Assembly: GCA_963169045.1 (NCBI GenBank)
Contig: CAUJDF010000070.1
Location: forward strand, 186,001 to 250,000
Source of the DNA: Myxococcota bacterium
GTDB lineage: Bacteria; Myxococcota_A; Bradymonadia; UBA7976; UBA1532
Length of the DNA: 64,000 nucleotides
Direction: 5' to 3'
This document shows positions 1 through 64,000 of the stretch, in pieces. The notes beneath the pieces are model-generated. The model did no database searches, had not been told where the DNA came from, and saw only the letters and a list, made by a program, of their open reading frames with translations. The translations under genes were made by a program, and so were the position numbers. Every line of letters begins with the position of its first letter. Positions within the stretch are counted from its first letter, which is position 1.

Positions 1-3000
1 GATTCACGCAGGTGTCGCCGGCGGTGCAGGCGTTCCCGTCGTTGCAGGCGACCGCCAGATCTTCGGTCACGCACGCGCCCTCGACGCACCGCTCGCTCGT
101 GCACTGGTTGCCGTCGTCGCAAAGGACCGGCGCGCCGCCGCACACGCCGTCGTCGCAGCGGTCGTTGCGGGTGCACGCGTCGCCGTCGTCGCACGGGTCG
201 CTGTTGTCGGTGTGGATGCACTCGCCCTGCTCGGTGCAGTCATCGATCGTGCACGGGTTTTGATCGTCGCATCCGAGGCATGGCCAGCAGTTCGGGTAGC
301 CGCCGTGGCCCGGCACGCAGCTCTCGCAGCTGCGGCCGGCGAGGTTGACCTCGCACGCGCAGCTCGGGGCGTCGGCCGTGCCCACGCACGCGCCCTGGCC
401 GCTGCAGGGGTTCGCCGCACCGCCAGGGCACTCGCCGCAGGCGAAGCCGTCGCCCACGTAGCCCTCGTCGCACGTGCAGGCGAACGAGCCCGGCTGGTTG
501 TCGCACGCCGCGTTCGGATCGCACGGATCGTCGAGGCACTCGTCGACGTCGAGGCAGACCTCCCCGTCGCCCACGTAGTTCTCGTTGCACTCGCAGGTGT
601 ACGTCCCCGGCCGGTTGGTGCACGTCGCGTTCTCGTCGCACGGCGCGGCGGCGCACTCGTCGACGTCCTCGCACGCGATGCCGTCGCCGACGAAGCCGCG
701 CGGACAGGCGCGGAAGACCACCGTCAGGCCGGGCCGCCGCGCGACGACCGCGTCCTCCGCCGAGGCGAACTGCCAGTCGTCGGTGCCGCCGAAGTCAGAC
801 GCCAGGACCCAGCCGTAGTTGTCGGCGCCGGTGAGCCACGACACGACGCTCTCGGTCACGTCCAGCTCGACCGGCCGGTCGCTGCCGTTCACGACGGCGC
901 TGGCCGACGCGGTGTCGTCGGCCTCGAAGTCGTCGATCGCCACGCCGTCGCCGAGGCCGTTCCACGTGGCGTCGTCCTGCCACGGCATCAGCAGCGGGTA
1001 CACCGACGCGCCGTCGTCGCTCGCGCCGGTGATGAACAGCGTGAGCGTGGCCGACAGGATGCGCGCGTTCGGCGGGACCTGACCCGCCTCCCAGCCGAAC
1101 AGGTCGTCGAAGCGGACCAGGATCTGGCGCTCGTCCTCGGGCGGCTGGTCGCCGTCGACGACCAGCGTGGCCGACGTCCCGAAGCTCTCGTCGGGCCGGC
1201 CGGCGTGCACGTAGGTGTCGACCGTGCCGGCGAAGGCCCCCTCCCCGTCGCGGAAGGTGACCGTCGCGGGCTCCGGCTCGCAGGCGCCGCTCGTGGGCGC
1301 GCAGAACTCGCCGGCCGCGCACTGGTCGCCGTGCACGCAGCCCTGGCCCGCCTCGCAGCGGTCGGCCGTGCAAGCGAGGCCGTCGTCGCAGCTGGCCGGG
1401 GGGCCGCCGGCGCACGCGCGCTCGCGGCAGGTGTCCGCCGTCGTGCAGGGGTCGCCGTCGTCGCAGGCGTTGGTGTTGGCGGCGTACAGGCAGCCGGCCA
1501 CCGCGTCGCAGGCGTCGTCGGTGCAGACGTTGCCGTCGTCGCAGCGCACGTTCACCGGCGCGTGGGTGCACGCGTCACCCGCCTCGTCGCAGGCGTCCTC
1601 GGTGCAGGCGATGGCGTCGTCGCAGTCCGGCGCGACGCCCGGGCGGCACGTGCCCGTTCCGAGGTCGCACGTCTCGCGGCCGTTGCAGAACTGGCCGTCG
1701 CTGCACGCCGCGTCGTTCTGGCAGCCCTGGGGCGGCGGCAGGCACTGGCCGGTGGGGTTGCAGGCCGCGCCCCCGGGGCAGTTGACCGGGCCGCCGCACA
1801 CGCCGGCGGTACAGGTGTCGGGCGAGGTGCACGACTTGCCGTCGGCGCACGGCGTGCCGTTGGGCGCCGGTCCGTTGCCGCACGACCCGTCCGCGTTGCA
1901 GACGTCGGCCGTGCACGGGTTGCCGTCGTCGCAGTCGGCCGCGACGTCGCACACCACACAGCCCACGATCGCGGTCGCCTGACAGAGCTTGTTCACGCAC
2001 GTGTCGCGCGTGCAGGCGTTGCCGTCGTTGCAGTCGGCGTCGGCCGCGCAGACCGCGCCGTACGGGAAGCCGAGCCAGCCGATGCGACCGCCGTCCGGCC
2101 CCGCCGTGAGCGCCGGCGATCCCGGCGCCGGGTTGTAGTCGAAGCGGTTGCGGTCGATGAAGCGCGGATCCGCGGAGAAGTTGCCCGTGCCGCACCCGAG
2201 GTGCGCGGGGTTGCCGACGTCGGTGTAATCGACGGGCACGCCGCACGTGCTGAGGCTCGACGGCCAGATGATGCTCGCCCGCACCGACACGGGGTTGGTG
2301 ATCGGGTTGCCGCTGGCGATGGTGGCGTAGCTCGCCTCGGCGGTGCCGCGGATGCCGATCGGGCTGCCGAACATCAGGATGTTGTGCACCTCGGCGTGCC
2401 CGCCGGTCATGCTGATCGCCTTGTCGCGGATGTCCCAGACGATCGAGTGCTCGAGCCGGAAGTTCGAGTGGCTGTGGTCGATGCCGTCGTCGCCGCTGTC
2501 CTGGATGACGCAGCCGCGGATGAGCTGGTTCGAGGCGGCGCCGTCGACGTGGAGCAGGTCGCCGTCGAGGTTGTTGGCCTCGGGCGCGTGGCCGACCCAC
2601 GTCCACCAGCTGTCGAGGATGCGCAGCGTGTGGCCGTTGCCGAAGAACTCGCCGCCGATGCCGAGGCGCGAGACGAGCGACTTGCGGATGGTGTAGGTGC
2701 CCGTGCCCTGGCCCGAGAACGCCATGCCGGTGCTGTCCGCGAAGACGCTGCGGTCGACGGTCAGCGAGTGATTGTCGAAGATGGCGAAGATCGGCGGCCG
2801 CGGGTGCGAGACGACCGGGCCGTTGCCGGCGCCCGTCAGATATACGTGGCGGAAATTCGAGGTCCCCGCGCCACGTAGCTGGAAGCCGCGCCAGGCGTTC
2901 GCGTTCGACGCCGAGCCCTGCTGCGTCAGCGTCATCGCCAGCGGGCCGCGCTCCGAGAAGAAGTGGATGGGCCGGTCCTTCGTGCCGAGCGCGTGGATGC

Positions 3001-6000
3001 TGCCGTTGACCGTGAAGAGCGTGCCGTTGGCGAGCGCGCCGGTCGTGTTGACCTGGATCAGCGTCCCCGGGTGGATGGTCAGCGTGCTGCCCGCGGGCAC
3101 CGTCAGGTTCCCGGTGACGCGGATGTTGTCATCCGGGCCCCAGACCAGGTTGTTGCCGACGAGGTTGCCGGCCATGTCGCGGAAGACGGGGCTGCCGATC
3201 ACCTTGACCACGCGCGACGCGCTGAGGCCCTGCCAGGAGGCGGTGATCTCGATGTCGCCCGGCGCGAAGGCGGCGCCCTCGTTCAGCGTGAACGAGACGC
3301 TGCCCCAGCCGTTCATGAGCCGCACCGTGTTCGGCACGACCTGGTGCTGCGGATCGAACACCGTGCTCGTGATCGCAACCGGCGTCCGCGCCGGCAGGCG
3401 CACCACCGACAGCGTCGCCGGCTCGTCCCAGGCCTGGTAGTGCACCCGCCCGATGGGGTCGCTGATCGCGACGTCCACCGTCAGCGTCTTGTCGTTGATC
3501 ATCCGGGGCGGCGCCTTGAGCTCGACGTGGAGCTCCGCCGCCCCCGGCGGGTTGTAGAAGACCTCCGCCTGGATCGTCTGCTTCGTGTTGCCGGCGCGGT
3601 CCAGCGCGCGGACGGTCACCCGGTTGAGGCCCGGCGACACCGGCAGGTCATGGGACCACGTGCCCTGGAAGACGCTGAACGTGGCGCCGCGGCCGTTCAC
3701 CGTCACGTTGTGTGTGCCGGCCTGCTGGAGCTGGCCCTGCAGGCGGAACGTCGGCTGCTGGCCGTTGTAGACGAAGCGGGGCCCGCCCTCGAGCGTCAGC
3801 GAGTCGATCGTCTGGTTGCGCACGAAGGCGAGGCGGTTGGCGATCCAGTTCTTGAACTGCTGCTTCGTCTGGGGGTTCACGTCGCTGCCGCCGCCCGGGG
3901 CGAAGGCCGCGTCCGGCATGGCGTCGATGGCGCGGTTCATCGCCTCGATCGAGAACTCGTCGGCGGCGAAGTCCTCGATCGCCTTGACGAAGATCGGCGC
4001 GAACGCGTTGTGCCGCAGGAAGCGCGCCGCCGCCGGCACGTTCGTGCGCCAGATCGTCTCGTTGTCGCCGGTGATGGCGCTGTCGGTGTCCCACAACACG
4101 AGCTGGCTGCGCCCCGACAGACGGTCGGCGGGCAGCTGCGGGGTGCCGTAGTCCGGGTGCGGCGGGTTGGTCGGGTCGTCGGCGGGCGGGAAGTAGAGGA
4201 AGTAGTCGTCGCCCGTGTCGCGCCACAGACCGCCCTCGCGGTTGCCGAGCAGCGTCTGCAGCGCGAAGAACTGCGCCCACTGGTCCTCGTCGACGTGGGC
4301 CCGCACGTGCTCGACGTAGCGCTCGTCGGGCGTGTTGCTCAGCGCGTCGCACAGCGCGATGAGATCGCCCCAGAAGTCCTCGGTCTCGTTGTTGTACTTC
4401 TCGTAGCCGTTCTGCTCGTTCACATTGACGAAGTAGGTGGCCGGGTCGGTGCCTTCCCAGCGCAGGTTGGCGTCGTTGCGGCCGCGGTACAGGTTGCCCT
4501 CGGAGCTCGTCGTGCGCGGCGGGACGATCTCGCCGTTCTGAGAGTCGAGGAAGTCATTGTCGAGCCGCTCGACGACGGCGTGCAGGCCCCAGTAGCCGTT
4601 CCGGCCCTGGCAGCACGTGTCGTAGTTGATGCCCGTGTACCGCAGGTGCGCCCAGGCCGCGCGCGGAGCAGGCAGCCCGGCGCGGTTGAACAGCTCGTAG
4701 GCGAGGACCTGCGACATGGGACGGACGGCGTTGAGCTGGAGCGTCTCGATCGGAAAGCCCAGCGATGACCGCAGCTTGCGGTTCTTCGGGAACTTCACCT
4801 GATAGGAGCTGGGGATGGCGCTGAGGCTCGACTGACCGCGATAGCGCTCGACGACGTTGTAGAAGATGTTGCCCGCGTCGTCGATGAAGGTGGCATCGAA
4901 GGGCTGCTTGCGCGTGGGATAACCGACGAGCGCCTCCTGCCGCGCCTTGTTGTGGAGCGTCACGATCAGGTGATAGGTCGGCTCGTCCGCCGGCAGCACT
5001 TCGTCCGAGAACTTGCACAGATAGGTCTGCGAAGGCATGCCGTACTGGTCGGGGATGGCATGCCCCGCCGGCGCGATGGCCGTGCCCGCCCCATCGGTCG
5101 CCTGGACGTAGAAATCGAGCTGCCGTCCGTCGGGCAGGCCGGGCAGCGTCACGCCGTAGCGGCCGTCGCCGGCCTCGCCGTCGCCGTGCTGGCCGTCGTC
5201 GAACATCTGCGCGCCGACGTAGGGGATGGGCGGGTTGCGGTCCTCGCGGTACTGCAGCGTGACCGTGGGCGGCAGCACGCCGTCGTCGACCACCGTCGCG
5301 GTGATCGTCACCGCCTGGTTCCCGCGCGGGATGGCCGGCGTGTGGCGCGCGCCGAAGATCACCGGCGCCGGATTGTCGACGCGCATGCTGTTCGGGGCGC
5401 CCGGGGTGCCGTTCGGTCCGGCCGAGGGCCGCCACGCGCCGCCGCCTTCGTTCGGCAGCCGCGGGTTGACGAGCTCGAGCGACGGCCCGCCGCCGTCGGG
5501 CTCGTCCGGCCACTCGCCGTCGTCGTCGTAGATCACGCGGTCGATGCGGTGTCCGTAGGCGTCGGTGAGCTCGATCTCCTCGCCGCTGTTCGCCAGGTCG
5601 CCCGCCTCCCACGTCAGCACCGGCGAGCCGGCGGGAACGACGATCGCCGCCGCGAGGCGCCCGCCGTCCGCGGCCACGACGAGGAAGCCGCCGGCCCCGA
5701 TCTCGGTGCCCTCGGGGAAGATCAGGTCGATGCCTTCGGTGAACGACCAGCCGGAGAGGTCCACCGGGTCGGGCTCGGCGTTGTACAGCTCGACGAACTG
5801 CAGGCCGGCGCCGTCGCCGGCCGGGTTGTAGTGGACCTCGTTGATCACGACCTGCGGCAGACCGGCGAAGTACTGCCACTCGTCGCCGGCGAAGGGCGTC
5901 CCCGTCGCGCTCTCGATGGCGCCGGCGGCGAGCAGGACCTCGACGATGCCGGTGTCGGGGGCGTCCACGGTGAAGACGTAGGGGCCGGCGCCCTCGCCGC

Positions 6001-7540
6001 GCACCTCGAGCGCGGGCACGGCGACGCCGCCCGGCTCGCCGACGGTGAGCGCGTCCGCCGTGACGCCGACGACGGGCTCCGAGAAGGTCACCGTGATCTC
6101 GTGGAGGTCGACGACGAGCGAGCCGCGAACCGGCGCCTCGCGGGCGACGGCCGGCGCGCCGGCGAAGGTGCTGTTGGCGGCGCCCGGGGTGCCGTTCGCG
6201 CCCTGCGAAGCGCGCCAGGCGCGCCCCTGGGCGTTGTCCATGCCCGGGTTGACGAGCTCCATGCTCGGGCCGTTGCCGTCGGGGCCGTCGGCGCCGTCGG
6301 GCCAGGGCGCCGCGTCGTCGTACTCGATGCGATCGACGACCGTGCCGTTCACGTCCACGAGCGCGATGGGCTCGCCGCTGTTGGCCAGGTTGTCGTTGAG
6401 CCCCGCGGCGTGCGCCCCGCGATAGCCCGTGGCCGCCTCGAGGCCCGCCGGGTCCCGCGCGCAGACGGCGAAGCCGCCCGGCGCGAGGATCGTGCCCGCC
6501 GGCAGCAGGCAGCCGGGGCTGGCGTACTCGATGAGGCGCCAGCCGGAGACGTCCACCGGCTCGGCGCCGGCGTTGAGGATCTCGACGAACTCCTCGGCGT
6601 CGGTGGCCGACACCGGGTTGTAGTGCACCTCGTTGATCACGACGTTCGGGACCGAGAGCGGGAACAGCCACGCGTCGCCGGCGAAGGCGTTGCCGCGCGC
6701 GTCCCGGGTGGCGCCCGCCGCGAGGGTCACCGGCGCCGGGTTCGAGCGCGGCGCGGGGAAGCCGCTGAACACCCACGGACCGGCCCCCTCGCCACCCACG
6801 CACGTCGGGCAGGCGACGGCGGTGGCGGCGGCGCCGTCCACGACGAGGTCGCCCGCGGCGACGCCCGACACGGGCGAAGAGAAGGTCACCGCGATCTCGG
6901 CGAGGCCGTCGACGACCGAGCCGCGCGCCGGCGTCTCGCTCAGGACGACCGGCGCCTCGGTGTAGGCGCCGTTGCGCGCGCCCGGGGTGCCGTTCACCGC
7001 CGGCGAGGCGCGCCACGCGAGCGGAGACGCATTGTCGTAGGCGGGGTTGGTCAGCTCGAGCGAGGCGCCCGCGCCATCGGCGCCCGCGGGCCACAGCCCC
7101 GCGTCGTCGTAGGTGACCTCGTCGAGGACCGTCTGCGCCCCGTCCACGAGGCGGATCGTCTCGCCGCCGTTCGCGAGGACGCCGCTCGTCCACTGGAAGA
7201 CGCCGACGCCGGCAGGGATCGCGGGGCCGCGCTGCCGCAAAAACGCCGCGTTCTGCGCGACGACCAGGTACTGCCCGGCGGCGAGCACCGTGCCGGGCGG
7301 GAACGAGAACGTCACGCCGTCAGCGAAGCTCGCCCCCGACAGGTCGACCGCCCCCGGCCCGTCGTTGTGCAGCTCGATGAACTGCAGGTCCTCCGCGTCT
7401 TCGCCCTGTTGGATGGCGGCGTTCGACGGGTGGTACAGGACCTCGTTGATCACCACCCGGGACCACCCGGTCCCGGCCAGCAGAAGCCCCCCCACCACGA
7501 CGACCATGGCCGTCGCGTGCCGGATCGCAGTCGACCTCAT
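1..7540 (-). CDS. Giant secreted multi-domain protein: LTD x3, CotH-like, beta-helix, DNRLRE-like, EGF and Cys repeats (partial)
   Basis: An uninterrupted frame runs leftward from ATG at 7540 to the window edge (2,513 codons, no stop), so the C-terminus lies outside. A signal peptide (about 1-25, with a VVVVGGLLLAG core) is followed by three lamin-tail domains, each opening with VVINEV (about 27, 299 and 562), separated by Ig-like segments. A CotH-kinase-like region (about 850-1250) has YRGQSS, RLDNDFL and WDTDSAITGDN. Then come an Ig-like segment, a parallel beta-helix (about 1460-1820), CDDGNxCT-type Cys repeats (about 1830-2085), a DNRLRE-like domain (about 2090-2275) and two calcium-binding-type EGF modules with DVDEC (about 2274-2375), then more Cys repeats. 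GGAGGGGG precedes the ATG. The assembly suggests a cell-surface or matrix protein; kinase activity is not established. Domain calls are from motif reading only. Confidence 0.9.
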   Translation of the reverse strand, partial: MRSTAIRHATAMVVVVGGLLLAGTGWSRVVINEVLYHPSNAAIQQGEDAEDLQFIELHNDGPGAVDLSGASFADGVTFSFPPGTVLAAGQYLVVAQNAAFLRQRGPAIPAGVGVFQWTSGVLANGGETIRLVDGAQTVLDEVTYDDAGLWPAGADGAGASLELTNPAYDNASPLAWRASPAVNGTPGARNGAYTEAPVVLSETPARGSVVDGLAEIAVTFSSPVSGVAAGDLVVDGAAATAVACPTCVGGEGAGPWVFSGFPAPRSNPAPVTLAAGATRDARGNAFAGDAWLFPLSVPNVVINEVHYNPVSATDAEEFVEILNAGAEPVDVSGWRLIEYASPGCLLPAGTILAPGGFAVCARDPAGLEAATGYRGAHAAGLNDNLANSGEPIALVDVNGTVVDRIEYDDAAPWPDGADGPDGNGPSMELVNPGMDNAQGRAWRASQGANGTPGAANSTFAGAPAVAREAPVRGSLVVDLHEITVTFSEPVVGVTADALTVGEPGGVAVPALEVRGEGAGPYVFTVDAPDTGIVEVLLAAGAIESATGTPFAGDEWQYFAGLPQVVINEVHYNPAGDGAGLQFVELYNAEPDPVDLSGWSFTEGIDLIFPEGTEIGAGGFLVVAADGGRLAAAIVVPAGSPVLTWEAGDLANSGEEIELTDAYGHRIDRVIYDDDGEWPDEPDGGGPSLELVNPRLPNEGGGAWRPSAGPNGTPGAPNSMRVDNPAPVIFGARHTPAIPRGNQAVTITATVVDDGVLPPTVTLQYREDRNPPIPYVGAQMFDDGQHGDGEAGDGRYGVTLPGLPDGRQLDFYVQATDGAGTAIAPAGHAIPDQYGMPSQTYLCKFSDEVLPADEPTYHLIVTLHNKARQEALVGYPTRKQPFDATFIDDAGNIFYNVVERYRGQSSLSAIPSSYQVKFPKNRKLRSSLGFPIETLQLNAVRPMSQVLAYELFNRAGLPAPRAAWAHLRYTGINYDTCCQGRNGYWGLHAVVERLDNDFLDSQNGEIVPPRTTSSEGNLYRGRNDANLRWEGTDPATYFVNVNEQNGYEKYNNETEDFWGDLIALCDALSNTPDERYVEHVRAHVDEDQWAQFFALQTLLGNREGGLWRDTGDDYFLYFPPADDPTNPPHPDYGTPQLPADRLSGRSQLVLWDTDSAITGDNETIWRTNVPAAARFLRHNAFAPIFVKAIEDFAADEFSIEAMNRAIDAMPDAAFAPGGGSDVNPQTKQQFKNWIANRLAFVRNQTIDSLTLEGGPRFVYNGQQPTFRLQGQLQQAGTHNVTVNGRGATFSVFQGTWSHDLPVSPGLNRVTVRALDRAGNTKQTIQAEVFYNPPGAAELHVELKAPPRMINDKTLTVDVAISDPIGRVHYQAWDEPATLSVVRLPARTPVAITSTVFDPQHQVVPNTVRLMNGWGSVSFTLNEGAAFAPGDIEITASWQGLSASRVVKVIGSPVFRDMAGNLVGNNLVWGPDDNIRVTGNLTVPAGSTLTIHPGTLIQVNTTGALANGTLFTVNGSIHALGTKDRPIHFFSERGPLAMTLTQQGSASNANAWRGFQLRGAGTSNFRHVYLTGAGNGPVVSHPRPPIFAIFDNHSLTVDRSVFADSTGMAFSGQGTGTYTIRKSLVSRLGIGGEFFGNGHTLRILDSWWTWVGHAPEANNLDGDLLHVDGAASNQLIRGCVIQDSGDDGIDHSHSNFRLEHSIVWDIRDKAISMTGGHAEVHNILMFGSPIGIRGTAEASYATIASGNPITNPVSVRASIIWPSSLSTCGVPVDYTDVGNPAHLGCGTGNFSADPRFIDRNRFDYNPAPGSPALTAGPDGGRIGWLGFPYGAVCAADADCNDGNACTRDTCVNKLCQATAIVGCVVCDVAADCDDGNPCTADVCNADGSCGNGPAPNGTPCADGKSCTSPDTCTAGVCGGPVNCPGGAACNPTGQCLPPPQGCQNDAACSDGQFCNGRETCDLGTGTCRPGVAPDCDDAIACTEDACDEAGDACTHAPVNVRCDDGNVCTDDACDAVAGCLYAANTNACDDGDPCTTADTCRERACAGGPPASCDDGLACTADRCEAGQGCVHGDQCAAGEFCAPTSGACEPEPATVTFRDGEGAFAGTVDTYVHAGRPDESFGTSATLVVDGDQPPEDERQILVRFDDLFGWEAGQVPPNARILSATLTLFITGASDDGASVYPLLMPWQDDATWNGLGDGVAIDDFEADDTASASAVVNGSDRPVELDVTESVVSWLTGADNYGWVLASDFGGTDDWQFASAEDAVVARRPGLTVVFRACPRGFVGDGIACEDVDECAAAPCDENATCTNRPGTYTCECNENYVGDGEVCLDVDECLDDPCDPNAACDNQPGSFACTCDEGYVGDGFACGECPGGAANPCSGQGACVGTADAPSCACEVNLAGRSCESCVPGHGGYPNCWPCLGCDDQNPCTIDDCTEQGECIHTDNSDPCDDGDACTRNDRCDDGVCGGAPVLCDDGNQCTSERCVEGACVTEDLAVACNDGNACTAGDTCVN

Positions 7541-7567
7541 CGAGCGCCCCCTCCGAACGACAGCCCG

Positions 7568-7597
7568 ATTGTACGTTTACACCGCCGCTCGAGTCGA
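7568..7597 (-). promoter_or_regulatory. Candidate vegetative promoter of the giant leftward gene
   Basis: On the minus strand TCGACT (7597-7592) is followed by an 18-nt spacer and TACAAT (7573-7568), a 5/6 match to TATAAT. This places a start near 7561, about 20 nt before the ATG at 7540. Position and spacing fit a sigma-70-like promoter. No comparably clear promoter was found for the divergent gene at 7806. Confidence 0.5.
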
Positions 7598-7805
7598 ATC
7601 CCCGATGCCGGAAACCTCCCAACTCGGGCCGTCGCGGCTCGAATTCCGACGGGGCGCCCGCGACCCGGACCGCCAGCGATTCCAAGCTCTTCGAAATTTT
7701 GCGTTGCTACATACGTAGATTTGCCCAACCCTGTACCGACATTTCGTCAATCGTGCCCTCAGTACAGGTCATGTCCGGGGGCGAGGCAGGGGGGGAGATT
7801 CCGCG

Positions 7806-10800
7806 ATGAGGACCGAGAGGCTTCTGTTACCAGCGCTGGCCGTGGCGGCGATCACGAGCGCCGCCGCGGGCGAGGCGCGGGCCGATTCGATCACGTTCGA
7901 GATCCTGCAGGCGGACTGCGGCACGAGCCGGTTCGAGCTCGTGGTCAACGGCACCGTGATCGACACCGTCGACGGCGTGTACGGCTGTAACTGCAACGCG
8001 TCGCCGCAGACGCACACGTACAACGACGCGGCGACGCTGGCGCTGCTGAACGGCACCTGCGAGGTCCTCGCCATCAACGAGGTGGCCGGGAGCTACTCCG
8101 CGCTCGCCCAGGTGCGCGCGACCATCGACCGCGCCGGCACGCTCACGAACAGCTGCCTCTTCGACGGGCGGCCGAACAGCGGCGGCGACTGCACCCCGCG
8201 CGACCTCTGCAGCGGGCTGTCGTACACCTTCAACGCCGGCCACGCGGACAACGCGGGCGACGGCGACAACGACGGCATCGCCGGGGGCGGCGTCGGCCCG
8301 GGCTGCGGCGCCGTCTCCGACAACTGTCTCACGGTGGCCAACCCCGGCCAGCAGAACGCCGACGGCGACGCCGCGGGCGACGCCTGCGACAACTGTCCGG
8401 CGGTCGTCAACGACGACCAGGCCAACCTCGACGGCGACGCCGAGGGCGACGCCTGCGACGCCGATCCCGACGGCGACGGCGTCATCGCCGGCGATTGCGG
8501 GCCGATGAACGGCGGCACCTACCCCGGCGCGAACGAGCTCTGCGGCGACGGCCAGGACAACGACTGCGATGGCCAGGTCGACGAAGCCGGCTGCCTCAAT
8601 CCGTTCCCCGAGGACGTCAACGCCGCCATCGACGACGGCCTCGACTACTTCCGCAACAACAACTCGTTCGGCGGGACGTGCGGGCGGGCGGCGGGCCTGG
8701 CCGGCCTCGCGCTGCTCGAGAAGCGCGAGAGCGCCGACTTCGGCGCGCCCATCGTCGGCTACAACGGGTCGACGGTCGACGACAAGACCCGCCTGCGCGC
8801 CTCCGCGCAGTACGTCATCGACACCCTCACCAACGAGGCCTTCTACGCGTACAGCTACGGCGCCAGCCTGATGTTCCTGTCGCTGTACGCGCGCACCGGC
8901 GGCCCCGACGTGGGCACCGTGCGCACGCTGCATCAGGCGATGGAGCGCCTGACCGATCTGACGACGAGCTCCGCCTGCAACGGCGGCAACGACGACGGCT
9001 TCTGGGGCTACTCCGGCTGCGGCGGCGACTCGTCGACGACGCAGTTCGCGGCCGGCGGCCTCTCGGCGGCGCGCGGCTACTTCCTGTCGGTCGGCGACAA
9101 CGCGCGCGTCGCAGCCATCGACGCCGTGCTCGACCGCACCGCGGCGACCTACAGCCGCCTGCAGGCCCAGAGCGCCGACAGTCGCCCCGGCCGCGGCTTC
9201 GGCTACCAGACGGCGGGCTACGCGCCCTCGTACCAGCAGACGGCTTCGGCGCTCTTCGTGCAGCTGCTCGCCGGCTCGACGCTGGCCGACAGCGGTCCGG
9301 CCGATGCCATGCGCTGGATGATCGAGCGCTACAACTACACGACGATCGCCGCCCATCAGAACTCGTGGGGCACCTCCTACTACTACTACCTGTTCCACTC
9401 CTCGAAGGCCTACGGCCTCATCGAGGAGACGCAGCAGGCGCCCGCCGCCGACGGCGCGCACCCGGACGTGCTCGGCACGCTCGCGCCGAACGCGCCGCGC
9501 CAGGCGCACCGCAACCCGCTGGTCGACCCGCGTCCTGCCGCCCGCGGCGCCGGCGCCTCGGGCTACTACGCCAACGAGCAGCCCCGCTGGTACTACGACT
9601 ACGCGTACATGCTGATGACGCAGCAGCAGGCCGACGGCCGGTTCGCTTCGCCCGGAGGCGGGTGGGAGAGCTGCTCCGAGCAGGCGTATGCCATCCTCGT
9701 CCTGCAGCGGTCGATCGCCGGCGCCTGTGTCGACAGCGACGGCGACGGCGTGTGCAGCTCCGACGACAATTGCCCGAACACGCCGAACGCCAACCAGGCC
9801 GACCGCGACGGCGACCACGTCGGCGACGTCTGCGACAACTGCGTCGCGACGCCCAACCACGACCAGGCCAACGGCGACGCCGACGCGCTCGGCAACGCCT
9901 GCGACAACTGCGACGCCGTCGCCAACGCCGACCAGATCGACGCCGACGTCGATGGCGTCGGCGACGTCTGCGACAACTGCCCCGACCACGAGAACCCCGA
10001 TCAGACCGACGCGCAGGGCGATGGCATCGGCGATGCCTGCCAGTGCCAGGTGCTCGGCTGCGAGCCGCTCGCCAACGGCTGCCTCGACAACGTGTGCAAC
10101 GAACAGAGCGGCCAGTGCGAGCCGCAGTTCAACACCGCGCCGTGCAACGACGGCAACGCCTGCACGCAGACCGACACGTGCAACGCCGGCGCCTGCGTCG
10201 GCGCCAACCCGGTCGTCTGCACCGCCAGCGACCAGTGCCACGACGCCGGCACCTGCGATCCGGGCACCGGCACCTGCAGCAACCCGGCGAAGGCCGACGG
10301 CACCGCCTGCAGCGACGGCAACGCCTGCACGCAGACCGATGCGTGCAGCGCCGGCGCCTGCGTCGGCGCCAACCCGGTGGTGTGCACCGCCAGCGACCAG
10401 TGCCACGACGCCGGCACCTGCGATCCCGGCACCGGTACCTGCAGCAACCCGGCGAAGGCCGACGGCACCGCCTGCAGCGACGGCGACGCCTGCACGCAGA
10501 CCGACGCGTGCAACGCCGGCGCCTGCGTCGGCGCCAACCCGGTCGTGTGCACCGCCAGCGACCAGTGCCACGACGCCGGCACCTGCGATCCGGGCACCGG
10601 CACCTGCAGCAATCCGGCGAAGGCCGACGGCACGACCTGCAACGACGGCAACCTGTGCACGCAGACCGACACGTGCAGCGCCGGCGCCTGCGTCGGCGAC
10701 AACCCCGTGTTCTGCACTGCGCTCGACCAGTGCCACGACGCCGGCACCTGCGATCCGGGCACCGGCGCTTGCAGCAACCCGGCGAAGGCCGACGGCACCG

Positions 10801-11519
10801 CGTGCAACGACGGCACGGCCTGCACCCGTAGCGACACGTGTCAGGCTGGCGCCTGCACGGGCGCCGACCCGGTCGTGTGCGCCGCGCTCGACCAGTGCCA
10901 CGACGTCGGCACCTGCGACGCGGCGACCGGCGCCTGCAGCAATCCGGAGAAGCCCGACGGCACCACCTGCGACGACGGCGACCTGTGCTCGGTCGACGAC
11001 GCCTGCCAGGCCGGCGCCTGCCGGGCCCAGCCGAAAGACTGCGGCGACGGCGACGACTGCACCACCGACCGCTGCGACCCGGCGAACGGCGCGTGCGTGC
11101 ACACGGACCAGTGCCCGAACTGCGACGACGCGGCCGCGTCGATCCCGCAGATCTGGCCGCCGAACCACAAGTACGTCCAGCAGACGGTGCTCGGCGTGAC
11201 CGATCCCCAGCAGCAGGAGGTCGAGATCACGATCGACTCGATCTTCCAGGACGAGCCGACGAACACCCAGGGCGACGGCAACACGTGCGTCGACGCCACC
11301 GGCGTCGGCCAGCCGCAGCCCTTCTCGGTGCGCGCGGAGCGCTCCGGCACCAAGAAGGTCTCGGGCGACGGCCGCGTGTATCACGTGTCCTTCACCGCCA
11401 CGGACGAGGACGGCTACACCTGCGAGGGCGAGGTCGAGATCTGCGTGCCGCACGACCAGGGCAAGGGCGCCTCGTGCGTCGACCAGGGCGCGCTGTACGA
11501 CTCGACCGTCTGTCAGTGA
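7806..11519 (+). CDS. Secreted alpha/alpha-toroid protein with TSP3 and Cys repeats
   Basis: 1,237 residues; ATG at 7806 follows a GGGGGGGAG ribosome site. Signal peptide about 1-26. A Cys-bearing beta-rich N-domain is followed by DxDGDG calcium-type repeats and a MopE-like CGDGQDNDCDGQVDEAGC motif (about 245-263). Residues 265-640 look like a terpenoid-cyclase/prenyltransferase-type toroid with DGFWGYSGCGGDSSTTQFA, typical of exported squalene-cyclase-like repeat proteins that are not known to be cyclases. TSP3-like DNCP repeats (about 640-745) precede five near-identical 55-residue Cys modules (about 805-1080). The C-terminal Ig-like domain starts with IWPPNHKY and contains YHVSFTATDEDG. 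Likely extracellular and calcium-stabilised, or surface-attached. Function unknown. It is divergent from the giant gene ending at 7540. Confidence 0.92.
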   Translation: MRTERLLLPALAVAAITSAAAGEARADSITFEILQADCGTSRFELVVNGTVIDTVDGVYGCNCNASPQTHTYNDAATLALLNGTCEVLAINEVAGSYSALAQVRATIDRAGTLTNSCLFDGRPNSGGDCTPRDLCSGLSYTFNAGHADNAGDGDNDGIAGGGVGPGCGAVSDNCLTVANPGQQNADGDAAGDACDNCPAVVNDDQANLDGDAEGDACDADPDGDGVIAGDCGPMNGGTYPGANELCGDGQDNDCDGQVDEAGCLNPFPEDVNAAIDDGLDYFRNNNSFGGTCGRAAGLAGLALLEKRESADFGAPIVGYNGSTVDDKTRLRASAQYVIDTLTNEAFYAYSYGASLMFLSLYARTGGPDVGTVRTLHQAMERLTDLTTSSACNGGNDDGFWGYSGCGGDSSTTQFAAGGLSAARGYFLSVGDNARVAAIDAVLDRTAATYSRLQAQSADSRPGRGFGYQTAGYAPSYQQTASALFVQLLAGSTLADSGPADAMRWMIERYNYTTIAAHQNSWGTSYYYYLFHSSKAYGLIEETQQAPAADGAHPDVLGTLAPNAPRQAHRNPLVDPRPAARGAGASGYYANEQPRWYYDYAYMLMTQQQADGRFASPGGGWESCSEQAYAILVLQRSIAGACVDSDGDGVCSSDDNCPNTPNANQADRDGDHVGDVCDNCVATPNHDQANGDADALGNACDNCDAVANADQIDADVDGVGDVCDNCPDHENPDQTDAQGDGIGDACQCQVLGCEPLANGCLDNVCNEQSGQCEPQFNTAPCNDGNACTQTDTCNAGACVGANPVVCTASDQCHDAGTCDPGTGTCSNPAKADGTACSDGNACTQTDACSAGACVGANPVVCTASDQCHDAGTCDPGTGTCSNPAKADGTACSDGDACTQTDACNAGACVGANPVVCTASDQCHDAGTCDPGTGTCSNPAKADGTTCNDGNLCTQTDTCSAGACVGDNPVFCTALDQCHDAGTCDPGTGACSNPAKADGTACNDGTACTRSDTCQAGACTGADPVVCAALDQCHDVGTCDAATGACSNPEKPDGTTCDDGDLCSVDDACQAGACRAQPKDCGDGDDCTTDRCDPANGACVHTDQCPNCDDAAASIPQIWPPNHKYVQQTVLGVTDPQQQEVEITIDSIFQDEPTNTQGDGNTCVDATGVGQPQPFSVRAERSGTKKVSGDGRVYHVSFTATDEDGYTCEGEVEICVPHDQGKGASCVDQGALYDSTVCQ
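10132..11042 (+). repeat. 165-bp coding tandem repeat, five units
   Basis: Units begin at 10218, 10383, 10548, 10713 and 10878, each exactly 165 bp (55 codons) apart, with a half unit before the first. The first three are almost identical at DNA level and the last two have diverged. Each unit encodes a Cys module opening CTASDQCHDAGTCDPGTG or a variant. The near-identity suggests recent expansion or gene conversion, so copy number may vary between strains and short-read assembly could collapse it. Confidence 0.95.
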
Positions 11520-11552
11520 GCCCCTGTCACGCCCGCCTGCCACGCTGACACG

Positions 11553-11573
11553 GTGACGGCGCGACGCCGTCAC
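11553..11573. terminator. 9-bp hairpin after the toroid gene
   Basis: GTGACGGCG (11553-11561), a 3-nt loop, and CGCCGTCAC (11565-11573) form a perfect stem 34 nt after the stop at 11519. There is no T-tract, so it is not a classical intrinsic terminator. It could end transcription with Rho or protect the mRNA 3' end. Confidence 0.4.
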
Positions 11574-11587
11574 TGGCCGCGGCCCCG

Positions 11588-11848
11588 ATGAACCGGGCGC
11601 CGCGGCCTGGCCTGCCCCTTGCCCTTCCTCCGGGAGCGCCCACCCGACCCCGGAGGCTCTCACGGTCAGCGACGACCCACGGCATCGACCTGGACCTCGG
11701 CCTCGCGCTGACGCCGGGCCTCATGTCCCGGCACGAGGGCCCGTTCGTCGCGCGGGTGTCGCTCGCGCCGGTGCTGGCGATCGCCAGCCTCGCGACGGTG
11801 CTCTCCGTGGCGACCCACGACGACGCCCGGGTGGCCCGCTTCCTCTGA
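11588..11848 (+). CDS. Doubtful small hypothetical protein
   Basis: An 86-codon frame in the 419-bp space between the toroid gene and the next lipoprotein. The second half has consistent GC at third positions and a hydrophobic stretch (SLAPVLAIASLATVLSV), which could be a membrane segment, but the first half is Pro/Arg-rich and no clear ribosome site precedes the ATG. It may be a degraded gene or chance. No family recognised. Confidence 0.22.
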   Translation: MNRAPRPGLPLALPPGAPTRPRRLSRSATTHGIDLDLGLALTPGLMSRHEGPFVARVSLAPVLAIASLATVLSVATHDDARVARFL

Positions 11849-11872
11849 CGGCGGCGGGCGGCGAATCACACG

Positions 11873-11901
11873 TTGCCACCCGACCGGGCCACTGCTAGGG
11901 T
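11873..11901 (+). promoter_or_regulatory. Candidate promoter of lipoprotein gene 11939
   Basis: TTGCCA (11873-11878), a 17-nt spacer and TAGGGT (11896-11901). Expected start near 11908, followed by an AAAGGAG ribosome site at 11926-11932 and ATG at 11939. The spacing is ideal, which also supports the shorter start chosen for the gene. Confidence 0.55.
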
Positions 11902-11938
11902 CCCGCCCCGTCTGTTCAGACACTCAAAGGAGCACCCC

Positions 11939-12964
11939 ATGTCGATGTCCAGGACGCTGTTGGCCTCGCTCGTCGCCGGAGGCCTCGCGCTCGCCGGCTG
12001 TGGCGACAAGCCGTCCGGCGAATCGTCCGCGAAGACCGAGAAGAAGGCCGAGGCGCCGAAGGTCGAAGCGAAGCCGATCGAGACCCTCTTCACCGGCACC
12101 GCCCCCGCCCTGCCCGCGCCCTACAAGGGCCTCAAGCCCGGCATGACCGCCGACGAGGCCAAGGCCATCTTCCCGGCGATGCCCGAGGACGACACGGTCA
12201 AGGTGCCCGAGTACCCCGACGTCCGGTTCAACGTCGACTTCGACAAGAAGACGAAGAAGATCACGCGCTTCTACTTCGATCTGCCCAAGGACAAGGCCGA
12301 GGCTGCCCTCACGAAGGCCTGGGGCGCCCCCACCCAGGGCGAGACGACCATCAAGAAGCCGATCAGCTACTGGTTCAACGGCGAGACCGGCCTGCGCGCG
12401 ACCCTCGAAGAGGGCTTCGGCGGCGACATGAAGGTCGAGTTCAGCGCCTACACGCCCGCCGAGAAGTTCGTCGGCGCCGAGGGCACGGCCTTCGCCTTCG
12501 AGGCGAAGCAGGCCATCCTCGGCGCGACGATCGAGGACCTGCGCAAGGGCTACGCCGCCGAGCTCGTCGAGAAGTCGCAGGCCGACGCCGACGCCGACCG
12601 CAAGAAGATGGAGGCGATGATGGGCGCCGAGAACAAGCAGAAGCTCGCCGCGCTCGGCGGGCCGAAGCCCAGCGCCTACCTCGACTTCCCGCCGACCGAA
12701 TTCGGCTCCTACTGGACGCGCGTCAACTTGACCTTCGACGACGCGGGCAAGGTGAGCCGCTTCCGCACGAGCCTCGACTATCGCGCGCACCCGGCCGCGA
12801 AGGATCCGCTGTTCGCGCTGCTCAAGAAGAAGCTCGGCGAGCCCAAGGAAGAAGAGAAGTACGGCAAGAAGCTCTTCGTGTTCGGCGACAAGCCCCGGGT
12901 CGAGGTCGAAGAGGACACGATCTCGCACGCCTGGGACATCGAGATCGAAGCGCCCGCCCCCTGA
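11939..12964 (+). CDS. Hypothetical lipoprotein
   Basis: 341 residues. ATG at 11939 is chosen over an upstream in-frame ATG (11873) because AAAGGAG lies 6 nt before it and the lipobox ALAGC falls about 20 residues in. After the acylated Cys come a Lys/Glu-rich linker and a soluble region with many Lys/Asp/Glu. FxxDFDKKTKKITRFYFDL and a later LTFDDAGKVSRFRTSLDY look like two copies of a beta-strand motif, so the protein may hold two related domains. No family recognised. Probably anchored in the outer membrane facing the periplasm (inferred). Convergent with the membrane protein ending at 12968. Confidence 0.85.
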   Translation: MSMSRTLLASLVAGGLALAGCGDKPSGESSAKTEKKAEAPKVEAKPIETLFTGTAPALPAPYKGLKPGMTADEAKAIFPAMPEDDTVKVPEYPDVRFNVDFDKKTKKITRFYFDLPKDKAEAALTKAWGAPTQGETTIKKPISYWFNGETGLRATLEEGFGGDMKVEFSAYTPAEKFVGAEGTAFAFEAKQAILGATIEDLRKGYAAELVEKSQADADADRKKMEAMMGAENKQKLAALGGPKPSAYLDFPPTEFGSYWTRVNLTFDDAGKVSRFRTSLDYRAHPAAKDPLFALLKKKLGEPKEEEKYGKKLFVFGDKPRVEVEEDTISHAWDIEIEAPAP

Positions 12965-12967
12965 CCT

Positions 12968-13753
12968 TCACTCGAACACCTCCGCCAGCGCCTCCCGCGA
13001 CATCCCCTCTCGTGCCGTGCGCAGCTCGTGATAGGTGACGGCGCCGGTGATGCCCACCAGCGCCGTACCGGCCGCCCGAACCACGATGAACCCCAGCTCG
13101 ACCCCCCGCGCCACCGCCGGGGCGAGCGCGACGTCGACGAACAGCCGGGGGACGACGAGCTCGACGACCGCCGGGACGATCAACGCGACGAGGAGCGCCC
13201 CCAGGACCTTGAGCCGCGCGCCCCGGGTGAGCTCGGCGCTGCGCTCGATCGCCTCGCTCACCGTGCAGCCCTCCGTGACCAGCGCCGGGATGGTGACCGC
13301 GACGGCGGCATAGAGCGTTGCCGCCAGCAAGCCGCCGAAGACGAGGCCAGCGGGCCCCATCGCCCGGCCGAGCAGGTAGGCCAGGCCACCCGGCACGAGA
13401 CCGACGCACACGGCGATCAGGAGCGAGGCGGCGAGCACCGACAGGAGGTGCCGGAGGGCGGTCCCCAGGCATTCGCTCACCGACGCGCGGCGCCCGGCGA
13501 GGAGCTGGAAGACACCGTGCACCACCGCCGCCGCCGTCAGGCCACTGCAGACGAAGTCGAGCAGGCCGGCCACGACGCCCTCGGCCTCGACGAGCCAAGT
13601 GTAGGCGATCGCGGGCAACGACGTCACGAGGGCGAGGAGCGTGAACCGGGGCAGGTGGAGGCCCCAAAGGGAGAAGGCCGCGGCCACGATGCGGCCGGCG
13701 GACGGCGTGCGTGTCGTGGCGGCGACCCGTTCCGCGGCGGTGACGTGCTTCAT
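12968..13753 (-). CDS. Multi-pass membrane protein
   Basis: 261 residues, ATG at 13753. Hydrophobic segments occur at about 40-60, 64-85, 108-130, 135-158, 190-215 and 232-250, with the conserved-looking EAIERSAELTRGARLKVLGALL between segments. That pattern resembles bacterial six-helix proteins annotated as glycerophosphodiester-phosphodiesterase membrane-domain-like or DUF7544-like, whose role is unknown. It has no operon partner. Confidence 0.8.
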   Translation of the reverse strand: MKHVTAAERVAATTRTPSAGRIVAAAFSLWGLHLPRFTLLALVTSLPAIAYTWLVEAEGVVAGLLDFVCSGLTAAAVVHGVFQLLAGRRASVSECLGTALRHLLSVLAASLLIAVCVGLVPGGLAYLLGRAMGPAGLVFGGLLAATLYAAVAVTIPALVTEGCTVSEAIERSAELTRGARLKVLGALLVALIVPAVVELVVPRLFVDVALAPAVARGVELGFIVVRAAGTALVGITGAVTYHELRTAREGMSREALAEVFE

Positions 13754-13881
13754 GGATGGCCCCCCGACGATGTGTCGCGGGGCATCATAGCAGGCGATGT
13801 GGCACAGGCCGGCGCCCGCGAGACCGGCGCCCTTCCTCCACGGCTACCGTGACACGCGCCGACGGGAACTTGACGGCGGTG

Positions 13882-14490
13882 TCAGCCCTCGATCTCGCCG
13901 CCGCCCTCGCCCGGATCGACGGCGCCGACGTCGTCGCCGAGCGCCGTGCCGATGCGCTGCGCCTCGTCGAGGTGCGCCTCGACGGCGGCCTCCATCGCCT
14001 CGAGCTCCAGCACGAGCGCGTCGTCGTCGGCCTCGGGCAGCAGGCGGTCGCGCAGCAGCGACAGCGCCCGGCTGTGCATGGCGAGCTGGTTGGCGATGTA
14101 GTGGCGGTCGAACGCATCGTCGGACACGGCGTTGAGGCGGGACATGCCGGCGGCGGCCTCGGCCGCGACTGTCCGGCTCAGGTCGTTCTCGAGGGAGGCG
14201 AGGTCTTGCGCCGCCATGAGGTCGCCGAGCCGGACCGTGGCATCGGCGTGCGCCACCACCATCTGCGCCCCGTAGGCGCGCACGTCGCCGCGCGCCCCGC
14301 GGGTCCGCGCCAGCTCGCCCTGCTCGATCTCGCCGGCGTTGATCGCCACCACGACGGCGATGATCTCGGCGTCGGTCAGGCTCTCCTCGGTCTCGGCCGG
14401 ACGCACGTCGTCGTCGTCCTCGCAGCCGACGAGCGCTGGCGCGAACAGGCCGAGGCAGAGCACGAGACCGAAGCGAAGGCGATGGAACAT
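13882..14490 (-). CDS. DUF4142-like lipoprotein
   Basis: 202 residues. ATG at 14490 is preceded by GAGGAGG, and the signal peptide ends in a lipobox (LVGC) followed by an acidic stretch CEDDDDV. The remainder is alpha-helical, with two long helices rich in Ala/Glu (LTDAEIIAVVVAINAGEIEQ and MVVAHADATVRLGDLM), matching the ferritin-like DUF4142 layout of exported proteins, often with a conserved His on the second helix (VVAHAD). The biochemical role of DUF4142 is unknown. A longer upstream reading is rejected because it would bury the signal peptide. Confidence 0.8.
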   Translation of the reverse strand: MFHRLRFGLVLCLGLFAPALVGCEDDDDVRPAETEESLTDAEIIAVVVAINAGEIEQGELARTRGARGDVRAYGAQMVVAHADATVRLGDLMAAQDLASLENDLSRTVAAEAAAGMSRLNAVSDDAFDRHYIANQLAMHSRALSLLRDRLLPEADDDALVLELEAMEAAVEAHLDEAQRIGTALGDDVGAVDPGEGGGEIEG

Positions 14491-14643
14491 GGCGACCTCC
14501 TCGTTCCGCATCGGCATGACCCCGGTTACAAGGCACATGCCATGGCCGGAGGGCCGCATGGGGCAGCCCTGGGAGGGGCGGTCGGGGACGTTGCGGGGTC
14601 GGCAGGCGGCGGGGAGCGGTGCGAAATGCACCGGCGGCCGGCG

Positions 14644-17381
14644 TCAGGCGAGCCGCAGGCCCGCCGGCAGCGTGTCGCCGAAGACACGCACTTCGTCCTG
14701 GGCGCTCAGCTCGACGACCTCGCGCACCATCTGCACCCACGTCTCGGGCGCCTTCGCCTGCACGAGCCGCTTGGCCACGGTCTCGCGCAGCGCCGCGTCG
14801 AGATCGCGCTCGCGGTCGCCGGTGAGGCGCGCGATCTGCGCGGCGGCGAACGGCGCGCCGTCGGCTTTCTTCCAGTCGAGGGCGAGCAGGCGCTGCAGCC
14901 ACGCGGTCGCGACATCCCGCGTCACCACGTCGTGGGCGCTGCCGTGGAAGGGCTGGCGCGCGCCGAGGCGGCCGAGCGGCCACCACGACCTGCCCTCGAG
15001 GCGCGGCAGCATCCACGCGCCGGCCTCGGCCTTGCGCGCGGCGGGCAGGCGCTCGAGCGCGGCGAGCAACCGCACCATCTCGTCGTGGCCGTGGGCCTGC
15101 GGGCCGCGCGGGCGCATCGGGAAGCGGCCCTTCGGCGGCTCGAGCCACGGGCGCACCTCTTCGAAGAGCTTCTCCTGCTGCGCGCGGTCGAGGCCGCCGG
15201 CCACGCGTCGCCACAGGATCCACCACTCGACCCAATTGGCCTTGTCGGTGACGTACTGCACGCCCTGGTCGTGCAGCTTCCACAGCTCGCCGACGCGCCA
15301 GTCGTCGAGCGGCGCGCCGAAGCCGGGCCGCAGCGTGAAGCCGGTCATCTGGAACCAGATGCGCTCGTGGTCCGCGCTGCGGCGCCGCTTCTGGGATCCC
15401 GCCAGGACGAGGCCGAACAGCTCGCGGCTCACCGCCGACGACCACGAGTCGCGCGCCCCGAGCACGCCCTCGAGGCCGCGCCAGAGGTTCTTGACCTCCT
15501 TGGGGTCGACGTCCTTCTTCTTCTGCTTGCCGTAGACGAGCTCGAGCAGCTCGCGCGCCTCGCCGAACCTCGGCGGCAGCTCGTCGATGCTCGCCACCGC
15601 GGCGCCGCCGCCCTCGTCGCCGCGCACCGCGAACTCGAGGCGCCAGCGGCGCGGCGGCGGCTCGGCGCTCGACAGGTACAGCTCGAGCGTGCCGATCTCG
15701 GTGAGGGTCGAAGACAGGCGCACCGCGATCTCGCCGGCCTCGTCGCCGCGCGAGCGCAGCACCGTCTGGAGCGGCGGCAGCGCCTCGAGCTCCTCGTCGA
15801 TGGCGATGAGCTCGCCGGCGGCGTGCGTGCGGTCGCCCGTCGACGTGTACAGCGCGAAGCTCACCGGCCGGTCGAGCAGCAGGCGGAACGTGCGTTCGGC
15901 GATCTCGAGGGTCGCGCCTTCCTCCATGCCACGGGGCACGACGCAGAAGGCGCGCTTCTCGCCGCCGGCCCCTTCGACACCGACGTAGTAGGCGCGCGCG
16001 GAGCCGCCGGCGATGCGCTGACCGAAGCCGCGACGCGCGAGCCCGTAGCGCGCCGCCCCGCAGGCGACGGCGAGGTCGAGCGAGGCATACTTCAACAGCG
16101 GCACGGCGTCGCCGTCGTACCAGCGCGACATCACATCCGACAGACGATGCGCGACCGACGCGGCGTTGAACACGCCGCCGTTGAGCAGCACCACGTCGGG
16201 GCGCGGCAGGCCGTGGTGGATGCGCACGCCCGTCTCCGCGGCCGCCTCGACGTGCCGCCGCAGGAAGGCGCAGAGGTGGCGCGAGATCGCCGCGTCGGCG
16301 GCGTAGGGCAGGCCGATCTCCGTCAGCGCGGTACGTCCCTTGCGCGACGGCACCTCGTCGACGCCGCTGAAGGGCAGGAAGCCGTCGAGCAAGAGCCGGC
16401 GGGCCTCCTCGCGGCGCAGCGGGATCGTGCGAGACCCGCCGATGAGGCGCGCGCCGCGCCGGTGGATGGGCACGCCCATCTCTTCGGGCGCGTCCTCGGC
16501 GAGCAGCCGCTCCTTGGCATGCCGCGCCGCCTGGACGAGGGACGTCCACTCGGTGGCGTCGAGGCGCAGGTCTTCGCCGGCCTGGCGCTCGACGTGTCGC
16601 GCCAGCGTCACGTCCATGTTGTCGCCGCCGAGCATCAGGTGCTCGCCGACGGCGATGCGCTCGAGCTTGGGGAGGCCCGACGGCTGCGGGTGCACGCGCA
16701 CCAGCGTCAGGTCCGTCGTGCCACCGCCGACGTCGACCACCAGCACGAGCCGCGCGTGGCCGAGGTCCGCGGCGAGCGCTTCGTCGCCGTGGGCCCCGAG
16801 GTAGTCGTAGAACGCCGCCTGCGGCTCCTCGAGCAGGCGCACGTTCTCGAGGCCCGCGAGCCGCGCGGCCTCGACGGTGAGGTCGCGCGCGCTCTCGTCG
16901 AAGGAGGCGGGCACCGTCAGCACCACCTCCTGCGCGGCGAGCGGCGCGTCAGGGTGCGCCGCGTCCCAGGCGCCGCGCACGTGCGCCAGGTACCGCGCCG
17001 ACGCCTCGACGGGCGAGACCTTGCCCACCTCTTCGGGCGCGCCCCACGGCAGGATGCGCGCGCGCCGGTCCACGCCGGCGTGCGACAGCCAGCTCTTCGC
17101 CGAATTCACCAAGCGTCCCGGCACCTTGGCGCCGAGACGCCGCGCCATCTCGCCGACGACGTGGTCGATGCCTGCGTCCCACGGCAGCGCCAGGTCGCCC
17201 TCGAGGACCTCGCTGCCCTGCGGCAGGTACACGAACGACGGCAGCAGCGGACGGGGGGTCACCTCGCCCGGCGCCACGAGCTGCGGCACGTCGAAGATGC
17301 GGACGTCGGCGCGGTCGGCGGGGCTGTAGGCCACCGCCGAGTTGGTCGTGCCGAGATCGATGCCGACGATGTAGGAGGCGG

Positions 17382-17385
<4 letters not shown>
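14644..17385 (-). CDS. Long atypical Hsp70-family protein
   Basis: 913 residues. The N-terminal ATPase has phosphate-1 IVGIDLGTTNSAVAY, phosphate-2 VVDVGGGTTDLTLV (about 214-227), MLGGDNMDVTLA, and an adenosine-site LLNGGVFNAASVAHRL (about 400) instead of the GGxTRxP of DnaK. The C-terminal ~500 residues do not look like a canonical DnaK substrate domain and include a helical, Arg/Trp-rich region. ATG overlaps the TGA of the upstream Hsp70 gene by four bases, so translation is probably coupled. No DnaJ or GrpE partner is nearby. Cytoplasmic (no signal). It belongs with large Hsp70-like proteins found beside DUF2760; the client is unknown. Confidence 0.92.
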
Positions 17386-19115
<1,730 letters not shown>

Positions 19116-19117
19116 GC

Positions 19118-19675
19118 TCAGAGCTCCACTTCGGCGGGCGCGACGACCTTCGGGTCGTGCCCGTCGGGCAGGGGCGGCAGCTTGATCTCGGCCGCCTGCC
19201 AGCCGTGGTGGGCCAGCCGCCCGCGGAACGGCGGGCTGCCTACGACGTTGCCGGTCAGGCGCACGCGCGAGGGGTCGAAGCCCGACTCGAGCGTCACCGG
19301 CGCGCCCTCGGACTCGCCGCGCACCGGCTGCAGCACGAAGTAGTCGCGCAGCGCCTTGCGGCAGCCCTCGTGCACGAGGCGCGCGGCCGCGCCGATGTCG
19401 GCGTCGGCGTAGGAGGCGACGTCCTCCTGCAGGAAGTCGATGAAGCGCCCCTCGCGCTGGAGGATGGCGAGCACCTGCACGGCCGAGGTGAAGTCGGGCT
19501 TCGCCGGCGGCGGCGGCGCCTCGACCTTCGGCGGCGGCGGGGGCGGCTCGGGCGGCGGCAGCGCCGGCTCCTCGCCGGTCGCGAGGCGCTCGGTCTTGCC
19601 GGCGAGGACCGCGTCGAAGAGCACCCTCCAGGCGATGCCGAGGCGCGCGAAGAAGCCCAACCGTCGCTCGTTCAT
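19118..19675 (-). CDS. DUF2760 family protein
   Basis: 185 residues, first gene of the Hsp70 operon. ATG at 19675 has GGAGCGGAG just upstream. The N-terminus is basic and amphipathic (RRLGFFARLGIAWRVLF), followed by a Pro-rich linker (about 40-60) and a C-terminal domain with VQVLAILQREGRFIDFLQED, YADADIGAAARLVHEGCRK and LTGNVVGSPPFRGRLAHHGW, diagnostic of DUF2760. The family recurs beside atypical Hsp70 genes. No enzymatic motif is visible; an adaptor or client-delivery role is a guess from context. Confidence 0.9.
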   Translation of the reverse strand: MNERRLGFFARLGIAWRVLFDAVLAGKTERLATGEEPALPPPEPPPPPPKVEAPPPPAKPDFTSAVQVLAILQREGRFIDFLQEDVASYADADIGAAARLVHEGCRKALRDYFVLQPVRGESEGAPVTLESGFDPSRVRLTGNVVGSPPFRGRLAHHGWQAAEIKLPPLPDGHDPKVVAPAEVEL

Positions 19676-19840
19676 CACTCCGCTCCCGTCCTCGCGCCGT
19701 CTCCCCGCCCCGGGCGGGAGCGCGTGCACCCGCGAGGTGATGCCACGGACGCACCGCGCCCGCAAGCTCGCACGCAATACACCGTCTCGCGACGGGAAAA
19801 CGCAGTCTCCGAAGCGCTTTCGGTGGGTGCGGAGACACCC

Positions 19841-19846
19841 TATCAT
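19841..19846 (+). promoter_or_regulatory. -10-like TATCAT, possible leaderless start
   Basis: TATCAT lies exactly 7 nt before ATG 19854 and no Shine-Dalgarno sequence is present, so the transcript may start at the ATG itself. The -35 region (TTTCGG at 19818) is weak. The same 7-nt spacing occurs at 40915-40920 before ATG 40928. Confidence 0.4.
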
Positions 19847-19853
19847 CGCGCCC

Positions 19854-20987
19854 ATGCATCGACTTCGATCCCACATCCTGCTGCTGGTCGTGTTGACCGG
19901 CTGCGCCGGCGAGGGCGAGCCGGCCGCCGGCGACGAGGCCGACACGTCGGTGGCGGACGGCGCGGACGCGACCTCGGACGGCGACGATGCGCGCGTCCCC
20001 GGCCCCGACGCCCGCGTCCCCGGCCCCGACGCCCGCGCCCCCGGCCCCGACGCCCGCGCCCCTGGCACGGACGGCGCGACGCCCGCACCCGACGGCGCGA
20101 CGTCCGCCCCGGACGCGCGCGTCCTCCCGACCGACGGGGCGGTCGCGCCGCCACCCGACGCCGCGCCGGCGCCCTCGCTGCCCCCGGCCGCCGCGCGCCC
20201 GCCCGCCCCGCCGCCCGACGGCTCGGACGTGGTGAACGCGCTCGCCGGCGAGCGCCCCGACCTGCTCGCCGGCTCGTGCGTCGAGATGGGCGGCAACAAC
20301 GAGTTCCTGTTCGAGGTGGTCCGCCGCCTGCGCGCCCGCGACGTGCGCTGGGGCCTCGTCGCGCGCGGCGGCGCCCTGCTGCAGGACCGCGTCGGCTACT
20401 ACTGGGGCGACGGCCCGGCCGAGGGCGGCGCCGAGACCTACGTGATCGACGTCATCGGCCGGCACTGCGCCCGCCCCGGCGTCGACGAGCCCGCCGTGCC
20501 GGGATGGCTCGACGACAGCGCCGCCGGGGGGCAGTGGACGCTCCGCCCCCTGACCGGCGACCCGCTCCCGCCGCCCGCCGACGCGGGTCCCGGTCCCGGC
20601 CCCGGCCCCGGCCCCATGCTCCCCCTCCCCGACGAGCGCGGCACCGTCGACGGCCTCGCCGCCGAGCGCCCCGACCTGCTCGCCGCCTCCTGCGTCGAGC
20701 ATGGCGGCCACAACGAGTTCCTGTTCGAGCTCGTCCGCCGCCTGCGCGCCCGCGACCCGCGCTGGGGCCTCAACTGGAAGCGCGGCAACGTCGGCGACAT
20801 GTCCCAGGACGTCGTCGACTACTTCTGGGCCGACGGCGAGCCCGAGGGACGCACCGAGGTCTACATCATCGACGTCATCGGCGGTCACTGCGGCGACAAC
20901 CCGAGCCCCGCCTTCACCGACGTCACCGAGGCCACCCGCCAGGGCGGCACCATCGGCCGCTGGACGCTGCAGCCCCTGCCCCGCTGA
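19854..20987 (+). CDS. Lipoprotein with a duplicated ~83-residue domain
   Basis: 377 residues. Signal peptide with lipobox VLTGC, then a low-complexity linker rich in PDAR/PGPDA units (about 20-120), then two copies of one domain at about 124-206 and 263-346, joined by a Gly/Pro linker. Both copies carry ERPDLLA, SCVE, GGxNEFLFE, VRRLRARD, RWGL, DxVxYxW, DGxxEG and IDVIGxHC. Each has two Cys at fixed positions (SCVE and GxHC), which suggests one disulfide per domain. I do not recognise the family. Divergent from the Hsp70 operon across 178 bp. Confidence 0.87.
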   Translation: MHRLRSHILLLVVLTGCAGEGEPAAGDEADTSVADGADATSDGDDARVPGPDARVPGPDARAPGPDARAPGTDGATPAPDGATSAPDARVLPTDGAVAPPPDAAPAPSLPPAAARPPAPPPDGSDVVNALAGERPDLLAGSCVEMGGNNEFLFEVVRRLRARDVRWGLVARGGALLQDRVGYYWGDGPAEGGAETYVIDVIGRHCARPGVDEPAVPGWLDDSAAGGQWTLRPLTGDPLPPPADAGPGPGPGPGPMLPLPDERGTVDGLAAERPDLLAASCVEHGGHNEFLFELVRRLRARDPRWGLNWKRGNVGDMSQDVVDYFWADGEPEGRTEVYIIDVIGGHCGDNPSPAFTDVTEATRQGGTIGRWTLQPLPR

Positions 20988-21001
20988 CCGGGCCGACGCG
21001 G

Positions 21002-21925
21002 TCAGGCGGCGGCGAGCCACCAGGGGCCGCGCAGCTCGACGCGCAGCAGCTCCGAGGGGCGGTCCGGGTCGTCGGCGTCGAGCACCACCCAGGCGCCGCC
21101 GTCCTGCCACTCGAGGCCCTCGGCCTTCACGGCGAGCGCCCGGCCGGCCTCGTCGGTGAGCGGCGCCCAGCGCACGTCGCCGTCGGGATCGAAGACGCCG
21201 AGCGCGGAGCCGGCGACGACGCCGTCCGCGTAGGTGTCGGGCGAGGCCTCGGCGGCGGCGGTGAAGAGGAGCGCGCCCGGCCCCACGGCGGCGTCGGTGA
21301 ACGTGAGGCGCACGCCGTCGAGGGCGCCGAGCCGGTAGGCGGTCACGGCGCGGGGCGCGGGCACGCCGCCGCGCCCCTCGAGCCAGGCGACGACCGCGGC
21401 CCAGTCGAGGTCGGCGGTGGCGTCGACCGCCGCGCCGGCGCCGTTCCCGCGCTGGAAGAGGCGCAGCGTCCCGCCCGGCAGCAGCGCCGCGCCCTCGACG
21501 TTGAGCTCGCTGCCGGCGAAGTCGGCGCGGTCGCGCAGCGCGGCGTAGAGCGCCGACGCGTCGAAAACGTGTGTCGTCTCGCGGATCTGCGCGATGCGCT
21601 CCCGCGTGGGCCGCGAGCCGGAGCCGAACGCCCAGACCACCCCGTCGGGATCGGCCAGGCACGCCTCGAAATCGGGCTTCAGCGCCTTCTCGTAGACGCC
21701 GCCGCCGGGCGCGAGGGGCACGGCCCGCACTTCGCCCGAGGCGGGGTCGATGAGGGCGACCCAGGCGCAGTCGTCCTGGACGGCCACGAGCCACGGTCCG
21801 GGGCGGCACAGGCCGGACGCGGCGCGGACGTGGCGCGGCGCGCCCTCGGGCGCGGACGTGTAGACGAGCGGGCGGCGGGAGACGACCCGGGCCTCGAGGC
21901 GCGGGTCCCGGCGGGCGGTGCGCAT
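21002..21925 (-). CDS. DUF6929-like beta-propeller protein
   Basis: 307 residues, last gene of a three-gene leftward operon, starting 4 nt after the hydrolase stop. Repeating strands of the type PGPWLVAVQDDCAWVALID, GVVWAFGSGSRPTRERIAQI and ALGVFDPDGDVRWAPLTDEA suggest a beta-propeller, and the layout (early SG-rich blade, GSGSRxxRE motif, ExLNVEG) resembles the uncharacterised DUF6929 family. No signal peptide, so probably cytoplasmic. Family name is from memory of the motif pattern. Confidence 0.78.
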   Translation of the reverse strand: MRTARRDPRLEARVVSRRPLVYTSAPEGAPRHVRAASGLCRPGPWLVAVQDDCAWVALIDPASGEVRAVPLAPGGGVYEKALKPDFEACLADPDGVVWAFGSGSRPTRERIAQIRETTHVFDASALYAALRDRADFAGSELNVEGAALLPGGTLRLFQRGNGAGAAVDATADLDWAAVVAWLEGRGGVPAPRAVTAYRLGALDGVRLTFTDAAVGPGALLFTAAAEASPDTYADGVVAGSALGVFDPDGDVRWAPLTDEAGRALAVKAEGLEWQDGGAWVVLDADDPDRPSELLRVELRGPWWLAAA

Positions 21926-21929
21926 CCCG

Positions 21930-22604
21930 TCACTCTACGCCGAGGCGCAGCACCACGGGCAGCACGCGCCCGCTCTCGACGATCTCGGCGTGCCCGTACT
22001 GGCTGAAGAAGTGGAAGACGCGTGCCCGGGGCAGGTCGTCGACGGTGGCCGGCACTTGCGGGCGCGCGACGACCTCGGGGCGCCCGCGGAGCAGCGCGGT
22101 GGCGCGGCGCGCGGTGCCGCGGCTGACGACGACGAGGCGGCCGCCGCGCTCGAGGAAGCGGCGGAAGGCCGCCTCGTGGCCGTAGAGCGCGTCGAGCAGG
22201 ACGATCTCGCCGACGCGCGGATCGTCGAGCCACGCGGCGAGCGACCGATAGCCGCCGCTGTGACCGACGAGCGTCACCCCGCCCCGCGGCACGGGCGCGC
22301 CCGCCCGCCGCGCCGCGTCGAGCAGGTCGCCGAGCGAGCGCCAGCGCACGCCCTCGCGCGGGCCGCGCGGCGCCTCGGGCACGAGGAAGAGCGCCGCCCG
22401 CCCCGACGCCTCGAACTGCGCCGCGAGGCGGTGCCGCGTCCAGACCTCGTCGGCGCCCGCGCCGTACCCGTGCACGTAGACCACCACCTCGCCCGGCCGC
22501 GCGTCCGCCGGCGCCCACGCGTGCAGCGGTCCGGCCTCGGTCTCCGCGCGCCAGTGCTGACCGCCGTTCGCGAGGAGCGCCAGGGCCAACAGCGCGGCGG
22601 TCAT
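21930..22604 (-). CDS. Exported alpha/beta hydrolase
   Basis: 224 residues. ATG at 22604 overlaps the stop of the PPC gene (ATGA). A hydrophobic N-terminus (TAALLALALLANGG) suggests export. The fold signature is VVYVHGYGAG, nucleophile VGHSGGY (Ser116), acid LLDAL (Asp138) and SQYGHAEI (His205), giving a complete Ser-Asp-His triad. The substrate cannot be read from the sequence. The start is fixed by the overlap and by the short signal-like N-terminus; longer upstream reading is rejected as Arg/Ala-rich antisense-like sequence. Confidence 0.85.
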   Translation of the reverse strand: MTAALLALALLANGGQHWRAETEAGPLHAWAPADARPGEVVVYVHGYGAGADEVWTRHRLAAQFEASGRAALFLVPEAPRGPREGVRWRSLGDLLDAARRAGAPVPRGGVTLVGHSGGYRSLAAWLDDPRVGEIVLLDALYGHEAAFRRFLERGGRLVVVSRGTARRATALLRGRPEVVARPQVPATVDDLPRARVFHFFSQYGHAEIVESGRVLPVVLRLGVE

Positions 22605-23038
22605 TCGCGCAGATCCAGCAGCGGCAGGCCCGTCTCCGGATCGCGGCGCCGGCGCAGCGCGGGCGTCTCCACGACCGTCAGCTCGAGGTTCGGGCGAACG
22701 AAGCCCTCGAGCAGCTGCCCGCCGCGCGTCATGCCGTCGAAGCTCGACACGACGACGTGGGCGTGCAGGCGCGGCCGGCCGTCGACGAGCGCCGCGTTGC
22801 CGGTGAGCGAGCACACCTCGACCTGCCCGTCGACGTGCGTGCGGCGGTAGTCGCCGCGCGAGTAGTCGTAGCAGCCGAGCGCCACCTGCATCATCGCGCC
22901 GGCGCCGGACACGAGGGCGCCCTCGACGCGCTCGCGCGCGGCGAAGTCGGCGAAGGCCGAGACGACCTCGTCGTCGGTGTCGAAGACGAGCAGGAACGTT
23001 CGTCGTCCCTCTGTCCGATCGAGCAGCTTGGCTTTCAT
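22601..23038 (-). CDS. PPC-domain (DUF296) protein
   Basis: 145 residues; GGGAG precedes the ATG at 23038. It contains FDTDDEVVSAFADFAARERV, GAGAMMQVALGCYDYSR, VCSLTGNAALVDGRPRLHAH and GGQLLEGFVRPNLELTVVE, the standard order of bacterial PPC proteins (trimeric; homologous to the domain in plant AT-hook proteins). The conserved RLHAH histidines suggest a metal site. It lacks an AT-hook, so DNA binding should not be assumed. First gene of the hydrolase/DUF6929-like operon. Confidence 0.9.
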   Translation of the reverse strand: MKAKLLDRTEGRRTFLLVFDTDDEVVSAFADFAARERVEGALVSGAGAMMQVALGCYDYSRGDYRRTHVDGQVEVCSLTGNAALVDGRPRLHAHVVVSSFDGMTRGGQLLEGFVRPNLELTVVETPALRRRRDPETGLPLLDLRE

Positions 23039-23202
23039 GGCACGCTCCCGCGCAGTCCAGGTCGGGCCGCATGGAGGGGCAAGCGGCGAGCCAGCGCCAC
23101 GCCGCGCAATCCCGGCGCGCGAGCGAGGCGCGACGCCACGGCCGCGTTCCGTTCCGCTACGGGCGTGGCGCTCGCGCGCGCGGTGTGCGAGCGTTCCCGT
23201 CC

Positions 23203-25338
23203 ATGAAGACGGCGCACGCGACCTGTCATCTGTGCGAGGCCTGCTGCGGCCTGACGGTGGACATCGACGGGGGGCGCGTCACGCGCATCCGCGGCGACGA
23301 GCGCGACCCGCTGAGCCGCGGACACCTGTGCCCCAAGGGCGTGGCGCTCGCCGACGTCCAGCACGACCCCGACCGGCTGCGCACGCCGCTCCGGCGGCGC
23401 GGCGACGACTGGGAGCCCGTCGGCTGGGAGGAGGCGTTCGACGACGTCGTCGACCGGCTGGCGGCGGTGCAGCGCGCGCACGGCCGCGACGCGGTCGGCC
23501 TCTACTTCGGCAACCCGGTCGGGCACAGCTACGGCGCGATGCTCTACGGCTTCGCGTTCATGGAGGCGCTCAAGACGCGCAACGTCTACTCGTCGCAGTC
23601 CATCGACGCGCTGCCGCGCCTGCTGACGTCGTTCCAGCTGTACGGATCGCAGGCCGTCCTGCCCATCCCCGACCTCGACCGGACGCAGTTCCTGCTCGTG
23701 CTCGGCGCCAACCCCGTCGTGTCGAACGGCAGCGTGATGACCGCGCCCGACGCGCGCCGGCGCCTACAGGACCTGCGGGCGCGCGGCGGCCGGCTCGTGG
23801 TCGTCGATCCGCGCCGCACCGAGACGGCGGCGCTCGCCGACACGCACCACTTCATCCGGCCGGGGACCGACGCGCTGCTGCTGCTCGCGATGCTGCACAC
23901 GCTCGAGACCGAGGGGCTGCTGCGGCCGACGGCGCTCGACGACGTGCTCGAGGGCCGCGAGCGCCTGCTCGCGCTGGCGCGGCCGTTCGCGCCCGAGCGC
24001 GTCGCCGCGGCGACCGGCATCGGGGCCGCGGAGATCCGCCAGCTGGCCCGCGACTTCGCCGCCGCGCCCTCCGCGGTCTGCTACGGGCGCCTCGGCACGT
24101 GCACGCAGGCGTTCGGGACGACGACGTCCTGGCTCGTCGACGCGCTGAACCTCGTGACCGGCAATTTCGATCGGCCGGGCGGCGCGATGTTCGCGGCGGC
24201 GGCGGTCGACCTGCCGGCGCTCGCGCAGCGCATCGGCCAGCGCGGCCACTACGCGCGCTGGCGCAGCCGCGTCGGCGGCCTGCCCGAGTTCAACGGCGAG
24301 CTGCCGGTGGCCGCCTTCGCCGACGAGCTCGAGACGCCCGGGCCCGGGCAGATCCGCGCGCTCGTCCTGCACGCGGGCAACCCCGTGCTCTCGCTGCCGA
24401 ACGGGCGCCGCCTCGACGCGGCGTTCGGCAAGCTCGACTTCGTCGTCGCCGTCGACATCTACCTCAACGAGAGCACGCGCCACGCCCACTACATCCTGCC
24501 GCCGGCCTTTGGGCTCGAGAACGACCACTTCGCGCTGCTCTTCCACGCGCTGTCGGTGCGCAACACGGTGAAGTTCTCGCCGGCGCTGCTCGACGCGGGC
24601 CCGGGCGCGCGGCACGACTGGGAGATCCTGCTCGCGCTGACGACGCGCCTGCTGGCGAGGCGCGGCCTGCGCGGATCGCTGATGGCGGCGGGGGCGGAGG
24701 CGGTCCTCGGCCGCGGACCGCGCCGCCTGCTGGACGTGCTGCTGCGGACGGGCGCGTACGGCAAGGGGTTCCTGCCCTTCAAGAAGGGGCTGTCGCTCGC
24801 CGCGCTCGAGGCCGAGCCGCACGGCATCGACCTCGGCCCGCTGACGCCACGCCTCCGCGGGCTGCTCGCGGGGCGCAAGATCGACCTGGCCCCGGCGCTC
24901 TTCGCCGCCGACGTGCCGCGGGTGGAGGCGCACCTGCAGGCGGCCGCCGGCGAGCTGGTCCTCATCGGCCGGCGCTCGCTGCGCAGCAACAACTCGTGGA
25001 TGCACAACAGCCAGCGCCTCGTGAAGGGCCCGGCGCGCTGCACGCTGCTCGTGCACCCCGACGACGCGCGCCGCCGCGGCCTCGCCACCGGCGACCGCGT
25101 GCGCATCGCCTCCCGCACCGGCGCCATCGAGGCGCCCTGCGAGGTCAGCGACGAGGTGATGCCCGGCGTGGTCAGCCTCCCGCACGGCTGGGGCCACGGC
25201 CGCCCCGGCGCCCGCCTCGCCGTCGCCGCCGCCCACGCCGGCGTCAGCGTCAACGACGTCACGGACGAGACGCGCTACGACCCGATCTCCGGCGCGAGCG
25301 ACGTCAACGGCCTCCCCGTCACCGTCACGCGGGCGTGA
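23203..25338 (+). CDS. Molybdopterin-dependent oxidoreductase
   Basis: 711 residues. An N-terminal 4Fe-4S motif CHLCEACCG followed by LCPKG puts Cys at 8, 11, 15 and 43. NPVGHSYGAM, VLGANPVVSNG, VVDPRRTET, HFIRPGTDALLLLA and TGNFDRPGGAMF are typical of bis-MGD enzymes of the formate dehydrogenase/DMSO reductase family, and the C-terminal MGD-binding domain has VHPDDARRRGLATGDRVRI. No Tat signal, so cytoplasmic. The region equivalent to the Mo-ligand loop reads YSSQSIDALPR, without an obvious Cys or Sec, so the metal ligand may be Ser or another residue. No dedicated electron-transfer subunit is adjacent. Convergent, with a 14-bp stop overlap, with the methyltransferase. Confidence 0.92.
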   Translation: MKTAHATCHLCEACCGLTVDIDGGRVTRIRGDERDPLSRGHLCPKGVALADVQHDPDRLRTPLRRRGDDWEPVGWEEAFDDVVDRLAAVQRAHGRDAVGLYFGNPVGHSYGAMLYGFAFMEALKTRNVYSSQSIDALPRLLTSFQLYGSQAVLPIPDLDRTQFLLVLGANPVVSNGSVMTAPDARRRLQDLRARGGRLVVVDPRRTETAALADTHHFIRPGTDALLLLAMLHTLETEGLLRPTALDDVLEGRERLLALARPFAPERVAAATGIGAAEIRQLARDFAAAPSAVCYGRLGTCTQAFGTTTSWLVDALNLVTGNFDRPGGAMFAAAAVDLPALAQRIGQRGHYARWRSRVGGLPEFNGELPVAAFADELETPGPGQIRALVLHAGNPVLSLPNGRRLDAAFGKLDFVVAVDIYLNESTRHAHYILPPAFGLENDHFALLFHALSVRNTVKFSPALLDAGPGARHDWEILLALTTRLLARRGLRGSLMAAGAEAVLGRGPRRLLDVLLRTGAYGKGFLPFKKGLSLAALEAEPHGIDLGPLTPRLRGLLAGRKIDLAPALFAADVPRVEAHLQAAAGELVLIGRRSLRSNNSWMHNSQRLVKGPARCTLLVHPDDARRRGLATGDRVRIASRTGAIEAPCEVSDEVMPGVVSLPHGWGHGRPGARLAVAAAHAGVSVNDVTDETRYDPISGASDVNGLPVTVTRA

Positions 25339-25954
25339 GCCGCCAGATCACGGCCTCGCGCTCGTCCACGCCCTCCACGTCGCGGTCCACGGGGATGCGG
25401 TAGCGCCCCACCTCGACGACGCCGTCGCGCGGCCGGAAGGCCCGGCCGGCGTCGGCGAGGAGGACCGCGGGCAGGCCGCGCATCCACGCGAGGACGCGCT
25501 CGGCGACGGGGCGCTCGTAGCAGACGTCGCCGGCCACGACCACGTCCCAGTCCGCGCGCGCGAGCGGATCGCCCGCGTACACCTCGACCGCGACGCCGTT
25601 CTCCTCGGCGTTGACCGCGCAGGCGGCGCACGCGAGCGGATCGATCTCGGCGATCTGCACGCGCGCGCCGGCCTTCGCCGCGGCGATGGCGGCGATGCCC
25701 GATCCCGCGCCGAAGTCGAGCACGGTGCGCCCGGCGACGGCCTCCGGGTGGTCGAGCAGCCAGCGCGCGAGCCCCACGCCGCCGGGCCACGCGATGGCCC
25801 AGAAGGGCGGCGGGCGCACACCGCCGCCGAGCAGGCGCTCCGTCGCCGCCCACAGCGCCACGACGTCGGTGGCCAGGCGCAGCCCGATCTCCGGGACGAG
25901 CGGGTGCCGCCCGGGGGCCGCCTCGCGACGGACGAAGGCCCGCAGGTCCGGCAT
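25325..25954 (-). CDS. METTL20/ETFB-type SAM methyltransferase
   Basis: 209 residues. PPPFWAIAWPGG (about 48-59) precedes motif I VLDFGAGSGIAAIAAAKAG (about 78-96), then QIAEIDPLACAACAVNAEE and DVVVAGDVCYE. The PFWAxAWPGG stretch is the hallmark of the ETF-beta lysine methyltransferase group (METTL20) and its bacterial homologues, so electron-transfer flavoprotein is a plausible but unproven substrate. Its start codon shares a base with the stop of the upstream membrane-protein gene (TGATG), implying coupling. Confidence 0.87.
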   Translation of the reverse strand: MPDLRAFVRREAAPGRHPLVPEIGLRLATDVVALWAATERLLGGGVRPPPFWAIAWPGGVGLARWLLDHPEAVAGRTVLDFGAGSGIAAIAAAKAGARVQIAEIDPLACAACAVNAEENGVAVEVYAGDPLARADWDVVVAGDVCYERPVAERVLAWMRGLPAVLLADAGRAFRPRDGVVEVGRYRIPVDRDVEGVDEREAVIWRLTPA

Positions 25955-26874
25955 CAGTAGACGATCTCGAGCTGCGCGGCGTCGTAGAGCAAGCCGCCGC
26001 CGCCGAAGCGCAGCTTCCACTGGCGCCAGGTCAGGCACGGGATCTGGCCGTCCTTCGCGTACAGATCGTTCGACGCGGAGGTGACGCCGCAGAGCACGCG
26101 CGTGTCCGCCGGCACGTCGACCCAGAGCCCGTCGCGGTCGACGGCGCGCGCGGGGCCGACGAGGCGCGCCACGAACGGCTCGTAGAACCGGTGGGCGCGG
26201 GCGGCGTCGCACGTCCAGTAGGCGGACTCGACGAAGTCGTCGGGGGCGATGTGCGCGGTGCGGCCGTCCTCGGTGCGGACGAGCAGCGCCCCGCGGTAGA
26301 AGCCATGACTCGTGTGGTGCAGGTCCTGCTCGAGCACCACCACCGGCGTCTTGTGCTCGAGCGTCGCGCCGGAGGGCGCCCAGCGCGTCGGCCTGACCTG
26401 CTTCAGGATCGGCGCGTGCCACGGGCCTTCCGGGAGCCGATCGGCGTCCGGGTCGACGTCGCCGCCCACGAAGCCGGCGAGGCCGACGTACTGCGGCTCG
26501 CTGCGCCCGCGGTGGCGCCGCGGCTCGCACGGGTCCGGCGGCGCCGCGTCCACCGACGGGGGCGCCGCCGCCTTCTCGACCCGCGCCGCCTGCCCCGCCG
26601 CGTCCTTCCCGGCCCGCGCCGCGTCCCTCTCGGCCCGCGCCGCCTCCTTCTCGACCCGCGCCGCCTGCGGCGCCGCGCCCTCGGTCCGCCGCAGCGCCGC
26701 CCCGCGCACCGCCGCGAACGCGAACCAGATCGCGCTCGCCACCGTGAGCCCGATGCGCGCCGGTCGCTCGAAGTGCCGCCCCGTCCACAGCAGCGCGATG
26801 CCGACGGGCGCCAGCAACACCAGCGCGAGGAGCACGCCCCACGGGCGCTGGAACCAGGGTTCGGGTCCTTGCAT
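25954..26874 (-). CDS. Two-TM membrane protein with charged linker
   Basis: 306 residues. ATG at 26874 is preceded by GGAGG, favouring this start over one 53 codons upstream that adds only Arg/Pro-rich sequence. Transmembrane helices at about 11-30 and 41-60, a charged AARxEK-type repeat (about 65-105, possibly a short coiled coil), then a soluble C-terminal domain with YVGLAGFVGGDVD, VVVLEQDLHHTSHGFYRG and WKLRFGGGGLLYDAAQLEIV. A motif resembling an SH3-like segment (ALLVRTEDGRTAHIAPDDFV) is visible. Family not recognised. Likely co-transcribed with the methyltransferase. Confidence 0.75.
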   Translation of the reverse strand: MQGPEPWFQRPWGVLLALVLLAPVGIALLWTGRHFERPARIGLTVASAIWFAFAAVRGAALRRTEGAAPQAARVEKEAARAERDAARAGKDAAGQAARVEKAAAPPSVDAAPPDPCEPRRHRGRSEPQYVGLAGFVGGDVDPDADRLPEGPWHAPILKQVRPTRWAPSGATLEHKTPVVVLEQDLHHTSHGFYRGALLVRTEDGRTAHIAPDDFVESAYWTCDAARAHRFYEPFVARLVGPARAVDRDGLWVDVPADTRVLCGVTSASNDLYAKDGQIPCLTWRQWKLRFGGGGLLYDAAQLEIVY

Positions 26875-27080
26875 CGCGTCCTCCGGCGGGGCGATTGAAG
26901 ACGGCGACGGGCGCCGCTGTAAAGGCGGACGCGGATCGCGGCGGCCCGACAGGGCATCCGAGGGGCGGCGATGCGCGGGCGGCGGCACATCGCGCCGGCG
27001 CGGTCGCGGGCTTGATCCGGACGCGCGCGCCACGGTAGGCCCGTGCGCTCGCGAGCGACGAACGGTTCCCGACGGGGGAG

Positions 27081-28424
27081 ATGGCGGCGCCCTACGAACG
27101 TTGGCTGATGGCGGAGGGCTTCCTCGGCGAGGTCTTCGTCACGCTCACCGGCGGCGCCTTCCTCACCGGCCTCGCGCTGGCGCTCGGCGCCGGCCCGATG
27201 TCGCTGGCGCTGCTGGCGGCGCTGCCGTTCCTGGCGCAGATCGGCCAGCTCGGCGCGCCCATCCTCGAGCAGCGCCTGCGCTCGCGGCGCGCCTTCGTCG
27301 TCCCGGCGATGGCCGGCGCCCGCGCGCTGTGGCTCGTGCCGGCGGGCCTCGCCGCGACCGGCTTCCGCGACGGGCCGGCCCTCGGCGCTTCGATGGCGGC
27401 CATGTTCACCATCGGCCTGCTCGGCATGGTGGCGACCAACGGCTTCACCTCGTGGATGGCCGACCTCTCGCCGCCGGCGGACCGCGCCCGCCTCTTCGGC
27501 CGGCGCGCCTGGGCCGTTGCCTTCGCGATGCTGCTGACGGCGCCCGCCGGCGCGCTGCTGCTCGACCACTTCAAGCGGCAGGGCGACACGCGCCTCGCGC
27601 TCGGCGTCCTCGGCCTCGTCGCCGTCGCGGCCGGCATCGGCGCCGCCCGGGCCCTCGCGCGCGTGCCCGACGTCGCGCCGCCCCCGCCGACCGGCGAGTC
27701 GCTGCTGGGGACGACGCGGCGCCTCCTGGATCAGAAGCGGTTCCGCAATGTCTTCGGGTTCTTCCTGGCGTGGAACGTCGCGATCGGCCTGCCGTCGCCG
27801 TTCTGGACGCTGTACATGCTCGAGCAGCTCCACATGAGCTTCTTCCTCGTCACGGTGCACACCATGCTGGTGCTCACCGTGCGCCTGACGTGCAACGCCG
27901 CGTGGAGCCGGATCATCGAGCGCGTGGGCAGCCGGCGCGTCCTCATCTTCTGCGGCCTCGCCATCGCCGGCATCCCGCTCATCTGGGCGCTGCCGCGGCC
28001 CGACCGCCTCTGGCCCATCTTCGTCGAGGCCACCTGGTCGGGCATCGTCTGGACCGGCTTCAACCAAGCCGCGTTCATCCAGCCGATGGCGACGCTGGAT
28101 CCCGCGGACCGCAGCCGCGGCCTCGCGCTGCTCAACGTCGGCACCGGCGCCGTGCTCTTCGCCGCGGCGCTCGTCGGCGGCGCCGTCCTGCGCGCGCTCG
28201 GCCCCGAGGCGCGCTCGAGCTTCTTCGTCCTCTTCATCGCCTCGGCCGCGCTGCGCGCCGGCACCGCGCTCATGGCGCTGCGCCTGACCGAGCCCGGCAT
28301 GAGCCTGCGCGGCTTCTTCGTGGCGTTCATGGGGCACGGCGTGCTGCGGCGCGCGTCGGGCGGGCGCGTGTGGATCCCCGTCGAGGTGAGCACCGAGAAG
28401 CGGCAGGGCGAGCACGACAACTGA
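27081..28424 (+). CDS. MFS transporter
   Basis: 447 residues, about twelve hydrophobic segments, cytoplasmic membrane. The opening YERWLMAEGFLGEVFVTLTG and the loop motif DLSPPADRARLFGRRAW fit a major facilitator of unknown substrate. The ATG at 27081 is immediately preceded by GGGGGAG, too close for normal ribosome binding; an in-frame ATG at 27108 exists, but the N-terminal YERW motif is typical of relatives, so the longer start is kept. No regulator or pathway gene nearby indicates a substrate. Confidence 0.88.
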   Translation: MAAPYERWLMAEGFLGEVFVTLTGGAFLTGLALALGAGPMSLALLAALPFLAQIGQLGAPILEQRLRSRRAFVVPAMAGARALWLVPAGLAATGFRDGPALGASMAAMFTIGLLGMVATNGFTSWMADLSPPADRARLFGRRAWAVAFAMLLTAPAGALLLDHFKRQGDTRLALGVLGLVAVAAGIGAARALARVPDVAPPPPTGESLLGTTRRLLDQKRFRNVFGFFLAWNVAIGLPSPFWTLYMLEQLHMSFFLVTVHTMLVLTVRLTCNAAWSRIIERVGSRRVLIFCGLAIAGIPLIWALPRPDRLWPIFVEATWSGIVWTGFNQAAFIQPMATLDPADRSRGLALLNVGTGAVLFAAALVGGAVLRALGPEARSSFFVLFIASAALRAGTALMALRLTEPGMSLRGFFVAFMGHGVLRRASGGRVWIPVEVSTEKRQGEHDN

Positions 28425-28484
28425 CGTGAGTTGCGCTGGAGACGAACAACCACGGTGCATTCCGGCGTAGGCATGGACCTGGAC

Positions 28485-28547
28485 GTGGACGTGTACGTGG
28501 ACGTGAACCTGGACGGTGACGCGCCACGCGCCACGCGCCACGCGCAC
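28485..28547. repeat. Left inverted-repeat arm flanking the four-helix-bundle gene
   Basis: 63 bp starting GTGGACGTGTACGTGGACGT and ending CGCCACGCGCAC. Its reverse complement matches the arm at 28949-29016 along nearly the whole length, with small indels inside the GTGGAC-rich half. The rest of 28425-28606 holds no gene. Confidence 0.9.
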
Positions 28548-28609
28548 GAATTCTGCGACAAGCCTCCGCGCTGTCCGAGGGATCCATCAGGACGAAGCGG
28601 GAGGCGATG

Positions 28610-28942
28610 ATGCTCGCGCACAAGAAGCTGGACGTATACCGTTGTGCCCTCGAGTTCCTGGCCCTCGCCATCCGCGTCGAAGTGCCCCGCGGATACGGTG
28701 CTCTCGGCGATCAGTTGCGGCGGGCTGCCCTGTCGATCCCCCTGAACATCGCGGAGGCAGTCGGCAAGCCGGGCGACGACGACCGCGCGCGCTTCTTCGC
28801 CATTGCCCGCGGCTCGGCAATGGAGTGCAGCGCCATTGTCGACAGCTGCGCCCTCCTTGGCGCCATGAGCGCGCACGACGCGACGAAGGCGGAAGAGCTG
28901 CTCGAACGCATCGTCGCCATGCTGACCAGGATGTGCCGCTGA
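28610..28942 (+). CDS. Four-helix-bundle (S23/IVP-like) protein
   Basis: 110 residues. Of two consecutive ATGs (28607, 28610), the second is better spaced from GGGAGG (28599-28604). It matches the four-helix-bundle family of 23S rRNA intervening-sequence proteins: HKKLDVYRCALEF in helix 1, GALGDQLRRAALSIPLNIAE in helix 2, then ARFFAIARGSAMECSAIVD and a final helix. Known homologues (S23; the related Avd of diversity-generating retroelements) form basic oligomers that bind nucleic acid. Here the gene is not in an rRNA operon and no reverse transcriptase is present. It is enclosed by long inverted repeats. Confidence 0.9.
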   Translation: MLAHKKLDVYRCALEFLALAIRVEVPRGYGALGDQLRRAALSIPLNIAEAVGKPGDDDRARFFAIARGSAMECSAIVDSCALLGAMSAHDATKAEELLERIVAMLTRMCR

Positions 28943-28948
28943 CCGGCC

Positions 28949-29016
28949 GTGCGCGTGGCGCGTGGCGCGTCACCGAGCACGGCCACGTTCACGGCCACGT
29001 CCACCTCCACGTCCAC
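28949..29016. repeat. Right inverted-repeat arm
   Basis: 68 bp starting GTGCGCGTGGCGCGTGGCGC just 6 nt after the stop of the four-helix-bundle gene and ending CACGTCCAC. In RNA it could pair with the left arm and place the whole coding region in one large loop. Confidence 0.9.
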
Positions 29017-29143
29017 GACCGGCGTCGCAGTCGCGTCCCGCTCAGGCGGTCTTGTCAGACGCACTGAGTGAGGATCGCGCGGCGTGGATGGAGAGCCGCC
29101 TGGCGGCGGTGCCCGGCGGGAACCGCGCCGAACCGTCGTAGGA

Positions 29144-29309
29144 CCGTTTCGCCGCCCCGAAACGGCGTGACGAGATCGCGAACGACCATGTCCCGGCCCG
29201 GGAAACGCGAGGTCGATGCGTCGAAACGCCGCCTCCCGGCCCGGCAAACGGCGTTCACCGACGTCGAAGGCGCGCATCCCGGCCCGGGAGACGCGAGGGC
29301 GACGCGTCG
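29144..29309. repeat. Intergenic hairpin plus 33-bp direct repeats
   Basis: This 440-bp gap (28943-29383) has no gene before 29384. CCGTTTCG (29144-29151) and CGAAACGG (29158-29165) form an 8-bp hairpin. Then a 33-bp unit beginning TCCCGGCCCGGGAAACGCGA occurs at 29191-29223 and again at 29277-29309 (30 of 33 identical), with a 20-bp partial copy at 29234-29253. Each full unit contains the palindrome CCCGGCCCGGG-like core. Role unknown. Confidence 0.8.
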
Positions 29310-29320
29310 CGGTGCCTCCG

Positions 29321-29349
29321 TTGACACACCGGCACGCCCCGACTACGGT
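29321..29349 (+). promoter_or_regulatory. Candidate promoter of gene 29384
   Basis: TTGACA (29321-29326), perfect for a -35, then 17 nt and TACGGT (29344-29349). The predicted start near 29356 precedes ATG 29384 by about 28 nt. This also supports the start chosen for the gene. Confidence 0.55.
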
Positions 29350-29383
29350 CGCGCCTCGGGCAACCACCACCCCGAGAGGCACC

Positions 29384-30025
29384 ATGCGTCTGCCACATCC
29401 GAACGCCGCCCATGGCATGCGCGTCGACTTCGGCCGCTACGTCGAAGGTGCGCTGACCTACGCGCGCCTGCCCGAGCTCACCGGGCCGGTGAAGCAGGTC
29501 ACGAGCCGCCTGAAGGCCGCCGGCCGCGCGTGGGAGGACGCCGCCGAGGCGATCCAGCTCGCGCTCGCCGAGCGCGACGCCGTCGACCACGGGCTCGACC
29601 GCGCCGCGCAGAGCGCGCGCCTCGCCCTGGCGTCGACGAGCACGACGGCGATGCGCGAGGCGCCGTACACCTCGATCTTCCCGTTCGGCATCGACTACTA
29701 CGCGTCGGCGCCGCTCGACGAGCAGGAGACGCGCTACCGGGAGCTCGTCGAGCGCCTCGCCGCGCACCTCCCACCGGAGCACCCGGTGCGCCGCGAGGCG
29801 ACGCCGGCGCTCGAGGCGGGCGTCGCCGCGTTCGTCGAGGCCGAGGCCGCGGTCGCCGCCGCGCGCCGCGCCCATGCCATGGCGCGCACCGCCGTCGAGT
29901 CCGCGCAGGACAGCTTCGACCGAGTCATGGAGCGCACGTACGGCGCGCTGATCGAGCGCTTCGGGCGCAAGGCCGCCGAGCGCTACTTCCCGCGCGCCCG
30001 CCGCGCCGCCGCCGCCGACGCGTGA
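29384..30025 (+). CDS. Hypothetical helical protein
   Basis: 213 residues without signal peptide or membrane segment. Long Ala/Glu/Arg-rich stretches (for example AFVEAEAAVAAARRAHAMAR and AARSARLALAS-like segments) predict extended helices or coiled coil, interrupted by a conserved-looking TSIFPFGIDYYASAPL. The C-terminus ALIERFGRKAAERYFPRARR is strongly basic. No family recognised. The promoter and the third-position GC pattern support a real gene. Confidence 0.75.
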   Translation: MRLPHPNAAHGMRVDFGRYVEGALTYARLPELTGPVKQVTSRLKAAGRAWEDAAEAIQLALAERDAVDHGLDRAAQSARLALASTSTTAMREAPYTSIFPFGIDYYASAPLDEQETRYRELVERLAAHLPPEHPVRREATPALEAGVAAFVEAEAAVAAARRAHAMARTAVESAQDSFDRVMERTYGALIERFGRKAAERYFPRARRAAAADA

Positions 30026-30186
30026 CGCCGGCGCGAGGCGGCTCGTGCGGCCCTGTCAGCCGTCGGTGTCGCCGGGCGGGTGCTCGGGAACCACGCCGCG
30101 ATCGCCGGCCGCTCCGGCGCGAACGCGCCGGGGATCGACAGGTTGAGGACGCCGGCGCGCCCCTCGCCCGGCCCCGCAGCAGCCGC

Positions 30187-30737
30187 TCACGCCGCGGGCA
30201 GCGCCGCCTCCACGGCGCTCGCGATGGCCAGTTCGCGTCGAAGGCCGATCCCATCCCGAACCAGGTGGAGCGTGCCATCGTCGACACCGTCAGCAGCGCG
30301 CCGTCGCCGTCGGGCGACAGACGACAGTGTCGCGGTCCCCGGATCTCCACCTCGCCGAGCGCGTCGCTCGAGCGGGCGAAGCGGTCGATCTTCCTCAGCA
30401 ACCCCTTGTCGGCGTTCAGCCTCTCGGCGAGCGCGGCGTCGCCCGCGAACCTGCGCCCGTCCTGCAGCCGTCCCTCGCCGCCGATGCGCCGGGACCGATG
30501 CGCGGCGAAGAAGAGCGGCCCGAGCGCGACGCGGTTCTTCGCGTCGACGACGGCGACGCGCACCTCGAACGGGCGCGGCCCCGGCACGTCGAAGCGCGCC
30601 GTGTAGAGCGGCCGGAAGCCGCCTTCGTCGCCCTTCAGCGCCGCGACCGCGTCCTCGAAGAGCTCGCGCGCGAAACGGAGAGAACGATCGCGCGCGCAAC
30701 GGATCGGCTCTTGTCGCGTGCGGGCGCGATCTGTCAC
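30187..30737 (-). pseudogene. Hypothetical gene with an apparent frameshift
   Basis: From a GTG at 30737 the frame is well formed (RFARELFEDAVAALKGDEGG, FDVPGPRPFEVRVAVVDAKN, LLTVSTMARSTWFGMGS) until about 30225. There it turns Arg-rich, while the neighbouring frame continues with ELAIASAVEAALPAA and a stop at 30187. A one-base indel near 30220-30235 would join the two. Either the gene is decaying or the assembly has an error. The GTG lies only 26 bp from the ATG of the divergent lipoprotein gene, so the true start could be further inside. No family recognised. Confidence 0.6.
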
Positions 30738-30763
30738 GCTCGACCTCGCTCACGGGGGAAGTC

Positions 30764-33424
30764 ATGCGCAGGCCCGCCTTCGGTACGGGTGTCGCGATCG
30801 TGTGGCTGGTCGCCGGGTGCGGGACGAGCGACAACCCGGCGCTGCGCGACCCTGCGCCGGACGCCGCCCACGGCGCCGACGGGGCCACCGACGCCGACGG
30901 GGCCACCCGCGCCGACGGGGCCACCGACGCCGCCTCCGCGCGCGACGCTGCGCCGCCCGCCGACGCGCGACCCGCCGACGCGCAGCCCGCCGATGCCCAG
31001 CCCGCCGATGCCCAGCCCGCCGACGCACGACCCGCCGATCTCGGCCCCGACGCCGCCCCCGTCGCCTGCGCCGAGCACGCGCAGTGCGCCCCCGGCGAGG
31101 CATGCGCCGATGGCATGTGCCGCCGGATCGTCTGCGAGCCGGGCGCGACCGGGTGCGCGGACGACACGCGCCGGACCGCCTGCGACGACACCGGCACGCG
31201 CCTCGCGACGACGCCCTGCGCCGCCGGCGAGTTCTGCGAGGCCGGCGCGTGCCGCCCCCGCGCGTGCGAGCCGGGCCGCCGCGCCTGCGACGGCGACGCC
31301 GTGGTGACCTGCGACGCCCGGGGCGCCGTGGCCTCGGTCGAGCCGTGCGCCGCGGCCTGCGACAGCCCGTTCGGCTGCGCCTGCGTCGCGGGCGCCTGCC
31401 TGCCCCGCGCGTGCGCGCCGGGCTCCGCCCGCTGCGCCGCCGGCGGCCTCGAGGTGTGCGACGGTCTCTCGTTCGGCCCGCCCGCGCCCTGCCCCGCCGG
31501 CACCCGGTGTGTCGAGGACCGCTGCCGCCCCGACGCCTGCGCGCCCGGCGCCGCGGAGTGCGCCGGCGACGTCCTCCTCACGTGCGCCGCCGACGGGAGC
31601 GAGCGGCTGCCCCGGGACTGCGCCGCCGAGGACCTGCTCTGCGAGGGCGGCGCGTGCGTCCCGCGCCGCTGCGCGCCCGGCGCCGTCCGCTGCGACGCCG
31701 CGGCGGCGGGCCTCCTCGTCTGCGACGCGCGCGGCGCCGAAGAGCAGACCTTCCCCTGCCCGGCCGGCACCTTCTGCGACGGCGTGGCCTGCGTGCCCTG
31801 GGTCTGTCCGCCCGACGCGCCGCTCGCGTGCCACGACGGCGACGTCCACCGCTGCGACGGCGGCCGCGCGCTCGTCTTCGAGCGCGACTGCGGCGCGCGC
31901 CGCTGCGACGGCGGCGAGTGCGTCCCGACCTGCGGCGACCGCGCGCTCGATCCGGGCGAAACCTGCGACGACGGCAACGACCGCGACTGCGACGGCTGCG
32001 AGCGGTGCGAAGCCCGCCATTCGCTGGCGTTCTGGGGCGGCGCCGGCCGCTACGCCGAGGTCGCCGACGCCGCCGGCGCCCCGCTGAAGCTGCTGGACAC
32101 CGACTTCACCGTCGAGACGTGGATGCAGCTCACCGACACTCGCGACGTCGTCCGCCTCGTCCGGCGAGACGCCGAGAACCACGGCTGGGGGCTGTCCCTG
32201 GACGAAGACGGGATCCTGGCGACGGTCTACGGAGGCTTCGACCATGCCATCCCCATCGCGCTGGCGGGCACCGGCTGGCACCACGTCGCCTGGACCTACG
32301 ACCGCCGCGTCTCGCGGGTGTTCCTCAACGGCGGGCTCGTCGGCGAGTCGGCCCGGGACGCGCCGGTCCTCGACGCCGCCGCGCCGCTGATCTTCGGTGC
32401 CCTGCCGCGCGGCGGACAGTTCGATGCCTTCCACTCCGGCCGCATGGACGAGATCCGCGTCTCGCGCGGCGTCCGCTACCTCGAGTCGTTCCTGCCGCCC
32501 CGGCGCGTCGCCGCCGACGCCGACACGGTCGGGCTGTGGCACTTCGACGAGGGACAGGGCGACCGCGCCGCCGACGCGAGCGGGAACGCCCAGACGGCGA
32601 CCCTCCGCGGCCTCGAATGGGAGGGCGACTTCGGCTATGGCTACTTCTGCCAGGGCCGCTGCGCCCGGGGCGAGTGCGTCAACCGCTGCGGCGACCGCAA
32701 CCGCGCCCCCTGGGAGGCGTGCGACGACGGAAACCTCGATGTGTGCGACGGGTGCGAGTACTGCCAGCGGCTGTCCCGACTGGAGCTCGACGGCACCACC
32801 GACCACCACGTGCGGGTCGAGGACGGGCCGGGCTCGGGCCTGCGCCTCTGGTCCGGGGCGTTCACGGTCGAGCTCTGGGCGCGCATGGACGAGCGGCAGG
32901 ACCAGGGCGTGGGCCTGCACCGGCGCTGCCCGGGCGACGCCGGCTGGTCGCTGCTCGTCGTCAACGGCGGGCTGCGGAGCGTCGCCTACGGCGTCGTCGA
33001 GCACCGCGCGGACGCCGCCGTCGTCGGCAACGGCTGGCACCACGTCGCCTGGACGTACGACGGTGCGGACTCGCGGCTCTACCTCGACGGCCACCTCGTC
33101 GGGACGCGCGCGATGGCGTCGCCCGCCATCCAGTGCGACGTGCCGCTGCACATCGGCGTGATCCGCGACCCCGGCACTGGCGCGCTCGCCGCCCAGCGGG
33201 GCGGGCTCGACGAGGTCCGCGTCTCGCGGGGCGTGCGCTACGCCGCCGACTTCGTCCCCCCGCGCCGGCACGTACCCGACGCCACCACCATCGCGCTCTG
33301 GCACTTCGACGAACCGAACGGCGCCGCCGTGGCCGACGACGCCAGCGGGAGCCATCTCCGCGGGACCGTCGTCGGCCGGCCCTACGCGCCGGACGACGGC
33401 TACGGCCGCTTCTGCGGCCGCTGA
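30764..33424 (+). CDS. Lipoprotein with Cys repeats and two LamG-like domains
   Basis: 886 residues. ATG at 30764 follows GGGGGAA. Lipobox LVAGC, then a linker of DGATDADGAT and PADAQPADA units (about 20-100), Cys-rich modules (about 100-390), a myxobacterial disulfide repeat CGDRALDPGETCDDGND (about 390-416), a concanavalin-like LamG domain (about 418-626, with FTVETWMQLTD, WHHVAWTYDRR, MDEIRVSRGVRY, GLWHFDEG), a second disulfide repeat (about 640-668) and a second LamG domain (about 669-880, with FTVELWARMDE, WHHVAWTYDGA, LDEVRVSRGVRYA, ALWHFDEP). The duplicated repeat-plus-LamG unit suggests carbohydrate or surface binding. Likely surface-exposed and outer-membrane anchored (inferred). Confidence 0.92.
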   Translation: MRRPAFGTGVAIVWLVAGCGTSDNPALRDPAPDAAHGADGATDADGATRADGATDAASARDAAPPADARPADAQPADAQPADAQPADARPADLGPDAAPVACAEHAQCAPGEACADGMCRRIVCEPGATGCADDTRRTACDDTGTRLATTPCAAGEFCEAGACRPRACEPGRRACDGDAVVTCDARGAVASVEPCAAACDSPFGCACVAGACLPRACAPGSARCAAGGLEVCDGLSFGPPAPCPAGTRCVEDRCRPDACAPGAAECAGDVLLTCAADGSERLPRDCAAEDLLCEGGACVPRRCAPGAVRCDAAAAGLLVCDARGAEEQTFPCPAGTFCDGVACVPWVCPPDAPLACHDGDVHRCDGGRALVFERDCGARRCDGGECVPTCGDRALDPGETCDDGNDRDCDGCERCEARHSLAFWGGAGRYAEVADAAGAPLKLLDTDFTVETWMQLTDTRDVVRLVRRDAENHGWGLSLDEDGILATVYGGFDHAIPIALAGTGWHHVAWTYDRRVSRVFLNGGLVGESARDAPVLDAAAPLIFGALPRGGQFDAFHSGRMDEIRVSRGVRYLESFLPPRRVAADADTVGLWHFDEGQGDRAADASGNAQTATLRGLEWEGDFGYGYFCQGRCARGECVNRCGDRNRAPWEACDDGNLDVCDGCEYCQRLSRLELDGTTDHHVRVEDGPGSGLRLWSGAFTVELWARMDERQDQGVGLHRRCPGDAGWSLLVVNGGLRSVAYGVVEHRADAAVVGNGWHHVAWTYDGADSRLYLDGHLVGTRAMASPAIQCDVPLHIGVIRDPGTGALAAQRGGLDEVRVSRGVRYAADFVPPRRHVPDATTIALWHFDEPNGAAVADDASGSHLRGTVVGRPYAPDDGYGRFCGR

Positions 33425-33426
33425 CG

Positions 33427-34394
33427 CTATTCGTTGCGCCGCCCGCCCACCTCCTGCCCGTTCACGAGCGCCGCCGCCGCCTTCTGCAGGGGCTTCAGGC
33501 TGCCGTTCGACGTGGCGATGGCATCCGCCGTCTCCTTCGTCACCGGCACGTCCATGCTCCGCTTCGCGCCGTTGACCACCGCGACGTACTTCAGCCGGCC
33601 GACCTCTTCGACGGGCCCGGTGCCGGTGGCCGGCGTCAGCTGCATCGTCTGCAGGTCGACGATGGCGACGTCGTTCGACGGGTTGAAGTTCGTCGCGTCC
33701 GTCGGCACCGCGATGATCCGCACCTCGATGCCCATGATCTTCGCGAGCTTCTTCGCGAGCTCGAGGTACTCGAGCCCCTGCTCGCTCTCGTCGGCCACCG
33801 CGTTCAGGCGCGGCCGCTCCTGCGGCTTCAGGTTGGCGAGCGCCTGGTCCGAGTACTGCGGGCTGTAGAGCAGCGTGGCGATGATCGCCTTCAGCGACGA
33901 CTCGCCGCCGGCGTCCTCGTTCGCGTTCGCCGGGTTCACGTCGCCGATGAGGCCGCGCAGCGCGGCGCCGTCGAGGTTCCAGACCTTCACGCCGTTCTCG
34001 CGCTCCTCGCGGAAGATCGTGCGCAGCTGGCTCTTGAGCCCGAACAGATCGGCGAACGCCTCCGCGTCCTGCTTCGTGCGCGTGGGATATACCTTCACAT
34101 AGGCATCCTCGAGCACCTTCGAGTAGTCGCGGACCTCGCTGCGCGGGTCGCGCGAGCCCACCGCGCGCAGGTTGGGATCGGGCTGCGCGTGCAGGATGTC
34201 GATGCGGTGCTCGGTGGCCCGTTCAGGCGCTGGACCGGCGTCGTTCCCCCGCCCGGCGGCTTGATCAGCAGCGATCGCATGTAGCCGGTCCATGCCTGAC
34301 CCACATCGGTCGTGGACCGCTGATCCGGGGCGCGGGCGGTCCGCGCCGTCGCGGACTGCGGCGCCGCCTGCTTCATCGTGGTCTCGATCGGCAT
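33427..34394 (-). pseudogene. Hypothetical soluble protein with an apparent frameshift
   Basis: From ATG 34394 (preceded by a G-run) the frame reads plausibly ([33 protein letters not shown]) to about residue 57. Beyond that only the neighbouring frame looks like protein: ERATEHRIDILHAQ, DYSKVLEDAYVKVYPTRTKQ, FADLFGLKSQLRTIF, LAKIMGIEVRIIAVPTDATN, LKYVAVVNGAKRSMDVPV. A single-base change near 34215-34235 restores one ORF of about 320 residues. The alternative, a start in the second frame upstream, gives an unlikely Gly/Asp/Arg-rich N-terminus. Family not recognised; the C-terminal part could belong to a peptidase or secretion-substrate fold. No signal peptide. Confidence 0.6.
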
Positions 34395-34519
34395 CAGACG
34401 ACCCCCCGTCTGTCGCGCCGTTGCAGCGCGAGACACACCCCATGACGGGGGCTCCGAGTTCGCCGCAACCCCCGGGCGGGCGCTATCATCCGCGCTTTCG
34501 TTGTCGCGGAGGTCGCACG

Positions 34520-35001
<482 letters not shown>

Positions 35002-35005
<4 letters not shown>

Positions 35006-36150
35006 AGGTCATCGCCCCCGGCGCGGCGCTCGGTGTCCTCGGCGGCGGCCAGCTCGGCCGCATGTTCGCCCTCGCCGCGCGGCGCATGGGGTACCGCGTG
35101 CACGTCCTCTCACCGGACGCCGACGGGCCGTGCGCGCAGGTGGCGGACGTCGCCGTCGTCGCCCCGTACGACGACCTCGACGCGGTCGCCGACTTCGCCC
35201 GCGACGTGGCCGCCGTGACGTTCGAGTTCGAGAACGTCTCGCGCGCCGCCGCCGAGACCGCCGCGCGCTTCGCGCCGGTCCGGCCCGGCGGCGACGTGCT
35301 GCACGTCACCCAGCACCGCCTGCGCGAGAAGGGCGCGCTCACCGCGCACGGCCTGCCCGTCACGCCCTACCGGGCGGTCCGCACGCCCGCCGAGCTCGAG
35401 ACCGCCGTCGCCGCGCTCGGGACGCCCGCCGTCCTCAAGACGGCCGCCTGGGGCTACGACGGCCACGGCCAGGCCCTGATCCGCGCGCCGGGAGACGCCG
35501 CGGACGCCTGGGCGCGCCTGCGCACCGACGAGGCGGTGCTCGAGGCGTTCGTCGACTTCGAGCGCGAGCTCTCCCTCGTGTGCGCGCGCGGCGCCGACGG
35601 GACGTTCGTCCACTTCGGCCTGCTCGCCAACGACCACCGCGACCACATCCTCGACGTGACCGTGAGCCCGGCGGACGTGCCGGCGCGCGTCGAGGCCGAC
35701 GCCGTCGAGATCGCGCGCGCGGTGACCGCCGCGCTCGACGTGGTGGGCGTGCTCTGCGTGGAGCTCTTCCTGCGGCGGGACGGGACGCTGCTCATCAACG
35801 AGCTCGCGCCGCGGCCCCACAACTCCGGTCACCTGACGATCGACGCCTTCGCGCCGTGCCAGTTCGAGCTGCAGGTGCGCGCGCTGTGCGGCCTGCCGCT
35901 CGTCGCGCCGGTCCGGCTGCGGCCGGCGGCGATGGTGAACCTGCTCGGTGACCTGTGGACCGACGGCGAGCCCGACTGGGCCGCCGCCCTCGCGCTCCCG
36001 GAGACGCGCCTGCACCTGTACGGCAAGGCAGAGGCCCGCCCGCGCCGCAAGATGGGCCACCTCACCGCGCTCGGCGACACCCCCGCCGAGGCGCGCGCCC
36101 GCGCCCTCGAGGCGCGCGACCGCCTCTTACGCGGCGCGCCCGTGATTTAA
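35002..36150 (+). CDS. purK: N5-carboxyaminoimidazole ribonucleotide synthase
   Basis: 382 residues of the ATP-grasp family. It makes N5-CAIR from AIR, ATP and bicarbonate, feeding PurE. Visible motifs: [20 protein letters not shown] at the N-terminus, [23 protein letters not shown] (ATP-grasp), VCVELF-like [31 protein letters not shown] and [18 protein letters not shown]. Start fixed by the ATGA overlap with purE. Length and motif order are normal. Confidence 0.98.
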
Positions 36151-36197
36151 GCCGGACGTCTCCCCGATTCAGGGGAAGCCCCCCCGTTTAAGCGTCT

Positions 36198-36219
36198 CTC
36201 CCGTCGGCAAGACCGGGAG
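36198..36219 (+). promoter_or_regulatory. Hairpin covering the ribosome site of the LuxR gene
   Basis: CTCCC then GTC (36198-36205), loop GGCAA, then GAC, a bulged C, and GGGAG (36211-36219). The 3' strand contains the GGGAGG ribosome site of the ATG at 36226, so pairing would hide it. This suggests structure-dependent translation, but it could also be chance in such GC-rich DNA. Confidence 0.4.
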
Positions 36220-36225
36220 GGAACC

Positions 36226-36867
36226 ATGAGCCAGCTCGCCGATGACACCGCCGTTCGCGTCCGCACCGAGCAGATGCGGGACCTGATCCGCCTCGTCGCG
36301 GTCCTCAACGAGGTGCCGGACCGCCGGGAGCGCGCCCGACGCTTCGTGGACGGCCTGAAGCGGCTGCTCGGCGCGCACATCGGCATCATGCTGCTCGTCG
36401 GCGGCGGGACGGAGGTGGTCGACGGCGACGCGGACGCCGCCGGCCCGGTGGCCGAGGCGCTGTCGCGGCCGGCGGGGGCGCAGGCCGGCGCGCCGGTCAC
36501 GATGCAGGCCGGCGACGACCTCTACTCGTGGCTGAAGACCGAGAAGGGCGGCGTGCACGCCCTCGGCTTCCGCCGCGCCGTCGGGGCCCGGGCCTTCGAC
36601 GACTGCGACCGCAATCTGCTCACGCTCGCCCACGCCGAGGTGCCGCAACTGCTCGCGCGCACGCCCGCCGACGAGGTGCGGGCCCGACTGTCGCCGCGCG
36701 CCGCCGCCACGCTCGACGCGCTGCTCGAGGGCGCGTCCGAGAAGGAGGCCGCCGACCGCCTCGGCATCAGCCCCTACACCGTCCACGACTACGTGAAGGC
36801 GATCTACCGCGTCGCCGGTGTACAGAGCCGCGGCGAGCTGCTCGCCCTCTGCCTCAGGCGAGGCTAG
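36226..36867 (+). CDS. LuxR/GerE-type transcriptional regulator
   Basis: 213 residues. The C-terminal helix-turn-helix reads LSPRAAATLDALLEGASEKE then ADRLGISPYTVHDYVKAIY (about 150-195), with the usual 'TVHxYVKxIY' recognition helix. The N-terminal ~140 residues form a GAF/PAS-like sensor without obvious receiver residues (no phospho-Asp pocket). It lies between purK and a convergent symporter gene, whose stop overlaps its own by four bases. The target is unknown; the adjacent symporter is a candidate. Confidence 0.9.
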   Translation: MSQLADDTAVRVRTEQMRDLIRLVAVLNEVPDRRERARRFVDGLKRLLGAHIGIMLLVGGGTEVVDGDADAAGPVAEALSRPAGAQAGAPVTMQAGDDLYSWLKTEKGGVHALGFRRAVGARAFDDCDRNLLTLAHAEVPQLLARTPADEVRARLSPRAAATLDALLEGASEKEAADRLGISPYTVHDYVKAIYRVAGVQSRGELLALCLRRG

Positions 36868-38138
36868 TTCTTCGTCGCGCCGTCGTTCATCGGCTCGCCG
36901 CGCGAGACGACGACGGCGGCGGCGAGGTCGCCGGTCACGTTGAGCGTCGTGCGGCACATGTCGAGGAAGCGATCGACGCCGAGGATGAGTCCGATGCCTT
37001 CGACCGGCACGCCGACCATCGCCAGGATCATGGCCACGACGGGGATGCTGCCCGCCGGCACGCCCGCGGTGCCGATGCCGCCGAGGATGCACACGCCGAG
37101 CACGGTCACCTGCTGCGTGAGCGAGAGGTCGATCCCGTAGAACTGCGCCAGGAACAGCACCGTCACGCCCTCGAACAGCGCCGTGCCGTTCTGGTTCGCC
37201 GTCGAGCCGATCGTGAGCACGAAGCGCGAGACGTCCTTCGGCAGGCGCAGGTTCTCGTCGGCCACCTTGAGCGCCGTCGGCAGCGAGGCGTTGCTCGAAG
37301 CGGTCGAGAACGCGGTGATCATCGCCTCCTGCACACCCTTGAAGAAGCGCAGCGGGCTCATCCCGCCGAGGAACTTCACCGCCAGCGAGTACACGCCGAA
37401 CTGGTGGAGAGCGAGCGCCAGCAGGACCACGCCCACGTACTTCGCCAGCGACAGCAGGATCTCGAAGCCGAGCGTCGCCGTCAGCGAGAACAGCAGCGCC
37501 GCGACACCGTAGGGCGCGATCGAGATCACCAGGTTGATGAGCTTCATCGACACGTCGAAGAGGCCCTGCACCACGCTCTTCAGCCTGTCGGCGGCCTCGG
37601 TATGCGTCATGGCCATGCCGACGCCGAAGAAGAACGAGAAGAACATCACCGCGAGCATGTCGCCGCTCGCCATCGCGGCGATGGGGTTCTTCGGCACGAT
37701 GTCGAGCAGCAGGTCCATGCCGCCCTTGACGCCGCCGCCACCCGCCACCGAGGCGGCCCGATCCGCCGCGCCCTGGAGCAGGCGCGTGCGCAGCTCGTCG
37801 GAGATACCGTCACCGGGCCGCAACACATTGACGAGCGTGAGGCCGATGAGCACCGCGATGCTCGACACCAGCACCGTGTAGCCGAGCGTCTTGAGGCCCA
37901 CCCGGCCGAGGCGCCGCAGGTCGCCGAGCTCGGCGATGCCGAGCGCCAGCGCCGAGAACAGCAGCGGGATGACGAGCATCAGCAGCAGGCGCAGGTAGAT
38001 CTGTCCGATGGGGTTCGCGACGTACTTCACGACGCCGGCGAGCGCGGGGTGCCCGGGGAAGGCGAGGTAGGCCACCATGCCGGCGACCGCGCCGCCGACG
38101 ACGCCGATCAACATCTTGCTGTGCAGAGAGCGCGCCAT
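36864..38138 (-). CDS. Dicarboxylate/amino-acid:cation symporter
   Basis: 424 residues of the DAACS (GltP/DctA/SstT-like) family, inner membrane. Family signatures: FSTASSNASLPTALKVADEN (Ser-rich motif), TIGSTANQNGTALFEGVTVL, and a final GLILGVDRFLDMCRTTLNVT. It imports dicarboxylates or acidic amino acids with Na+ or H+; the exact substrate cannot be assigned. ATG at 38138. Divergent from the pyrophosphatase gene across 168 bp. Confidence 0.94.
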   Translation of the reverse strand: MARSLHSKMLIGVVGGAVAGMVAYLAFPGHPALAGVVKYVANPIGQIYLRLLLMLVIPLLFSALALGIAELGDLRRLGRVGLKTLGYTVLVSSIAVLIGLTLVNVLRPGDGISDELRTRLLQGAADRAASVAGGGGVKGGMDLLLDIVPKNPIAAMASGDMLAVMFFSFFFGVGMAMTHTEAADRLKSVVQGLFDVSMKLINLVISIAPYGVAALLFSLTATLGFEILLSLAKYVGVVLLALALHQFGVYSLAVKFLGGMSPLRFFKGVQEAMITAFSTASSNASLPTALKVADENLRLPKDVSRFVLTIGSTANQNGTALFEGVTVLFLAQFYGIDLSLTQQVTVLGVCILGGIGTAGVPAGSIPVVAMILAMVGVPVEGIGLILGVDRFLDMCRTTLNVTGDLAAAVVVSRGEPMNDGATKN

Positions 38139-38246
38139 GCCGTCCCCCCCGGGCCGGAGCGGCCCTCGGGCGGTCGTAACGCACCGGCGTCGCCGCTGTC
38201 AAAACGCGGGTACGCCCCCCCTTCGGACCGAAAAGAGCCAGGGGAG

Positions 38247-38275
38247 TTGCGTCGCGCGCCTCACCTGAATAAAAA
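38247..38275 (+). promoter_or_regulatory. Candidate promoter of the pyrophosphatase gene
   Basis: TTGCGT (38247-38252), 17 nt and TAAAAA (38270-38275), the most A-rich stretch in the region. Start would be near 38282, about 25 nt before ATG 38307. Confidence 0.5.
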
Positions 38276-38306
38276 CTGCCCGGCTTCAAACCGCCCGGAG
38301 TCAGCA

Positions 38307-40838
<2,532 letters not shown>

Positions 40839-40892
40839 TCGGCAGACGGCTTCGCCGGCCGGGCCTCCCAGGCCCGGCGCCTCGCGCCTCCC

Positions 40893-40920
40893 TTCACGCC
40901 GTTCCGCACCGTGTTACGCT
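40893..40920 (+). promoter_or_regulatory. Possible leaderless promoter before gene 40928
   Basis: TTCACG (40893-40898), 16 nt, TACGCT (40915-40920), then 7 nt to the ATG at 40928 with no Shine-Dalgarno sequence. The transcript may begin at or next to the start codon, as at 19841. Confidence 0.4.
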
Positions 40921-40927
40921 CCGCCGC

Positions 40928-41674
40928 ATGAAGCGATGGATCGTGATGGCAGGCGCATTCGCGCCGGCGCTCGCGTGGGGGCACGTGCGGCTGCTCGAGC
41001 CGGCGCCGCGCTCGCCGCGCGACGACCTGAAGACGGGGCCGTGCGGCGGCTTCCCCCCGGGGAGGGGCGAGCGCACGACGCTCGAGGCCGGCGCCCCGTT
41101 CACCGTGAGCTTCCGGGAGACCGTCGACCACCCGGGCTGGTTCCGGATCGCGTTCTCTCCCGAGGGCGACGGCGGCTACGACGCGAACGTCCTCGCGGAC
41201 GACATCCCGCCCCTGCGCGGCGACGTCGAGCGTCTGTATGTGTTCACGCTGCTCGCGCCCGACGAGCCGTGCGAGCGCTGCTCGCTGCAGGTCGTGCAGG
41301 CGATGACCGAGAATCCGCAGAACCCGCGTTACTACTACAGTTGCGCCGACATCCGGATCGTGCGCGGCGCGCCGCCAGACGCCGCGCCGCCGCCCGACGC
41401 GGGCACGGCCACCGACGCCGCGCCGCGACACGACACCGGCTTCGACTTCCCCGACGGCGGCGTCGCGCTGCCCGACGGCGGCGTCGCGGGGCCCGACGGC
41501 GGCGCCGCGCGGCCCGACGGCCGTCCGGTCCGACCCGCGGACGCCGCTCTCGCCGCCGACGCGGGCGCGGTCGACGACGGCGACGCGGGCGGCGGTTGCG
41601 CGGCGACGCCCGTCGGCGGCCACGCCGCGCTCCTGCTCGTCCTCGCCGGGCTCCTCCGCCGCCGTCGGGTTTGA
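40928..41674 (+). CDS. SCE4755-family polysaccharide monooxygenase-like protein with MYXO-CTERM tail
   Basis: 248 residues. The signal peptide ends AWG and would expose His19 as the mature N-terminus (HVRLLEPAPRS). With His68 (TVDHPGWFRIAFSPEGDGG) this forms a candidate copper histidine brace, as in AA10-type lytic polysaccharide monooxygenases. CGGFPPG, PCERCSLQVVQAM and YYYSCADI fit the SCE4755 family. A PDGG/PDAA linker (about 145-215) leads to a C-terminal Gly-Gly-Cys, a hydrophobic segment and RRRR, a MYXO-CTERM-like sorting tail, implying cell-surface anchoring. Copper binding and oxidation of a glycan are inferred from family resemblance. Confidence 0.9.
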   Translation: MKRWIVMAGAFAPALAWGHVRLLEPAPRSPRDDLKTGPCGGFPPGRGERTTLEAGAPFTVSFRETVDHPGWFRIAFSPEGDGGYDANVLADDIPPLRGDVERLYVFTLLAPDEPCERCSLQVVQAMTENPQNPRYYYSCADIRIVRGAPPDAAPPPDAGTATDAAPRHDTGFDFPDGGVALPDGGVAGPDGGAARPDGRPVRPADAALAADAGAVDDGDAGGGCAATPVGGHAALLLVLAGLLRRRRV

Positions 41675-41724
41675 CCCGCGCCCCGGTTCTGCCGAACCAT
41701 CGGGCGAACCCGCCCGGAGTCACG

Positions 41725-43485
41725 ATGCCGCTCTCGTTCGCGCGCCGATGGGCGCTCCTGCTGGCCCTCGCGCCGTTCCCCGGACCGGCGGCGGCCCAGC
41801 CGGCCGCCCCCGCCCCCGCCAGCGCCGCTCCCGCCGCCGCCTGCACCGATCTGCCCACCTGCCAGGCGTCCTGCGAGCGCGGCGAGGCCGGCGGCTGCTG
41901 GTTGACCGCAGGCCTGCTCTACAAAGGCCAGGGCGCCGCCGCCGACAAGCCGCAGGCCTTCACGTTCACCGTGCGCGCTTGCGACCTCGGCAACCGCGAC
42001 GCCTGCGCCATGGCGGGGCAGATGCTGGACCAGGGCGACGGCACCGCCGCCGATCCGGCGAAGGGGCTGGCCTTCGGGGAGCGCGCCTGCGAGGCCGGCC
42101 AGGCGGGCGCGTGCCTGAACACCGGTATCAAGTACCACACCGGCAAGGGCGCGCCCGCCGATCCGGCCCGGGCCTTCGAGCGCTTCCTGCGGGCCTGCGA
42201 GCTCGGCGGGCCGGTGAGCGCCTGCGCGAAGGCCGCCGAGGCCCTCGGCGAGGGCCGGGGCACGCCGCGCGACCCCCGCCGCGCCGCCACGCTCTTCGAC
42301 AAGGCCTGCCAGGGCAACTCGCCGGCGTCGTGCACCAACCTCGGCCGGCTCACGCTGGCCGGCGACGGCGTCGCGAAGGATCCGGCCGCCGCCGTCGCGC
42401 TCTTCGAGAAGGCGTGCGCCGCGCGCGAGCCGTTCGGCTGCCAGGCCCGCGGCGAGGTCCTCGAGGCGACCGACCCGGTGGGGGCGTCGGACTGGTACTC
42501 GCGCGCCTGCAACGAGGACCACGCGCCCGGCTGCTCGGCCCTCGCGCGGCTCGTGCGCGAGGGCAAGGTCGGTTACGGCGAGGGCGACGAGGCCCTGAAG
42601 GCGACCGCCCAGCTCTTCGATCTCGCCTGCAACGCGGGCGACGCGCTCTCCTGCGTCGACTTCGCCGCGCTGCTCCACGACGGCCGCGGCGTCGCCGCGG
42701 ATCCGCCGCGCGCGCTGAAGATGGTCCTCGAGGCGTGCGAGGCCGGGAACGCCGCGGCCTGCCAGTACGCGGGCATCTTCGTGTTCAAGGGTGCCGGCGG
42801 GGCGCCCGATCCGGCGCGCGCGCGCGCGCTCCTGCAGAAGGGCTGCGACGGCGGCCGGCCGGGCGCGTGCCAGGACCTCGCGACCCTCCTCCACCAGGAC
42901 GCGGCGACCCGCGCGCAGGCGCTGCCGCTCTATGGCCGCGCGTGCCGCGCCGGCGCCCAGCAGGCCTGCGTCTCCGAGGCGGTGATGCTCATCCAGGGGG
43001 AGGGCGTGCCCGTCGACGCCCGACGCGGCGTCGATCTGCTGCGGGCGTCCTGCGACGCGAAGTGGGGCAACGCCTGCGGCCAGCTCGGCATCGCGCTCAT
43101 CAACGGCTTCGCCGGCGTCCTGCGCGATGCGGTGGGCGCGCTGCAGGCGTTCGAGCGCGGCTGCACGCTGAACGACGCCGAGGCGTGCGCGGGGGCGGGC
43201 GTCCTGATCTACGACGGCGCCGGCGGCAAGCGGGACCCGGCGCGGGCGCGCCCCTTCCTCGAGACCGGCTGCGGCGTGAAGTCGTTCTGGGCCTGCGAGC
43301 GCCTCTCGCGCATGTACCTCGCCGGTGAGGGCGGCCTCCCGAAGGACGGGCCGAAGTCGTTCGCCGTGCTCGGCCCCGTCTGCGAGGGCGCGCTCGCCGA
43401 GATCGCGGAGCGCAAGTCGATCTGCAGCACGGCGAAGACGGCCCACATCCGGGCGCTGATGCACGGAAGCGAGCCGAAGAAGTAG
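41725..43485 (+). CDS. Secreted Sel1-like repeat protein
   Basis: 586 residues. Signal peptide (ALLLALAPFPGPAAA) and an Ala/Pro linker precede about fourteen TPR-related Sel1-like repeats of roughly 36 residues. Many carry a fixed Cys pair (for example CDLGNRDACAMAGQML and CEAGQAGACLNTG), implying disulfide-bridged helical hairpins suited to the periplasm or cell exterior. Motifs such as GDGTAADPAKGLAF and GDGVAKDPAAAVALFEKAC recur. Such proteins usually act as scaffolds for protein partners. The partner is unknown. Confidence 0.93.
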   Translation: MPLSFARRWALLLALAPFPGPAAAQPAAPAPASAAPAAACTDLPTCQASCERGEAGGCWLTAGLLYKGQGAAADKPQAFTFTVRACDLGNRDACAMAGQMLDQGDGTAADPAKGLAFGERACEAGQAGACLNTGIKYHTGKGAPADPARAFERFLRACELGGPVSACAKAAEALGEGRGTPRDPRRAATLFDKACQGNSPASCTNLGRLTLAGDGVAKDPAAAVALFEKACAAREPFGCQARGEVLEATDPVGASDWYSRACNEDHAPGCSALARLVREGKVGYGEGDEALKATAQLFDLACNAGDALSCVDFAALLHDGRGVAADPPRALKMVLEACEAGNAAACQYAGIFVFKGAGGAPDPARARALLQKGCDGGRPGACQDLATLLHQDAATRAQALPLYGRACRAGAQQACVSEAVMLIQGEGVPVDARRGVDLLRASCDAKWGNACGQLGIALINGFAGVLRDAVGALQAFERGCTLNDAEACAGAGVLIYDGAGGKRDPARARPFLETGCGVKSFWACERLSRMYLAGEGGLPKDGPKSFAVLGPVCEGALAEIAERKSICSTAKTAHIRALMHGSEPKK

Positions 43486-43488
43486 GGG

Positions 43489-45093
43489 TCACCCCCTGCC
43501 GCGCGCTCGCCGTCGCCGGCCGCGGCGCCGGTCGCGCAGCTTCTCCCAGATGCCCCGCAGCGCGGCCGCCTCGTCCGCGGACAGCCCCAGCCCGTCGACG
43601 AGCAGCGCCCGGTCGTGCGCGTCGAGCACGTCCTGCAGGCGCCCGGCGCGCAGCCGCGCGTCGGCCCACGCGAGGTCGAGCGCCCCCGCGTTCGCCAGCG
43701 GCAGCGGCAGGCGCTCCGCCTCGCTCGGCTCGAACGTGAGCACGCCGCCGCCGTAGCTGCGCCCCGTCACCTCCGCGAACGCGAACGTCAGCGAGCTCTG
43801 GACGGCGAGCGTCACCGCCGCCGGATCGACGCCCGGCCGGAAACGCACGCGGTGCAGCGTGTCGGTGCACGTCGCGCCCGCCGCGTCGAGCACGATCCGC
43901 GGGCTGCCGTCGATCTGCCGCAGGAAGAAGGCGTCCGGCACGCGCACCGAGGGCACGCTGTACCAGGGCGCGCGGTGGCGACACTTGAAGCCGGCGTGGA
44001 AGCCGCGCGCCTCGCCCTCGGCCACGTACGCCCGCACGGCGTCGGACGGCGCGTCCGCCCGCGGCAGCGCCAGCAGGTGCATCGGGTGGCCGTCGCGAGA
44101 CAGCCGCTCCCAGTCGTCGCGCCCGAACGTCAGGCCGGCGAGCTGCGTCGAGCGGCCCGCCAGCGGGATCACGTGCGCCTCGAGGCCGCGCCGCTCCACG
44201 TCGCCGCGCCGCAGCACGAAGAAGTCGTTCTGGCCCGTGACGACGCCGACGTCGACCTCCATCACGTCGCCGGACCACGTCACCCCCGGGTGCCGGCGCA
44301 CCGCGCGCAGCAGGTCCAGCTCCCGCGCGGACAGGAAGTACTTCGTCCACTTCTCGCGGTCGTGGTCCAGCGCGTGGAGCGGCTCGAACGCGCGCAGCTC
44401 GTGGCCGTCGAGCGCCGCGAGATCGTCCAGCTCGACGACGCGGATGCCCTCGGGCCCGGCGTCGTCCCGCTCGCCGAGCAGCAGCACCACCTCCTGCTGG
44501 ATGCCGTCGAACACCAGGCCGCGGAACGTGAGGATCGTCACGCGCCGGAAGCGCTCGGCGAGGAAGCGGCGCGTCTCGGCGGCGTAATCCACCTGGAAGA
44601 GCTCCGCGGGGACCACCATCGCCAGGCGGCCGCCGGGGGCGAGCAGCAGCGTCGCGCCCACCACGAACGGCACCCACGCGTTGAGCAGGCGCGTGGGGCG
44701 CAATCCGACCGAGCGCAACACCCGGAACGCCGGTTCCCGTTGCGTTTCGGGGAAGTGCTGGTAGCGGACGTACGGCGGGTTGCCCACGACGGCGTCGAAT
44801 GTCTCGCCGCGCGCCAGCATCGCCTCGCAGGCGGCGTTGAAGTCGGCGTGCTCGACGCGCGCGCCGGTGGCGCGGGCCTTGACCGCCTCGTCGCCGTCGA
44901 TCTCGAAGGCGCGCAGCGCGCCCTCCGGCCCGAGGCGCCGCGCCGCCGCCGCGAGCAGCGCCCCGTCGCCGCAGCTCGGCTCGAGGACGCGATCGGACGG
45001 CCGGCGGACGGCCCACTCGGCGAGGAAGCGCGCGATCGGCGCCGGTGTGTAGTAGCCGCCGCGCAGCTTGCGGCCGGTCGGGGCCTTCTTCAC
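43489..45093 (-). CDS. Orphan N6-adenine DNA methyltransferase (Eco57I-like)
   Basis: 534 residues from a GTG at 45093 (KKAPTGRKLRGGYYTPAPIA). The GGYYTP motif with EPSCGDGALLAAAA and AFEIDGDEAV forms the SAM site. DAVVGNPPYVRYQHFPETQ (about 100) is the NPPY catalytic motif of gamma-type adenine methylases. A long C-terminal target-recognition region contains VVTGQNDFFVLRRGDVERRG and GFKCRHRAPWYSVPS, like the type IIG/Eco57I-like methylases. No nuclease motif (for example PD-ExK) was noticed and no restriction gene is adjacent, so it seems orphan. Upstream ATGs are rejected because they add Gly/Arg-rich sequence. Confidence 0.9.
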   Translation of the reverse strand: MKKAPTGRKLRGGYYTPAPIARFLAEWAVRRPSDRVLEPSCGDGALLAAAARRLGPEGALRAFEIDGDEAVKARATGARVEHADFNAACEAMLARGETFDAVVGNPPYVRYQHFPETQREPAFRVLRSVGLRPTRLLNAWVPFVVGATLLLAPGGRLAMVVPAELFQVDYAAETRRFLAERFRRVTILTFRGLVFDGIQQEVVLLLGERDDAGPEGIRVVELDDLAALDGHELRAFEPLHALDHDREKWTKYFLSARELDLLRAVRRHPGVTWSGDVMEVDVGVVTGQNDFFVLRRGDVERRGLEAHVIPLAGRSTQLAGLTFGRDDWERLSRDGHPMHLLALPRADAPSDAVRAYVAEGEARGFHAGFKCRHRAPWYSVPSVRVPDAFFLRQIDGSPRIVLDAAGATCTDTLHRVRFRPGVDPAAVTLAVQSSLTFAFAEVTGRSYGGGVLTFEPSEAERLPLPLANAGALDLAWADARLRAGRLQDVLDAHDRALLVDGLGLSADEAAALRGIWEKLRDRRRGRRRRARGRG

Positions 45094-45139
45094 GGGCGCG
45101 AGTATGCCCGGGCCCGCCCGTGCCCACCAGCGCGCCGCG

Positions 45140-45169
45140 TTGACGCGACGAGACGCGCCCGCCGATAAT
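45140..45169 (+). promoter_or_regulatory. Candidate promoter of the DUF1592/DUF1552 operon
   Basis: TTGACG (45140-45145), 18 nt, GATAAT (45164-45169), each 5/6 to consensus. Predicted start near 45176, then GGGAGGG at 45191-45197 and ATG at 45203. One of the best promoters in the window. Confidence 0.65.
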
Positions 45170-45202
45170 CCTGGGCCTGCGACACCCGGCGGGAGGGCCG
45201 AC

Positions 45203-46938
<1,736 letters not shown>

Positions 46939-46942
<4 letters not shown>

Positions 46943-48267
46943 GCATCAGCCGCCGCAGCTTCCTGCGCGGCGCGGCGGGCGCGCTCGCCCTGCCGCTGTT
47001 GCAGCTCCCCCCGCGCCGGGCCGGCGCCGCCGGCAAGTACCCGAAGCGTCTGCTGCTCGTGACGACGCCGAACGGCACGCTCAAGGAGCTGTGGAGCCCG
47101 CAGGGCGGCACCGAGACGTCGTTCGACCTGCCGCCGCTGCTGCGCCCGATGGCGGCGTTCCGCGACAAGCTCGTGATCGTCGACGGCGTCGACCTCGCCG
47201 TCGGCATGATGGGCCCCGGCGGCCCGCACCAGCGCGGCTGCGGCTCGCTCTTCACCGGCGACATCCTCACCGAGGGCGAGTTCATGGACGGCGACGGCCG
47301 TCGCGCCGGCTGGGCGAGCAGCATCAGCGTCGACCAGTTCGCCGCGCGGCAGCTGCGCCCGAACACGCGCTTCCAGACGCTCGAGCTCGGCGTGTGCGTG
47401 AAGGAGAACGAGCCGCGCTCGCGTTACGTGTATCGCGGCCGCGAGCAGCCCGTCCCGCCCGAGGTCGACCCGGTGGCCTCCTACCGGCGCGCCTTCGCCG
47501 GCATGGACATGTCCCAGGACGAGCTGCAGAAGCAGCTGCGGCGCCGGCAGTCCGTGCTCGACTCGGTGTGGGCCGACTTCGGGGCGCTCGAGCGCAAGGT
47601 CGCCGCGCCGGACCGCGCCAAGCTGCAGCAGCACGCCACCTCGCTGCGCGACCTCGAGCTGCGCCTCGAGCAGCTCGTCGCGATGCCCTCCACCTGCGCG
47701 CCGCTGCCGACGCCCGCGGTGATGGCCCACATGGAGGAGGACAACTTCGAGCAGGTCGGCAGGCTGCAGATGGACCTGCTGGTGATGGCGCTGGCGTGCG
47801 ACCTGACGCGGGTGGCGTCGCTGCAGTGGGCGAGCGCGGTGAACACCGTCCGGTTCACCTTCCTCGGCATCAACGACTACGACGGCCACGGCCTGTCGCA
47901 CGGCGGCGACTCCAACGACGCGATGCAGGCGTCGTGGATCCGCATGCTCGACTTCTACAGCCGCCAGTTCGCCTACCTGCTCGAGCGCATGTCGCAGGTC
48001 GAGGAGGACGAAGGCACGCTGCTCGACAACACGCTCGTCGTGTGGGGCAACGAGCTGTCCCGCGGCAACTCGCACGCGCTCACCGACATCCCGTGGCTGC
48101 TCGCGGGCGGCGCCGGCGGCGCGCTGCGCGGCGGCCGGCACCTCACCTACGCGGGCGCGCCCCACAACGACCTGCTCGTCTCCATCCTCAACGCGGTGGG
48201 CGTCGCCACCGACACCTTCGGCAACCGCGAGGTGTGCACCGGCCCGCTCGCCGGCCTCCTGGGCTAG
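46939..48267 (+). CDS. DUF1552-family protein, Tat-exported
   Basis: 442 residues. The N-terminus RRSFLRGAAGALALPLLQL is a twin-arginine signal. The body has LLLVTTPNGTLKELWSPQGG, GPHQRGCGSLFTG, FAGMDMSQDELQK and VVWGNELSRGNSHALTDIPW, the usual DUF1552 pattern. Always or nearly always partnered with DUF1592 genes, suggesting a periplasmic two-protein system of unknown biochemistry. Start overlaps the DUF1592 stop by ATGA. Confidence 0.93.
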
Positions 48268-48270
48268 CTC

Positions 48271-49278
48271 TCACGGTTCGAGGGCGAAGCAGTAGAGGCC
48301 GCCGTAGCCGCCGCCGGCGCCGACGGAGTCGCCGCGGCCGGGGCCGTCCTGGATGAGGTTCACGCCGGCGGCGCAGCCGTGGGCGGGGTGGGCGCGCATC
48401 CAGCTGCGGCCGCTGCGGGCGGGCCAGGAGTGGCCGAGGAGCGGGCGGCCGGTGGCGCCCACGGCGCTCGTCCAGTCGTTGCACGTCGCGGCGCGGCCGC
48501 CGCCGGCGAACTGACCGCGCTCGTTCGTCGCGGTGAGCACGTCGTGGTTGTCGCCGAACTGCCGCTGGCCCTCGCCGCGCTCGTTCGGCAGGTCGCCGAC
48601 CGTCTGGGCGTCGCCCGCGGGCCGGTCGCCCGAGGTCAGGCCGGCGCGGTCCTCGGCGACGAGGCGGCCGTTGCGGTCGTACCAGGGGCCGTCGCCGATG
48701 CGGTCGATCGCGTGGACGGGGCCGCCGTTCTCGCCGCCGGTCGCGGTGCTCAGGAAGGCGCGCCACATCTTGCGCTCGGCGCCGGGCAGGCCGGAGAGCG
48801 CCGCCGTGCGCTGGCAGATCGAGTCGGCGCCCTCGAGCCCGCCGAGGTTGCCGCCGAAGCCGTTCTCGCTGCCCGAGAGCATGCGCATCGCTTCGAGGCT
48901 GGTGACGAAGAAGCTGAAGCGGGGCAGCTCCTCGGGCACCTCGGCGTCGGGAGCGGGCACCGCCGCGTCCGCGATCACGGCGGCGTCGGGATCGGGCGCC
49001 GCCGCGTCGGGCGACGCGACGGCGCCGTCGGCCTCCGGGTCCGGCGCGGCGTCGGGCGGCGCGACGGCGCCGTCTGCCGGCACGTTTGCGCCGTCGGGGG
49101 CGGGCGCCGCGTCGTCGGGCGGCACCAACATGCCCACGTCCGGCGACCCGCCGTCTGGCGCGGCCGCGTCGGCGCCGAGCCCGGCGCGCTCCTCGCTCTC
49201 GTCGACGCAGCCCGCGAGGACCACGGCGCAGACCGCCAGCGCGTGACACAGCCGGGACGAGAGAGATCGGTCGCTCAC
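48271..49278 (-). CDS. Lipoprotein with C-type-lectin-like domain (DUF1554-like)
   Basis: 335 residues from GTG 49278 (GAGGAG upstream). Lipobox VLAGC, an Asp/Ala/Pro linker (about 25-125), then a domain with FFVTSLEAMRMLSGSENGFG, GLEGADSICQR, WRAFLSTATGG and QFGDNHDVLTATNERG, ending GGYGGLYCF. This resembles the DUF1554/Lp49-type lectin-like fold of exported bacterial proteins (two Cys for disulfides, conserved Trp). Ligand unknown. Its gene is convergent with the DUF1552 gene, with only 3 bp between stops. Confidence 0.85.
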   Translation of the reverse strand: MSDRSLSSRLCHALAVCAVVLAGCVDESEERAGLGADAAAPDGGSPDVGMLVPPDDAAPAPDGANVPADGAVAPPDAAPDPEADGAVASPDAAAPDPDAAVIADAAVPAPDAEVPEELPRFSFFVTSLEAMRMLSGSENGFGGNLGGLEGADSICQRTAALSGLPGAERKMWRAFLSTATGGENGGPVHAIDRIGDGPWYDRNGRLVAEDRAGLTSGDRPAGDAQTVGDLPNERGEGQRQFGDNHDVLTATNERGQFAGGGRAATCNDWTSAVGATGRPLLGHSWPARSGRSWMRAHPAHGCAAGVNLIQDGPGRGDSVGAGGGYGGLYCFALEP

Positions 49279-49426
49279 GGGCGCTCCTCGCGGGAGGTGG
49301 GGGGTCGAGACGCATCGCGAGAGCAAGCGACGCGCCACACGAGGGGACGCGACGTCCGCCGGGCGCCTCCGCAGCGCGCCGCCAGCGAGACGCGACGCCG
49401 GGGTGTCAACGCCGCGAGACATGCGC

Positions 49427-50425
49427 TCATCGGCAGACGCGCTCGGGCGCGCAGGTGCCGCCGCCGGGGCAGTCCTCGTCGAAGTTGCAGGAGCGGACGC
49501 CGTCGATCACCAGGTCCCGGACGACGACGGAGGCGACGGTGAAGTCGACGCAGCCCGGCGCGATGCGCGCCGAGTCGACCGTGCGGCGCGTGAGCGTGAC
49601 GGCGGGGAACCCGGCGACCCCGCGCGCGAACAGCCCGCCCACGAGCGACGCCGGGATGTCGAGCGCGCCGGTGTCGGGCGCGTCGCACACGATCTCCGCG
49701 AGCGTGCCGCCGTGGTGCGCGATGTCGACCTCGACGAGCACGCGCGCCGGACCCGGCGCGGCGGGCGGCGTCCAGCGCAGCGCGAGGGGCTCGTCCGGGC
49801 TCGCCGCCACGTCGCCCTCGGGCACCTCGAGCGCCGCGATGCCGCGCCCGTCGAGCGTGAAGGCCGAGAAGTCGCCCCCGCCCGCGCGCAGCTCGAGGTG
49901 GGCGCCTTCCGTGAAGCCCGGGTGCGGCAGGTCGCCGAGGAAGTTGTACGAGCCGATCGCCGAGGGCTCCATCGCGACGGGCGCGGCGAGGCCGGTGATG
50001 CGCACGGTGCCGACGGAGCGGTTGCGCGGATAGTCGATGCAGCCGCGCTCGCCGGCGCACGTGCGGTTCGCGCCGCAGTCCTCGTCGCACTGCAGGACGG
50101 GGCCGACGCGCAGCTGGCAGTCGCCCGCAGAGGCCTCGACCGTCCACACGTCCGACGGCAGGACGCCGTCGCGCACGAAGCCGGAGACGGCGGTGAAGCC
50201 CTCGTCGAGCGCCACGGTGAAGCCGCCGACGCGCTCCGCCTCGGGGCACGGCGCGAGGGCGGGCGCGCCGGCGTCGGGCGCGGCCGCGTCGCCCGGACCG
50301 GCGTCGACCACCGCGCCATCGGCGCTCGCCGTCGCGTCCTCGTCGTCGCCCCCGGACGTCCCGCAGCCGGCGAGGAGCACCCCGGCCGCGCACGCCAACA
50401 GGGCGATCCGCTTCGTCACGCGCAC
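49427..50425 (-). CDS. Hypothetical Cys-containing lipoprotein
   Basis: 332 residues from a GTG at 50425 next to GGAGG; a second GTG 6 nt downstream is also possible. Lipobox VLLAGC followed by acidic and PDAG-type linker. The mature part has QLRVGPVLQCDEDCGANRTC, DYPRNRSVGTVRITG, SPDEPLALRWTPPAAPG (an Ig-like or beta-sandwich strand), SLVGGLFARGVAGFPAVTL and a C-terminal CNFDEDCPGGGTCAPERVC. No named family recognised. Its 543-bp upstream space holds only the 63-bp repeat array. Confidence 0.82.
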   Translation of the reverse strand: MRVTKRIALLACAAGVLLAGCGTSGGDDEDATASADGAVVDAGPGDAAAPDAGAPALAPCPEAERVGGFTVALDEGFTAVSGFVRDGVLPSDVWTVEASAGDCQLRVGPVLQCDEDCGANRTCAGERGCIDYPRNRSVGTVRITGLAAPVAMEPSAIGSYNFLGDLPHPGFTEGAHLELRAGGGDFSAFTLDGRGIAALEVPEGDVAASPDEPLALRWTPPAAPGPARVLVEVDIAHHGGTLAEIVCDAPDTGALDIPASLVGGLFARGVAGFPAVTLTRRTVDSARIAPGCVDFTVASVVVRDLVIDGVRSCNFDEDCPGGGTCAPERVCR

Positions 50426-50638
50426 GCGCACCTCCGTCGTCCGTGAACGCGATATTGGTGGGGAGGCCCCGCACGAAGCAAGGCGCGGCGGCGGACGAGC
50501 GTGACGCGAGACGCGTCGGTCGCCGCCGCCGCGTGCCGGCCCGTCCGACATCCCGCTCGCGCTCCGGACGGGCCGTGCGCGCGCCGATGTCGGCGGGGCG
50601 TTCGGGCCGCCCGGGGGGTACGGACCGGGCGGGTCGTC

Positions 50639-50869
50639 GAGCACGAGATGTCGGTCGCGTCGTCAGCGCGCTGACGAAACGAGCACGAAACCTGGGTCGC
50701 GGAGCACGAAATGTCGGCCACGCCGTCAGCGCGCTGACGAAACGAGCACGGAACCTGGGTCGCGGAGCACGAAATGTCGGTCCCGCCGTCAGCGCGCTGA
50801 CGAAACGAGCACGAAACGTGGGTCGCGGAGCACGAAACGTGGGTCGCGGAGTACGAAACGTGGGTCGCG
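50639..50869. repeat. Palindrome-bearing 63-bp tandem repeat array
   Basis: Three 63-bp units start at 50639, 50702 and 50765, followed by two 21-bp units at 50828 and 50849. Each 63-bp unit contains the perfect palindrome CGTCAGCGCGCTGACG (50661-50676, 50724-50739, 50787-50802), flanked by CACGAAAxGTGGGTCGCG-like segments. The 21-bp units look like one third of the larger unit, so the array grew from a 21-bp module. The remainder of 50426-50968 contains no recognisable gene; other open frames there only translate the repeats. Confidence 0.95.
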
Positions 50870-50968
50870 GAGCTCGCGACCTGGCCTCCCGCGAAACCGT
50901 GAAGGAGGCGCCCGGTTCGGACCGGTTGCTCGCGCTGGCGCAGCTCGGTCCGCACCGGCACCGGCCGC

Positions 50969-52273
50969 CTACAGCAAGATGAGCTGCGCCGCGCTGAAGT
51001 AGATCACGAGGCCGAGCACGTCGACGAGCGTCGCCACGAACGGCGCCGAGGCGCTCGCCGGATCGAAGCGCAGCCTGCGCATCACGAACGGCAGCATCGC
51101 GCCCGAGATCGCGCCCCACGTCACGACGCCGAGCAGGCTCACGCCGACGGTGAGCGCGAGGCGGCCCGCGCGATCGCCGTAGGCCCCGAACATCGCCTCC
51201 CACGCGAAGATGCGGACGCAGCCGACCACCGCGAGGATGGCGCCGAGCGTCAGGCCGGCGGCGAGCTCGCGGCGCGCGATGCGCCACCAGTCGCGTGGAC
51301 GCACCTCCCCCAGCGCCATCGCCCGGATGATGAGCGTCGACGCCTGCGATCCGGTGTTGCCGCCGCTCGAGATGATCAGCGGGACGAAGAGCGCCAGCAC
51401 CACCGCTTCGGTGAGCGCGTGCTCGTAGCGACCCATGGCGCTCGCGGTCAGCATCTCGCCGACGAACAGGACGGCCAGCCAGCCCGCGCGCTTGCGGATC
51501 ATCTGCCAGAAGCCGGTCTGCAGGTACGGGCGCTCGAGCGCCTCCATGCCGCCGTACTTCTGCTGGTCCTCGGTGGCCTCCTCGTCGACGACGTCGACGA
51601 TGTCGTCGATGGTGACGATGCCGCGCATCCGGTCCTCGGCGTCGACCACGGGCAGCGCCAGCAGGTCGTGCTCCGCGAAGAGGCGCGCCACCGTCTCCTG
51701 GTCGGTCTGCTCGTGCACGACGACCAGGTCGGTGTGCATCACGTCGCGCACGAGCGCCCGCTCGGCCGCCGCGAACAGGTCGCGGAAGGACACGACGCCG
51801 AGCAGGTGCTGGGCCGGATCGAGCACGTAGACGTAGTAGATCGTCTCGAGCGCGTCGCGGGCCTGCCGGCGCAGGTAGGCGATCGCCTCGTCCACCGTCA
51901 TCTCGGGGCGCACCCGGGCGAAGCGCGGGCTCATCAGGCCGCCGGCGTCATCCTCGGCGTAGGCGAGCAGGACGCGGACCTCGAGGCGCGTCCGCTCGTC
52001 GAGCAGGGCGAGCAGGGCCTCGCGCTGGTCCGGCGGCGCCTCCTGGACGACGTCCGCCAGGTCGTCGGGCGCGAGCAGGCGCAGCCACACGCGCCGCCGC
52101 GCGTCGGGCATCCCGCTGACGATCCGCGCCTGGTCGAGCGGCGCCAGCGTGGCGAAGAACTCGCCGGCGGCCTCCGCCGTCAGGTGGCGGAACGCGTCGA
52201 CGCGCTCCGCCGGCGCGAGCGCGGGCCACGCGTCGCGCAGGTCCGAGGGTCCCAACGGGACGGCAGCCGTCAT
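50969..52273 (-). CDS. mgtE: Magnesium transporter MgtE
   Basis: 434 residues. MgtE_N superhelical domain (about 10-115, FATLAPLDQARIVSGMPDA), two CBS domains (about 125-245, MSPRFARVRPEMTVDEAIAY and LPVVDAEDRMRGIVTIDDIV) and a C-terminal five-helix channel (about 270-434) with SSGGNTGSQASTLIIRAMAL and WWRIARRELAAGLTLGA. Dimeric Mg2+ channel of the inner membrane gated by cytoplasmic Mg2+ at the CBS/N domains. ATG at 52273 has GGGGAGG upstream. Confidence 0.97.
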   Translation of the reverse strand: MTAAVPLGPSDLRDAWPALAPAERVDAFRHLTAEAAGEFFATLAPLDQARIVSGMPDARRRVWLRLLAPDDLADVVQEAPPDQREALLALLDERTRLEVRVLLAYAEDDAGGLMSPRFARVRPEMTVDEAIAYLRRQARDALETIYYVYVLDPAQHLLGVVSFRDLFAAAERALVRDVMHTDLVVVHEQTDQETVARLFAEHDLLALPVVDAEDRMRGIVTIDDIVDVVDEEATEDQQKYGGMEALERPYLQTGFWQMIRKRAGWLAVLFVGEMLTASAMGRYEHALTEAVVLALFVPLIISSGGNTGSQASTLIIRAMALGEVRPRDWWRIARRELAAGLTLGAILAVVGCVRIFAWEAMFGAYGDRAGRLALTVGVSLLGVVTWGAISGAMLPFVMRRLRFDPASASAPFVATLVDVLGLVIYFSAAQLILL

Positions 52274-52369
52274 GCCTCGCGCACCTCCCCGATGGGGACG
52301 CGCGCCCGCGGTGCGGGGTTCTGCCCCTGACCAGCTGAAGCGATCCATGCGCGCGGTTCGGGCGGTCGT

Positions 52370-53848
52370 TCAGATGGTGGCCTTCAGGAAGATCGTGAAC
52401 GCCTCGTTGGGCGACTTCTGCGCCACCCACCCGAGCTTTCGGCCGCGGCTCCACTTCAGGCCGACGTTCCAGGGGTGCGCCTCGTTGTCCCACTTCCACC
52501 TCTCGGCCTTGTCGGCCGGATCGTCGGGGAAGGGCGAGTGCAGCGGGTAGACGTGCAGATGCCCCGCCTGCGCCCGGAACGGCGCGTCGGAGTCCCCTTC
52601 CAGGAAGAGGTCGCCGTTGTCGTTCCCGATCCGCAGGTTCCAGGTGTACGTCGCCTCGGCGAGCGTCACGGCGTCAGCCGTCACCAGCTTCAGGAACGGC
52701 GCGTAGGGCCCGTTGGGGGACTTCTCGGCGACCCAGGCGACGCACATGCCGGGGGCCCACGGGAGGCCCGTGTTCCATCGCCGCGCGTCGTTGTCCCACG
52801 CCCAGGCTTGCGTCTGCCGCCGGTCCGGGTCGGCCGGAAAGCCGGGCTGAGGCGAGTAGACGTGGATCTGGCCCTGTTGCGCGCGGAACGGCGCGTCGGT
52901 CCCCGATTCGATGTGGAGGACGCCGTTCTCGTTGGTCGCCCGCAGCGTCCAGGTGAAGCGGCTGGTGTGGACCTGAGGCACCATGGCGGTGGGGGTCTGC
53001 TTGGGATGATGGTGATTGAGGTTGACGATCGCGTCGACCCATCCGAACCGCTGGATGAAATCGACGGCGATGATGTTGAGCCGTCGCCTCAGCCAGGACG
53101 CATACTGGCCCTCGCCCCTGAACCGCGGCAGGAACGCGTTGGCGTTCCATTCGGAGCGGGTCGGCATGGTGTTGTGGATGTCTCCCTTGTAGGGAATGCC
53201 GAGGTGCAGGATCCACATCTTGTCGCTCCAGATCCTGTAGTTCTCGAGCGCCGCGACGTAATCCTCCGGGGCGTGCGTGCCGGCGTAGACCCCCTCGCGG
53301 TCCATGCAGGCGACCTGGGACGGCGCTCCGAACCGCAGCAGGACCAGGCGCTTGCCGGCGGACCGGAGATCGCTGGGCGTGGCATCGGCGAAGCTCTTGC
53401 CGCTCAGATCGGACGGGGTGGCCATGTGGTCCTTCACCTGGTCGCACGCCCACTGCCAACCCGCGTCGATGTTGTCGTCCGCATCGATCAGCAGCGTCGC
53501 GATGACGATCTCGCCGGTGTTCTGATCCAGGAAGGAACGGATGTCCGTCAGGACGTCCGCGAGCCGCACGTGCGTCCAGACGCCGTGATACATCCAATAC
53601 TCGCCGTCGCGGGCCCGACACGCCCGCAGGTCGAGGTAGCGGGCCCCGGCCTCCAACTGTTCGAGGACGGAGATCTCCTGACACTGGCTGGAGTTGTTGT
53701 CGACCCTGCGCTCCATCACGTACGTCCCGGCGTCGTGGCTGCCGGGGATGACGATGTCTCGCAGCGGACGATCGTCGAGGAAGCTCATGTCCTTCATCCA
53801 TGTCTGCGTGGAGACGGTCGCTCTTGCCAGGGACGCTTGTGAAGACAT
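52370..53848 (-). CDS. PI-PLC X-domain protein with duplicated C-terminal domain
   Basis: 492 residues. VIPGSHDAGTY gives His38-Asp39, YLDLR gives Asp73/Arg75, and YWMYHGVW gives His88. The spacings (His38 to Arg75 = 37, to His88 = 50) equal those of the Bacillus PI-PLC triad (His32, Arg69, His82), so the active site looks intact; IIAVDFIQRFG is the later conserved strand. Two copies of a ~90-residue module follow (about 300-390 and 400-492), each with DAPFRAQxGxxHVYxxxxxFP, WDNxARxWNxGLxW and VAxKSPN. No signal peptide is visible, unlike many secreted PI-PLCs. It likely cleaves phosphoinositides, or is an inactive lipid binder. Confidence 0.9.
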   Translation of the reverse strand: MSSQASLARATVSTQTWMKDMSFLDDRPLRDIVIPGSHDAGTYVMERRVDNNSSQCQEISVLEQLEAGARYLDLRACRARDGEYWMYHGVWTHVRLADVLTDIRSFLDQNTGEIVIATLLIDADDNIDAGWQWACDQVKDHMATPSDLSGKSFADATPSDLRSAGKRLVLLRFGAPSQVACMDREGVYAGTHAPEDYVAALENYRIWSDKMWILHLGIPYKGDIHNTMPTRSEWNANAFLPRFRGEGQYASWLRRRLNIIAVDFIQRFGWVDAIVNLNHHHPKQTPTAMVPQVHTSRFTWTLRATNENGVLHIESGTDAPFRAQQGQIHVYSPQPGFPADPDRRQTQAWAWDNDARRWNTGLPWAPGMCVAWVAEKSPNGPYAPFLKLVTADAVTLAEATYTWNLRIGNDNGDLFLEGDSDAPFRAQAGHLHVYPLHSPFPDDPADKAERWKWDNEAHPWNVGLKWSRGRKLGWVAQKSPNEAFTIFLKATI

Positions 53849-53949
53849 TGAAACGCTCGCCTGTGTCGGGGTGGTCTGCGGTGGCGCGCCCGACTATTGC
53901 ACTGTCTCGGACGCCGGGCAAGCGCGGGTGTGTGCCGTGACGCCCCGGA

Positions 53950-54590
53950 TCAGTCGAAGCAGACGGCCATGGCATCGCAGCCGACGTTGCGCGACGCGCA
54001 CCGGAAGCTGTGTTCGTCGTCGGGGAGCGCGGCACAGTCGAAGTGGCACAGATCGAAGTCGCCGAGGGAGCTGTCGGGCGCGGCGCGGCGGTTCACGTTG
54101 CGGCGGGCGGCGGCGCACACGTCGTCGGACAGGACCGGGCCTTCGAGGCACAGAGTCGTGACGGCGCCCTCGCTCACCTGCGCGACGAGGTCCGCGACGC
54201 TGGGATCGTCAACGCGTCCCAGTCCTGCAGCAGGGCGCGTCCGGAGCGGTTGTTGGCGCTCTCGCCGCAGAACACCCCCACCGGAGGACGCCGTCGACGC
54301 CGCCAGCCCGGCGCCGCGCTTCTTCGGCGCCGCTCGCGAGCTCGCCCTCGGGACCCGTGAGCGCGACGCGGTCGAACTCGACGCGCAACACCTCGGTCTT
54401 CAACAACAACTGGAGCCTGCCGCCGGCGGTGGCGGCGTCGAGGCGCGCGCGTCTCGGGAGCGACGGGGTTGAAGCTGTCGCCGCGGTACGAAAGGCGGGC
54501 GGTCGTGAGGGCGCCGCCCCCGCCACCGCCGTCGTCGCAGGCGGGCAGGAGCGCGGCGAGCGCGAGGCGCCAGGGGAACCGGAGCGACAT
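53950..54590 (-). pseudogene. Disrupted Cys-rich lipoprotein
   Basis: From ATG 54590 a lipobox-type signal (LRFPWRLALAALLPAC) is followed by SYRGDSFNPVAPETRA. The protein-like reading then moves to other frames: RARLDAATAGGRLQLLLKTE and VEFDRVALTGPEGELASG, next VFCGESANNRSGRALLQDWD, and finally VDDPSVADLVAQVSEGAVTT then LCLEGPVLSDDVCAAARRNV, ending CFD at 53950. At least three frame changes are needed. The last part holds six or more Cys. It starts 63 nt after the beta-propeller gene stop, so it may be the third gene of the TPP-riboswitch operon. Decay or assembly indels are both possible. Confidence 0.65.
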
Positions 54591-54653
54591 GGGGACCTCC
54601 GCGAGCGCCCGCATCCCTCGCGCCAGGTCGTCCGCGACGCGCGTCCGGGCTCA

Positions 54654-55937
54654 CTAAAGGGGCAGCACCAGCGAGACGGAGCTCTCGGCCTCGTTGGCCG
54701 TGACGACCACGCCGTCGGCGGCGCTGATGCCTTCCATGCCGATGGTGCTCTCGGTGTTGGCCGTGCCCTCGTCGGCGGCGCCGACCTTCACGACGCCGGC
54801 GATGCGCACGTCGGCGACGTCGTCGAAGCGCCACACGCCGACGGCGCCGGCGTGCTTCAGGCTCGCGGCCACGTAGGCGTGGCCCTGCCAGCGGAAGGCG
54901 GCGAGGGAGTCGGGCCGGAAGGGCGCGAAGCTGCCCGGCTCGACGTTGCGCGGCAGGTCGCCGGGCATGTCGGCGGGGTCGATGAGCACCTGCGCCTCGT
55001 GGGTGCCGTCGAGGGCCAGGACGTGCAGCGTGTCGTTGTACTCGCCGGCGACGACGAAGTGCTCGGCGCCGGCGGCGTCGACCACGCGGTGCACGCCGTC
55101 GGGCCACGGCTCGGCGCCGTCGGGGCGATCGGGCAGGCGCACGACCGTCACGTCGTCGCTCGTGCGCTCGACGACGCCGGTCGCGCCGTCGAGCAGCGCG
55201 CTGCGCCGGAACAGCAGAACCTCGTGGGTGTCCTGCAGCGTCGCCGCGACGTGGTCGCCGTCGCTCGCGAACACGATCTGCTCCGGCTCGCGCTTCGCCC
55301 CCTCCCCGCCCGTCATCGTGATGCGCGCGCGCACGGTCGCCGCCGCCGGATCGCCGCCCGGCAGCTCCAGCAGCGTCACCTGCGCCTTCAGGTCCGGCAG
55401 CGGGCACTTCCCTTCGTTGAAGTCGACCTCGTCGGCGCTGACCACCCAGCGGTCGTCGTCGCTCACGTCGACCGCGTCGGGCATCGGACCGACCTCGACC
55501 TCGCGCAGGACGGTGCCGAACAGCTCGCCGTCGGACACGTCGAGGAACACGAGCGATCCGCGGCAGTCGACGAGCGTGCCGCCCTCGCTGACCGGCTTCG
55601 TGCGCGTGACCACCGCGAAGCGGCCCTGGCGGTCGAAGTCGATGTGCGTCAACTCGCTCTCGCTGGCGTCCTCGGGGAACAGGTTGCGGCTGCGCCGTTC
55701 GACGAGCGCGCCGCCCTCGATCGCCAGCAGCGTGACCTTGCGGGCCTTCGACCCGACGAGGACCGCGCGCCCGCCGCCCGGCAGGAGCTTCACGATCTCG
55801 CTGTTGTCGGCGGCGCCGAAGCGCAGCGTGTCCGCGTGGCGGCCGCGCCAGCCCGTGTCCGTCGGCGCGTCGCCGTCCGCCGCCTGCCCGTCGCACGCGC
55901 ACAGCGCGAGCGCCATCAACCAACCACGCGTCTTCAT
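54654..55937 (-). CDS. Beta-propeller-like lipoprotein, TPP-riboswitch operon
   Basis: 427 residues; ATG at 55937, 11 nt after the stop of the outer-membrane gene, so co-transcribed. A short signal peptide has lipobox LCAC with Asp next (ACDGQ). The rest is built of repeating four-stranded blocks: KLLPGGGRAVLVGSKARKVT, LTHIDFDRQGRFAVVTRTKP, VDVSDDDRWVVSADEVD, QIVFASDGDHVAATLQD, GAEHFVVAGEYNDTLHVLAL and the final VAADGVVVTANEAESSV-like ISAADGVVVTANEAESSVSL, in the style of choice-of-anchor-I-like beta-propellers. Its position under a TPP riboswitch suggests a role in thiamine binding, uptake or sensing at the outer membrane. No catalytic residue seen. Confidence 0.85.
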   Translation of the reverse strand: MKTRGWLMALALCACDGQAADGDAPTDTGWRGRHADTLRFGAADNSEIVKLLPGGGRAVLVGSKARKVTLLAIEGGALVERRSRNLFPEDASESELTHIDFDRQGRFAVVTRTKPVSEGGTLVDCRGSLVFLDVSDGELFGTVLREVEVGPMPDAVDVSDDDRWVVSADEVDFNEGKCPLPDLKAQVTLLELPGGDPAAATVRARITMTGGEGAKREPEQIVFASDGDHVAATLQDTHEVLLFRRSALLDGATGVVERTSDDVTVVRLPDRPDGAEPWPDGVHRVVDAAGAEHFVVAGEYNDTLHVLALDGTHEAQVLIDPADMPGDLPRNVEPGSFAPFRPDSLAAFRWQGHAYVAASLKHAGAVGVWRFDDVADVRIAGVVKVGAADEGTANTESTIGMEGISAADGVVVTANEAESSVSLVLPL

Positions 55938-55948
55938 TACACTTTCCC

Positions 55949-57208
55949 TCACCACCGCAGTTCGAGCGCCGCCGTCGTCTCGTCGTTGTCCACGTCGGCC
56001 TGCGCCTGCCCGGCGGCGGGCGCGCCGTTCGCCTCGCGGACGAGGCTGTGCTCCACGTGCAGCCGCAGCAGCTCGCCATAGAGCTGCGTCGTCAGCGCCA
56101 GCGTCAGGACGTCCCAGTCCCAGGTGAGCGCCTGGCTCGGGTCGACGGCGCGCAGCGCGCGGCCCTCGGCGAGCCGCCGGTCGGCGCCGACGAGGCGGTA
56201 GTACTCGGCGCGCGCCCGCGGCTCGACCGTGCGCAGGAACGCGCGCGGGTGCTCCGAGCGGCGCCACACGTACCCGACCTGGGCGTAGCCGGCGCGGCGG
56301 CGCAGCAGGCTCTCGGCGGACTCGATCGCCTCGACCCGGAGCTCGGCCCCCCCGAGGCGCGCGTCGAGGCGGCCGCCGGCCCACCAGAACGTGTCGTCCT
56401 GGCGGCGCGGATCAGCGGCGTCGAAGCCGGGGAGCAGCGCGTAGTTCGCCATGCGCGTGCGCAGCTCGTCGTAGCCGCGCTCGGCGGAGAGCGTGCCGCG
56501 GTAGCCGAAGGCCTCGAGCCGCACCCCGGCCCACTCGAGCGCCGCACGCGCGCCGTAGACCGGCGCGTTGCCGGAGAAGCTCTCGGCGTCGCCGCTGCCC
56601 ACGACCGCCAGCGTCCCGCGCTCGCTCGCGTCGTTGACGAGCGCGGTGACGAGCGGGCGCATCAGGCCGAGCGAGACGCCGAGCGTCCAGCCGAGGCGGC
56701 CGCGCGCGCCGGCCTCCGCCGTGAGGTGGACCTCGCGTCTTCCCCAATAGATCCGAGATGTTAGAGGTTCACGGAACGTGAGGTCGTCGATCGCGACGAA
56801 CGGCACGTTGAGGCCGGCCTCGAGGTGCACGTCGAGCGGCCCGAGGTCGCGCTCGAAGTCGAACCAGGCGGCGCGGGCCCGCGCTGCGCGGTCGTCGAAT
56901 TCCAGCTCCGCGAGGAACGCGAGGCCCTCGTCGGTCACGAGCCGCGGCGCGAGCAGCACGCGCTCCAGGCGGGCCGTGCCGCTGCGCGTCCCGAGCGTGA
57001 CCGTGTCGGTGCGGCTGTCGTGGCCCTCGCCGCCGGCGCCCTCGAGGTCGCGCCACGCCAGGTCGGCGCGGCCCTTCAGGACGAGGCGGAGGCCGTCGGG
57101 GCCCTCGATCGCGAAGCGCGGCGGCTGCCGCTCGTCGGAGAAGGCGTCCCAGCCGGCCCAGGCGGGGCGGACCAGCAAGAAGGAGAAGACGAGCAGCGCA
57201 CGTCCCAC
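55949..57208 (-). CDS. Outer-membrane beta-barrel protein, TPP-riboswitch regulated
   Basis: 419 residues from GTG 57208, chosen because GGGAG lies 5 nt upstream and the signal peptide GRALLVFSFLLVRPAWA then ends just before GWDAF. The mature protein alternates polar/hydrophobic residues (RLVLKGRADLAWRDLEGAGG, ARLERVLLAPRLVTDEGLAF, GRREVHLTAEAGARGRLGWT, LRVEAIESAESLLRRRAGYA, VLTLALTTQLYGELLRLHVE) and ends in LELRW with a terminal aromatic residue, the beta-barrel targeting mark. It lacks a TonB box and plug, so it is porin-like rather than TonB-dependent. First gene after the TPP riboswitch, which predicts repression when TPP is abundant; thiamine or a precursor is the natural candidate cargo. 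Confidence 0.85.
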   Translation of the reverse strand: MGRALLVFSFLLVRPAWAGWDAFSDERQPPRFAIEGPDGLRLVLKGRADLAWRDLEGAGGEGHDSRTDTVTLGTRSGTARLERVLLAPRLVTDEGLAFLAELEFDDRAARARAAWFDFERDLGPLDVHLEAGLNVPFVAIDDLTFREPLTSRIYWGRREVHLTAEAGARGRLGWTLGVSLGLMRPLVTALVNDASERGTLAVVGSGDAESFSGNAPVYGARAALEWAGVRLEAFGYRGTLSAERGYDELRTRMANYALLPGFDAADPRRQDDTFWWAGGRLDARLGGAELRVEAIESAESLLRRRAGYAQVGYVWRRSEHPRAFLRTVEPRARAEYYRLVGADRRLAEGRALRAVDPSQALTWDWDVLTLALTTQLYGELLRLHVEHSLVREANGAPAAGQAQADVDNDETTAALELRW

Positions 57209-57270
57209 GACGACTCCCGTGGGCCATGCCGCGCGCCCGACGGCACGCGCGCGTGCGCCGGGATCGCGCT

Positions 57271-57363
57271 GCGCCCCCGTCCCTCCGTTGGCATGACCCA
57301 AATCAGGTTCGACGGGTATCTCTCAGCCCGGCGCGGTCGCGTGCCGGGCACCCCGGGGGGCGC
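57271..57363 (-). ncRNA. TPP riboswitch (THI box)
   Basis: On the minus strand the element begins at 57363 with an 8-bp P1 stem (GCGCCCCC paired to GGGGGCGC at 57278-57271). Within it are GGGGTGCC (57354-57347), a P3-like CCCGGC/GCCGGG hairpin, CTGAGA (57326-57321), ACCCG (57317-57313), AACCTGAT (57309-57302), ATGCCA (57294-57289) and ACGGAGGGA (57288-57280). These are the conserved elements of the TPP aptamer in the right order; the E. coli thiM aptamer has the same core. It precedes the outer-membrane gene by about 60 nt, where a GC-rich hairpin (about 57241-57260) and the ribosome site form the likely expression platform. Confidence 0.97.
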
Positions 57364-57408
57364 GCGGCGAGACTGCGCCCGAGGCGGGCGGCTGTCAACC
57401 GGCCGGAT

Positions 57409-57438
57409 TTGTGCCGCCCCCCGTCGCCCGTCTACTGT
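57409..57438 (+). promoter_or_regulatory. Weak candidate promoter of the divergent Cys-repeat lipoprotein
   Basis: TTGTGC (57409-57414), 18 nt, TACTGT (57433-57438), with a start near 57445 and GGGAGG at 57456-57461 before the GTG at 57469. The -35 is only a partial match. Confidence 0.4.
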
Positions 57439-57468
57439 CCCCGACCTCCGTCGGCGGGAGGTTCCAGC

Positions 57469-60400
57469 GTGGTCAGGGGTGTGTCGTTGCGGTGTGTTTT
57501 CGGCCTTTTCCTCGTTGTTCTCGCGGGTTGCGAGGGCGGCGAGACGGCCGCCGGCGGGCCGGGGGACGCGCAGCCGTCGGCCGGGGACGCGGGCGGCGGC
57601 TGCGTCGCTGCGTGCGAGGGGGCGCGACGGTGCGACGCCGACGGTGTCGCGCAGGTGTGCGCCGACTACGACGGCGACGGCTGCGCCGAGTGGGGCGGCG
57701 ACGTACCGTGCCTGGACGGCACGACGTGCAGCGAGGGCGCCTGCGTGGCGGCGTGCGACCACGCCTGCGCCGAGGGCGAGGCCGTGTGCGGCGGCGGCGG
57801 CATCCGGCGCTGCGCGGTGGCGGCGGATGGCTGCCGCGCGCTGGGGGCGCCCGAGCCGTGCGGCGAGGGCCTGCGCTGCGACGACGGCGCGTGCGTCGAG
57901 GCCGACCGCCCCTGCGTCGCCACCTGCGACGCCGACGGCGCCCGGCAGTGCGGCGACGGCGGCTACCAGCGCTGCGGCCAGTTCGACGAGGACGCCTGCC
58001 TCGAGTGGTCCGTGACCATCCCCTGCGGCGCGGGCGAGACCTGCGCCGACGGCGAGTGCCTGCCCGACTGCACCGACGAGTGCGGGGGCGGCGAAGTGAG
58101 CTGCTCCGGTGACGGCTTCACGACCTGCGGCAACCACGACCGGGACATCTGCCTGGAGCCCGGCCCGGTGATCGGCTGCGGCGCCGACGAGCGCTGCGAC
58201 GACGGCCGCTGCGTGCCCGTCGCCCTGCCGTGCGAGGACGCCTGCGACGCAGAGGGCGCGAGCGTCTGCGCCGAGGGCGGCGCCGCCTGGCAGCGATGCG
58301 GACAGTACGACGCCGACGAGTGCCTCGAGCTGTCGCCTGCTGTCGCGTGCGCGGGGTTCGAGCGGTGCGAGGCGGGGGCCTGCGTCCCGGTCTGCGAGGA
58401 CGAGTGCGGCGCCGGGGCGCGGCGCTGCGGCGGCGGCGGCGCGCAGATCTGCGGCAACTTCGACCACGACCCCTGCCTCGAGTGGGCGCCGGCGGAGGCC
58501 TGCGGCGAGGGCGAGCGCTGCGACGACGGCCGCTGCGTCCGCGTCGACGTCCCCTGCGAGGACGCCTGCGCGGCGGACGCGCGCCGCTGCGGGGCCGCCG
58601 GCGTGGAGGTCTGCGGCAACTTCGACGACGACGCCTGCCGCGAGTGGAGCCCGGCGGTGGCGTGCGGCGAGGGCGAGCGCTGCGAGGGTGAGGGCGAGTG
58701 CGTCGCCGACTGCGCCGACGAGTGCGCTCCCGGCGAGGCGGCCTGCGCCGGCAACGGCGTGAGCGTGTGCGGGAACTTCGACGCCGACCCGTGTCTCGAG
58801 CCCGGCCCCCCGCAGGGATGCCCCGCGGGCCAGAGCTGCTCCGACGGGCAGTGCCGCCTCGACTGCGTCGACGAGTGCGCCGCCGACGGCGCCCGCGCCT
58901 GCGTGGCGGGCGTGAACGCCGTGCGCCTGTGCGGCGCCTACGACGCCGACGCATGCCGCGACTGGTCGAGCCCCCTGCCCTGCCGGGCCGACGAGGCGTG
59001 CGTCGACGGGCGCTGCGTGGCCGTGTGCCGCGACGAGTGCGCCGCGGGCGATCGCCGCTGCCTCGGCGACGGCTACGAGGTCTGCGGCGACTTCGACGCC
59101 GACGACTGCCTCGAGTTCGGGGGCGGGGAGGCGTGCGGCGCCGGCCAGACCTGCGAGGCCGGCGCGTGCAACACCCCGTGCCGGGACGAGTGCCCGGGCG
59201 AGGGCGCCGGCGACTGCCCGGACGCCGGCAGCAGCCGGGCCTGCGGCAACTTCGACGCCGACGCCTGCTTCGAGTGGAGCGTGGCGCGGGCCTGCGGGCT
59301 CGCCGAGGCCTGCGTCGACGGCGCCTGCGCGCCGCGGCCGCCGCCGGCGCGGCCGGTGATCGACGAGGTGCTCTTCGACGCCGAGGGCGCCGACGCCCCC
59401 GGCGTCTTCGTGGAGCTGTGGGGGCCGCCCGGCACCGCGCTCGCCGGCTTCTCGCTGGTCGGAATCAACGGCACCAACGGCGAGATCTACGCGCGCATCC
59501 CGCTGGCGGGCGCCATCCCGCCCGACGGGTCCTTCGTCGTCGCCCACCCCGACGCGGCGCCGGCCCTCGCGGGCCAGGCCGACCAGTTCCACGCCGGCGC
59601 GGACCTCCAGAACGGGCCCGACTCGGTGCAGCTCCGGTGGGGCGACCTCGTCGTCGACGCCCTCGGCTATGGCGACTTCGCGGACGCGCGCTTTGCGGGC
59701 GAGGGCACACCGGCCGGGCGGGTCCAGGCCGGCCAGTCGCTCGCGCGCGACGCGCGCCACACGGACACGGGCGACAACGCGGCGGACTTCCGCGCCGGCC
59801 CGCCGTCGCCGGGCGCCGGCACGGCCGGCTGCGAGGCGGCGTGCGCCGAGGCCGGCGCCACGCGCTGCAGCGGAGCGGTGGCCGAGCGGTGCGCCGCGGG
59901 CGCCGGCGGTTGCCTCGTCTGGACGCCGGTCGAGGACTGCGGCGCCGACGACCGCCTCTGCCAGGACGGCGCCTGCGTCGCCCCGCAGGGCTGCGCGGTG
60001 CCCGACGGCATCCAGGGACCGGTCGCGAACCTCGCCGACATGGACGCCCAGGACCAGCGCGGGACGCCGATCCCGTCGATCGACGTGCTGCCGATCGCCG
60101 GGGGCTTCGCCGTCGCGGCCGGGAGCGTGGACGTCGCCCGCTTCGCCCTGCTCGACCTCGACGCGCGAGTGCAGGCGGGCCCCGTCGGGCTGGGCACGAC
60201 GCGCTACGACCTGTGGGGCACGCGCGACGCCTACCCCCCGTCGATCGTGTTCACCGGCGAGCAGTACGTGGTGGCGTGGTCCGCCTTCAGCGACGCGGGC
60301 AACCGCGACATCGTGCTGACGCGGCTGACGCCCGAAGGCCAGACGATCGGGCGCCGGCAGATGATCGTCTCGCAGCGCAAGGGCTTCAACCCGGTCATCC

Positions 60401-61119
60401 GCGGGGATCGCGCCGGCCTGCAGGTCTTCTTCAACGCCTACGCCATGGTGGATCGCATCGACCTGAACGTCCTCGGCGAGCGGCAGGGCGACGAGGTGAC
60501 GGTGACCAGCGTCCGCGGCGACACCCGGGAGCGCGGCTACGTGAGGCTGGCGACGTCGGCGCAGGGCGGGCGCGGCCTCGCGTTCCTCCACGCCGTCGAG
60601 GCCTTCGGGACGCCGCACCTCTGGTTCCGGCCGCTCGACGCGGACGGCCGGCCGGCGGGCGACGAGCGAGCCTTCGGCGAGGTCTACCCGAGCGCCACCT
60701 GGCCGGGGCTGTTCCTCTTCGCGCACCCGCGGGATGGCTACCTGATGCTGTGGCAGGCCCGCCTCGCCGACGCCGTCCGCACGCGGGTAATCTTCTATGC
60801 GCGCCTCGCCGCCGACGGCGCGCCGCTCCAGACCGTCCGCCTCGACCAGCTCGACCCGCCCGCCGACTACCTGCCAAACATGGACGTGATGTCGGTCCAC
60901 TTCGACGGCGAGCGCATCGGCGTGGTGCACCGCCGCGAGCACGCCCGGGAGCCCGCGCACTTCGCGATCCAATGGATGGGCCTCGACGGTGCGTCGCTCG
61001 GCCGGACCGAGCTCGGCCAGGACGGCGGCGTCCTCACGCGCCACCCCGAGGACGGCGCCTGGCGCCTCTTCATCCCTGGGAATCCCATCCGGGTGGCGCG
61101 GCTCGGCTGCGCGGACTGA
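57469..61119 (+). CDS. Large Cys-repeat lipoprotein with lamin-tail and propeller-like regions
   Basis: 1,216 residues from GTG 57469 (GGGAGG 7 nt upstream). Lipobox VVLAGC. About twelve ~48-residue Cys modules occupy residues 40-620, typically CxxDECxxGExxCxGxGxxxCGNFDxDxCLEWxPxxxCGxGExCxDGxC. A lamin-tail-like domain (about 626-760) opens VIDEVLFDAEG and has FVELWGPPGT. One further Cys module (about 785-840) is followed by a beta-propeller-like C-terminal part (about 855-1216: FTGEQYVVAWSAFSDAGNRD, YVRLATSAQGGRGLAFLHAV, SVHFDGERIGVVHRREH). Probably an outer-membrane-anchored, surface-exposed scaffold or adhesin (inferred). It is divergent from the TPP operon. Confidence 0.92.
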   Translation: MVRGVSLRCVFGLFLVVLAGCEGGETAAGGPGDAQPSAGDAGGGCVAACEGARRCDADGVAQVCADYDGDGCAEWGGDVPCLDGTTCSEGACVAACDHACAEGEAVCGGGGIRRCAVAADGCRALGAPEPCGEGLRCDDGACVEADRPCVATCDADGARQCGDGGYQRCGQFDEDACLEWSVTIPCGAGETCADGECLPDCTDECGGGEVSCSGDGFTTCGNHDRDICLEPGPVIGCGADERCDDGRCVPVALPCEDACDAEGASVCAEGGAAWQRCGQYDADECLELSPAVACAGFERCEAGACVPVCEDECGAGARRCGGGGAQICGNFDHDPCLEWAPAEACGEGERCDDGRCVRVDVPCEDACAADARRCGAAGVEVCGNFDDDACREWSPAVACGEGERCEGEGECVADCADECAPGEAACAGNGVSVCGNFDADPCLEPGPPQGCPAGQSCSDGQCRLDCVDECAADGARACVAGVNAVRLCGAYDADACRDWSSPLPCRADEACVDGRCVAVCRDECAAGDRRCLGDGYEVCGDFDADDCLEFGGGEACGAGQTCEAGACNTPCRDECPGEGAGDCPDAGSSRACGNFDADACFEWSVARACGLAEACVDGACAPRPPPARPVIDEVLFDAEGADAPGVFVELWGPPGTALAGFSLVGINGTNGEIYARIPLAGAIPPDGSFVVAHPDAAPALAGQADQFHAGADLQNGPDSVQLRWGDLVVDALGYGDFADARFAGEGTPAGRVQAGQSLARDARHTDTGDNAADFRAGPPSPGAGTAGCEAACAEAGATRCSGAVAERCAAGAGGCLVWTPVEDCGADDRLCQDGACVAPQGCAVPDGIQGPVANLADMDAQDQRGTPIPSIDVLPIAGGFAVAAGSVDVARFALLDLDARVQAGPVGLGTTRYDLWGTRDAYPPSIVFTGEQYVVAWSAFSDAGNRDIVLTRLTPEGQTIGRRQMIVSQRKGFNPVIRGDRAGLQVFFNAYAMVDRIDLNVLGERQGDEVTVTSVRGDTRERGYVRLATSAQGGRGLAFLHAVEAFGTPHLWFRPLDADGRPAGDERAFGEVYPSATWPGLFLFAHPRDGYLMLWQARLADAVRTRVIFYARLAADGAPLQTVRLDQLDPPADYLPNMDVMSVHFDGERIGVVHRREHAREPAHFAIQWMGLDGASLGRTELGQDGGVLTRHPEDGAWRLFIPGNPIRVARLGCAD

Positions 61120-61548
61120 CCGCTCCGTCCCGCCCGCGGTCCCCCGAGCCGGAGCCGTCGTTCGACCTCACCGCCTGACGGGCGCCACGTCCCGACGGCC
61201 AACAGAAGCGAAGCCGCAGACCCCTTCGGGTGGGGCCGCCGCCGCAAGTCTGCGGCGGCCCCATGGCGGCGAGCTTCCCCGCCCGCCGTCGGCGGCCCCT
61301 CCTCTGCGGGGTCGGGGGCACTCCATCCGCAAGCGCCCACCTGTGGCCCTCGCCGATCGAACCGCCCGTGTTCCGGGTCGTTGCGAGAGGCGGCTTGAAC
61401 GTCCCATCCGCCGACCTCCTGTTCAGCGTGTTTACAAGATTTCAAGAGCCGTGCAACATCCTGGGTCGGGGGGCGCGAGACACCCGAACCTCTGGACCTC
61501 GAATCCGAACATCAGGAGGCGCCGAAGTGGCGTGGTGCGCGATGGACC
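61120..61548. other. Intergenic region with competing hairpins
   Basis: No gene is visible. GGGGCCGCCGC (61232-61242) and GCGGCGGCCCC (61252-61262) form an 11-bp hairpin. GCCGCAGAC (61213-61221) is complementary to GTCTGCGGC (61248-61256), so a second, mutually exclusive pairing is possible. There is no T-tract, so a terminator is not certain. A CAGGAGG sequence at 61513-61519 stands 30 nt before the next GTG start, too far to serve it directly. Confidence 0.6.
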
Positions 61549-62415
61549 GTGGCGGCGGGCGTGGGCCTGCTGATGGGGCTGCCCGGGGGGGCGATGGCCG
61601 TCGACGGGGTGGTCGAGATCAACGAGGCGCGGGTCCAGGCCGGCAACATCACACCGGGCGACACGCCGGGGTATCCGGTGACGATCACCCGTCCGGGGAG
61701 CTACCGCCTCACCGGCGACCTGAGCCATGCGCTCGTCCCGGGTGAGAGCGCGATCGACGTCCTGACGAACGGCGCCACGATCGACCTCAACGGTTTCACC
61801 ATCTTCGGCCCGGGTTGCTCGGCGGCGGCCATCTCGCAGGGGCAATGCACGGGGGCTGCGATTTCAGGGGGCGGCCAGATGACCGTTCTGAACGGGCAGA
61901 TTCAGGCAAGCGCCGGCATCCGTCTGTCCGAGTTCGCCCGAGTCTCGAACGTGACACTCACCGCCTACGCCGCCGGCGTCGCGATCCAGGTCACCGGTGA
62001 CGGAAACGTCATCGAGAACGTGCAGATCGACATGCGGGGGGCGGGGATCGGCATCCAGGCCAACCACTGGAACGATGGACGGCCGGGTAGCATCCTCGTG
62101 CGCGACGCCGTGATCGCCTTCCGGAGTCCGGGCTCGGGCACCGGGTACTCCGAGAGTGGCTTCGTGCGGAGCCGGCTCGAGCGGGTAGTGGTGCGCGGGG
62201 GCCAGGTCGGCATCTCGTCCCACGGTCGGCTCCTCCTGTCCGACAGCATGATCGAGGGACAGACGTCCTGGGGCGTCGTGAACCACAACAACACGGGCGC
62301 GCTCGTCGTGGCCTTGTCGGGCAACGTGATCGACGCGGCCCCTCAGGGCCGGGACATCTTCGGACCTCACGTCCACCTCACCCCGAGCAGCTGCGGCGCC
62401 GGGGTCTGTCCCTGA
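61549..62415 (+). CDS. Secreted parallel beta-helix protein
   Basis: 288 residues from GTG 61549. The short hydrophobic start (VGLLMGLPGGAMA) looks like a signal peptide without its basic n-region, and CAGGAGG lies 30 nt upstream, so the true start may be a non-ATG codon further up or an indel may be present. The mature part has rung-like repeats: SAIDVLTNGATIDLNGFTIF, GNVIENVQIDMRGAGIGIQA, LLLSDSMIEGQTSWGVVNHN and ALSGNVIDAAP, as in right-handed beta-helix (pectate-lyase-like) proteins. Catalytic residues not evident. Two Cys pairs (GCSAAAISQGQC and SCGAGVC) may form disulfides. Confidence 0.82.
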   Translation: MAAGVGLLMGLPGGAMAVDGVVEINEARVQAGNITPGDTPGYPVTITRPGSYRLTGDLSHALVPGESAIDVLTNGATIDLNGFTIFGPGCSAAAISQGQCTGAAISGGGQMTVLNGQIQASAGIRLSEFARVSNVTLTAYAAGVAIQVTGDGNVIENVQIDMRGAGIGIQANHWNDGRPGSILVRDAVIAFRSPGSGTGYSESGFVRSRLERVVVRGGQVGISSHGRLLLSDSMIEGQTSWGVVNHNNTGALVVALSGNVIDAAPQGRDIFGPHVHLTPSSCGAGVCP

Positions 62416-62450
62416 CTTCGTGAAACCGGCTGCGGCCCCGGGAGAGCGTG

Positions 62451-64000
62451 ATGCCTGCGCACGTCTACACTCTGCGCCGATCCCGATGGCGCGCCGTTCT
62501 CCTCACGGTCGGCCTCGCGGCGTCGCCCGCCGCGGCAGAGACGCCGCTGCGCACGCTGTGGTGGTCGGCCGACGCGATCATCGACGTCGACGGCTCGGTC
62601 CTGTACCCGAACGACGCGTACCGCGAGCGCGGTGACGCCTCGGGGCGCGTCGAGGTGGGCCAGGGGGCCGACGGCGACCTGACCGCCCTGCACGTCTTCG
62701 GAGACGGCACGTTCCTGGCGGCGTACGACGTCGACCTCGTGCTCGGGGATGAGGCCTTCGAGACACGCGACGTCGCGTTCTGGGACGGCGCGGCGTGGTC
62801 GCCATACTTCCGCGGCGTCGAGGCCCGGGTGCCCGCCGGCGTGGGCGTGGACGCGGTCACCGTCGACGCAGAGGGCGATCTGCTGCTCTCGTTCGACACC
62901 TCGTTCGAGGCGTTCGGCCTGCAAATCGAAGACGAAGACGTCGTCCGGTACCAGCTCGACGCGGAGCAGCCGCTCGTCACCGTCTTCGACGGGACGGCGG
63001 CCGGCGTCGAACCGGCGTGGGACGTCGATGCGGTCGACCGCCTCGCCACGTCCGGCACCTTCCTCTTCTCGTTCGACGGCCCGGGCGTCGTCGGGGGCGT
63101 GGCCTTCGCCGACGAGGACGTGCTCGAGCACGACCCGGTCGCCGGCACGTGGACCATGGTCTTGCGCGGCGCGCAGATCCACCCGGGCCTCGCCGAGGTG
63201 AACCTCGACGCGGTCTCGGCGCGACCGGAGCGGGACACCGACGGCGACGGCCTCTCCGACGCCGAGGAAGAGACGCTCGGCACCGATCCGCTCGACCCCG
63301 ATATGGACGACGACAGCCTCGACGACCGCCGCGAAGTGCGCGAGACGCTGACGGATCCGACGTCCGCCGACACCGACGGCGACGGCCTGGACGACGGCCT
63401 CGAGGTCCGCCGCGGGAGCGCCCCCCGCCTCGCCGACACCGACGGCGACCGCCTGGACGACGGCGACGAGCTCGACCACGGCACCGACCCGCTGACCCGG
63501 GACACCGACGCCGACGGCCTGGGCGACGGTGATGAGATCGGCGTCCACGGCACGGATCCCAACCTCGCCGACTCCGACGGCGACAACCTGGAAGACGGCG
63601 AAGAGGTCGCGCAGGGCACCGACCCGACGGCACGCGACTCGGACCTCGACGGCGTCGACGACGACCTCGAGATCGCGGCGGGCACCAACCCCCTGCTGGC
63701 GCGCACGCTCCTCGACACGTTCCTCGTCTCGCCCGACGTCGCGGTGAGCCTCGGCGGCACCTTCGTCGACGACCACGACGTCGTCCGCGTCGAGCCCGGC
63801 GCCGTCGCCCTGGTGGCTCTCGGAGCCGTCCCGGCGGACGCCGACGTCGTCGCCCACCACGCGGATCGCCTGGGAGCGCACCTCCTCGTGTTCGACACGA
63901 CCGTCGTGCTGGCCGGCGGCGGTTTCGCCGGGCCGGCCGACGTCGTGCGGTTCGCCGGGGGCACCCACCGGGTCGTCTTCTCGGGCGCGGCGGCCGGCGT
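62451..64000 (+). CDS. Secreted TSP3/calcium-repeat protein (partial)
   Basis: Open from ATG 62451 (GGGAGAG upstream) to the window edge, 516 codons read, C-terminus missing. Signal peptide RWRAVLLTVGLAASPAAAE. An N-terminal beta-rich domain (about 30-255) lacks recognised motifs. Residues about 260-417 hold calcium-type repeats: DTDGDGLSDAEEETLGTDP, DMDDDSLDDRREVRETLTDP, DTDGDGLDDGLEVRRG, DTDADGLGDGDEIGVHGTDP and DSDGDNLEDGEEVAQGTDP. Such TSP3-like repeats bind Ca2+ and often link surface domains. A further beta-rich domain begins at about 425 (LLDTFLVSPDVAVSLGG). Confidence 0.92.
   Translation, partial: MPAHVYTLRRSRWRAVLLTVGLAASPAAAETPLRTLWWSADAIIDVDGSVLYPNDAYRERGDASGRVEVGQGADGDLTALHVFGDGTFLAAYDVDLVLGDEAFETRDVAFWDGAAWSPYFRGVEARVPAGVGVDAVTVDAEGDLLLSFDTSFEAFGLQIEDEDVVRYQLDAEQPLVTVFDGTAAGVEPAWDVDAVDRLATSGTFLFSFDGPGVVGGVAFADEDVLEHDPVAGTWTMVLRGAQIHPGLAEVNLDAVSARPERDTDGDGLSDAEEETLGTDPLDPDMDDDSLDDRREVRETLTDPTSADTDGDGLDDGLEVRRGSAPRLADTDGDRLDDGDELDHGTDPLTRDTDADGLGDGDEIGVHGTDPNLADSDGDNLEDGEEVAQGTDPTARDSDLDGVDDDLEIAAGTNPLLARTLLDTFLVSPDVAVSLGGTFVDDHDVVRVEPGAVALVALGAVPADADVVAHHADRLGAHLLVFDTTVVLAGGGFAGPADVVRFAGGTHRVVFSGAAAG

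What the first reader, a model, noticed from the sequence alone, without database searches (positions are those of the whole stretch)
28485..29016. S23-like four-helix-bundle gene inside 63/68-bp inverted repeats
The two arms (28485-28547 and 28949-29016) are imperfect reverse complements, and the right arm begins 6 nt after the stop. IVS elements of 23S rRNA have the same plan: a stem formed by terminal repeats encloses an S23 four-helix-bundle ORF. Here the unit lies between ordinary protein genes with no rRNA nearby. It may be a free-standing mobile element, or an RNA that folds as a large hairpin and binds its own protein.
Basis: partly seen in the sequence, partly recalled or inferred. 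Interest (0 to 1): 0.76.

Follow-up and report, generated by a model that had tools for sequence, protein, structure and literature searches.

The report
Mobile S23 gene with repeat arms
A tiny gene for a four-helix protein, boxed in by mirror-image arrays of short DNA repeats, turns out to be a copy of a small mobile element whose relatives sit in many bacterial groups; the family was only suspected from cases inside ribosomal RNA genes.

Summary
The window carries an intact PF05635 (S23 / 23S_rRNA_IVP) gene inside inverted arms of short tandem repeats (28474-28548 and 28948-29020), far beyond chance. Nine further contigs of the same genome carry copies that keep arm and ORF pieces, mostly with internal deletions or truncations, as dispersed mobile DNA would. 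The plan is general. Among 80 named S23 loci from many phyla, 54 of 73 testable have matched inverted arms, against 12 of 253 control ORFs. The repeat unit (usually 7 nt, 6 nt in many Myxococcota) differs per locus, yet left and right arms match. On cyanobacterial plasmids, six of eight filled/empty comparisons show the cassette as an insertion between ordinary genes; two sites have 5-bp direct repeats. In Xanthomonadaceae the arms are the GGGAYTC-type heptamers already known as unexplained dispersed inverted repeats, and the S23 arm unit predicts, with exceptions, which heptamer is abundant in a genome. I conclude that this is a free-standing S23 mobile element with gene-less satellites, working like REPIN-RAYT but without a known transposase. 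Mobility is shown by comparison; that S23 protein drives it is inferred.

The parts
28426..28430 (.). candidate 5-bp target-site duplication GTGAG, left copy (directly after the MFS stop region)
   Evidence: Read by eye; the same GTGAG at 29068-29072. No empty site was found for this locus, and C33 does not show it.
28431..28473 (+). left unique end of the element (TTGCGCTGGAGACGAAC...GGCGTAGGC)
   Evidence: Shared with the copies on contigs C33 and C101.
28474..28548 (+). left arm: outer ~GTGGAC hexamer array (28474-28516), inner CACGCGC heptamer array (28517-28548)
   Evidence: Inverted repeat; shared with dispersed copies.
28607..28942 (+). S23 / 23S_rRNA_IVP four-helix-bundle protein gene (111 aa; an alternative start lies one codon downstream)
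   Evidence: PF05635 E 5.3e-19, TIGR02436; 2GSC by sequence and by fold; dN/dS 0.28 against the C80 paralogue.
28948..29020 (+). right arm: inner heptamer array (28948-28970), outer hexamer array (28971-29020), reverse complement of the left arm
   Evidence: retained whole or in part in copies C33, C8, C73, C60, C99, C74, C61.
29021..29067 (+). right unique end (GGCGTCGCAGTCGCG...GTCAGACGCACTGA)
   Evidence: Shared with C33, C8, C73 and C60; its reverse complement is the left end of C36.
29068..29072 (.). candidate 5-bp target-site duplication GTGAG, right copy
   Evidence: Read by eye; not verified by an empty site.

Best explanation
The unit (about 28431-29067, 637 bp) is a copy of a small free-standing mobile element. 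It holds one gene, for a pentamer-type four-helix-bundle S23 protein, enclosed by inverted arrays of short tandem repeats. SHOWN by comparison: (1) the cassette occurs as dispersed full and internally deleted or truncated copies in its own genome; (2) relatives of the cassette are absent from otherwise matching plasmid sites, where insertion falls in narrow gaps between genes, at or next to stop codons; (3) matched inverted arms are the rule across phyla while the unit sequence changes from locus to locus; (4) the ORF is under purifying selection; (5) in Xanthomonadaceae, gene-less heptamer arrays (up to 243 two-unit hits per genome), some of them convergent pairs, use the same unit as the S23 gene's arms. 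INFERRED: S23 protein binds the arms (as DNA hairpin or as RNA) and brings the two ends together for mobilisation of its own cassette and, in trans, of gene-less satellites, as RAYT proteins are proposed to do for REPINs. The strand-cutting and joining step is unknown: either S23 protein itself or a host enzyme. Arm units diverge by slippage and are kept complementary because paired arms are what is recognised.
For: Own genome: one full copy plus copies on 9 other contigs, all holding ORF pieces and arm sequence. Empty sites: 8 plasmid sites compared, 6 show the S23 cassette with its arms as an insertion, 2 comparisons not clean; 5-bp direct repeats GTAAT (by script) and TTCTA (read by eye) at two sites. 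Arms: 54 of 73 S23 genes against 12 of 253 control ORFs at score >=14, direct repeats 9 of 73 against 15 of 253; own phylum 20 of 26 against 0 of 161 controls at >=20. Left and right arms of one locus match in 54 of 73, across loci 25 of 1460; the true partner is the single best of 73 in 47. Polarity: left arm G-rich in 51 of 54, Xanthomonadaceae 27 to 0. Unit coupling: genomes whose S23 arms carry GGGACTC hold 10-243 dispersed GGGACTCx2, the other S23 genomes a median of 0 (p 2e-4); GGGATTC p 1.5e-3. Gene-less convergent pairs, mostly of 2-4 units per side, without an S23 remnant between. dN/dS 0.10-0.14 in three cyanobacterial pairs.
Against: No experiment. Profile searches show no nuclease domain in S23 protein, and its fold relative Avd is an accessory protein. 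At the window locus itself no empty site was found and the GTGAG repeat is a by-eye candidate. Not all S23 genes have arms: 19 of 73 lack them, 8 of 18 (in G048 three copies have none and two were not testable), 7 of 58. Dispersed heptamers without a matching S23 exist: G300 (98 hits, no S23 found), G352 and G364. Unit coupling could partly reflect shared ancestry of related genomes. In the own phylum the G-polarity rule fails (14 to 8). Four of six insertion sites show no clean target duplication.
Confidence: 0.72

Rival explanations
1. The cassette is mobile, but S23 protein is not the mobiliser: another enzyme (an unlinked transposase or a reverse transcriptase, as in DGRs where the Avd relative helps RT) moves it, and S23 protein is an RNA chaperone or passenger.
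For: Fold match to DGR Avd (4DWL, 8UB7) at Foldseek prob 1.00. The window's genome has two RVT_1 hits. Truncated copies C8 and C74 resemble incomplete copying.
Against: RVT_1 was found in only 3 of 14 genomes that carry S23 elements. Arms differ from locus to locus while the only constant feature is the S23 gene.
Confidence: 0.2
2. The arms act at RNA level: the transcript folds into a long hairpin that S23 protein binds, giving autoregulation or RNase III processing as in rRNA IVSs; mobility is occasional and incidental.
For: RNA fold z -4.75. IVS RNA of Coxiella has a 28-bp stem from terminal inverted repeats and is cut by RNase III (PMC4990558, passages). Elements sit inside operons with gaps of a few tens of nt. 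Consistent G-rich upstream arm.
Against: Does not explain dispersed gene-less pairs with the same unit or the insertion comparisons. RNA and DNA roles are not exclusive.
Confidence: 0.12
3. Arms are ordinary microsatellites or GC-rich low-complexity DNA that happen to flank a host gene.
For: Short tandem arrays also occur near other genes: 28 of 253 control ORFs have a 7-nt period in their flanks.
Against: Inverted matched arms 54 of 73 against 12 of 253; cross-locus arms 25 of 1460; 0 of 161 high-GC controls at score 20.
Confidence: 0.02

Closest known systems
IVS (intervening sequence) of 23S rRNA with S23p ORF, e.g. Coxiella burnetii (PMC4990558)
   Same: S23 family ORF enclosed by terminal inverted repeats that can form one stem; ~0.4-0.6 kb; proposed selfish element
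   Different: not in rRNA (window; 0 of 18 named loci); arms are tandem arrays with a locus-specific unit; inserted between protein genes; gene-less satellites
REPIN / RAYT (REP-associated tyrosine transposase) system (PMC3116915, start of abstract seen; details recalled)
   Same: one autonomous-type gene per unit type plus many short gene-less inverted-repeat satellites that share its ends
   Different: the S23 fold is a four-helix bundle, not a HUH/Y1 transposase; the ends are 6-8-nt tandem arrays, not a single palindrome
GGGAATC / GGGGAYT heptameric repeats of Xanthomonas and Nostoc (Rehm 2015, PMC4692102)
   Same: same heptamer class and the same convergent pairs (70 in Xcc, 75 in Xac) as the arms of Xanthomonadaceae S23 genes
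   Different: the paper treats them as G-quadruplex repeats, reports no general link to mobile elements and has no hit for S23, four helix or 23S
TAACTGA heptamers of Beggiatoaceae (PMC4679880)
   Same: TAACTGA is the complement of TCAGTTA, a typical arm unit
   Different: reported there as direct repeats upstream of genes; no hit for S23 or four-helix proteins
DGR accessory protein Avd (4DWL)
   Same: same fold, nucleic-acid partner of a retroelement
   Different: no RT, TR or VR seen next to the window gene; sequence only 14-18% identical

Membership tests
S23 / 23S_rRNA_IVP protein family (PF05635, TIGR02436) | profile match above the curated cut-off and four-helix bundle fold | tested here: met
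   68.9 bits vs 33.8; TIGR02436 67 vs 24; fold 2GSC TM 0.91
rRNA IVS element | located inside 23S (or 16S) rRNA gene | tested here: not met
   no rRNA in the 64-kb window; 0 of 18 scanned relatives near rRNA (62 of 80 not scanned)
rRNA IVS element | terminal inverted repeats enclosing the ORF | tested here: met
rRNA IVS element | excision from the transcript by RNase III | not testable with these tools
   no RNA data
transposable element (general) | dispersed copies in one genome | tested here: met
   9 other contigs, four of them broken at a contig end inside or next to the copy
transposable element (general) | empty sites and target-site duplication | tested here: inconclusive
   for cyanobacterial relatives: 6 of 8 sites show insertion, 2 of these with 5-bp direct repeats; for the window copy no empty site and only a candidate GTGAG
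REPIN/RAYT | HUH/Y1 transposase encoded by the autonomous unit | tested here: not met
   Pfam finds only PF05635 in the ORF
DGR | RT with template and variable repeats beside Avd | tested here: not met
   neighbours are an MFS gene and an ORF without a Pfam match; the RVT_1 hits of the genome lie on other contigs
MITE (for the deleted copies) | inverted-repeat ends, no intact gene, multiple copies | tested here: inconclusive
   copies have deletions, but both arms are complete only in C33 and C99; others are truncated or at contig ends

The most novel reading that the evidence does not exclude
S23 four-helix-bundle pentamers are the mobility proteins of a domain-wide, unrecognised class of mobile elements. 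They recognise paired arrays of 6-8-nt repeats whose sequence can drift as long as both arms stay complementary, and they created in trans the dispersed heptamer inverted repeats of Xanthomonas, Nostoc and others. rRNA IVSs would be the special case in which such an element landed in an rRNA gene.
Probability: 0.4. Interest if true: 0.95.

Novelty: new variant of a known kind. Interest (0 to 1): 0.85.

Why it matters
PF05635 proteins are common small bacterial proteins of unknown function, and two long-standing puzzles stand beside them: how rRNA IVSs move, and where the abundant heptameric repeats of Xanthomonas and cyanobacteria come from. If both are products of one S23 element family, both questions become directly testable, and a transposition mode that uses slippage-prone repeat arrays and no known transposase would be new to mobile-DNA biology.

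Tried and rejected
Chance or low complexity: rejected by shuffles, control ORFs and cross-locus arms. Location in rRNA: rejected for the window and 18 relatives. RT in trans as a requirement: disfavoured, 3 of 14 genomes. Empty site at the window's own locus: MFS homologues in 4 of 13 family genomes (the own one included), none close enough. Empty target within the genome through the flank of C33: no uninterrupted copy. Phage carriage: no match. Anabaena 90 / Dolichospermum and Aulosira / Tolypothrix junctions were not clean and are not counted as insertions. One search used a wrong motif and was replaced; one search ignored strand; one search used poor gap costs and was replaced; one search did not flip minus-strand loci (this affects labels and polarity, not the presence of arms; redone).

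Literature: searches of the held open-access library showed no paper that links S23 genes to inverted tandem-repeat arms. Subscription papers and preprints are largely not held. Papers seen: PMC4990558, PMC4692102, PMC4679880, PMC8700078, PMC11270868 and PMC10053308 as found passages only; PMC3116915 in the search listing only.

Full report
The ORF 28607-28942 is an S23 / 23S_rRNA_IVP protein, predicted as a confident helical bundle whose best solved relative is Xcc0516, 2GSC, by sequence and by fold. It lies in inverted arms 28474-28548 and 28948-29020, scoring 40 against at most 15.0 in 30 shuffles. The arms are tandem arrays, GTGGAC-like outside and CACGCGC-like inside. The nearest gene upstream is an MFS transporter that ends at 28424; there is no rRNA in the window.

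Own genome. A DNA search with the unit gave, besides the window copy and the diverged paralogue on C80, matches on nine other contigs with arm plus ORF pieces (C73, C60, C33, C8, C101, C99, C36, C74, C61) and a weak one on C42. Their sequences show internal deletions (C33, C101, C36, C99, C61, C74), truncation (C8, C74) and four copies cut by contig ends (C73, C60, C101, C36). C33 is 97% identical over the ORF core and keeps both arms. The window copy is flanked by GTGAG on both sides, a candidate 5-bp duplication read by eye; C33 does not show one. The C80 paralogue (ORF DNA ~75% identical) has quite different arms (GCGATC-like).

Generality. Of 80 named loci found with a broad S23 alignment (586 relatives encoded, best 80 kept), 73 had flanks long enough. 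Inverted-arm score >=14 in 54 of 73 against 12 of 253 other ORFs of the same loci; >=20 in 29 of 73 against 4 of 253. Direct repeats do not differ to that degree (9 of 73 against 15 of 253). In the own phylum 20 of 26 (4 of 30 too short) score >=20 against 0 of 161 control ORFs. A second own-phylum set gave 10 of 18 at >=14 (2 of 20 too short). Loci from 15 genomes and from Xanthomonadaceae gave 51 of 58 (1 of 59 too short), and 20 further Xanthomonadaceae loci 18 of 20. Some loci occur in more than one of these sets. Arm-bearing loci carry 14 taxon labels, which I took from record titles.

Rules of the arms. Left and right arms of a locus match each other and not those of other loci: 54 of 73 against 25 of 1460 cross pairs; the true partner ranks first of 73 in 47. 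Where a period is found it is 7 nt in 37 of 52, 8 nt in 14, 9 nt in 1 (21 of 73 had none); many Myxococcota have 6 nt. The upstream arm is G-rich on the sense strand in 51 of 54 (2 opposite, 1 equal) and in 27 of 27 Xanthomonadaceae loci at score >=14; in the own phylum this does not hold (14 to 8).

Insertion. On cyanobacterial plasmids I compared eight filled sites with relatives that lack the gene. Six show the cassette, with its arms, as an insertion: in Trichormus/Scytonema against Tolypothrix/Nostoc linckia; two Nostoc ATCC 53789 plasmids against C057; Picosynechococcus 7003 (between cas10 and cmr3) against 7002; N. edaphicum nrdB/nrdA against Calothrix; and the TraM site of C052 and N. 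edaphicum against C057. Two were not clean (Anabaena 90, whose relative has another insert at the place; Aulosira). Five-bp direct repeats: GTAAT (script) and TTCTA (by eye). The other four show none that is clear. Insertions lie in narrow gaps, several at or next to stop codons. A remnant with a large internal deletion sits at the Trichormus site in Nostoc C052. dN/dS of the ORF is 0.10-0.14 in three pairs and 0.28 for C70 against C80; two further pairs were too similar to tell.

Satellites. Xanthomonadaceae S23 genes are flanked by GGGACTC, GGGATTC, GGGACCC or GGGAATC arrays, among others. Rehm et al. described just such heptamers as dispersed repeats, 186 and 183 per genome, with 70 and 75 convergent pairs, without a general link to mobile elements (PMC4692102, passages). 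In 50 genomes of the family (30 with S23, 20 without) two-unit hits sum to >=20 in 17 of 30 against 2 of 20 (Fisher p 0.001). Genomes whose S23 arms carry GGGACTC have 10, 36, 96, 107, 195 and 243 hits, the other S23 genomes a median of 0 but up to 152; for GGGATTC the carriers have 3-225, the others 0-159. I expected from the counts that second S23 copies in G321, G352, G364 (GGGACTC) and in G430 and G318 (GGGATTC) would carry the abundant unit: 3 of 5 did (G321, G430, G318). In G334 the second copy has GGGATTC arms but the genome only 4 hits. Gene-less sites examined (L282, L283, L284, L286, L288, L289 printed in full) are convergent arrays, mostly of 2-4 units per side, around unrelated cores; a search of nine such loci (plus one positive control) with the G406 S23 protein and element found no S23 remnant outside the control.

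Mechanism. Mobility of the cassette is shown by comparison. That S23 protein recognises paired arms and acts in trans is inferred from the unit coupling, from the constancy of gene plus arms, and from its kinship with Avd, a retroelement accessory protein. The chemistry is unknown. RT is not generally available (3 of 14 genomes), although the window's genome has two RVT_1 hits. An RNA role of the arms is also open (fold z -4.75) and would not exclude mobility.

Comparison with the known. The element works like an rRNA IVS taken out of rRNA, and like REPIN-RAYT in its satellites, but it fails a defining feature of each (location; HUH transposase). The IVS literature proposed mobility, with the ORF as a component (PMC4990558, passage). 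I found no report of free-standing S23 elements with repeat arms in the held library.

Noticed in passing
window 57262-57365 (-): TPP riboswitch aptamer, 65.8 bits.
   Followed up: no
window 29160-29309: Just downstream of the element, ~43-nt spaced imperfect repeats around CCCGGCCCGG (three 32-nt copies, spacing 43).
   Followed up: no
own genome C36, C99, C61 (L067, L068, L070): C61 carries the outer ends of C99 in swapped order, and C36 has the right-type end on the left: the interior seems inverted between the arms, as if the arms recombine (read by eye).
   Followed up: partly
L255, L266, L268: S23 cassettes sit inside CRISPR operons on cyanobacterial plasmids: cas6/cas4 of type I-D twice, cas10/cmr3 of type III-B once.
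   Followed up: partly
G048 loci L181, L182, L191: A genome with 16 or more S23 matches where the three testable copies show no arms within 350 nt.
   Followed up: no
control ORFs of L092-L171: 28 of 253 control ORFs have a 7-nt tandem period in their flanks, far more than other periods: solo heptamer arrays look common genome-wide.
   Followed up: no
G300: 98 GGGACTCx2 hits but no PF05635 match: satellites without the gene, or a gene lost or missed.
   Followed up: no

Follow-up and report, generated by a model that had tools for sequence, protein, structure and literature searches.

To our knowledge, outer-membrane uptake of vitamin B1 is known mainly in the form of TonB-dependent receptors in Bacteroidetes. 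Two TonB-dependent thiamine receptors, OMthi (BT2390) and Omr1, are described together with PnuT (PMC5613172, PMC2211319), OMthi being the receptor of Bacteroides thetaiotaomicron (PMC5613172). Vitamin B1 compounds are also the reported cargo of ThiV-type sodium:solute symporters (SSF), which are under TPP control (PMC2211319, PMC11452348). For vitamin B12, Bacteroides use BtuB-BtuG, a barrel combined with a lipid-anchored seven-bladed propeller lid; BtuB, a TonB-dependent transporter of 22 strands, contains a plug, and the linked riboswitch senses cobalamin (PMC6143338, PMC10404256). The locus described here lies on the minus strand of a 64,000-nt stretch of Myxococcota DNA, hereafter the window, and consists of a TPP riboswitch followed by the genes of an outer-membrane barrel and of a lipoprotein predicted to fold as a propeller. 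We consider it likely that these two proteins serve as an outer-membrane pair, repressed by TPP, with which thiamine-auxotrophic Myxococcota acquire vitamin B1. No description of such a barrel-propeller pair was found in the open-access literature.

The original prediction for this locus started from a near-consensus TPP aptamer ahead of the barrel gene. Covariance-model search with cmscan bears this out. Model RF00059 aligns over its full length (positions 1-105) to the minus strand at 57365-57262, and the aptamer (THI element, 57262 to 57365) scores 65.8 bits (E value of 1.1e-10) compared to a gathering score of 54.3. It is the sole Rfam match in the whole window, and a whole-genome search gave a single TPP riboswitch match in the 9.0-Mb genome. 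The barrel gene likely starts at the GTG at 57208, which is separated from the end of the aptamer by 53 nt. This start is favoured because it is preceded, at a distance of 5 nt, by a GGGAG motif that is probably the ribosome-binding site (57214 to 57218, minus strand), and because the protein then begins with a signal peptide; the alternative longer TTG start at 57301 falls inside the aptamer. In the predicted fold of the leader, the barrel start region is placed in a hairpin. An intrinsic terminator that could act as expression platform was looked for in the leader, and none was found. Together with the shortness of the leaders, these observations favour, without proving, translational control, and switching-off would probably occur by hiding the start region. 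The downstream pair would thus be controlled by TPP and off when TPP is replete.

The barrel gene (55949 to 57208, minus strand) is uninterrupted to its stop at 55949 and encodes a 419-aa protein with a signal peptide and a C-terminal aromatic residue, as is frequent in outer-membrane barrels. Among 13 barrel members searched against Pfam, no family scored above noise, and the TonB plug (PF07715) and receptor barrel (PF00593) were both absent at E ≤ 1. Likewise, sequence searches of the PDB gave no convincing relative of the barrel or of the propeller. The AlphaFold2 model built from the family alignment (pLDDT 84) contains about 16 transmembrane strands, a number counted by hand from the structure elements listed for the model. 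A TonB-dependent receptor is ruled out by the missing domains and by a strand number of about 16, not 22, and the earlier assignment to a non-TonB barrel can be refined to a predicted porin fold. Foldseek ranks the phosphate and polyphosphate porins OprP and OprO (2o4v, 4rjw) highest for this model, the best being OprP with an E value of 2e-11, and the 16-stranded porin fold is common to all three. However, identity to these porins is 10-13%, no Pfam porin family is matched, and the VIA-align Z values of OprO (24.9) and OmpF (24.8) are tied. Given this tie, a closer relation to phosphate porins cannot be claimed, and the barrel is best described as a predicted porin fold without plug. Its most conserved part is the loop 54-76 between strands 1 and 2, which is probably extracellular. 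Facing was derived from strand parity only; by this measure the inward invariant residues are K45, R89, R280, R304 and R333, accompanied by inward acids, and the net charge is mixed. An anion-selective arginine-ladder pore is unsupported, the pore-facing charges being mixed.

The second gene (54654 to 55937, minus strand) begins with an ATG at 55937, 11 nt past the barrel stop, exactly the gap that had been predicted. It encodes a lipoprotein of 427 aa with the lipobox LCAC, the cysteine of which (Cys15) is nearly invariant across the family. The AlphaFold2 model obtained from the family alignment has a pLDDT of 92 and predicts a seven-bladed β-propeller. The top fold match of this model is the seven-bladed virginiamycin B lyase (Z of 35), and many unrelated propellers score close to it (Z of 33-35). 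All 11 propellers scanned gave weak NCBIfam matches to the choice-of-anchor I profile (NF038117 / PF22494), with a best E value of 3e-22. The window propeller reaches 23.7 bits with NF038117, where the curated cut-off is 300, so that its relation to choice-of-anchor I proteins is remote and it stays below the family cut-off; no papers using the name choice-of-anchor I were found. Invariant acidic residues are numerous in the propeller family, and the residues after the lipobox cysteine are acidic in most members. Such an acidic stretch resembles the surface-export signals of Bacteroidetes lipoproteins, which may not hold in Myxococcota, and is no more than suggestive of a surface lid. The propeller would most likely sit on the outside of the cell, above the pore. 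Two gut genomes encode a circularly permuted propeller (L106 2197-3606 in G022 and L107 7260-8663 in G031): after a normal signal peptide and lipobox, profile positions 266-434 precede positions 26-259. The usual order is kept in other genomes of the G022/G031 genus.

Two further reading frames flank the pair in the window. The third lipoprotein gene of the original prediction (54000 to 54614, minus strand, the 3′ end at ~54000 being approximate) is indeed disrupted, as it is a remnant of a lipoprotein-like gene with frame changes. Its membership of the system was ruled out: the gene is broken, it lies outside the conserved unit, and no counterpart was seen behind the propeller in the gene calls of relatives. 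On the other side, a large Cys-rich open frame (57508-61044, plus strand; about 1180 aa) runs divergently from just upstream of the riboswitch; it contains repeated Cys modules and has no Pfam match.

The arrangement of the locus was compared in 23 Myxococcota genomes with the barrel, corresponding to the window, 13 of 57 relatives, five distant genomes of the phylum and four of a public collection. Most genomes in the comparison are incomplete MAGs, and all 17 records matched in the public collection are MAGs, named Myxococcota, Myxococcales, Deltaproteobacteria or less precisely. In each of the 23 genomes a TPP aptamer is found immediately upstream of the barrel gene on the same strand, with scores of 49-76 bits, a few being just below the Rfam cut-off yet full length. 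The propeller gene comes next after the barrel at each of the 21 loci with contig left beyond the barrel gene. Co-occurrence of homologous pairs with TPP elements, which the original prediction had proposed as a check, is therefore complete in this sample, and its recurrence in 23/23 genomes excludes chance as the cause of the arrangement. Since the barrels are only 30-77% identical to one another, the linkage has been kept through long divergence and does not result from recent copying. Among 58 near genomes, a propeller homologue is present only where the barrel is present, and it adjoins the barrel. The divergences of barrel and propeller are correlated (r = 0.79), as expected from shared ancestry; this correlation is no evidence of contact.

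The distribution of thiamine synthesis genes indicates what the pair may be for. In a phylum-wide sample of 379 genomes, ThiC was found in 0/19 barrel genomes compared to 295/360 others (Fisher p = 6e-14). This p value is overstated, as near relatives are not independent, but the barrel genomes belong to six different families. In the class-level sample the corresponding counts are 0/14 and 21/44. Opposite states even occur within the same genus, G089 having the barrel without ThiC and G066 having ThiC without the barrel. In ThiC-bearing relatives the TPP switch is mostly located before thiC. In other relatives it precedes TenA-like, short-chain dehydrogenase, THI5-like or monooxygenase-like genes, these names being read from the sequence and not from a profile search. 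Among the latter, the ThiC-less f6 relatives (L080, L081, L084, L085, L087, L095) carry the switch before FMN-type monooxygenase-, short-chain dehydrogenase-, TenA- and THI5-like genes. As no barrel genome has ThiC and ThiC-bearing relatives mostly carry the switch before thiC, the pair stands in for thiamine synthesis. Many ThiC-less relatives (e.g. G003-G007, G013-G015) have neither the barrel nor a TPP switch, so other vitamin B1 routes exist. The original prediction had left the choice between thiamine acquisition and sensing. The exclusion of ThiC adds independent evidence for acquisition; for sensing, the riboswitch itself is all that can be cited.

The enzymes retained by the carriers give a hint of the cargo. 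Thiamine pyrophosphokinase (TPK) was found in none of the 14 class-level carriers and is also missing in five distant carriers. ThiE is present in 1/14 class-level carriers, and ThiL scores above its cut-off in 11/14. In G000 and relatives, ThiL is kept without ThiC, ThiE and TPK, an unusual salvage pattern. Without ThiE no TMP is made, yet ThiL is retained, which suggests a supply of TMP from outside, or of TPP cut to TMP. This hints at phosphorylated thiamine (TMP or TPP) as the cargo, or else at an unrecognised thiamine kinase or non-homologous pyrophosphokinase. The mixed charge of the barrel's pore-facing residues is a further reason to take it as no more than a hint. Genes for putative inner-membrane carriers adjoin the pair at some loci. 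A transporter of the TLC ATP/ADP-type (NTT-like) is encoded 7 nt behind the propeller in L134 (3285-4526, minus strand); this family carries phosphorylated compounds, which makes the protein a candidate for carrying TMP or TPP. The third gene of the L135 operon, 19 nt behind the propeller, encodes a sodium:solute symporter (SSF), which recalls ThiV, and in L101 a sodium:solute symporter is found 517 nt behind the propeller. ThiV differs from the pair itself in being an inner-membrane protein, and the reported cargo of SAR11 ThiV is HMP. Each of the 7/7 f4 genomes tested has an orthologue of the L135 symporter elsewhere in the genome (43-51% identity), and no TPP switch was seen at these SSF genes in the stretches read. 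In the window's own genome no SSF orthologue was found at E ≤ 1e-20, and no inner-membrane carrier for the pair was identified.

We infer that the pair serves uptake and that the propeller captures the vitamer. At low cytoplasmic TPP, the leader RNA would be open and both porin and propeller would be made. The vitamer would be captured by the lipid-anchored propeller, most likely outside the cell above the pore, and would reach the periplasm through the plug-less 16-stranded porin; separate carriers in the inner membrane would complete its import. With TPP plentiful, the aptamer would fold and the operon would be turned off, probably at translation. A dedicated pore is not strictly required, since solutes of the size of thiamine generally pass through porins. 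A more specific version of this scheme is tentative and rather doubtful: the propeller-capped plug-less porin may be a dedicated TonB-independent surface importer of TMP or TPP, with ThiL finishing the conversion to TPP. It would then represent a second, separately evolved vitamin system of barrel and propeller lid, outside Bacteroidota.

The same data can be read with the propeller as a surface or periplasmic enzyme, a phosphatase or lyase trimming TPP or another thiamine compound, the product of which passes through the porin. Its family is rich in invariant acidic residues, an enzyme heads its fold matches (virginiamycin B lyase, Z of 35), and carriers with ThiL and without TPK could use TMP made outside from TPP. 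However, the near equality of unrelated propellers (Z of 33-35) means that the match to an enzyme says little, and no catalytic motif was identified in the propeller; we regard this reading as improbable. Less probable still is the import of a thiamine precursor (HMP or thiazole) instead of thiamine or its phosphates. In its favour are the presence of an SSF in the L135 operon and the import of HMP by ThiV-type SSF carriers in SAR11 (PMC11452348). Against it, the use of either precursor requires ThiE, which is missing in 13/14 class-level carriers, including the window's genome and all f4 genomes with an SSF orthologue. Finally, a general porin and a lipoprotein merely placed under a TPP switch, for example for tuning envelope permeability to central metabolism, would suit a barrel model as near to OmpF as to specific porins but is made very improbable by the strict switch linkage in every genome, the exclusion of ThiC and the high conservation of barrel loop 54-76.

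As a likely vitamin B1 acquisition pair, the barrel and the propeller give a testable role to two protein families without described function. They could explain the vitamin B1 supply of ThiC-less Myxococcota lineages, including animal-gut ones. Should TMP or TPP prove to be the cargo, the pair would salvage a phosphorylated vitamer across the outer membrane.

With OMthi and Omr1, the locus has in common a TPP riboswitch ahead of an outer-membrane protein gene for thiamine, here a putative function. However, the barrel is plug-less and belongs to an unrelated family, and no propeller lipoprotein is mentioned for OMthi, the term lipoprotein being absent from the paper (PMC5613172). The distinctness from TonB-dependent thiamine transporters that was claimed originally thus stands, on the grounds of the plug-less porin fold and the unrelated barrel family. 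With BtuB-BtuG, the locus shares an outer-membrane barrel, a lipid-anchored and here predicted seven-bladed propeller, a putative function in vitamin acquisition and the link to a riboswitch. It differs in its predicted 16-stranded plug-less porin, in a switch of the TPP class and in its phylum, Myxococcota. The pair may therefore work like BtuB-BtuG, yet it is no member of that system, because its barrel is neither TonB-dependent nor 22-stranded. BtuB-BtuG is a natural comparison for asking whether a propeller lid can serve a porin without energy coupling.
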